Source: a virus. From it: a stretch of 26,427 nucleotides of DNA. Below are positions 1-26,427 of this stretch, one piece after another. The position numbers and the translations under genes are program-made. The stretch spans positions 1 to 26,427 of IMG/VR virus record IMGVR_UViG_3300020470_000179; one strand, 5' to 3'. The notes below the pieces were generated by a model, which was not told where the DNA came from, searched no databases, and saw only the letters and a list, made by a program, of their open reading frames with translations. The stretch's first letter is position 1. Each line of letters begins with the position of its first letter.

Positions 1-1445
1 GCTGTACGCAAAACGGTATCAGAGGAGGATCAGCTACTGTCCACTTTCCTATCTGGCATCAGGAAATCGAAGACATCCTCGTCCTCAAAAACAACAAAGG
101 AACAGAAGACAACCGAGTCAGAAAACTCGACTACAGCATCCAGTTAAGTAAACTATTTTATGAAAGGTTTATTAGGAACGAGGAGATCACGCTTTTTTCT
201 CCTCATGATGTGCCAGGGCTTTATGATAGTTTTGGTACAGAGGATTTTGATGATCTATACTTAAGGTATGAAAGTGATTCAACCATTCCAAGAAAAACTA
301 TTAGTGCTCAAGAACTAATCCTTGATCTCCTTAAGGAGAGAGCAGAGACAGGTCGTATTTACATCATGAATATTGACCATTGTAATGAGCACTCATCCTT
401 TAAGGACAAGGTTAGCATGAGTAACCTATGTCAAGAGATTACTCTACCTACAGATCCTATCCAACACATTGATGGTCAAGGTGAGATTGCTTTGTGTATT
501 CTATCTGCTATTAATGTAGGTAAGATTAATAAACTTGATGAGTTGGATGAGTTATGTGATCTTGCAGTACGTGGTCTTGATGCTCTTATTGATTATCAAT
601 CTTATCCTGTTAAAGCAGCAGAGCAGAGTACAAAGAATCGTAGGTCACTTGGTATAGGATACATTGGACTAGCACATTATCTTGCTAAGAATGGTGTTAA
701 GTATGATGATTCAGAAGCACATAAGTTAGTTCATGAACTCACAGAGAGGTTTCAATATGCATTATTGACTGCTTCTAATCATCTTGCTATGGAGAAAGGA
801 CCATGCGGTTACTTTGGTAAAACAAAGTATGCTGATGGCAACCTACCGATAGATACATATAAGAAGGACGTTGATGAGATAGTGTCGAATGACTTACAAT
901 GTGATTGGGAGTTTCTACGTGAAAGAATACTACAGCATGGTCTTAGGCACTCAACATTGTCCGCACAAATGCCTTCGGAGAGCAGTTCCGTTGTGTCAAA
1001 CGCTACCAATGGAATCGAGCCTCCTAGAGACTACTTGTCCATTAAGAAGTCGAAGAAGGGGCCTCTTAAGCAAATTGTTCCCTCCTATTCCACTCTAAAG
1101 AATGCATACACATTGTTGTGGGACATGCATAATAATGATGGGTACATCAAAGTTGCTGCAGTAATGCAGAAGTTCTTTGACCAAGCGATCAGTGGTAACT
1201 GGTCATATAATCCAGAGAACTATGAGAATAATGAAGTACCTGTATCAGAGATGGCTAAGGATCTTTTAACAACTTACAAGTATGGTTGGAAGACATCTTA
1301 TTATCAGAATACATATGATGCTAAGAAAGATATAGATGAACCAGCACATCCAATAGGATGGAAGGATGATGTCCCTGATGTGGACCAATTAATTGATAAA
1401 ATTTTAACTACCGAGGAGGAGCCCTGTGACAGCTGTGCAGTCTAA
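1..1445 (+). CDS. nrdA: Ribonucleotide reductase class Ia, large (alpha) subunit, 5' truncated by window edge
   Basis: NrdA reduces ribonucleoside diphosphates to deoxyribonucleotides with NrdB in the cytoplasm, supplying phage DNA synthesis. The frame is open from base 3, so the ATG at 210 is internal. About 480 residues are visible. They include the GIRGGSATVHFPIWH and TLFSPHDVPGLYD blocks, the active-site block NLCQE (the N-x-C-x-E of E. coli N437/C439/E441), the ALCILS cysteine (C462-like), MPSESSSVVSNATNGIEPPR, and the YYQNT tyrosine pair (Y730/Y731-like). The C-terminus ends in CDSCAV, matching the flexible redox cysteine pair re-reduced by glutaredoxin or thioredoxin; a glutaredoxin gene lies at 12883. 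The 3' end overlaps nrdB by 20 bases, so the two are probably translationally coupled. No intron or endonuclease insertion is seen in this part. Confidence 0.97.
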   Translation, partial: CTQNGIRGGSATVHFPIWHQEIEDILVLKNNKGTEDNRVRKLDYSIQLSKLFYERFIRNEEITLFSPHDVPGLYDSFGTEDFDDLYLRYESDSTIPRKTISAQELILDLLKERAETGRIYIMNIDHCNEHSSFKDKVSMSNLCQEITLPTDPIQHIDGQGEIALCILSAINVGKINKLDELDELCDLAVRGLDALIDYQSYPVKAAEQSTKNRRSLGIGYIGLAHYLAKNGVKYDDSEAHKLVHELTERFQYALLTASNHLAMEKGPCGYFGKTKYADGNLPIDTYKKDVDEIVSNDLQCDWEFLRERILQHGLRHSTLSAQMPSESSSVVSNATNGIEPPRDYLSIKKSKKGPLKQIVPSYSTLKNAYTLLWDMHNNDGYIKVAAVMQKFFDQAISGNWSYNPENYENNEVPVSEMAKDLLTTYKYGWKTSYYQNTYDAKKDIDEPAHPIGWKDDVPDVDQLIDKILTTEEEPCDSCAV

Positions 1446-2592
1446 ACAAGTTCAAGGAATGACAGTATTCAATCGTCAGAAGGTTGATACTACGAAACAA
1501 TACATGTTTTTTGGAGCACCTCTGAGTATTCAACGTTATGATTCATATAAATTTCCAACTTTTGATCGACTGACACAGCAACAACTAGGATATTTCTGGA
1601 GACCTGAAGAGGTATCACTCCAGAAAGATCGTGCTGACTATGCACAGCTTAATGAGTTACAAAAGCATATCTTTACTTCTAATCTGAAGTATCAGATCAT
1701 GTTAGATTCTGTTCAAGGTAGAGCACCTGGTATGGCATTCATACCTTATTGTTCTTTACCAGAACTAGAAGCATGTATGCAAGTGTGGCAGTTCATGGAG
1801 ATGATACACTCTAGATCATACACATATATTATTAAGAATGTATATCCAAATCCTGCTGATGTATTTGATACTATTCTAGATGATGATAAGATATTAGATA
1901 GAGCAGCATCTGTTACAGAGTCTTACGATTATTTTATTAGATATGCACAAGAGTATGGATCAGGAAACATGTGGAGACCAGACTCAAAAGGATCTCCCTC
2001 AGCAGCATGGACAATCAGAGACCTCAAGAGAACCTTATACAGGGCTGTCGCTAATGTCAACATACTGGAAGGTATTCGGTTTTATGTATCTTTCGCTTGT
2101 TCTTTTGCTTTTGGGGAACTCAAACTCATGGAGGGTTCAGCAAAAATCCTCTCACTTATTGCCAGAGATGAGAGCCAACATTTGGTACTCACCCAACAGA
2201 TATTAAAGAGTTGGTCTGAAGGTAAAGATGACCCTGAAATGGCAGAGATTGCTAAAGAAGAGAAAGAAAATGTAGTACAGATGTTTAAGAAAGCAGTTGA
2301 TGAAGAGAAAGAATGGGCTGCATACTTATTCAAAGATGGTAGTATGATAGGATTGAATGATAGATTGTTACATCAGTACGTAGAATGGATTGCTAATAGA
2401 AGAATGAGAGCCATTGGTTTGAAGCCTATATACGATCAACCCCTTAGAAATAATCCTTTGCCTTGGACTGAGCATTGGCTTAACTCTAAGGGTCAACAAA
2501 ATGCACCACAAGAAACGGAGATTGAATCATATGTCGTTGGAGGAATCAAACAAGATGTCAAAGAAAACACTTTCGCAGGATTCAAACTCTGA
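1426..2592 (+). CDS. nrdB: Ribonucleotide reductase class Ia, small (beta) subunit
   Basis: The protein is the di-iron tyrosyl-radical subunit that partners NrdA (388 residues; E. coli NrdB has 376). Metal-ligand and radical residues are present: D94, E125-x2-H128, radical tyrosine Y132 in HSRSYTY, and the second E-x2-H in ARDESQH. The C-terminus AGFKL resembles the tail that docks NrdB onto NrdA. The chosen start is GTG at 1426, with GAGGAGGA at 1413-1420 five bases upstream. An ATG at 1459 has purines only two bases before it and would shorten the N-terminus. The start lies inside the nrdA 3' end. The 3' end overlaps the next small gene. Confidence 0.96.
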   Translation: MTAVQSKQVQGMTVFNRQKVDTTKQYMFFGAPLSIQRYDSYKFPTFDRLTQQQLGYFWRPEEVSLQKDRADYAQLNELQKHIFTSNLKYQIMLDSVQGRAPGMAFIPYCSLPELEACMQVWQFMEMIHSRSYTYIIKNVYPNPADVFDTILDDDKILDRAASVTESYDYFIRYAQEYGSGNMWRPDSKGSPSAAWTIRDLKRTLYRAVANVNILEGIRFYVSFACSFAFGELKLMEGSAKILSLIARDESQHLVLTQQILKSWSEGKDDPEMAEIAKEEKENVVQMFKKAVDEEKEWAAYLFKDGSMIGLNDRLLHQYVEWIANRRMRAIGLKPIYDQPLRNNPLPWTEHWLNSKGQQNAPQETEIESYVVGGIKQDVKENTFAGFKL

Positions 2593-2782
2593 TATAGAGT
2601 GGGAATTAGATGATTTAAAACAGGCAATCATTGATAATGCTGAAGAGTATGATAAACTATTAGATAAAGCAGGACAACACGAGTTACCATCAGGTACAGC
2701 AGAAGCTATGTGGGAAATGGAACGTAAACTATGGGCACAAAGAGAGAATCAAGACGCACACTTGGATGATCATAGTTACTAA
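2555..2782 (+). CDS. Small acidic hypothetical protein downstream of nrdB
   Basis: This 75-residue acidic protein (MSKKTLSQDS start) has no recognised domain. It overlaps the 3' end of nrdB by 38 bases. I chose ATG 2555 because GGAGG at about 2538-2542 lies upstream (spacing about 12 bases); in-frame ATGs at 2501 and 2531 lack a good ribosome-binding site and lie deeper in nrdB. It is predicted mostly helical, with an aromatic, charged C-terminal half (MWEMERKLWAQREN). Its stop shares TAATG with the next gene, so nrdA, nrdB and the next two genes form one coupled group. Position next to nrdB suggests, but does not show, a link to nucleotide metabolism. Confidence 0.6.
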   Translation: MSKKTLSQDSNSDIEWELDDLKQAIIDNAEEYDKLLDKAGQHELPSGTAEAMWEMERKLWAQRENQDAHLDDHSY

Positions 2783-2949
2783 TGTTAAGTCGAGACCATA
2801 GGTTGAAACTATGTGAGATTTTATACAGGTTAAGATTGCAGAGGAAGGTGACCCTAGAAGAAAGGATTTGGGCATCAAAGTTAATTTCTGTAAACAATCA
2901 TGCTAGGGGGTTGTCAGAACGAATACTTGGTGGTATACTTGAAGGGTAA
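2782..2949 (+). CDS. Small basic hypothetical protein (55 aa)
   Basis: The ATG at 2782 overlaps the previous stop as TAATG (2780-2784), a common coupling in this genome. The product is a basic, helical 55-residue protein: an N-terminal LKLCEILYRLRL helix, then VTLEERIWASKL and a C-terminal SERILGGILEG segment. I recall similar short proteins with an 'LCEI ... EERIWA' pattern in other T4-like cyanophages, but no function. The coupling and non-random composition make it a likely real gene. It is the last gene before the long gene-free stretch 2950-3263. Confidence 0.6.
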   Translation: MLSRDHRLKLCEILYRLRLQRKVTLEERIWASKLISVNNHARGLSERILGGILEG

Positions 2950-3187
2950 GGTTGATCACCTTACACGGGAGTGACTGAATAAACTTGCTGGCATAAGGCT
3001 AGTTAAGGTGATGAGACACAGGTGGTGCTGCTACCGCAGGGTAGAATCGATTTACCAGTCGGGTCTCAGATAGTGCAGTAAAAATCTACTCATGTAGCAA
3101 TGCCCTGCACTTGTTGGTATACATTAATCCAACCTCCCACCCTATTAACACACGAAGGTAACAAGGTGAACCCTTTTGTAAGGGTTC
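2947..3187 (+). ncRNA. Candidate structured non-coding RNA region (unassigned)
   Basis: No convincing gene occupies this interval. It holds a dense series of inverted repeats: TAAGGT/ACCTTA (2947-2952/2958-2963), alternatively a long 9-bp pairing ATCACCTTA/TAAGGTGAT (2955-2963/3004-3012); TGAGAC/GTCTCA (3012-3017/3063-3068) enclosing CTGC/GCAG and GGTAGA/TTTACC hairpins; AGTGCAG/CTGCACT (3072-3078/3105-3111) enclosing CTAC-TCAT-GTAG; GTTGG/CCAAC (3113-3117/3129-3133); and GAACCCTT/AAGGGTTC with loop TTGT (3168-3175/3180-3187). No tRNA fold or T-run terminator is present. The strand is assumed from the neighbours. It could be an independent ncRNA, a processed 3' UTR of the nrd transcript, or a degraded gene. 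Confidence 0.4.
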
Positions 3188-3192
3188 CCTCA

Positions 3193-3200
3193 TATAAATA
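3193..3200 (+). promoter_or_regulatory. T4-type late promoter box TATAAATA
   Basis: This is an exact TATAAATA octamer, the late-promoter -10 of T4-like phages. The predicted start is around 3206-3208, which puts the riboswitch at the extreme 5' end of the transcript. Confidence 0.75.
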
Positions 3201-3208
3201 GTAACATA

Positions 3209-3261
3209 CGTTCATCCTCTTCGGAGGACGCAAGTAAGTCACGGAACGCATTTCGTTCATC
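3209..3261 (+). promoter_or_regulatory. Glutamine riboswitch, Downstream-peptide (glnA-like) class
   Basis: The layout matches the glutamine aptamer: P1 CGTTC (3209-3213) pairs with GAACG (3244-3248). Then come A3214 and P2 TCCTC-TTCG-GAGGA (3215-3228), with a UUCG tetraloop closed by C-G. The signature CGCAAGTAAG (3229-3238) corresponds to the conserved CGgAAGUAAG of glnA and Downstream-peptide RNAs. The class is known from cyanobacteria and cyanophages upstream of short ORFs, and a 58-codon ORF starts at 3264. A second CGTTCATC (3254-3261) copies 3209-3216, so GAACG could instead pair with CGTTC at 3254-3258 across a CATTT loop; this is a plausible expression platform next to the start codon. 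Class assignment rests on recalled consensus, not a covariance-model search. Confidence 0.85.
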
Positions 3262-3263
3262 TC

Positions 3264-3440
3264 ATGATTCCATTCTTGATCGCTACTGCTATTACATGCT
3301 CTGACATATCTGAAAAGATAGACAGAGTTAATGCGAAGCAAGATTTATCTCCTACTTCCAAGGCGGAGATAGTTGAAATCTATAAGACTCATCTTGTAGA
3401 ATCAATAGGTTTGGAATGTAATTGGGACGGAAATGACTAA
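3264..3440 (+). CDS. Riboswitch-controlled small peptide (58 aa)
   Basis: This short ORF directly follows the glutamine riboswitch, three bases after the second CGTTCATC repeat. The product begins MIPFLIATAITCSD (short hydrophobic N-terminus), continues as a charged amphipathic helix (ISEKIDRVNAKQ ... KAEIVEIYKTHL) and ends GLECNWDGND. Two cysteines (12 and 52) are present. It fits the 'downstream peptide' that names the riboswitch class. In cyanobacteria a glutamine-riboswitch-controlled small protein inhibits glutamine synthetase (IF17); homology to that is not evident here. No clear Shine-Dalgarno lies at normal distance: the nearest purine run, GGAA at 3243-3246, is inside P1. Translation may therefore depend on RNA folding. 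Confidence 0.75.
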   Translation: MIPFLIATAITCSDISEKIDRVNAKQDLSPTSKAEIVEIYKTHLVESIGLECNWDGND

Positions 3441-3481
3441 AGGAACGGGCCTTAAAATCCAATTACTTTAGGAGTACAATC

Positions 3482-3607
3482 ATGGCACAAGTCACATATC
3501 GTGGTGTTAAATACGACACCAACAGGAAGCAATCCTGCAATAAAGTCACCTCTGAATTAACCTACAGAGGAATCAAACACACTGAGGCTAAAGTAGTCTG
3601 CAGTTAA
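3482..3607 (+). CDS. DUF4278-type small protein (41 aa)
   Basis: This 41-residue protein has two copies of a TYRG element, QVTYRGVKY at the start and ELTYRGIKH in the second half. That is typical of the DUF4278 family of small cyanobacterial and cyanophage proteins of unknown function. TAGGAG lies about seven bases before the ATG. It ends shortly before a strong terminator, so it is the last gene of the transcript that starts at the late promoter at 3193. Family assignment is from recalled consensus. Function is unknown. Confidence 0.7.
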   Translation: MAQVTYRGVKYDTNRKQSCNKVTSELTYRGIKHTEAKVVCS

Positions 3608-3633
3608 TCTTGAATCCAAGACATACTTGTCAT

Positions 3634-3664
3634 AGAGAGGGACTTTTTGTCTCTCTCTTTTTTT
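3634..3664 (+). terminator. Rho-independent terminator
   Basis: AGAGAGGGAC-TTTTT-GTCTCTCTCT forms a 10-bp stem with one G.T pair, followed by seven Ts. It closes the riboswitch/DUF4278 transcript ahead of talC. Confidence 0.85.
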
Positions 3665-3671
3665 ATGTTAT

Positions 3672-3679
3672 ACTAAATA
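3672..3679 (+). promoter_or_regulatory. NCTAAATA box upstream of talC (possible late or middle promoter)
   Basis: ACTAAATA shares the TAAATA core of the late promoter. It ends 22 bases before the ATG at 3702, close to the 21-base spacing of the copies at 8517, 13115 and 21991. TTATACT just upstream could also act as a host -10. Confidence 0.4.
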
Positions 3680-3701
3680 TTGAAAACATAAAATGAGTTT
3701 A

Positions 3702-4361
3702 ATGAAAATTTTTCTGGACTGCTCTGATATTGATTTGATTAAACAATCATATTCTACAGGGTTAATAGATGGAGTAACAACAAATCCAAGTCTGATGTTG
3801 AAGAATGGGCATCAACCAATGGAAGTGTTGAAAGAGATATCTGAAATTTTTCCTTTCCATTCTTCAATTTCTGCTGAGGTTGTAGGAGAAACAGAAGATG
3901 ATATGTTGAGGATGGCAGAGAAGTATCTTGAAATTGGTCCAAACATTACAATCAAAGTACCTTCTACACGTACAGGTCTTAGAGTATGTAAGAAATTATC
4001 CAATGATGACATTCCTGTTAATGTGACCTTGATTTTTTCAGCAAATCAGGCTATACTAGCATCAAAGGTTGGTGCAACCTACGTATCTCCTTTCATAGGA
4101 AGACTCAATGATCAGTATTGGGATGGTATTAATTTAGTGGAGGAAATTTCTGATGTATTCTCAACGCATGGTTCTAAGACTCAAGTACTTGCTGCTTCAA
4201 TTAGAGAACCAGTTCAAGTCGCAAGATGTTTTCGAGTGGGGGCTGATATCTGTACTCTGCCTTGGGATATATTTAATAAGATGTATGACCACTGCTTAAC
4301 GGATGCTGGTATGGAAAAATTTGATTCAGATTGGAAGAAACTACAGGACGCAATCAAGTGA
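3702..4361 (+). CDS. talC: Transaldolase, small FSA/TalC type
   Basis: TalC transfers a dihydroxyacetone unit in the pentose phosphate pathway. In cyanophages it is an auxiliary metabolic gene thought to shift host carbon from the Calvin cycle toward NADPH and ribose for nucleotide synthesis. Visible are DGVTTNPSL and the Schiff-base lysine in NITIKVPST; the lysine falls at residue 85, as in E. coli FSA, when the ATG at 3702 is used. VLAAS and the TLPWDIF segment near the C-terminus also match. The alternative ATG 3693 adds three residues; 3702 is preferred from family alignment (MKIFLD) and promoter spacing. At 219 residues it is of normal family length. The stop overlaps the next gene as GTGA. 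Confidence 0.93.
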   Translation: MKIFLDCSDIDLIKQSYSTGLIDGVTTNPSLMLKNGHQPMEVLKEISEIFPFHSSISAEVVGETEDDMLRMAEKYLEIGPNITIKVPSTRTGLRVCKKLSNDDIPVNVTLIFSANQAILASKVGATYVSPFIGRLNDQYWDGINLVEEISDVFSTHGSKTQVLAASIREPVQVARCFRVGADICTLPWDIFNKMYDHCLTDAGMEKFDSDWKKLQDAIK

Positions 4362-4522
4362 ATGGCCGACTGAATAAGGTAGCAATGACTGCCTATATTA
4401 TGAAAATGAAGACAGGTCTTTATGAAAAGCACTGGTATCCTGAGTGGAATGATGAGCAGCGTGGTGCTGCTCAAAGAATACTAACAAATGTATTAGAAAG
4501 ACTAGACGAATACTGGGAATAA
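4358..4522 (+). CDS. Small hypothetical protein (54 aa)
   Basis: This small protein is rich in aromatic and charged residues (YIMKMKTGLYEKHWYPEWNDEQRGA, shown in part; then AQRILTNVLERLDEYWE). I recall T4-like cyanophage proteins of about 50 residues with a similar 'YPEW ... A...LN..L...DE' pattern, without function. GTG 4358 overlaps the talC stop as GTGA and would give the N-terminus NGRLNKVAM. ATG 4385 is a shorter alternative. No domain, signal peptide or membrane segment is seen. It is presumably co-transcribed with talC. Confidence 0.6.
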   Translation: MNGRLNKVAMTAYIMKMKTGLYEKHWYPEWNDEQRGAAQRILTNVLERLDEYWE

Positions 4523-4523
4523 T

Positions 4524-4682
4524 ATGCAAAAAAGAAATTTAAAAATTTTAGTTGCTGATCTTGAGAGAGCAGTAGCAGAGTTAAAGTCAGAGGTCTACGC
4601 AGACAGGAGTGCCTACGTGCTACATAGTGATGGTACAAGGACATATCCTGAAGTAGATGATGACGACGGAGAATGCGACTAA
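4524..4682 (+). CDS. Small hypothetical protein with acidic tail (52 aa)
   Basis: The ATG at 4524 lies one base after the previous stop. The protein has an N-terminal amphipathic helix (KRNLKILVADLERAVAELKSE) and an acidic end, EVDDDDGECD. The helix pattern looks like a real protein rather than chance, and I recall similar cyanophage proteins annotated only as hypothetical. The last 26 bases overlap the GIY-YIG endonuclease gene in another frame. Function is unknown. Confidence 0.6.
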   Translation: MQKRNLKILVADLERAVAELKSEVYADRSAYVLHSDGTRTYPEVDDDDGECD

Positions 4683-5166
4683 TGAAAATAGGAAACTGGA
4701 AACCACCCCAACGACCTCAGTGGGTGAAGGAGATTATGAGAACCCCTGGACCTATAAGGGTTCAGCTTTTACTTCTGATGACATTAACGACTTCTTCGGT
4801 TTTGTCTACAGGATTACAAATCTACAGTCTGGGAAGCAATACATCGGTAGGAAATACTTTATCCAAAAACGAAAGCCTAGAGGTGGCGGACGCAAACGGA
4901 CGAGTGAAAGTGACTGGAAGTCATACTACGGAAGTTCTAAAGAACTTACAGCAGACAGGAAACTTTTGGGGTCGAGTTGTTTCAGACGAGAAATAATAAG
5001 CCTACATAAAACACTGGGTCAAGTTAACTTTGAAGAGACCCGACAACTTTTTATCAATAATGTACTTACGGAGGCTAGAGAAGATGGCACACCAGCATAT
5101 TACAACAGCAACATACTGGGTAGGTACATGCGTAAAGACTATTTCAAAACTGGCACACATGCTTGA
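4657..5166 (+). CDS. GIY-YIG family endonuclease (SegE-like)
   Basis: The 169-residue protein carries a GIY-YIG nuclease domain. GFVYRITN (residues 48-55) supplies the GIY-like strand and QYIGRKYF (61-68) the YIG strand with the catalytic arginine R65. The following basic segment QKRKPRGGGRKRT and SDWKSYYGSS fit the SegE-like phage subgroup. Members are free-standing homing endonucleases that cut DNA and spread their own gene. No intron is seen around it. The start is uncertain: tandem ATGs at 4657 and 4660 lie inside the previous gene without a clear Shine-Dalgarno. The first 45 residues are low in predicted structure. The 3' end contains the AAACTGGCACA element of the downstream promoter cassette. 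Confidence 0.8.
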   Translation: MMTTENATNENRKLETTPTTSVGEGDYENPWTYKGSAFTSDDINDFFGFVYRITNLQSGKQYIGRKYFIQKRKPRGGGRKRTSESDWKSYYGSSKELTADRKLLGSSCFRREIISLHKTLGQVNFEETRQLFINNVLTEAREDGTPAYYNSNILGRYMRKDYFKTGTHA

Positions 5167-5192
5167 CTGAGGCAGTTCTATACTGTTATAAT
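5147..5192 (+). promoter_or_regulatory. Early (sigma70-type) promoter cassette with AAACTGGCACA element
   Basis: AAACTGGCACA (5147-5157) precedes TTGACT (5163-5168), an 18-base spacer and TATAAT (5187-5192), extended by TG at 5184-5185. The block CTGTTATAATT recurs exactly at 18718-18728. Predicted start is near 5199. Confidence 0.75.
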
Positions 5193-5216
5193 TGTCGGGT
5201 AGTCTGCAACCAATCC

Positions 5217-5420
5217 ATGAGCTCACTAGATGAGACTAAGATGGATCTTCATATTGATTCACTGCATGAACTTGCAGAAAGATACCTGACTAACTGCCTC
5301 TATAGCACAGCGGTAGTGCAGGGCTTTTGTAAAGCCAAGGTCGGCGGTTCAAATCCGTCTGGAGGCATGTCTCTTGAGGTATCTCATGACTACAAAAGAA
5401 AAGTTCTCATCTCATCTTGA
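5217..5420 (+). CDS. Hypothetical ORF that runs through the tRNA-Thr gene
   Basis: From ATG 5217 the first 25 or so residues (MSSLDETKMDLHIDSLHELA, then ERYLTN) look like a genuine amphipathic helix. The next part, including KVGGSNPSGG, is the characteristic accidental translation of a tRNA T-arm. The frame has no stop until 5420. Either the gene really ends in tRNA sequence, the 3' end was replaced when the tRNA arrived, or the ORF is chance. It sits just downstream of a strong early promoter, about 18 bases after the predicted start, with no Shine-Dalgarno. Function is unknown. Confidence 0.35.
   Translation: MSSLDETKMDLHIDSLHELAERYLTNCLYSTAVVQGFCKAKVGGSNPSGGMSLEVSHDYKRKVLISS
5296..5366 (+). 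tRNA. tRNA-Thr, anticodon TGT
   Basis: A cloverleaf is visible. The acceptor stem is GCCTCTA/TGGAGGC with one G.T pair, the D-arm is GCAC/GTGC, the anticodon stem is GGCT/AGCC around loop TTTGTAA (anticodon TGT, reading ACA), and the T-arm is GGCGG-TTCAAAT-CCGTC. Length is 71 bases and CCA is not encoded. It would support decoding of ACA codons, frequent in AT-rich phage genes. It is read from the early promoter at 5163-5192. Confidence 0.93.
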
Positions 5421-5592
5421 TATATTATGGAGTGCAATTGATCGTCAAATAATACTTGACATTGAATGCCCAACCATATATAATGCATTGGTTAGATTTT
5501 TTGAGAACAAAGGTGTAGACTTCTACGGCGACGTAGATGAAGATTATGATATACTTTTAACAAAACTAGAAAAGGAGTTACAACTTACATGA
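5386..5592 (+). CDS. Hypothetical protein (68 aa)
   Basis: The ATG at 5386 has GAGG at 5376-5379, six bases upstream; a TTG at 5374 is in frame but inside that ribosome site. The protein is acidic and mostly helical (MTTKEKFSSHLDILWSAIDR start, GDVDEDYDILLTKLEKEL end). No family is recognised. It begins 20 bases after the tRNA and overlaps the next gene by 4 bases (ATGA), so the two are likely translated together. Confidence 0.65.
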   Translation: MTTKEKFSSHLDILWSAIDRQIILDIECPTIYNALVRFFENKGVDFYGDVDEDYDILLTKLEKELQLT

Positions 5593-5927
5593 CTTGCGGA
5601 CTACATACAAAACTTGATGCTGCTATTGATGCTGCTAGAGAAGCATTTGATGAAGCACACGAGAAGGATTCGTTGAAAGACGAGACTCTTAATCTTCTGT
5701 TCATTTATTATCAAGGACTTAGAAAGATTAAAAAAGAGTTACCTGATCATGATCATATAACTTTTAGTGTGTCTGATGATGCATTAACTTTCCCTGATGG
5801 GACTTACGATCCAGATTCCTTAGACACAATTGGTGATATTGATCTGGGTAATCTAGCAGCAGAACCAGTGTATGTTGGTTCTGGACTACAAGGTGGTGCT
5901 GGAAATGATGTCATAACCTTCAGCTAG
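5589..5927 (+). CDS. Hypothetical protein (112 aa)
   Basis: The ATG overlaps the previous stop as ATGA. The first half is a helical, charged segment (LDAAIDAAREAFDEAHEKDS, then LLFIYYQGLRKIKKEL). The second half is acidic and rich in G, D and T, ending GGAGNDVITFS, which resembles an RTX-type calcium-binding nonapeptide end but occurs only once. No family is recognised. It is the last gene before a strong terminator at 5993. Confidence 0.65.
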   Translation: MTCGLHTKLDAAIDAAREAFDEAHEKDSLKDETLNLLFIYYQGLRKIKKELPDHDHITFSVSDDALTFPDGTYDPDSLDTIGDIDLGNLAAEPVYVGSGLQGGAGNDVITFS

Positions 5928-5992
5928 TCTTTCCCAATAGACTATAAACTAGATGGTTGTCGGTATGACAGACACAGATAAGCTTATCTTAT

Positions 5993-6018
5993 GGAGGACA
6001 TCAGTCCTCCTTTTTTTT
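5993..6018 (+). terminator. Rho-independent terminator
   Basis: GGAGGAC-ATCA-GTCCTCC is a perfect 7-bp hairpin followed by eight Ts. A 12-base palindrome GATAAGCTTATC lies just upstream (5978-5989). Confidence 0.92.
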
Positions 6019-6044
6019 GTTCTGTTCTCCGTACAAATACCTAC

Positions 6045-6073
6045 TTTACAAAACTTTAGATTTGCTATATAAT
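6045..6073 (+). promoter_or_regulatory. Strong sigma70-type promoter for the hli block
   Basis: TTTACA (6045-6050), a 17-base spacer and a perfect TATAAT (6068-6073). Predicted start is about 6080, 18 bases before the hli ATG. This suggests early expression by host RNA polymerase. Confidence 0.8.
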
Positions 6074-6097
6074 ATTGTTACGTTTCTTTACAAACGA

Positions 6098-6310
6098 ATG
6101 ACAACTTCAAGCAACAGTATTAATCGTTATACTACTACTGAAGATGGTGGCAGACAAAATATGTTTGCTGCTGAACCTCAGATAGAAGTTCTTGACGTTA
6201 ACTACTGGGAAAATGCCGAGCTAGTCAATGGTCGCCTTGCGATGATGGGATTAGTTATCGGAGTGTTTAATTACACCGTCTTCGGATGGGTAATACCAGG
6301 CATTCTTTAA
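6098..6310 (+). CDS. hli: High-light-inducible protein
   Basis: This 70-residue Hli/CAB-like protein has an N-terminal hydrophilic arm, then NYWENAELVNGRLAMMG, the chlorophyll-binding E-x2-N-x-R-x-A-M-x-G helix. The single membrane helix ends GWVIPGIL, as in cyanophage and Prochlorococcus Hli proteins. Hli proteins sit in thylakoid membranes, bind chlorophyll and carotenoid, and protect photosystem II, so this gene complements psbA downstream. ATG 6098 is chosen because the frame upstream runs through the terminator and promoter. There is no clear Shine-Dalgarno. Confidence 0.93.
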   Translation: MTTSSNSINRYTTTEDGGRQNMFAAEPQIEVLDVNYWENAELVNGRLAMMGLVIGVFNYTVFGWVIPGIL

Positions 6311-6317
6311 TGCCTAA

Positions 6318-6350
6318 AGGTCTTTTACACCGCTAGTGTTGACCTCTAGC
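6318..6350 (+). other. Two mutually exclusive short hairpins between hli genes
   Basis: AGGTC/GACCT (6318-6322/6341-6345) and GCTAG/CTAGC (6332-6336/6346-6350) overlap and cannot form together. The second is followed by TACTTTTT. It could be a weak attenuator or a processing site between hli genes. The stems are short. Confidence 0.3.
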
Positions 6351-6388
6351 TACTTTTTAACCCTCAATCTAATAAAAGGAGAAAATCA

Positions 6389-6496
6389 ATGACACCAGAA
6401 GCAGAAAAGTTTAATGGTTGGGCAGCAATGATAGGTTTTGTTGCAGCAACAGGTGCTTACATCACCACAGGACAAATCATTCCAGGTATCTTCTAA
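6389..6496 (+). CDS. hli: Mini high-light-inducible protein (35 aa)
   Basis: This 35-residue single-helix protein keeps the Hli core: EKFNGWAAMIGFVAATGAY has the E-x2-N-G-x2-A-M-x-G motif, and the end GQIIPGIF matches the Hli C-terminus. It has almost no N-terminal arm. AAAAGGAG at 6375-6382 is a good ribosome site for ATG 6389. It overlaps the next gene by one base (TAATG). The likely location is the thylakoid membrane, binding pigment as a dimer as other Hlis do. Confidence 0.85.
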   Translation: MTPEAEKFNGWAAMIGFVAATGAYITTGQIIPGIF

Positions 6497-6597
6497 TGAC
6501 ACAAGCAGATATCTTTTGGAGAGCAAATGGAAGAGCAACTATGATGCTCTTCTGGGCAGGTGTAGCAATTTATACTAAACTTACTTACTTCCCTTAA
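6496..6597 (+). CDS. Divergent mini Hli-like membrane protein (33 aa)
   Basis: Start ATG 6496 is coupled to the previous gene by TAATG. The 33-residue product, MTQADIFWRANGRATMMLFW then AGVAIYTKLTYFP, has one membrane helix. It has an N-G-R-A-x-M-M core resembling the second half of the Hli chlorophyll-binding motif, but the leading glutamate position is changed (W-R-A-N). It may be a degenerate Hli that pairs with the preceding one. Coupling and membrane pattern support a real gene. Confidence 0.65.
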   Translation: MTQADIFWRANGRATMMLFWAGVAIYTKLTYFP

Positions 6598-6609
6598 GTA
6601 TTTTTTAAG

Positions 6610-6617
6610 TATAAATA
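6610..6617 (+). promoter_or_regulatory. T4-type late promoter box TATAAATA
   Basis: Exact TATAAATA, 35 bases before ATG 6653. It would give late expression of the small membrane-gene cluster ahead of psbA. Confidence 0.7.
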
Positions 6618-6652
6618 ACTATTCATAAATGTTAACATAACTACACAAAACA

Positions 6653-6847
6653 ATGAGCGACTTATCAGCCGCATCAGATCAAATATCACCACTAGTAGCA
6701 GTCCTCTGGGTTTTTTATCCCATGACTGCTTTAGTCTTGATTGAACTACTTCTTCGTGCATTCAACAATGACGATGATGATGACAATGGTGGTAAAGGTA
6801 TAAGAATTACACAACCAGTCCCAGTTTCAGTACCATCAGGAGCATAA
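6653..6847 (+). CDS. Small single-pass membrane protein with Asp-rich linker (64 aa)
   Basis: The product has a short hydrophilic N-terminus, one strong membrane helix (VAVLWVFYPMTALVLIELLL), then FNNDDDDDNGGKG and a P/V-rich end. No family is recognised. The position in a run of tiny membrane genes between hli and psbA suggests a thylakoid role, but this is inference. The stop is shared as TAATG with the next ORF. The late promoter at 6610 should drive it. Confidence 0.65.
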   Translation: MSDLSAASDQISPLVAVLWVFYPMTALVLIELLLRAFNNDDDDDNGGKGIRITQPVPVSVPSGA

Positions 6848-6921
6848 TGTACCAAGTATTATTTCTTTTAACGTTAGCAGCATTTACATATACCAATGTC
6901 GGTCAATACGCTTTTCAATAG
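6847..6921 (+). CDS. Putative 24-residue hydrophobic peptide
   Basis: ATG 6847 overlaps the previous stop (TAATG). The product MYQVLFLLTLAAFTYTNVGQ (then YAFQ) is one short membrane-spanning stretch, the size of small photosystem or cytochrome subunits such as PsbM or PetG, but I cannot match it to any. It overlaps the next ORF by 26 bases. Existence rests on coupling and hydrophobicity only. Confidence 0.4.
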   Translation: MYQVLFLLTLAAFTYTNVGQYAFQ

Positions 6922-6997
6922 TCCTTACTATCCTCTTTACGAATTCATATTCTTTTGTGGAGTGGGTTTCACCGCAGGTTCTTTAGGTTTAATATGA
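6896..6997 (+). CDS. Putative 33-residue membrane protein
   Basis: The product reads MSVNTLFNSPYYPLYEFIFF then CGVGFTAGSLGLI. It has a hydrophilic, tyrosine-rich start and one hydrophobic helix with a small-residue GxGFTAGSLG pattern. It overlaps the next gene as ATGA (6994-6997). No family is recognised, and there is no clear Shine-Dalgarno. It is part of the chain of coupled small genes before psbA. Confidence 0.5.
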   Translation: MSVNTLFNSPYYPLYEFIFFCGVGFTAGSLGLI

Positions 6998-7134
6998 AGA
7001 AAGAAGCAATGAGAATACTATCTGCTTATGGTTACACAGGACCATCTGCAGAAGAATGTGCAGAAGAGTGGTCACGTAAACAAGTGGTCACTTGGGGGAT
7101 TGTAAAATTTTATGAAGCGTACTATAATAAATAA
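6994..7134 (+). CDS. Small hypothetical protein upstream of psbA (46 aa)
   Basis: ATG 6994 is coupled by ATGA to the preceding membrane ORF. The product is soluble and helical (MKKEAMRILSAYGYTGPSAE, ECAEEWSRKQ, then VKFYEAYYNK). No family is recognised. The psbA promoter elements at 7100-7133 lie inside its 3' end, so psbA can be transcribed independently of the small-gene cluster. Confidence 0.55.
   Translation: MKKEAMRILSAYGYTGPSAEECAEEWSRKQVVTWGIVKFYEAYYNK
7100..7133 (+). promoter_or_regulatory. psbA promoter region: overlapping sigma70-type and late-type elements
   Basis: TTGTAA (7100-7105), a 17-base spacer and a perfect TATAAT (7123-7128) form a host-type promoter. AATAAATA (7126-7133) overlaps it and matches the late box at 7 of 8 positions. 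Both predict a start at or just before the first leader stem (7138), allowing early and late psbA transcription. Confidence 0.65.
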
Positions 7135-7137
7135 ACT

Positions 7138-7216
7138 GAGGTGGCAAGGGCAACGTCAATAAGTCCCCCCGATGATACAATGGGGCTGAGTATAAGCAGC
7201 ATATGTATCCCACCTC
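7138..7216 (+). ncRNA. Structured psbA 5' leader, PhotoRC-like RNA motif
   Basis: GAGGTGG (7138-7144) pairs perfectly with CCACCTC (7210-7216) to close the domain. Inside are GCAAGGGCAACG, a CCCC/GGGG pairing around GATGATACAAT, and GCTG/CAGC around AGTATAAG. PhotoRC-I and -II are conserved RNA structures known in psbA leaders of marine cyanobacteria and cyanophages, and placement and compactness agree. I cannot confirm the exact class. The remaining leader (7217-7295) has a further CCCC/GGGG pair and no ORF. Confidence 0.6.
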
Positions 7217-7295
7217 TTATTACCCCAAACCAAGACCACGGGGATTCCTTAGGGATTAGTCTTATTATAACAAGTAAAATCGCACTCTTTTTTTA

Positions 7296-8378
7296 ATGAC
7301 TACTCTTCAACAAAGAAGTAGCAGCCCGCTTAAGAATTGGGATGAGTTTTGTCAGTGGGTTACTTCCACAGACAATCGCCTGTACGTTGGTTGGTTCGGA
7401 GTCCTTATGATTCCATGTCTTCTAACTGCTGCCACTTGTTTCATTATAGCTTTTATCGCTGCTCCACCTGTCGATATCGACGGGATCAGAGAACCAGTTG
7501 CTGGCTCTCTATTATACGGTAACAACATCATCTCTGGTGCTGTTGTACCATCATCCAATGCTATTGGAATGCACTTCTATCCCATCTGGGAAGCAGCAAC
7601 CATTGATGAATGGTTGTACAACGGAGGTCCATATCAATTAGTAATAATGCATTTCCTTATTGGTATCTGTGCTTACATGGGTCGCCAGTGGGAATTATCT
7701 TATCGTTTAGGAATGAGACCTTGGATCTGTGTTGCTTATTCAGCCCCAGTATCAGCAGCTTTTGCTGTATTCCTCATCTATCCTTTCGGACAAGGATCAT
7801 TCAGTGACGGTATGCCTCTCGGCATTTCGGGTACGTTCAACTTTATGTTTGTCTTCCAAGCGGAACATAATATCCTCATGCATCCATTCCACATGGCAGG
7901 TGTGGCGGGTATGTTTGGTGGTGCCCTGTTTAGTGCTATGCATGGTTCACTTGTTACGTCTTCACTTATTCGTGAGACAACAGAGCAAGAGTCACAGAAC
8001 TATGGATACAAATTCGGACAAGAAGAAGAGACCTACAACATCGTTGCTGCTCATGGATACTTCGGACGTTTAATCTTCCAGTATGCATCGTTCAACAATA
8101 GTAGATCACTTCACTTCTTCCTAGCAGTCTTCCCTGTTGTTTGTATATGGTTGACCTCAATGGGTATATCAACTATGGCATTCAACCTTAATGGATTTAA
8201 CTTCAACCAAAGTATCTTAGATGCTAATGGTAAGGTTGTTCCTACATGGGCAGACGTTCTTAACAGAGCGAACCTAGGTATGGAAGTAATGCACGAGCGT
8301 AATGCTCACAACTTCCCACTAGACTTGGCTGCTGCTGAGGTTAGCGAGGTTGCACTTGTTGCTCCTGCTGTAGGTTAA
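7296..8378 (+). CDS. psbA: Photosystem II reaction-centre protein D1
   Basis: D1 binds the primary donor chlorophylls, QB and the Mn4CaO5 cluster in photosystem II. Phage copies replace the rapidly damaged host D1 during infection. The full 360 residues are intact without an intron or frameshift. There is one extra residue near the N-terminus relative to the standard numbering, so YZ is Y162, the D170 and E189/H190 ligands are D171 and E190/H191, and H119 matches H118. The [23 protein letters not shown] block (shown here only as its ends, NRANLGMEV and PLDLA) carries the C-terminal Mn ligands. A 15-residue extension follows the CtpA cleavage alanine A345. Residue 131 (standard 130) is Gln, the D1:1 type. 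The stop is coupled by TAATG to a tiny membrane peptide. Confidence 0.99.
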
Positions 8379-8455
8379 TGGAAATCTTAATCATAGTCGC
8401 TGCTGTTGGCGGTGCTGCACTCGGTGCATGGAAGATGACCCCAAAAGGAAATTGA
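8378..8455 (+). CDS. 25-residue membrane peptide coupled to psbA
   Basis: ATG 8378 overlaps the psbA stop (TAATG), so ribosomes finishing D1 can re-initiate here. The product [20 protein letters not shown] (then TPKGN) is a glycine/alanine-rich membrane helix with a short basic tail. It resembles in form the very small single-helix photosystem II subunits but matches none I know. It ends just before the terminator, so it is always co-transcribed with psbA. Confidence 0.55.
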   Translation: MEILIIVAAVGGAALGAWKMTPKGN

Positions 8456-8470
8456 CCTTTTAATTACAGA

Positions 8471-8501
8471 AACCCCCGAAAAAAATTCGGGGGTTTTTTT
8501 T
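8471..8501 (+). terminator. Rho-independent terminator after psbA
   Basis: AACCCCCGAA-AAAAA-TTCGGGGGTT followed by a run of eight Ts starting at 8494. The unit plus trailing GTCTGTAGGGT is nearly duplicated at 20146-20186. Confidence 0.93.
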
Positions 8502-8516
8502 GTCTGTAGGGTCGAT

Positions 8517-8524
8517 CCTAAATA
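8517..8524 (+). promoter_or_regulatory. NCTAAATA box (possible late promoter)
   Basis: CCTAAATA ends 21 bases before the ATG of the large structural gene. It is identical in sequence and spacing to the copy at 21991-21998 before gp4. Confidence 0.5.
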
Positions 8525-8545
8525 TTCATATAGAATACTAGTAGA

Positions 8546-11395
8546 ATGGCAAAGTATTATCCTGAAGGTAGTTTTGGTCCTGTCTGTGATGTACCTCTTA
8601 GTGATGAGGAGATAGAAGGGCAGGGTAGACCTGCTAGAGTACCTACTGATGATGATCTTGATTATGATGAGTGGCCACCATTACCACCATACTATTGGGA
8701 TCCAACAAGAGATATTTTTGATCCTCCACCACCTTATGTTACTGGTAGAAAGTGTAAGAAGAGGACATTACCTGATGGTACTGTAGAATTTTATGATTGT
8801 TATAATGAGTACTTACATGATTGGAAAGTTGATGAACCTTGGAGAGATAATCTAGACAAGGCTGATAAAAATTGGGGATTGAATGATGACTTTTATATTC
8901 CAGACTTAGGACCAAATACTTGTTCTCCTTTTGATCCTGATATTAATATTAAACCTATAAGATTTTACTTATCTAATGGTACTTCAATTTTAAAATATAA
9001 GAGAGAAAGATCTAGTCCTGTTACTTTCCCAGTTACATCTGATCAGGGTTGGACTACTGAACCTGCAGGAACTTTAACAGCAGCATTTGATAGTACAGGA
9101 CAGAACTTAGTTGTTACTGGTAGTGGTAGTGGTAACTTAATTTTAAGATTATGGTGGAATGATAATACTGGTTATGCTGGTGTTGCAGTAGATACTATTA
9201 CTATTAATGGAGTCACTTGGACAAGAGGTGATGGTTCAGGGGGTGGAGCACGATCAGGTGAAGAGACTTTAAGTTTTCAGGTCACTGGTGCAGCAACGTA
9301 TCCTATAACATATGGTGGATTGAATGCTGCTAATAATCCTATTATTGTACAAGCAAACAACTCACAACTATGTTTAAAGGATGGTCATGGTACTGATTGC
9401 AATGCTATCTTCTCAGTTTACTCATTAATATCTGAGAGTACAGGTACTAATGCTGGTTACTGGAGTGATACTGCAAATGATTATGCAGTATGGGTAAACC
9501 CTATGGTTTGTACTCTGCCACGTGAAACTCAAACGATTACATATTCAATTGAAATACCTGAGACTGGTACATATGGGTTTGAATTTGGTGCTGACGATGA
9601 AGCAAAGATGTATTTGAATGATTCAAGTACACCTTTATTTGATATTGTTGGTGGTATCTTTGCAGGTGGTGCACATGCTACTCCTCATACAACAACTACT
9701 ACATTAAATGCTGGTACTTTAAAACTTGTAGTTCAAGTTACTAATTCTGATGCAGGATTTCCAGGAGCAGGTAATGGACCACCAGAAGGTCTTGCATTCA
9801 GTTGGTTTAGAAATCCTGGTGGATATTATATAAAGATTTGTCAAGGTGGTCTTTGTTTAAATTCCACTGCTATTAACTGGCTTACTAGTCAACCTCATCC
9901 AGCATGGGGTGACTTCATGGGTAAGTATGCTGTTTATCCATCTAATACTGAGTGTTTACTTGGTACTCATTCTGCTAATTGGAATGTTGATATACCTTAT
10001 GCTGGTGATTATGTCCTTGAGTATTCTGTTGATGATCAAGGTACATGGAGTCTTGATGGTACACAAGTAGCATCTTCTAATAATATACAGAGTACTTCTG
10101 CTACAACTACTCTAAGTAATGTTTCAAAAGGACCGCATGTTATAGGTTGTACTGTTACTAATGTCTCACAGACTAATAATAATTGGACTGATAATCCAGC
10201 AGGTAATGCATGGACATTATCTTATCCATCAACATCTAGTAATGTAACATTAGAATTTCTTTCTAATGGATCATTGAAAGCAAATGGTAGTGGTCAAGCA
10301 ACAGCAGTACTTAACTTTGCTTGGGATGAAAATCTATCATCAGAAACTACTACAGGTGCTGTTACTACAAGGTTTGATAATGGTGCTGGAATTATTTGTG
10401 AAGGTACAGGTACTGCAACCATAACAGCAACCTTGACATGGAGTGATAACCCTAGGACATGGGATCAAGCATTAGGTACTTGGTCTATAGGTGGTGTTGG
10501 TTTTGAAAGAGGATCACAAGAAAAAGGTACTATAACTAAAACCCTACAAGGACTTTTACCTGGAACATATACAACAGTTATTGATGGTAATGAAGGAGGA
10601 TTCACTGTTGATAATGGTAATAAAAGAATATGTTTTAAAGATCGTGATGGATCAGATTGTAATGCTGAACTATGGATTTTAAATGATGAGGGTGTTACTG
10701 CTACGTTTAATGCAAGTGGTAACTTAGTTGTTACTGGTAGTGGTGCTGGTTCAGTTACTTTTAGATTAGATTGGGATGATGATCCAGGTAATGCAGGTCT
10801 CTCATTGAATCATGTAGTTGTTGGATCAACACAGGCTCTAACACATACTAAAGGTGTACGGACTGGTAGCGTTAGTACTACCTTTGCTGTTGCTGCTGGT
10901 ACTACATATAGTGCTGTTGTAACTAATTCTTCTGGAGGTTATACTATTATGGGTAACGGACAGAGAGTATGCTTTAAGGATCTTGATGGTAATGATTGTA
11001 ATGCTGAGTTAAAGATAACAAATATTGTACAGGATACAGTAACTACTAACCTTGCACCTGATAATGCATTAGGTACTTATAGAGTTGCTGGTGCATCCTT
11101 TACTCAAGGTGCTGCAGAAACTGGATCTTCTAATGCAACAGTTGCAGTAACAGGTGGTACTACTTACCCTGCAACCATATTAAACAATCCATATGGTTTT
11201 AGTGTTCAGAACTCTGGATCGAAACTTTGCTTTAAAGATTCCGAGGGAACTGATTGTAATGCTTCGCTAACAATCGGGACAATCACTCAAGCATCTGGTA
11301 TAATAGCATCGTCACGTGATCTGAATACAGCGGGTGATGGTAATCTAATTTGGCACACCCGAATGGCTACAGGTTATGAATACTATGAAATTTAA
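8546..11395 (+). CDS. Large repeat-containing putative virion or host-recognition protein (949 aa)
   Basis: The N-terminus (1-155) is acidic and proline-rich with scattered cysteines. The rest is beta-rich, full of G, S, T and N, as in phage fibres. A module of about 85-120 residues, ending in C-[LF]-KD-x2-G-[TS]/N-DCNA, occurs four times, with its cysteine near residues 276, 696, 809 and 895; the last copy is shorter. Between the first two copies lie two PA14-like carbohydrate-binding segments (YSIEIPETGTYGFEFGADDE around residues 330-370, and VDIPYAGDYVLEYSVDDQ around 475-510). The paired cysteines may form disulfides outside the cell. A tail fibre or capsid appendage binding host glycans is inferred from this. 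The start is ATG 8546, 21 bases after a CCTAAATA box. The stop is coupled to the next gene. Confidence 0.75.
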   Translation: MAKYYPEGSFGPVCDVPLSDEEIEGQGRPARVPTDDDLDYDEWPPLPPYYWDPTRDIFDPPPPYVTGRKCKKRTLPDGTVEFYDCYNEYLHDWKVDEPWRDNLDKADKNWGLNDDFYIPDLGPNTCSPFDPDINIKPIRFYLSNGTSILKYKRERSSPVTFPVTSDQGWTTEPAGTLTAAFDSTGQNLVVTGSGSGNLILRLWWNDNTGYAGVAVDTITINGVTWTRGDGSGGGARSGEETLSFQVTGAATYPITYGGLNAANNPIIVQANNSQLCLKDGHGTDCNAIFSVYSLISESTGTNAGYWSDTANDYAVWVNPMVCTLPRETQTITYSIEIPETGTYGFEFGADDEAKMYLNDSSTPLFDIVGGIFAGGAHATPHTTTTTLNAGTLKLVVQVTNSDAGFPGAGNGPPEGLAFSWFRNPGGYYIKICQGGLCLNSTAINWLTSQPHPAWGDFMGKYAVYPSNTECLLGTHSANWNVDIPYAGDYVLEYSVDDQGTWSLDGTQVASSNNIQSTSATTTLSNVSKGPHVIGCTVTNVSQTNNNWTDNPAGNAWTLSYPSTSSNVTLEFLSNGSLKANGSGQATAVLNFAWDENLSSETTTGAVTTRFDNGAGIICEGTGTATITATLTWSDNPRTWDQALGTWSIGGVGFERGSQEKGTITKTLQGLLPGTYTTVIDGNEGGFTVDNGNKRICFKDRDGSDCNAELWILNDEGVTATFNASGNLVVTGSGAGSVTFRLDWDDDPGNAGLSLNHVVVGSTQALTHTKGVRTGSVSTTFAVAAGTTYSAVVTNSSGGYTIMGNGQRVCFKDLDGNDCNAELKITNIVQDTVTTNLAPDNALGTYRVAGASFTQGAAETGSSNATVAVTGGTTYPATILNNPYGFSVQNSGSKLCFKDSEGTDCNASLTIGTITQASGIIASSRDLNTAGDGNLIWHTRMATGYEYYEI

Positions 11396-11661
11396 TGTCA
11401 CTTCCACTACATGAATTAGAAATGTCTGTTGATATACAAAATCTCCTAGACACTCAAGGATATACTTGGGATGAGGAGAAGCAATGGTACTCACGTACTT
11501 GGACAACAAATGGTGGTCAAGAAACTATTCTTGAAGTCTATCAAAAGAAAGATGACAATTGGAAGCAACTTATGATAGGATATGGTGATAGGGTCTTCTA
11601 TGAAGAGCCTGTTCCACATGTTTATAGCGAACGACATGGCAAAGATATGGATTTAATTTAA
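11395..11661 (+). CDS. Hypothetical protein (88 aa)
   Basis: The ATG overlaps the stop of the large structural gene (TAATG). The product is small and soluble, with strand-like aromatic segments (GYTWDEEKQWYSRTWTTNGG, then ILEVYQKKDDNWKQLMIGYG). No family is recognised. Coupling to the 949-residue protein suggests an accessory such as a small chaperone or structural partner, as is common for phage fibre genes, but nothing in the sequence proves this. Its own stop is coupled to the next gene. Confidence 0.6.
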   Translation: MSLPLHELEMSVDIQNLLDTQGYTWDEEKQWYSRTWTTNGGQETILEVYQKKDDNWKQLMIGYGDRVFYEEPVPHVYSERHGKDMDLI

Positions 11662-11852
11662 TGGATTTACCTATCGATGATAAAGAATTAAGTATTATTG
11701 TGAGACAACTATGGAAGTCTCGTAAAAATATAGGGGAGCCAGAAGTTGCTCCCTTATATGAGAAAATAAAATTAGTTAAGGAAGTTAGGGATGATAATCC
11801 TGATGGACCTTATAAGAAAATACTTCGTGAAAAACATAACATAGTAATATAA
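11661..11852 (+). CDS. Hypothetical protein (63 aa)
   Basis: The ATG overlaps the previous stop by one base (TAATG). The protein is basic and helical, beginning MDLPIDDKELSIIVRQLWKS and ending KKILREKHNIVI. No domain is recognised. The late-promoter octamer at 11848-11855 overlaps its last codons and stop. The next gene also begins MDLP, but the rest of the two proteins is not alike. Confidence 0.6.
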   Translation: MDLPIDDKELSIIVRQLWKSRKNIGEPEVAPLYEKIKLVKEVRDDNPDGPYKKILREKHNIVI

Positions 11853-11855
11853 ATA
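11848..11855 (+). promoter_or_regulatory. Late promoter-like box TATAAATA
   Basis: Exact TATAAATA, but only four bases before ATG 11860, so transcripts would start at or after that ATG. It may serve genes further downstream, or be chance. Confidence 0.35.
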
Positions 11856-11859
11856 GCAC

Positions 11860-12156
11860 ATGGACTTACCAAGAATACCTAAGGATAGATTGACCAAAGA
11901 ACTCAGAGAAGTGGTAGGGGAAACCGACCTTGAGTTCGATGCTGTTGTTGATCCTCAGGATATAATATCATTAAATACAAACTTAGAAGAGTATACGAAA
12001 GGTAAAATAGAGACAGCTAAGATGCTTGTAGAATCAAGACAGAAACTTGAAGAGTATAGAAGAGAGCTGCGAAGAATTGAACGAATGAAATACGAAAACC
12101 CAGATGCAGGAACAGGAAAGAAAGAGCAACAGGAAAGCAGCAAAGAAATTAATTAA
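11860..12156 (+). CDS. Hypothetical coiled-coil protein (98 aa)
   Basis: The N-terminal half is acidic. The C-terminal half is a long charged helix (KIETAKMLVESRQKLEEYRR, then ELRRIERMKYEN) likely to form a coiled coil, ending in a Q/E/S-rich tail. No family is recognised. Its last 53 bases overlap the next gene in another frame. The start is uncertain because of the late-promoter box four bases upstream; no good Shine-Dalgarno is present. Confidence 0.6.
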   Translation: MDLPRIPKDRLTKELREVVGETDLEFDAVVDPQDIISLNTNLEEYTKGKIETAKMLVESRQKLEEYRRELRRIERMKYENPDAGTGKKEQQESSKEIN

Positions 12157-12256
12157 GCAAGCAAAGAAACATCCAGACTGGTATACAGAATCAGATGTGA
12201 AATATGCAAAGATGATTAAATGGCAGACCAAGAAGAATAAGGTGGACACTAATTAA
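12104..12256 (+). CDS. Small basic protein (50 aa)
   Basis: This very basic protein begins MQEQERKSNRKAAKKLIKQA and continues KKHPDWYTESDVKYAKMIKW. I recall cyanophage proteins of similar size with the pattern 'RKA.K.....KKHP.LY...V.YAK', of unknown function. GGA and AGG runs within the upstream gene could act as ribosome sites. The composition suggests nucleic-acid contact. It ends at the promoter cassette beginning 12255, so it is the last gene of the block starting at 8546. Confidence 0.6.
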   Translation: MQEQERKSNRKAAKKLIKQAKKHPDWYTESDVKYAKMIKWQTKKNKVDTN

Positions 12257-12301
12257 ACTGGCACACTTGACAACGTTTTATGGGTTATGCTATTATAAAT
12301 A
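12255..12301 (+). promoter_or_regulatory. Tandem early and late promoter with AAACTGGCACA element
   Basis: AAACTGGCACA (12255-12265), a perfect TTGACA (12267-12272), an 18-base spacer, TG-extended TATTAT (12291-12296), and an overlapping exact late box TATAAATA (12294-12301). The gene downstream can be read both early and late. Confidence 0.8.
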
Positions 12302-12332
12302 ACTTAACATAACGATACACAGGACTCGAAAG

Positions 12333-12399
12333 ATCGTAACCCTGCGTCGATGTTACAAAAGATTCCCATGTCGGGGAGTCTATCATCCGCAGGGTTTTT
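12333..12399 (+). promoter_or_regulatory. Structured leader RNA, possible attenuator
   Basis: AACCCTGCG (12338-12346) pairs perfectly with CGCAGGGTT (12388-12396), followed by five Ts. Inside, GATTCCC (12361-12367) pairs with GGGAGTC (12374-12380). An alternative GTAAC/GTTAC hairpin (12336-12340/12352-12356) would sequester the 5' arm of the long stem. Two competing folds between promoter and gene look like an attenuator or an unassigned riboswitch-like element. It could also be a stand-alone small RNA ending at the T-run. Confidence 0.55.
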
Positions 12400-12425
12400 C
12401 CTTGCGAGACAATCAAAACACAATC

Positions 12426-12818
12426 ATGTCTATTAAATCAACAATCGCTGCAGTAGCAGCATCTCCATTCCTTCTCGCTGGTGCAGCTTTTGCTGGTCCA
12501 TATGTGAATGTCGAGAGCAACCTAACATATCCTGATGGAGACTATAGCTCTGCAGCTACTGACTTCCATATCGGTTATGAAGGAACAGTTAGTGAAGGTA
12601 AGATCGCATACTTCGTACAAGGTGGTCCTTCTCTAAACCATTCTGAGTCAACTGACGATACAGAAACAGAACTTTCTGGTAAGGTTGGTGCTTCTTATGG
12701 CGTTAGCGAAGATCTTGCTCTTTATGGTGAGGTTTCTGGTGCTTCTAATGGTGAAGACTCCGATGGAGACAACATCATCGATTGGGGTGCTAAGATCGGT
12801 GCTAAGTTCACATTCTGA
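12426..12818 (+). CDS. Secreted outer-membrane-like small beta-barrel protein (130 aa)
   Basis: A clear signal peptide (MSIKSTIAAVAASPFLLAGA, then AFA cleavage at about residue 23) is followed by GPYVNVES and alternating polar/hydrophobic strands (DFHIGYEG, KIAYFVQGG, ELSGKVGASYGV, LALYGEVSG). The end WGAKIGAKFTF terminates in phenylalanine, as outer-membrane barrels do. I recall close relatives in T4-like cyanophages and marine Synechococcus, probably host-derived. It may insert in the host envelope during infection or be a virion component; function is unknown. ATG 12426 is chosen because the frame upstream lies in the structured leader. Dual promoters drive it and a strong terminator follows, so it forms a single-gene transcript. 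Confidence 0.75.
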   Translation: MSIKSTIAAVAASPFLLAGAAFAGPYVNVESNLTYPDGDYSSAATDFHIGYEGTVSEGKIAYFVQGGPSLNHSESTDDTETELSGKVGASYGVSEDLALYGEVSGASNGEDSDGDNIIDWGAKIGAKFTF

Positions 12819-12839
12819 TTCAGAAAGTGATATAACTAT

Positions 12840-12866
12840 AAGGGAACCTAAGGGTTCCCTTTTTTA
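12840..12866 (+). terminator. Rho-independent terminator
   Basis: AGGGAACC-TAAG-GGTTCCCT hairpin (12841-12860) followed by a T-rich tail (TTTTTATTTTT). Confidence 0.9.
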
Positions 12867-12882
12867 TTTTTAAGAAACTACT

Positions 12883-13119
12883 ATGAATTTTACAGTCTAT
12901 ACAAGGGATGGTTGTCCTTATTGCACTCAAGTAAAACAAGTATTGAGTGGAAAGAAATTTAATTTTGTAGAGTATAAATTAGGAAAAGACTTCCAGAGAG
13001 AAGCATTCTATGGTCAGTTTGGACAGGGTTCTACATTTCCTCAGGTAGTTTTGAATGGAACTAACCTTGGTGGATGTACTGAAACCGTATCATATTTGAG
13101 GGAACAGAATCTCATCTAA
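12883..13119 (+). CDS. nrdC: Glutaredoxin
   Basis: This 78-residue thioredoxin-fold protein has the dithiol active site C11-P-Y-C14 after the first strand (NFTVYTRDGCPYC). The cis-proline block is FPQVVLNG and the GG turn is NLGGCTE. It is the expected electron donor for NrdA/NrdB at the window start. T4 NrdC plays this role, and the NrdA C-terminal cysteine pair is its partner. The start follows a terminator by about 16 bases with no obvious promoter between, so transcription may come from read-through or an unseen element. The stop codon lies in a TCTAAATA box for the next gene. Confidence 0.93.
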   Translation: MNFTVYTRDGCPYCTQVKQVLSGKKFNFVEYKLGKDFQREAFYGQFGQGSTFPQVVLNGTNLGGCTETVSYLREQNLI

Positions 13120-13122
13120 ATA
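13115..13122 (+). promoter_or_regulatory. NCTAAATA box (possible late or middle promoter)
   Basis: TCTAAATA ends 21 bases before ATG 13144, the same spacing as the copies at 8517 and 21991. Confidence 0.4.
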
Positions 13123-13143
13123 AAATTAGCTACGGAGGATACT

Positions 13144-13377
13144 ATGGAGATTGCTTTAGTTGTTCTAATGGTGATCGGTTCCTTTTTTCTAGGAAGTGTG
13201 GTATCATGGTTAGCAAAAGGATATGTAGAAGACTACATTGAAAATGCTGCCTACGCAAAGTCAGTGACACATCCCGAAATGTTGGATGAAGATGGTAACA
13301 TCATACATGATGAACTTATTTACATTCGACCTCAAACTGTATGGGATGAACATGAAAGTGATGACGATGAGGATTAA
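13144..13377 (+). CDS. Small membrane-anchored protein with acidic tail (77 aa)
   Basis: One N-terminal membrane helix (IALVVLMVIGSFFLGSVVSW) is followed by a soluble part (YVEDYIENAAYAKSVTHPEM) ending in ESDDDED. ACGGAGGA six bases upstream is a strong ribosome site. I recall similar cyanophage proteins with 'VTHPEMLDEDGN', of unknown function; the THPEM phrase is partly echoed by PPHPELVDV in the membrane protein at 19311. It heads the cluster that continues to gp32. Confidence 0.7.
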   Translation: MEIALVVLMVIGSFFLGSVVSWLAKGYVEDYIENAAYAKSVTHPEMLDEDGNIIHDELIYIRPQTVWDEHESDDDED

Positions 13378-13379
13378 TT

Positions 13380-13847
13380 ATGCCAACAAAAACTCTTGAA
13401 AATAGTAACTCTAGGTTACTAATTAGTGAGATCTTACGTAAGGTCTCCAATGCTAAGACTAAAGCAGAAAAAATTAAACTATTGCAAAAGCATAATAGTC
13501 CTGCTTTACGTCAGATACTTATCATTAACTTTGATGATAGTGTCGTATCAATAATGCCCGAAGGTGATGTTCCTTACACACCTAATGATGCACCTGTAGG
13601 TACAGACCACTCACGTTTAGAACATGAGTACAGAGGTTTGTATAGGTTCTTTAAGGGTGGTGACAATAGACTTAAGAATCTAAAACGTGAACAAATGTTT
13701 GTTCAATTGCTTGAAGGTTTATCTGCTGAAGAAGCAGAGTTGATTGTTCTTGTAAAAGATGGTAAACTTACAAGTAAGTACAAAAGGATTACTAAGGCAG
13801 TAGTGTCTGAAGCTTTTCCTCAAATTGAATGGGGTGGTCGTTCATGA
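13380..13847 (+). CDS. Conserved cyanophage hypothetical protein (155 aa)
   Basis: The protein is soluble, with a helical N-terminus (LLISEILRKVSNAKTKAEKI), then PALRQILIINFDDSV, a proline-rich VPYTPNDAPVG segment, an aromatic LYRFFKGG turn and a C-terminal helical part (EEAELIVLVKDGKLTSKYK). It looks like a phage family I remember as a DUF of T4-like cyanophages, with no known role; I cannot give the number with confidence. GAGG at seven bases supports ATG 13380. The next gene overlaps the stop as ATGA. Confidence 0.7.
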   Translation: MPTKTLENSNSRLLISEILRKVSNAKTKAEKIKLLQKHNSPALRQILIINFDDSVVSIMPEGDVPYTPNDAPVGTDHSRLEHEYRGLYRFFKGGDNRLKNLKREQMFVQLLEGLSAEEAELIVLVKDGKLTSKYKRITKAVVSEAFPQIEWGGRS

Positions 13848-14098
13848 AGGTTATCAAAGAGAATTGTAAACTCGAAGATGCGAATGACACCAAACTTCCT
13901 TATACGTGCTATATTGTTACGTATAAAGTTGATGGTGAAGATCGTCATGACTTAGCAGTCGGTGATAATCAAGTTTCTATCTTTGATTATTACTACGATC
14001 TTTATAAAAAAAACTTTGTGACTATGAAACAGTCACAGGGTAGAATGAGACCAAATTTATGGAACGAACCAAAAACCCCAAAGAAAAAAAGCACGTGA
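13844..14098 (+). CDS. Hypothetical protein (84 aa)
   Basis: ATG 13844 overlaps the previous stop as ATGA. An ATG at 13829 is in frame but lies inside the previous gene. The protein is likely alpha/beta with strands CYIVTYKVDG and HDLAVGDNQVS, then a tyrosine-rich helix (IFDYYYDLYKKNF) and a basic tail (PNLWNEPKTPKKKST). I recall cyanophage proteins with this 'IFDYYYD.YKKN' segment, function unknown. It shares 40 bases with the next gene in another frame. Confidence 0.65.
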   Translation: MKVIKENCKLEDANDTKLPYTCYIVTYKVDGEDRHDLAVGDNQVSIFDYYYDLYKKNFVTMKQSQGRMRPNLWNEPKTPKKKST

Positions 14099-14349
14099 CA
14101 ATTTATCTTGACAAACGAGCTGAGAAAGAACAGGAAAGAGAGAAGACTCAAGCACAGATTCAAAAGGAAGCTAATGCAGAAGCATTAAAGCAACTGGGTC
14201 GTGTCACTTCAGTATTTCTTAGACCTCTGGTCCTTATGTGGCTCGTGAATTGGTTAGCACCTGCTCTAGGTATAACCTTAGCACTCACATATTTGCAAGC
14301 ATTTGCACTTCTAATGATCTCTAAAATATTATTTGATTTCAATGACTAA
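14059..14349 (+). CDS. Two-helix membrane protein with charged N-terminus (96 aa)
   Basis: Residues 1-50 are a charged helical stretch (KEQEREKTQAQIQKEANAEA). The C-terminal half is hydrophobic with two likely membrane helices (FLRPLVLMWLVNWLAPALGI and LALTYLQAFALLMISKILF), ending FDFND. Size and topology are holin-like, but the long charged coil at the N-terminus and location among replication genes argue against that without other evidence. It starts inside the previous gene and overlaps thyX by 8 bases. Confidence 0.65.
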   Translation: MERTKNPKEKKHVTIYLDKRAEKEQEREKTQAQIQKEANAEALKQLGRVTSVFLRPLVLMWLVNWLAPALGITLALTYLQAFALLMISKILFDFND

Positions 14350-14980
14350 AGTATGTCTCGTCAGTGTTACACCTGACGCTGAAAAAACCATAGGTTACGT
14401 AGCACGTGTCAGTAACCCTAAGAATCAAGAGAACCCTAAGGTCGAGGGTCTTCTTAAGTATTGTATAGAACATGGGCATTGGAGTGTCTTTGAACAGGCA
14501 TTCATGACTCTAGAGATACAAACTACAAGAGGTCTTGCTGCCCAGATACTAAGGCACAGATCATTTACTTATCAAGAATTTTCACAAAGGTATGCTGACG
14601 CTGAACTGCTAGGTAAAGAAATACCATTACCAGAATTACGTCGTCAGGATAAGAAGAACAGACAGAATAGTATTGATGATGTAGATCCTTTTGTTAATCA
14701 GGATTTTCAATTGAAAATGCAAAGACATTTTGTAGATGGAATGCATTTATATAAAGAGATGCTTGAAGCAGGTATTGCTAAAGAGTGTGCAAGGTTTGTG
14801 CTTCCACTTGCTACACCAACTAAATTATACATGACAGGGAGTGTACGTTCATGGGTACACTACATAGATTTACGTTCAGCACATGGAACCCAGAAGGAAC
14901 ACATGGATATTGCAGAAGCATGTAGAGATATATTTAAAGAACAATTTCCTATTATATCAACAGCATTGGAGTGGAATTAA
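14342..14980 (+). CDS. thyX: FAD-dependent thymidylate synthase
   Basis: ThyX makes dTMP from dUMP using methylene-tetrahydrofolate, FAD and NADPH, giving thymidine nucleotides to the AT-rich phage genome. The signature RHRx7S is present as R71-H-R-SFTYQEF-S81, followed by QRY. Other family blocks are ISVTPDAEKTI-like VSVTPDAEKTIGYVARVS at the start, EHGHWSVFEQ, and the C-terminal SVRSWVHYIDLRSAHGTQKE region that binds FAD and dUMP. It is 212 residues from ATG 14342, chosen by family N-terminus (MTKVCLVSVTPDAE); ATG 14333 would add three residues. It is coupled to its neighbours on both sides (overlap of 8 bases upstream, TAATG downstream). Confidence 0.96.
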   Translation: MTKVCLVSVTPDAEKTIGYVARVSNPKNQENPKVEGLLKYCIEHGHWSVFEQAFMTLEIQTTRGLAAQILRHRSFTYQEFSQRYADAELLGKEIPLPELRRQDKKNRQNSIDDVDPFVNQDFQLKMQRHFVDGMHLYKEMLEAGIAKECARFVLPLATPTKLYMTGSVRSWVHYIDLRSAHGTQKEHMDIAEACRDIFKEQFPIISTALEWN

Positions 14981-15435
14981 TGGATTTACAAGACGAATAT
15001 TTAGCAAAGCCTCTCTTTGATGAGATCAAACTTATGTTTGATGATCATAATTTTGCTTGGTTTTATCAGAGTGATGGATGTTATTATCATCTTTTATATG
15101 ATAATCAGACACCAACGAGTGATGCATACAATGTAATGGATCAGATCTTTGGTAGACGCACTCAAAGAAAGCAATGGGTAAAGATACAAGTAGTATCATA
15201 TGGAAGAGGTGATGCTTTTAAAGAAGGTGTTGAACTTCCTCCTCTACCATCAGGTGTAGGAGCATACACTTCTCTATTCTTTTTAAATGATTCTAATGCT
15301 AAGGTAAAAGTTGGTGATGAGACTATTGACTTTGTTAAAAATAGGATCGTTGAATTTGATGGAGAGATAGAAGTCAGAGGTACTCCTGCAACTGATACAG
15401 ATCGAAGCATCCTTGTCCTACTCAATTATTTTTAG
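14980..15435 (+). CDS. 2OG-Fe(II) oxygenase-like protein lacking metal ligands
   Basis: The 151-residue protein has the jelly-roll layout of small cyanophage 2-oxoglutarate oxygenases: a FAWFYQSDGCYYHLLYDN front, a double-stranded helix core (AYTSLFFLND, KVKVGDETIDFVKNRIVEFD) and a C-terminal RSILVLLNYF strand. Active relatives, as I recall them, have H-x-D before the 'FYVN' strand and a distal H in 'H-x-G' after 'FDG'. Here those places read GVGAYTS and EVRGTP, so the iron triad looks lost, while the arginine near the C-terminus is kept. It may be an inactive structural or binding derivative. ATG 14980 (TAATG with thyX, GGAG eight bases upstream) is preferred over GTG 14971. Confidence 0.55.
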   Translation: MDLQDEYLAKPLFDEIKLMFDDHNFAWFYQSDGCYYHLLYDNQTPTSDAYNVMDQIFGRRTQRKQWVKIQVVSYGRGDAFKEGVELPPLPSGVGAYTSLFFLNDSNAKVKVGDETIDFVKNRIVEFDGEIEVRGTPATDTDRSILVLLNYF

Positions 15436-15437
15436 AC

Positions 15438-15668
15438 ATGCCTACATATCCCGTAATAAATAAAAATACTCAAGAGAAGAAAGAACTTTCTATGACCATG
15501 AAAGAGTATGATCAATGGCGAAAGGATAACCCAGACTGGGATAAAGACTGGTCTGCGGGTGTTGCAGGTAAAACCTATGGTAAACCTAAGATGGATGATG
15601 GTTTTAAAGAGGTCATGAGTAAAGTTCAATCAGCACATCCAAGTGCAAATCTATCGAGGTTCACTTAA
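15438..15668 (+). CDS. FmdB-like small protein without zinc cysteines (76 aa)
   Basis: The N-terminus MPTYPVINK and the following ELSMTMKEYDQWRKDNPDWD match cyanophage proteins annotated as FmdB-type regulatory proteins. True FmdB proteins start MPxYxYxC and carry a CxxC zinc ribbon. This copy has no cysteine at all, so it cannot bind zinc that way. The C-terminus (FKEVMSKVQSAHPSANLSRF) is a likely helix. It starts two bases after the oxygenase-like gene and ends three bases before phoH, so all three are probably in one transcript. Confidence 0.6.
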   Translation: MPTYPVINKNTQEKKELSMTMKEYDQWRKDNPDWDKDWSAGVAGKTYGKPKMDDGFKEVMSKVQSAHPSANLSRFT

Positions 15669-15671
15669 AGA

Positions 15672-16445
15672 ATGCCAAGAGCAAGAAAGAAGACCAACGG
15701 TAATGGGAATGGTACTCCACCACTTCAACCCATGTCCAAGAAGCAAATGAAAAGGAAGAAACCGATTGATCAGTCGTACATGACTTCAATCAAACCATTA
15801 ACACCTAATCAAGAGACCGTCTTTGATGCATACAAAGAGGGTAAGAATCTTTTGTTGCATGGTGCTGCTGGTACAGGTAAAACCTTTATCACATTGTATC
15901 TTGCATTGCAAGAGGTACTTGACGAATCTACACCTTATGATAAAATAGTAATTGTAAGGTCATTAGTACCTACTAGAGAGATTGGTTTCTTACCTGGAGA
16001 TCATGAGGACAAGTCCTATCTCTATCAAATTCCATACAAGAACATGGTTAGATTCATGTTTAGTATGCCTGATGATAACTCATTCCAAATGCTCTATGAC
16101 AACTTACGAGCGCAAGAGACAATTGACTTCTGGAGTACTTCTTTTATCAGGGGTGTTACTCTTGACAATTCTATTGTTATTGTAGATGAGTTTAGTAATT
16201 TGAATTTCCATGAACTTGATTCAATGATCACTCGCATAGGTGAGGACTCTAAGATTATGTTCTGTGGTGACATTACTCAGACTGATTTAACAAGGGAGAA
16301 AGAGACATCAGGTATTGCAGATTTCATCAAGATCCTTGAGGAAATGAAAGATACTTTTACTTGTGTTGAATTTAATATAGGAGATATTGTTCGTTCAGGA
16401 TTAGTTAAATCATATCTTATCTCAAAATATAATCTTGGTTTCTAA
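15672..16445 (+). CDS. phoH: PhoH-like P-loop ATPase
   Basis: This 257-residue protein of the PhoH family has Walker A GAAGTGKT (64-71), Walker B SIVIVDEFSN with D172/E173, and a GDITQTDL sensor block. A basic linker (MSKKQMKRKK) precedes the ATPase domain. PhoH is widespread in cyanophages and in E. coli belongs to the phosphate-starvation regulon; the biochemical role in phages is not established, though helicase- or RNase-associated ATP hydrolysis is proposed. No pho-box is evident to me. It lies directly before the exonuclease gene with no gap, in the nucleotide and replication cluster. Confidence 0.93.
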   Translation: MPRARKKTNGNGNGTPPLQPMSKKQMKRKKPIDQSYMTSIKPLTPNQETVFDAYKEGKNLLLHGAAGTGKTFITLYLALQEVLDESTPYDKIVIVRSLVPTREIGFLPGDHEDKSYLYQIPYKNMVRFMFSMPDDNSFQMLYDNLRAQETIDFWSTSFIRGVTLDNSIVIVDEFSNLNFHELDSMITRIGEDSKIMFCGDITQTDLTREKETSGIADFIKILEEMKDTFTCVEFNIGDIVRSGLVKSYLISKYNLGF

Positions 16446-17126
16446 ATGACTTTTACTTTTGTTGATGCAGACTTCAAACCTATTGAAGTTGATCCTGTGA
16501 ATGAAAATGGTGTTCGGTATTACCCAATACCAGGTGCGGATAAATATTATCCGAGCGTTACCTCAATCACATCGTTTAAAAACGCTGCTTTCTTTAAAAA
16601 TTGGAGAAAGAAAATTGGTGAAGATGAGGCTAATCGTATCACTGCCAGAGCTACTCAACGAGGTTCTGCATTTCATAGTATAACTGAGGATTATATCAAT
16701 GGTGTGTTAGATCTTGACACATACTTGGAAAATAATCCATTGTCTGTTAGAATGTTTCAGTCAGCAAAATCTACGCTGAACCGAATTGATAAGATACATT
16801 GTCTTGAGACATTTTTATTTTCTCATTACCTAGGTTTAGCAGGTCGGGTAGATTGCATTGCTGAATTCGACGGTGAATTAGCAGTGATCGATTTTAAAAC
16901 TTCAACCAAAGAAAAACAAGAGAACTATATTGAACATTACTTTGTTCAAGAAACTGCATACGCAGCAATGTTCCTTGAGCGTACAGGAATTGAGGTAAAG
17001 AAAGTTGTCACACTCATTGCCACTGAAGAAGGATCTATTCAAGTATTTGAGAAGTACAATCTTGATGACTATTTACAACTACTTAAATCCTACATTGAAG
17101 AATTTGTTAGGGGAAGAAATGCCTAA
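16446..17126 (+). CDS. PD-(D/E)XK superfamily exonuclease
   Basis: The 226-residue protein resembles Cas4/RecB- or MGME1-like nucleases. QRGSAFHSITEDYI carries the conserved histidine. GLAGRVDCIAEFDGELAVID carries D136, and D149-F-K151 completes the D...DxK metal-binding core, followed by TSTK and a QETAYAAMF helix that fits the Q-x3-Y motif of this class. It probably degrades or processes DNA ends in replication and recombination or recycles host DNA. ATG directly follows the phoH stop with no gap. The last codons overlap gp33 by 8 bases. Confidence 0.85.
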   Translation: MTFTFVDADFKPIEVDPVNENGVRYYPIPGADKYYPSVTSITSFKNAAFFKNWRKKIGEDEANRITARATQRGSAFHSITEDYINGVLDLDTYLENNPLSVRMFQSAKSTLNRIDKIHCLETFLFSHYLGLAGRVDCIAEFDGELAVIDFKTSTKEKQENYIEHYFVQETAYAAMFLERTGIEVKKVVTLIATEEGSIQVFEKYNLDDYLQLLKSYIEEFVRGRNA

Positions 17127-17370
17127 AGAACAACTTGAGGACAAATTTTTAACTCCTACTAAGTTTTCTCAAGAGATAGAGAGGTTAGTTAAAAAGAGTG
17201 ATGGTTTAATTACATACATTGAAGCAGTAGTAACTTACTGCCAAGAGAATGAAATTGAATTAGAAACTGTTCCTAAATTAATTTCTAAACCATTGAAGGA
17301 AAGATTAAAGCATGAGGCTCAGCGATTAAATTATATGAAACAATCATCTAAAGGGGTCTTACCATTGTGA
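17119..17370 (+). CDS. 33: Late-transcription coactivator gp33
   Basis: The 83-residue protein has the pattern of cyanophage gp33: FLTPTKFSQEIERLVKKSDG, TYIEAVVTYCQENEIE, VPKLISKPLKERLKHEAQRL, then a hydrophobic end GVLPL. T4 gp33 bridges RNA polymerase and the sliding clamp gp45 and activates transcription at TATAAATA late promoters with gp55; such boxes occur in this window. It is shorter than T4 gp33 (112 residues), as usual in cyanophages. ATG 17119 lies within the exonuclease end. An upstream in-frame extension (ATG 17005) is inside the exonuclease and has no similarity. It is coupled as GTGA to the next gene. Confidence 0.85.
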   Translation: MPKEQLEDKFLTPTKFSQEIERLVKKSDGLITYIEAVVTYCQENEIELETVPKLISKPLKERLKHEAQRLNYMKQSSKGVLPL

Positions 17371-17690
17371 GTCAATTCTTTCAATCAGAACAAGTCCAAG
17401 AAAATCTGCAGGATATCTTTAACACATATCAAGAAATAGCATTGCAGACTAGTAAAATTCAATCTTTTCCTAGAGAGGAGAGATTAGAACACATTGATAA
17501 ATGTAAGGTGCTTATTGATAAACAAAAAACATTTTACACTAGATTATGCCTTGCTGCATCTGAAGATCCAGAGGCAGCAGATATGAAGATGAGAATTAAT
17601 GCTCTGTCAAGTGCCTTCGGGTACAGAGATCTAGGTCATTGCATGGACATCATGCTAGAGACCTTAGATAAGGCAGCAGCGAATGCTTGA
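17367..17690 (+). CDS. DUF1825 family protein
   Basis: This helical protein of 107 residues starts FFQSEQVQENLQDIFNTYQE, matching the cyanobacterial DUF1825 family (FF.SE.VQ......F..YQ). The middle (IDKCKVLIDKQKTFYTRLCL) and the C-terminal helix fit the length and shape of that family. Cyanobacteria and their T4-like phages both have it, which suggests host-phage exchange; function is unknown. The start is GTG 17367, overlapping the gp33 stop (GTGA). It is the last gene before the late promoter of gp32. Confidence 0.75.
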   Translation: MSQFFQSEQVQENLQDIFNTYQEIALQTSKIQSFPREERLEHIDKCKVLIDKQKTFYTRLCLAASEDPEAADMKMRINALSSAFGYRDLGHCMDIMLETLDKAAANA

Positions 17691-17695
17691 CTAAG

Positions 17696-17703
17696 CATAA
17701 ATA
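17696..17703 (+). promoter_or_regulatory. Late-type promoter box CATAAATA for gp32
   Basis: CATAAATA fits the NATAAATA cyanophage form of the late promoter. It lies 55 bases before the gp32 ATG in a gene-free gap. Confidence 0.6.
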
Positions 17704-17758
17704 GTATGCTACGATTATCCAGTAGCAATTTTACACTACACATACGGAGAATACAATT

Positions 17759-18676
17759 ATGTCTTTTGCAACATTAAAGAAGGCTTCCAAGTCTGGACAG
17801 ACCTTCGCCAAACTAACGCAAGAGATCGAGAAACTAAAGCAACCTCAACAGGGGTCTGCAAACGATGAAAGGTTCTGGAAACCTGAAATCGATAAGTCGG
17901 GAAATGGATACGCTGTTATTCGTTTTCTAGATTCACCAGAAGGTGAGGATCGTCCTTTCGCACAAGTATGGTCACATGCTTTCAAGGGACCTGGTGGTTG
18001 GTACATTGAGAACTCTCTCACAACCCTAGGTAAAAAGGATCCAGTTTCAGATTTTAATACTACATTATGGAATGCTGGTGGAGAAGGAAGTACACAAAGA
18101 TCTCAAGCACGTAACCAGAAGCGTAAGCTATCTTACTATTCTAACATTTACGTTGTAAGTGATCCAGCACATCCTGAGAACGAAGGTAAGGTGTTCTTGT
18201 ACAAGTATGGCAAGAAGATCTTTGATAAGATTACAGAAGCAATGCAGCCTGCATTTAAGGATGAGACTCCTTTAGATGCATTCAATCTATGGAAGGGTGC
18301 AGATTTTAAGGTGAAGATTCGCAAGCTTGATGGGTACTGGAATTATGATAAGTCAGACTTCGCAGCACCTAGTGTCCTTGGTGGATTTGATGATGAGCAA
18401 TTAGAAAAGGTCTGGAATCAGTGCTATTCACTTGCTGAGTTTGAAGATCCTAAGAACTTTAAGTCCTATGAGGATCTTGAGAAGCGTTTGAACAGCGTTC
18501 TTGCTCTTAATAAAGCACCTGCTCCTGCAGTTGTTGATGAGTCAGAGGAAGAAGTTACTCCAAAAAACTGGGGTAAAGAAGTCTCTGAGTTCAGAGAGAA
18601 GGCAGTCGCTGCCTCACCTGTGGAGGATGAGGAGAATACACTTTCCTACTTTGCTAAACTAGCAGAAGAGGACTGA
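17759..18676 (+). CDS. 32: Single-stranded DNA-binding protein gp32
   Basis: gp32 coats single-stranded DNA in T4-type replication, recombination and repair. The 305-residue protein has the basic N-terminal cooperativity region (SFATLKKASKSGQTFAKLTQ), an OB-type core (AVIRFLD, VWSHAFKGPGGWYIENSL, KRKLSYYSNIYVV, KVFLYKYGKKIFDKI) and an acidic C-terminal tail (VDESEEEV ... EDEENTLSYF) that recruits partner proteins. The T4 zinc ligands (His plus three Cys in the core) are not conserved: the core keeps the histidine in SHAF but lacks the cysteines, as I recall for cyanophage gp32. GGAG nine bases before ATG supports the start. A hairpin terminator follows. Confidence 0.95.
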   Translation: MSFATLKKASKSGQTFAKLTQEIEKLKQPQQGSANDERFWKPEIDKSGNGYAVIRFLDSPEGEDRPFAQVWSHAFKGPGGWYIENSLTTLGKKDPVSDFNTTLWNAGGEGSTQRSQARNQKRKLSYYSNIYVVSDPAHPENEGKVFLYKYGKKIFDKITEAMQPAFKDETPLDAFNLWKGADFKVKIRKLDGYWNYDKSDFAAPSVLGGFDDEQLEKVWNQCYSLAEFEDPKNFKSYEDLEKRLNSVLALNKAPAPAVVDESEEEVTPKNWGKEVSEFREKAVAASPVEDEENTLSYFAKLAEED

Positions 18677-18680
18677 TTAC

Positions 18681-18727
18681 AAACTGGCACAAGAGGGGTG
18701 GTATTTCCACCCCTTTTCTGTTATAAT
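18681..18727 (+). promoter_or_regulatory. Regulatory cassette: AAACTGGCACA, terminator and extended -10 promoter
   Basis: AAACTGGCACA (18681-18691) is followed by the gp32 terminator and then TG-T-TATAAT (TG at 18719-18720, TATAAT 18722-18727). No good -35 is present. CTGTTATAATT (18718-18728) is identical to 5183-5193. The arrangement resembles the promoter/stem-loop (PeSL) cassettes described in T4-type phages. Confidence 0.65.
18695..18717 (+). terminator. Rho-independent terminator after gp32
   Basis: GGGGTGG-TATTT-CCACCCC hairpin followed by TTTT. Confidence 0.85.
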
Positions 18728-18751
18728 TATAGTATAAACAAAGGGAGAACT

Positions 18752-19321
18752 ATGAAATTTGCACCTCTAATGGTATTACCTTTCCTGGTTGCTCCAGCAC
18801 AAGCAGAGAGCATAGGAGATCGTAGTAATCGTCAAGCATATGAACAAGTAGCTTTTCTTGGTTCACCATCATCTGCACATTCTATTGAAACTAGAACAAG
18901 TAGGAGTAAGTTAGATTGGTGGAAGAAATTTGATCCAGATTCACCAGAGTATTATAAGAGAAGAGTTGCTACTAATTCTTATCAACGTGGATATTCTTCT
19001 ACTGAAACATGTACTCGTGAAGAATATAGAGAAGAATATGTTCCTGGTACAGCAAATCATCCAGGTTATGTTAGGTCTTGGCATGATACCGTTGAAATAC
19101 CTTGTAGGAGACACTCTAGTCCTCCTGTAATACGTGAAAGAGTAATACGTGAAAGAACACCATCACCTGATGGTAATGAGTGTAGTGAAGGAGCAATCCT
19201 TGGTGGTATCTTAGGTGGAGGTGCTGGTGCAGCACTATCTCAAGGTGATGGACGTTGGTGGGCAATTCCTTTAGGAGTAGTTACAGGTAGTGTTATAGGG
19301 TGTGATATAGATGGCGGTTAG
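18752..19321 (+). CDS. Secreted glycine-zipper-type protein (189 aa)
   Basis: ATG 18752 has AAGGGAG six bases upstream; the upstream in-frame extension lies in the terminator. A signal peptide (MKFAPLMVLPFLVAPAQA, cleaved before ES) is followed by an Arg/Tyr/Ser-rich middle with an imperfect repeat (VIRERVIRERTPSP). The C-terminus GAILGGILGGGAGAALSQGD ... IPLGVVTGSVIG is a glycine-zipper pair, as in 17-kDa surface-antigen-like outer-membrane lipoproteins, but no lipobox is seen. Four cysteines occur in the mature part. It probably sits in or on the host envelope; function is unknown. It is driven by its own promoter and overlaps the next membrane-protein gene by 11 bases. Confidence 0.7.
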   Translation: MKFAPLMVLPFLVAPAQAESIGDRSNRQAYEQVAFLGSPSSAHSIETRTSRSKLDWWKKFDPDSPEYYKRRVATNSYQRGYSSTETCTREEYREEYVPGTANHPGYVRSWHDTVEIPCRRHSSPPVIRERVIRERTPSPDGNECSEGAILGGILGGGAGAALSQGDGRWWAIPLGVVTGSVIGCDIDGG

Positions 19322-19652
19322 TATATTTTTACTATTCAATTTAGTGCTGCTAGTATTTGCCTTGAGACTTATGTCTCAGGGTTTTGCAGCAGCAAGGGAG
19401 TTGGGTGGAAGGAAATTTATAGAGACCAAAACAAAACAGGTTACAAGACCACCACATCCAGAGTTAGTAGATGTTAAACCTGGTGATGAGTTAATGGTAG
19501 TAAATTTTACACCAGATCCTGAGTTTACTCAAAAAGTAAAGGAATCTGATAGTTATTTGCATCAATCCTTAAGAGATCGTATAGAAGAAATTAATGAAGA
19601 TGAAGATGAAGACGATGGTGGAGCACTTGTACCAGCAGTACCATCTAAATAA
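19311..19652 (+). CDS. Single-pass membrane protein with acidic C-terminus (113 aa)
   Basis: An N-terminal membrane helix (VSIFLLFNLVLLVFALRLMS) is followed by a basic stretch (GGRKFIETKTKQ), then THPE-like PPHPELVDVKPGDELMVVNF, a helical segment and an acidic tail (NEDEDEDDGG) ending LVPAVPSK. I recall close relatives in T4-like cyanophages, with no known role. It overlaps the secreted protein gene by 11 bases. Topology is inferred to be N-out or N-in with a cytoplasmic acidic tail; the sequence does not settle this. Confidence 0.7.
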   Translation: MAVSIFLLFNLVLLVFALRLMSQGFAAARELGGRKFIETKTKQVTRPPHPELVDVKPGDELMVVNFTPDPEFTQKVKESDSYLHQSLRDRIEEINEDEDEDDGGALVPAVPSK

Positions 19653-19676
19653 TTTTGCCTCTGTTAGGAGGGTACT

Positions 19677-19862
19677 ACGGATTGGGACTTAGAAAATGAA
19701 AATCTCCGACTAGAAAAAATGATCATCCTTTACGAAGAAGAAATAGACCATTTAGAAGCGGAAAATAAGGCTTTAAAGGAACAATTAGCCTTTCTTGAAC
19801 TGCAGCTTGAAATTAAAACGATGGGATTACCTTTAGATGATGAAGAAAATATAAAAGAATAA
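19677..19862 (+). CDS. Small coiled-coil protein with apparent ACG start (61 aa)
   Basis: The frame opens after TAG 19665. AGGAGGG (19666-19672) is a near-perfect ribosome site, and four bases later comes ACG GAT TGG GAC. The protein x-DWDLENENLRLEKMIILYE, EEIDHLEAENKALKEQLAFL, ELQLEIKTMGLP is a clear heptad coiled coil; leucine and asparagine spacing continues upstream of the first ATG (19719), so starting there would cut the coil. I recall cyanophage relatives beginning MDW. So either ACG is used as a rare start codon or ATG has mutated (or was misread). With ATG 19719 the product is 47 residues. Function is unknown. Confidence 0.6.
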   Translation, partial: TDWDLENENLRLEKMIILYEEEIDHLEAENKALKEQLAFLELQLEIKTMGLPLDDEENIKE

Positions 19863-19957
19863 CTACAGAAATTTAAGTAAACATAAAAAGAATATAAAAA
19901 AACCCCCATTTGTGAGGATTTCCATATAAAATAGTATGAGGAATTCAAAACAAACGT

Positions 19958-20113
19958 ATGTCTGTTAAAACAACACTAAAATGGACAAAGGATGGTGAAC
20001 TCTCTCAACTTGACATGGCTAGAATCTTAGAGTCTATGGAAAAGAAGGAAGACGTTACTCAGATGGGTAGTTCTAACCCACGTTGGAGGAACGGCAGCCC
20101 AATGAGAGATTAG
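19958..20113 (+). CDS. Small hypothetical protein (51 aa)
   Basis: The product MSVKTTLKWTKDGELSQLDM, ARILESMEKKEDVTQ, then SSNPRWRNGSPMRD is charged and soluble. No family is recognised. TATAAAATA at 19925-19933 resembles a late box with one extra A, 24 bases before the ATG. There is no strong Shine-Dalgarno. It is the last plus-strand gene before the convergent terminator and the minus-strand baseplate genes. Confidence 0.5.
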   Translation: MSVKTTLKWTKDGELSQLDMARILESMEKKEDVTQMGSSNPRWRNGSPMRD

Positions 20114-20145
20114 CCATATATTATTCAACTTTTAGTTACCAGGAA

Positions 20146-20174
20146 ACCCCGAAAAAAATTCGGGGTATTTTTTT
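20146..20174 (+). terminator. Terminator between convergent gene groups
   Basis: ACCCCGAA-AAAAA-TTCGGGGT followed by A and seven Ts on the plus strand. On the minus strand the same hairpin is followed only by TTTCC, so it terminates better for plus-strand genes. It is nearly the same sequence as the psbA terminator at 8471. Confidence 0.88.
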
Positions 20175-20186
20175 GTCTGTAGGGTT

Positions 20187-20933
20187 TTATACGTTTATCG
20201 TCTTGGATCCAGGTCCGTTATCATATGAAGTAATTGTTCCAAGATCAGAACTTGCTTCTTCACTTCCAGTAGTTGCACCAGTATTTTCTAGGAATCTAGA
20301 AGCAATACTTAAAGGTGTCTTTTTATTTCCTAAATCATCTAATTCTTCATGATCACTATATTCTACTAATTCCTTAAATTCATCAACTACGATATCTAAC
20401 ATTTGAGAAATTGGTAACATAATTAGTCTTTTTTTCTCATTTAGGAAATTTTCGTGTTCGTAGTTAGTTACTGGATATATTGAGTCTTCTTCAGATTTGG
20501 TTGTACCATCTGGTAATGTTGTTCTATAAGTTCTATTAACTTCTATACCAGATTCTATGAAAGTTATATTATTATATTCGACTTTTTGAGTTTCGTAGTG
20601 ATGTATAGCATCTGGGTCAGTATAATTTTTCTGTACATATTCCATTAAATCATCTTCACTTTTTGGCCATTGGGTATATACATCTGTGATATTGTTTACT
20701 AACAATATAACCCAATCTAAATGGTCATCATCCCATATTTTGTCAGCAAGTTGTGATGGAGTTTCATTATCAACAATAGCATAAGTTTCAAATAGAGTAC
20801 TATATTTTTCTAGATCTGGTCTTGCTTTAGCTCGTCTAAAAAGGTTTGTACAGAGTTTATATTTAAAGGCTTCTTCATCAGTGACACCTTCGCCAACATA
20901 AACATTTGGAAAATAGGAAAAATAAGAAGCCAT
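20187..20933 (-). CDS. 53: Baseplate wedge subunit gp53
   Basis: T4 gp53 locks adjacent wedges in the baseplate. The 248-residue protein matches its pattern: FSYFPNVYV at the start, NLFRRAKARPDLEKYSTLFE, then YAIVDNETPSQLADKIWDDD, HLDWVILLVNNITDVYTQWP and later YENE-like KKRLIMLPISQMLDIVVDEF. It is longer than T4 gp53 (196 residues), with a low-complexity C-terminal tail (TGATTGSEEASSDLG). It begins one base after gp48 stops, so the two are co-translated. It is on the minus strand, unlike nearly everything else in the window. Confidence 0.85.
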   Translation of the reverse strand: MASYFSYFPNVYVGEGVTDEEAFKYKLCTNLFRRAKARPDLEKYSTLFETYAIVDNETPSQLADKIWDDDHLDWVILLVNNITDVYTQWPKSEDDLMEYVQKNYTDPDAIHHYETQKVEYNNITFIESGIEVNRTYRTTLPDGTTKSEEDSIYPVTNYEHENFLNEKKRLIMLPISQMLDIVVDEFKELVEYSDHEELDDLGNKKTPLSIASRFLENTGATTGSEEASSDLGTITSYDNGPGSKTINV

Positions 20934-20934
20934 A

Positions 20935-21984
20935 TTAATATCCCCACCTAGTATCTCTTTGTGTAATCATCCTAGTTTCGGTAAAACTAATTGTTACTTG
21001 TATTGCTGGAACGTTAACTGTATCTCCACGAAGTCTTTTAAATGATGTATATTGCCCATCTGGAGTGTAATTCACATTCATTCCTGTACATACTGATGTA
21101 TGCATTCTAAAATGTAATCCATGTTCATTAGAACCTTTTAAACTACTTTCTCCAGGGTCTAATCTCATAAATTTAAGATGATATTTATCAGGAACTTCTA
21201 AAAATCTGAAAGCGGATGCAACACCTTTACCTTTGGTAGAATTCCAAGTGCTAAGGTGATCATCAATATTATCAATACCAAAATGATCCGCCGTTTTGGT
21301 TATATTTTCTTTTGCATCTCCTTTAGCACCAGCATTTCGAGTAATATCTGGTATATCACCACCCATAATAATTGGTGCAGAACCAATTTTTAAATAATCT
21401 ATAATGCTTTTAACTTGTTGAGCTTCTTCTTCATCTCTAGAAAGAAATTTGAAATTAAATACATGCGTTCTAAACGCCATACTATTGAATACTTGCTCTG
21501 TAAAAGGATTGAATACTTTACCTTTAGATAGTGCTGATAATGAGTTTGCGTTAACATTACCTGCTAAACCTAATACGTTGTTGAGGCTATTTGCTGCACC
21601 AGCAATTAGTGAAGTTGCAAATTCTGGCATTCCACCTGCAGCTGCAGCTTGTATAGATTGTGCAACTTGATTTAAATCACCCTGAGATGCATCTCCAGCC
21701 ATTAATGATGCTGCCATTACACCAGCAACACCAACATCCGTTCTTGAATATGAAGGATTGTATTGTGTTTGTAATTGATGAGGCATTGCAATATACACAG
21801 CATCAGGATTGTATATCCTTTCTACATCATTACTAGGTAAGTTTTCACCATAATACTTGTTATCATCTTTAAATTTAATTCTACTCCTTCTTATAGCAAC
21901 ATAATCGACTGCTTCTGTTGGTCCATCCGCATCATTACCACTATGAGGAACTGGAGGTCTGTATGGGTATTTGTAGATGGTCAC
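20935..21984 (-). CDS. 48: Baseplate tail-tube cap protein gp48
   Basis: The 349-residue protein has an N-terminal YKYPYRPPVP segment, an alanine/glycine-rich middle (GVAGVMAASLMAGDASQGDL ...) and a tail-tube-like domain (NPFTEQVFNSMAFRTHVFNF, KFLSRDEEEAQQVKSIIDYL, and a C-terminal strand IQVTISFTETRMIT). This fits gp48, which with gp54 forms the platform on which tube polymerises; gp54 is the main alternative. Adjacent gp53 and gp4 support it. The start codon is GTG (complement of 21982-21984), with only a weak AGAAAG upstream. A minus-strand CATAAATA box lies at 22015-22022. Confidence 0.75.
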   Translation of the reverse strand: MTIYKYPYRPPVPHSGNDADGPTEAVDYVAIRRSRIKFKDDNKYYGENLPSNDVERIYNPDAVYIAMPHQLQTQYNPSYSRTDVGVAGVMAASLMAGDASQGDLNQVAQSIQAAAAGGMPEFATSLIAGAANSLNNVLGLAGNVNANSLSALSKGKVFNPFTEQVFNSMAFRTHVFNFKFLSRDEEEAQQVKSIIDYLKIGSAPIIMGGDIPDITRNAGAKGDAKENITKTADHFGIDNIDDHLSTWNSTKGKGVASAFRFLEVPDKYHLKFMRLDPGESSLKGSNEHGLHFRMHTSVCTGMNVNYTPDGQYTSFKRLRGDTVNVPAIQVTISFTETRMITQRDTRWGY

Positions 21985-21990
21985 TTTCTG

Positions 21991-21998
21991 CCTAAATA
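21991..21998 (+). promoter_or_regulatory. NCTAAATA box upstream of gp4
   Basis: CCTAAATA ends 21 bases before the gp4 ATG, with the same octamer and spacing as at 8517 before the 949-residue protein. Confidence 0.5.
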
Positions 21999-22014
21999 CT
22001 ATGTGATCTCTATA

Positions 22015-22022
22015 TATTTATG
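22015..22022 (-). promoter_or_regulatory. Late-type promoter box CATAAATA for gp48-gp53 (minus strand)
   Basis: Read on the minus strand the bases are CATAAATA. It overlaps the gp4 start codon and points toward gp48, with a predicted leader of about 25 bases. Together with 21991-21998 it forms a compact divergent promoter. Confidence 0.55.
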
Positions 22023-22442
22023 AAGTATAAACAAGGAAAGTATTTTCCAAGACTTCCTAGTAAATACAAGGGCAATCCTCGTAATATAATTTATAGGTCA
22101 TCTTGGGAATATAAATTCATGAAATGGTGTGATCAAACCCCTTCTGTACAAGAATGGGGAAGTGAAGAGATTGCTATACCTTATATATCTCCTGTTGATG
22201 GTAAACGCCATCGATATTATCCAGATTTTTATCTGAAGGTGAATAATAAGAAATATATGGTTGAAGTGAAACCTGCTAGACAGACAAAAGAACCTAAAAC
22301 TCAAAGAAAACATACTAAAAGGTATATTACTGAAGTTGTTACTTGGAGTATTAATAAGGCAAAATGGAAAGCAGCAGTTGAATTTTGTAAGGATTATGGT
22401 TGGGAGTTTAAATTAATTACCGAGAAGGAACTTAGAGTATAA
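22020..22442 (+). CDS. 4: Head completion protein gp4
   Basis: T4 gp4 (also called gp50/65) completes filled heads before tail joining. The 140-residue protein closely follows the T4 form: YKQGKYFPRLPSKYKGNP, YRSSWEYKFMKWCDQTPSVQ, EWGSEEIAIPYISPVDGKRH, PDFYL and MVEVKP, then the KRYITEVVTWSINKAKWKAA block. The arrangement E...D-x...E-x-K resembles a PD-(D/E)XK nuclease core (D in YPDFYL, EVK), as in TnsA/VSR-like folds; a nuclease role trimming DNA at the portal is possible. The stop is coupled to the next gene (TAATG). Confidence 0.93.
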   Translation: MKYKQGKYFPRLPSKYKGNPRNIIYRSSWEYKFMKWCDQTPSVQEWGSEEIAIPYISPVDGKRHRYYPDFYLKVNNKKYMVEVKPARQTKEPKTQRKHTKRYITEVVTWSINKAKWKAAVEFCKDYGWEFKLITEKELRV

Positions 22443-23275
22443 TGGCAGGAATATTACACCCACAAGGTGCAAGATACAATTCTCTTCAGAATTTTACTTC
22501 GTTTTTTAAAGTTAAGGAAAATCATCCTAGTACGACGAATCTATATTCTGTTCATTTCTGGTCTCCAATATGTATGACTAGACAGTATGGAGGTTTAACA
22601 TCAGATACTCTTGATCCTTCAAGAAATAGAGATTTAAATGTTTTATTAGATTATTATGCAAAGAATGTTAACCTTCCAAGCAAACAGATTACTACTGGTC
22701 AGGTTGTTAATGTAGGATCACCTATTAAATATGCTACTGGTTCTGCTCATAGTCAAATTAATATAACTTTTCAAATGCCCAGATCTCAACTTACGAGAAA
22801 TTTCTTTGAGAGATGGATGATGAAGATGTCACAAGATTCTAATCAATATACAGATTATTTTAAGAAATATGTAAGTCCTAAAATAATGATCTATAAATGG
22901 GAAAGAGGTGGTGGAGATTTAGCAATAACAGATCCTGTGCTATTAGCACAATTAAGAAATAGTCAGATGAATCCATTGATGGCAAGAAAGAATGAACTTA
23001 CTGCTTGTTGGGAAGTTCAGAATGCCTTCCCTTATAATATTGGATCTGTGCAATTAAATAATGATTCTGCAAGAGTCATGGATCTTACAATAGGATTCTA
23101 TTATGAACGTTATAGATTCTATACTCAAGATAAGTTTGATGACGATGGTAAGACTCAACAGGTATCTAGAAGATTAACAAGAAATAATAATATTCAACCA
23201 GATAGAGAAACGTATAGAGATAGTGCGAATAAGAACCAAGAATGGAATACTAATCAGAAAGGAGCTTGGGGATAA
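22442..23275 (+). CDS. Tail-tube-fold baseplate protein (gp54-like)
   Basis: The 277-residue protein has the tail-tube fold signature shared by gp19, gp54 and gp48: VNLPSKQITTGQVVNVGSPI, INITFQMPRSQL ... NFFERWMMKM, a KIMIYKWE strand and the closing NAFPYNIGSVQLNNDSARVM then LTIGFYYERYRFYT. As the sole gp54-type candidate beside gp4, gp48 and gp26, it is most likely the tube initiator that starts gp19 polymerisation; a gp19-like tube paralogue is the alternative. The C-terminal 40 residues are polar and low-complexity. ATG is coupled to gp4 by TAATG. Confidence 0.6.
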   Translation: MAGILHPQGARYNSLQNFTSFFKVKENHPSTTNLYSVHFWSPICMTRQYGGLTSDTLDPSRNRDLNVLLDYYAKNVNLPSKQITTGQVVNVGSPIKYATGSAHSQINITFQMPRSQLTRNFFERWMMKMSQDSNQYTDYFKKYVSPKIMIYKWERGGGDLAITDPVLLAQLRNSQMNPLMARKNELTACWEVQNAFPYNIGSVQLNNDSARVMDLTIGFYYERYRFYTQDKFDDDGKTQQVSRRLTRNNNIQPDRETYRDSANKNQEWNTNQKGAWG

Positions 23276-23278
23276 CTA

Positions 23279-23286
23279 ACTAAATA
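23279..23286 (+). promoter_or_regulatory. NCTAAATA box upstream of gp26
   Basis: ACTAAATA, same octamer as before talC, but 34 bases before the ATG at 23321. Confidence 0.35.
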
Positions 23287-23320
23287 TATACATATACCAA
23301 TCTTTTGATTTGAATACACT

Positions 23321-24037
23321 ATGGCATTACCTAAGTTAAATGTACCTAAGTACACTTTGAAGTTGCCCTCTGATGCTCGTAGAATAGTCAATTTTAGACC
23401 ATTTCTAGTTAAAGAGGAGAAATTGCTTCTTATAGCAACGGAAACAGGTGAACAACCTGAAATCGTTAAAGCTATTAAAAATATTATTACTTCATGTACT
23501 GATATTAAGGATGTTGACTCTTTATCAACATTTGATATTGAATATGTCTTCTTACAAATTCGTACCAAATCAGTTGGTGAGAATGTTACTGTAAGTGTAA
23601 CATGTCCTGATGATGGAGAAACTGAAGTTGAAGTTCAGATTCCTTTAGATGAAATTAAAGTCATTAAGGATAAGAAACATACAAAAGAATTGAAATTGGA
23701 TGAGGAAGTTGTATTAACAATGGGTTATCCAAGTTTAGATACTTTTGTACAAATGAACTTTACTGAAGAAGGTGGTGCTGGTGTTGATCAAGTATTCAAG
23801 ATGGCAGCAAGTTGTGTAGAACAAATTTCTGATCCTAATCAAGTATATGATTGTAAAGATGTTCCTCAAAAAGAACTTCTTGAATTTTTTGATAACTTGA
23901 ATAGTAAGCAATTTGGTGTTATTCAAAGTTTCTTTGAAACAATGCCTAAGTTGTCACATACTCTTAAAGTTACTAATCCTAACACTGGTAAGGAGAATGA
24001 AGTAGTACTGGAGGGTCTAGCAAGTTTTTTCGGCTAG
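23321..24037 (+). CDS. 26: Baseplate hub / tail assembly protein, T4 baseplate family (gp26)
   Basis: The 238-residue protein fits the T4 baseplate protein family: MALPKLNVPKYTLKLPSDAR, NFRPFLVKEEKLLLIATETG, IKNIITSCTDIKDVDSLSTF and DIEYVFLQIRTKSVGENVTV. A zinc-ribbon-like insertion with one cysteine (VTCPDDGETEVEV) follows, then LSHTLKVTNPNTGKENEV. It ends LASFFG at a TAG. Position before a short -1-frame partner and a tape-measure-like gene is the position of tail-assembly chaperones in other tailed phages. Whether this ORF corresponds to T4 gp26 or gp51 is uncertain; cyanophage annotations usually give gp26. A slippery site overlaps its last codons. Confidence 0.8.
   Translation: MALPKLNVPKYTLKLPSDARRIVNFRPFLVKEEKLLLIATETGEQPEIVKAIKNIITSCTDIKDVDSLSTFDIEYVFLQIRTKSVGENVTVSVTCPDDGETEVEVQIPLDEIKVIKDKKHTKELKLDEEVVLTMGYPSLDTFVQMNFTEEGGAGVDQVFKMAASCVEQISDPNQVYDCKDVPQKELLEFFDNLNSKQFGVIQSFFETMPKLSHTLKVTNPNTGKENEVVLEGLASFFG
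24010..24031 (+). promoter_or_regulatory. Candidate programmed -1 frameshift site (SD-like stimulator plus TTTTTTC)
   Basis: The heptamer T-TTT-TTC (24025-24031) is in the gp26 frame as AGT-TTT-TTC, a legal X-XXY-YYZ slippery site. GGAGGG (24010-24015) lies nine bases upstream, similar to the stimulatory Shine-Dalgarno of the E. coli dnaX frameshift. The zero-frame stop TAG comes one codon later (24035). A hairpin AAGGCA-ATTT-TGCCTT occurs at 24071-24086, rather far to act as stimulator. Confidence 0.75.
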
Positions 24038-24225
24038 CACTTCTTCATAACAGTCTACGTTCTTATTATGAAGGCAATTTTGCCTTAATACATCATCATA
24101 AGTGGAATATTGAGTATATTGATAACTTGATGCCTTGGGAAAAGGAGATTTACGTTAATATGTTAATAAAGTTCCTACAAGAGGAAGAACGACGTATGAA
24201 GGAGCAGAATCAATCTGGTGGCTAA
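24031..24225 (+). CDS. 51: gp51-like C-terminal frame, expressed as a gp26 frameshift fusion
   Basis: The frame encodes RLALLHNSLRSYYEGNFALI, HHHKWNIEYIDNLMPWEKEI, then YVNMLIKFLQEEERRMKEQ. This is the pattern of the short gp51-type protein following gp26 in cyanophages (YYE.NF.L...HKW...... .MP.E..IY..LL). The frame is open only from 24001 (TGA at 23998). Between there and the conserved part none of the codons is ATG, GTG, TTG, CTG or an AUN start; the first ATG is at 24133 and would discard half of the domain. Protein-like sequence begins right after the slippery heptamer, so the natural product is gp26 with this 64-residue extension. Alternatives are a sequencing error or a fragment. Confidence 0.75.
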   Translation, partial: RLALLHNSLRSYYEGNFALIHHHKWNIEYIDNLMPWEKEIYVNMLIKFLQEEERRMKEQNQSGG

Positions 24226-26427
24226 TACAAAGATAAAAGCATATAAATTTGTAAGCCCTGCTTCAGGAAGAGCAATGGGTGGTGCCGTTGCTTCTGCTCG
24301 TGTTACCACTATGGCTATTAATAGGCTAGGTGGTACTATTACTAGTATTGCTAATTGTACTAAGGATATCGAGAGAATTGCTGCTGCTAGTCAGAAACTA
24401 GAAGATCAGCAAGAGATCCTTGAAAGAAGAAGATTAAGAAGGGAACGAGATCAGGCAGCTGAGGAAGCTGCTGAAGTTGATAAGATGGAAAAGGGTCTTG
24501 ACGGCAAAAAAGCCGCCAAGAAAAAACCTGATAATAAAACGAAAAAGGGTATTAGAGGAGCACTCGGATGGCTTGAGCAGTTTTTAGGACCACTTAGTGC
24601 TCTCTTTAAGAAACTCTTTGCTATTGGTGTTATTAAATCTACCTTAGAATATATTGGCGATCCTCAAAAGATGGAGGAACTCAAATTATTCTTACATAAG
24701 GTAAATGTTGTATTTACGAAGTTATATAATTTTTCATCAGGATTAGTTAATTGGGGTTTAGATGGATTTGCTAAATTAAGTGATCCAGATGGTGATTTTG
24801 GTCAGAAAATTACGGGATTAGGACAGCTAATCACGGGTATCATAGGATTAAAGTACCTAATGAACCCATTTAGTCTCATAGCAGATATTATGGGATTGAT
24901 GGATTGGTTTACGAACCAGCTTCCTGGTGGTCCTGGTGGTGGTCCAAAACCAGATTTACCAAATCCAAAAACAATAGCTGATAAATTTGGTGATGCTGCT
25001 GCTAAACAATATAAAGCACTTTTAAAGAAGAATAAAAACGGAGCAAAGGTATTTTTAAACTCTCTTGAGAATGGTAAAAGTCTCAGGGGAGCATTGCGTG
25101 ATGCTAATAAAGCAATTGCTAAAATAGAGGCTGCCAAACCAAAGAAGAAAGGACCATTAGGTCAATTGAGTGATTGGTTTAATAAAGGAAAAACCAAAGC
25201 AGGTGAGATACTTGGTACTACTAAAACTAAAACTGGTAATCTTCTTACTAATATAGGTGAAAAGGTTACTGGTCAATTAAGTAAGTGGAATCAGAGTAGA
25301 AAAGGTGTTGGTAATTGGTTTAATAAAGGTAAAGATTGGTTATTTGAGACTGGTAGTAAGAAAATCCAGCAAGGTGTAGAAATTGGACAAGCAGTTTGGC
25401 AGAAGACTCAAAGGGCATTAGCAGAGAGAGTAAAGGGAATTGGAAATGCTATTAATGGAACCATTGATGGTGCTATAGGTGGATTTAATAAACTTAAAAA
25501 AGGTGCTCAAGAGACTATTATTAAGAGAATTCTCCAACCAATACAATCCTTATTAGATCCTTTGCTATCTAAGGTTAAAGGACTTGGTAAAGGTTTACTT
25601 GACAAACTTGCTAAAATACCTGGTATAAAACCAATTTTAGAGTTTTTAAAGACTAAATGGGGAATTACAAGTTTAGGTCAAGTTGGTAAATTAGCAAGTG
25701 AAATAGGACCTAAGATGCTAGTAGGCATCGGTGGTATTGTTAACTTACTATTTTCATATGAAAGATTTAGAAGTGAAGATTCTATTGGTGGTTTAATTGA
25801 AGGTGCATCAGGTGTTTTCGATCTTGCTAGTTTATTCACAGGAGGTACTGGATCTGTAATTTCCTCTGGTTTGGATGCGTACATGTTCGTCAGGGACATG
25901 ATGCCATTTATTATGCCAAATTGGGATTTGCAGAAGCAGGAGAATAAACTTGTTAATGCATTAGGTCTCAATACCTTTAAAGGTCAAGTTGATAAATTAG
26001 GTGCTAAATTACCTCCTTTAGGTAAGATTGTTGAGATGTTTAAAGGGAATGTATCAGATCCCCTTAAGGAGAATGTTCAAAAAGGTAGTGAGGAAGTTAA
26101 GAAGAAGGGATGGTGGCCTTTTTCTGCAGGTGGCAAACTTAAGTTGCAGGAAATGATTTTTGGTAAAATATGGAAAGGTGTAAAGAAAGTTGCTAGTAGT
26201 GTATGGAGTGGTGTAAAGAAAGTTGGTGCTGCAGTTGGTAAGATAACAAGTAATCCTATAATAGGAACTGCTTTATCATTTATACCTGGTGCTGGTCCTA
26301 TTATGGCAGGTATTAATGCTGCGGTTGGGTTGACTCAAGGTAATCCTTTACAAGCCATAATGGCAGGTGCTAATCATTTCTTCCCTGGTACAATGGGTAA
26401 GATTGGTGATTTTATGGATTCTAAATG
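24218..26427 (+). CDS. Tape-measure-like tail protein, 3' end beyond window
   Basis: The frame is open from GTG 24218 (AAGGAG at 24199-24204 upstream) to the window edge, 736 codons without a stop. It starts VANTKIKAYKFVSPASGRAM, has a charged coiled segment (EDQQEILERRRLRRERDQAA), then alternating hydrophobic helices and Gly/Lys-rich linkers (GLGKGLLDKLAKIPGIKP), a membrane-like GGIVNLLFSY, TGGTGSVISSGLDAYMFVRD, and repeated KGVKKVASSVW/SGVKKVGAAVGK units. Long helical, repetitive composition directly after a frameshifted chaperone pair is the classic place of the tape measure protein, which sets tail length and helps DNA entry. T4 gp29 is the counterpart but similarity is not obvious. ATG 24274 is an alternative start. 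It overlaps the gp51-like stop by 8 bases. Confidence 0.6.
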   Translation, partial: MANTKIKAYKFVSPASGRAMGGAVASARVTTMAINRLGGTITSIANCTKDIERIAAASQKLEDQQEILERRRLRRERDQAAEEAAEVDKMEKGLDGKKAAKKKPDNKTKKGIRGALGWLEQFLGPLSALFKKLFAIGVIKSTLEYIGDPQKMEELKLFLHKVNVVFTKLYNFSSGLVNWGLDGFAKLSDPDGDFGQKITGLGQLITGIIGLKYLMNPFSLIADIMGLMDWFTNQLPGGPGGGPKPDLPNPKTIADKFGDAAAKQYKALLKKNKNGAKVFLNSLENGKSLRGALRDANKAIAKIEAAKPKKKGPLGQLSDWFNKGKTKAGEILGTTKTKTGNLLTNIGEKVTGQLSKWNQSRKGVGNWFNKGKDWLFETGSKKIQQGVEIGQAVWQKTQRALAERVKGIGNAINGTIDGAIGGFNKLKKGAQETIIKRILQPIQSLLDPLLSKVKGLGKGLLDKLAKIPGIKPILEFLKTKWGITSLGQVGKLASEIGPKMLVGIGGIVNLLFSYERFRSEDSIGGLIEGASGVFDLASLFTGGTGSVISSGLDAYMFVRDMMPFIMPNWDLQKQENKLVNALGLNTFKGQVDKLGAKLPPLGKIVEMFKGNVSDPLKENVQKGSEEVKKKGWWPFSAGGKLKLQEMIFGKIWKGVKKVASSVWSGVKKVGAAVGKITSNPIIGTALSFIPGAGPIMAGINAAVGLTQGNPLQAIMAGANHFFPGTMGKIGDFMDSK

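Follow-up and report, generated by a model that had tools for sequence, protein, structure and literature searches.

A conserved T_TTT_TTN slip site and predicted −1 frameshifting between gp26 and a gp51-like frame in T4-like cyanophages and their relatives

We analyzed a window of 26,427 nucleotides (IMG/VR record IMGVR_UViG_3300020470_000179, positions 1–26,427), a contig of an uncultivated cyanophage, and found that gp26 and the start-less gp51-like frame behind it very probably form one tail assembly chaperone gene with programmed −1 frameshifting. The pairing of gp26 and gp51 through frameshifting had been put forward in the original prediction and is supported by the slip site, its register, its conservation, and the homology and fold similarity of the encoded proteins (Table 1). 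Most ribosomes would stop at the zero-frame TAG and release the short form, while a fraction would slip back one base on T_TTT_TTC, resume at CGG (24031), and produce a long form of 301 aa, in which gp26 residues 1–237 are followed by 64 further residues that add a helical domain. Judging from lambda gpG/gpGT, the short and long forms together would bind to the tape measure protein, maintain its solubility, and aid in assembling the baseplate hub and the tail tube around it; the slippage of the ribosome, the ratio of the forms, and the binding of the tape measure protein are inferred.

The 3′ end of gp26 (24023–24037) reads AGT-TTT-TTC-GGC-TAG and has, as predicted base for base, an in-phase heptamer of the X_XXY_YYZ type expected of a −1 frameshift site just ahead of the zero-frame stop. 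The GGAGGG announced nine bases upstream of the heptamer is equally present. The −1 frame is bounded by a TGA at 23998–24000 and a TAA at 24223–24225, and a scan for ATG, GTG, and TTG found its first start codons at 24127 (TTG) and 24130 (ATG), both in the middle of the domain, in agreement with the claim that the frame is start-less from the stop at 23998 to the domain. The residues encoded directly after the slip, RLALLHNSLRSYYEGNF, had been described as protein-like and are part of the conserved family phrog_634 (profile search of the −1 frame, E = 8.1e-30).

Table 1. Features of the gp26–gp51 junction in the window and the evidence for each
Feature	Position	Strand	Evidence
gp26 gene, predicted short chaperone form (TAC-N), 238 aa	23321..24037	+	PF12322, phrog_150, AlphaFold2 model
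GGAGGG, SD-like element, putative stimulator	24010..24015	+	match, spacing, codon bias in relatives
T_TTT_TTC slippery heptamer, in phase with gp26	24025..24031	+	register conserved in relatives
Predicted −1 frame extension (gp51-like domain, TAC-C), 64 aa and stop TAA	24031..24225	+	phrog_634
Zero-frame stop TAG, 3 nt past the heptamer	24035..24037	+	sequence
Possible stem-loop CTTCATAA / TTATGAAG	24043..24073 (24043–24050 paired with 24066–24073)	+	MFE fold of window; weak
Next gene, tape measure candidate, running past the window end, annotated elsewhere as "endolysin"	24218..26427	+	phrog_790, 9e-147

The junction was aligned across T4-like relatives, as the original prediction had suggested, and the heptamer and the −1 register were recovered at every evaluable locus outside the T4 group. 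Among the 80 viral contigs and two GenBank phages examined first, TTTTTTC was located three bases 5′ of the gp26 stop throughout, and gp51 was at −1 wherever it was readable. Across isolates and metagenomes, with T4-type loci and five incomplete loci excluded, each of the 223 evaluable loci had an in-phase T_TTT_TTN where gp26 ends. We then counted in a nonredundant set of 143 loci (61 clusters at 70% identity): the heptamer was found at the gp26 3′ end in 143 of 143, while none of the 149 other Phe–Phe pairs of the same genes formed it, a contrast that is absolute, although the sequences are related and the counts are not independent trials. In these loci, Phe–Phe is preceded by S, D, A, N, or G, and the codon for this residue always has T as its third base. 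As the preceding codon always ends in T and no internal Phe–Phe pair matches, we consider the slip site to be conserved far beyond chance and beyond the demands of coding.

The surrounding layout is similarly stable. The gp26 stop is 0 or 3 nt past the heptamer in 219 of the 223 loci, and the −1 extension measures 55–67 codons in nearly all evaluable ones. The run consists of six or seven T, mostly six, and C is the commonest last base among the nonredundant loci. The same layout with T_TTT_TTC, T_TTT_TTT, or T_TTT_TTG is found in the phages Aeh1, nt-1, DLP6, phiM12, phiM9, pf16, and RHph_I9, whose hosts are Aeromonas, Vibrio, Stenotrophomonas, Sinorhizobium, Pseudomonas, and Rhizobium. Three loci (L145, L146, and L148) have a T7 run and a gp26 stop 24 nt past the heptamer rather than 0–3 nt.

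The lack of a gp51 start, whose conservation the original prediction had proposed to test, holds for the window and for 28 of the 143 nonredundant relatives, where no start codon occurs within 8 codons of the site on its 3′ side. It is not shared by all, and an ATG 2–8 nt 3′ of the heptamer in the −1 frame is present in many relatives. Such ATGs, together with the annotation of gp51 as a gene of its own in several GenBank records, favor a separate small protein made from a nonstandard start codon or by reinitiation just past the gp26 stop. However, 104 of the 115 relatives with a start codon near the junction have no SD ahead of it, and a separate gp51 start was rejected as a general rule since 132 of the 143 have either no nearby start codon or one without an SD. 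A separate protein would also leave the retention of the heptamer in all 143 loci unexplained; the annotated starts in P-SSM7 and Syn33 fall inside the domain, and T4 makes the gp51 domain only fused to a gp26-like part. We thus regard a separate gp51 as a very unlikely explanation of the junction. Separate initiation appears possible in some phages, since 11 of the 143 have an SD-preceded start codon of their own near the junction.

The slip site is commonly accompanied by an SD-like element 5′ of the heptamer, found in 137 of the 143 nonredundant loci. A match of at least 4 nt at a spacing of 8–10 nt was observed at 94 of 96 loci, in comparison with about 25% of in-frame background windows, and an upstream SD-like element thus proved to be shared by nearly all relatives, a point that the prediction had proposed to check. 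The encoded LEGL motif accounts for part of this conservation. On the other hand, the Glu codon within the stretch is GAG in 64 of 89 cases, against 31% across the gp26 body, and where Glu is encoded by GAA, the next Gly codon is GGG in 16 of 25 loci, a codon whose share in the gp26 body is 5.5%. Because the choice of GAG and GGG codons is biased in this manner, we consider the element to be under selection at the nucleotide level. What we report for GGAGGG is its presence, and its role in stimulating the slippage is putative.

Predicted RNA folding in the relatives peaks immediately 3′ of the heptamer, with an overall mean z of −1.81 in comparison with codon-synonymous shuffles and of −0.28 and −0.45 for the controls. 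One sister clade has a covarying 11-bp stem that starts 5 nt past the site and whose covariation score is 0.182, against 0.086 in shuffled and at most 0.065 in slid alignments. Columns 14/28 of this stem hold U–A, G–C, and A–U pairs, a synonymous third base tracking a nonsynonymous change. The set with the 11-bp hairpin was picked for pairing and its percentage paired is therefore biased; fairer evidence comes from the covarying columns 14/28 and from the test in unselected clades. Another group (L029, L036, L044, L058, and others) showed a second type of hairpin about 10 nt past the site, GGTCC-ATAT-GGACC, whose variants GATCC/GGATC, GTTC/GAAC, and ATTC/GAAT look compensatory. In the window, the stem-loop of Table 1 is appealing by eye but reaches a z of only −1.36 in comparison with synonymous shuffles. 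The mean z of folding 3′ of the site in the window's own clade is −0.35 (n = 20), and no conserved downstream hairpin was found among these 20 sequences with synonymous shuffles. As the signal is absent from its own clade, we claim no hairpin for the window and keep the stem-loop as a weak candidate only: judged by folding and covariation, sister clades have a strong downstream hairpin, which is not conserved in the clade of the window.

A T-run could also join the frames during transcription, the RNA polymerase slipping on it and giving mRNAs with varied numbers of U. The T6 or T7 run at the site agrees with this, but a run of six T, the state in most loci, is short for efficient transcriptional slippage. 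Moreover, the single register T_TTT_TTN is retained in 143 of 143 loci with C as the commonest last base, and the SD-like and hairpin elements are stimulators of ribosomal slippage and would have no role in slippage by the polymerase. We consider this explanation very unlikely as well. Finally, T-runs are error-prone, but the recurrence of the layout in 223 loci of independent origin, from isolates as well as metagenomes, with the gp51 domain kept as protein in cyano-, vibrio-, aeromonas-, rhizobium-, and pseudomonas-phages, rules out a sequencing indel at the T-run of the window, one of the findings named beforehand as fatal to the frameshift, and makes an assembly artefact or a decayed gene exceedingly improbable.

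The assignment of the frameshifted gene to the tail assembly chaperones draws on the fused domains of T4 gp51 and on the best fold matches of gp26. In profile searches, gp26 of the window matches PF12322 (T4_baseplate, E = 1.7e-74) and phrog_150 (8.7e-86). Its AlphaFold2 model has a pLDDT of 90.6, and the VIA search of the PDB ranks 2ob9, the tail assembly chaperone of HK97, first (Z 7.6, 84 aligned, rmsd 4.1) and YqbN 3klu second (Z 7.2, 85 aligned), both matches covering residues 1–87 only and having a Z under 8, below the level for standing alone. YqbN is also a protein of the tail assembly chaperone type; the next match of the gp26 model is unrelated (Z 5.2). Foldseek gave no significant E-values for the gp26 model, and a search of solved structures by sequence returned nothing useful for gp26 or T4 gp51. 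The model of the T4-type gp51 has a pLDDT of 92.3 and a helical C-terminal part, and its VIA search listed no chaperone and no match above Z 5.

T4 was cited in the original prediction as having 26 and 51 as separate genes. They are indeed separate, but T4 is not a counterexample, since its gp51 is an in-frame fusion of a gp26-like part and the gp51 domain and its gp26 has lost the slippery codons. Residues 1–201 of T4 gp51 match PF12322 (3.9e-52) and residues 147–246 match phrog_634 (1.2e-23); in profile comparisons, the N-terminal part matches gp26 with a probability of 97.8% and the C-terminal part the gp51 frame with a probability of 79.8% (E = 1.5e-5). Because PF12322 and phrog_634 both match within it, we take T4 gp51 to be a ready-made long form, with the gp26-like domain and the gp51 domain in one frame. 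The T4-type gp26 genes readable in our data keep the Phe–Phe but spell it TTC-TTT, without the slip site. Short and long forms sharing their N-terminal part are thus found in both arrangements, by predicted frameshifting in the window and as gp26 and the gp26-like/gp51 fusion in T4, and by these matches two genes in T4 stand in for two frameshift products. The two-gene state is probably derived, because Aeh1 and nt-1, which belong to the same family as T4, Straboviridae, still have the site. One T4-type gp51 (L169, 2501–3246) contains an out-of-frame indel around residue 119 and reflects either a sequencing error or a broken gene.

In lambda (gpG/gpGT) and P2 (E/E′), a short protein and its −1 frameshift extension are encoded ahead of the tape measure gene, and the lambda slip site is G_GGA_AAG. 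The window shares with them the short protein and the −1 extension, and the best match of the first 87 residues of gp26 is the related HK97 chaperone, whereas its slip site is T_TTT_TTC and its gp26, at 238 aa, is larger. The SD-like element about 10 nt 5′ of the heptamer and, in sister clades, the stem-loop about 5 nt 3′ of it resemble E. coli dnaX; the heptamer and the gene are different, and the hairpin is not conserved in the clade of the window. Among T4-like phages, frameshifting is reportedly conserved in several groups but not in that of T4. Some T4-like phages are described as having a short gene alongside a longer, fused one (PRFect paper, PMC10885494, citing Vladimirov et al. 2022), and poly-T slippery sequences are known in their TAC-N genes (Adele paper, PMC12846349, citing Vladimirov et al. 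2022). As reported through these two papers, the study by Vladimirov, Gautam & Davidson (2022, Virology 566:9–15) on T4-like tail assembly chaperones concerns the same gene family with short and long forms and poly-T sites, the window differing in being an uncultivated cyanophage contig. The Vandenendeviridae phage Adele likewise has a conserved −1 site with a poly-T core where the short-form gene ends, and the downstream frame is often misannotated as separate, but the motif is GTTTTT and the phage family another (PMC12846349). A search of open-access papers found no description of this slip site in cyanophages. Since T4-like chaperone genes, the two-gene solution of T4, and poly-T sites are, by these accounts, already published, the idea of a frameshifted T4-like chaperone is correct but not new in kind, and the value of the present data is in confirmation, in breadth (223 loci), and in nucleotide-level evidence on stimulators.

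The gene following the junction shows, in addition to the match in Table 1, weaker matches to the tape measure profiles phrog_167 (3.3e-6) and phrog_991 (2e-4). The gene begins with a GTG that overlaps the gp51 frame at its end (24218–24225, GTGGCTAA). Among the 143 nonredundant relatives, the commonest start of the next long ORF is 5 nt ahead of the gp51 stop codon (42 loci), and −8 and −11 are common as well. Given the overlap in the window, translation of the tape measure candidate could conceivably be coupled to the frameshifted ribosomes; we hold this to be doubtful, but if true, the frameshift rate would govern the dose of the client as well as the long chaperone form. Elsewhere in the window, inspection of the ORF translations revealed the usual host-like gene set of cyanophages: nrdA/nrdB (1–2592), a transaldolase-like gene (3693–4361), a high-light-inducible-type protein (6017–6310), and psbA (D1; 7296–8378).

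The predicted frameshift also bears on how these genes are annotated and on two older observations. A frameshift annotation is absent from all cyanophage GenBank records examined, including P-SSM7, Syn33, and Syn1. The gp51 of these three phages (L001 2301–2396, L002 2262–2399, and L091 1558–1689, respectively) has its annotated start at an ATG within the conserved domain and is therefore truncated. Cyanophage and marine vibriophage gp51 have been described as being without about 200 N-terminal residues and Aeh1 as being without gp51 (Sullivan et al. 2010, PMC3037559). In Aeh1, gp51 is present but unannotated (L084, 2501–2674), at −1 after GATTTTTTC. The oddity would thus be explained: the missing N-terminal part of gp51 is gp26, joined to it by the predicted frameshifting. 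In T4, gp51 is needed for assembly yet is not in the particle (PMC3004832), and this old puzzle fits as well, since gp51 would be the long form of the chaperone.
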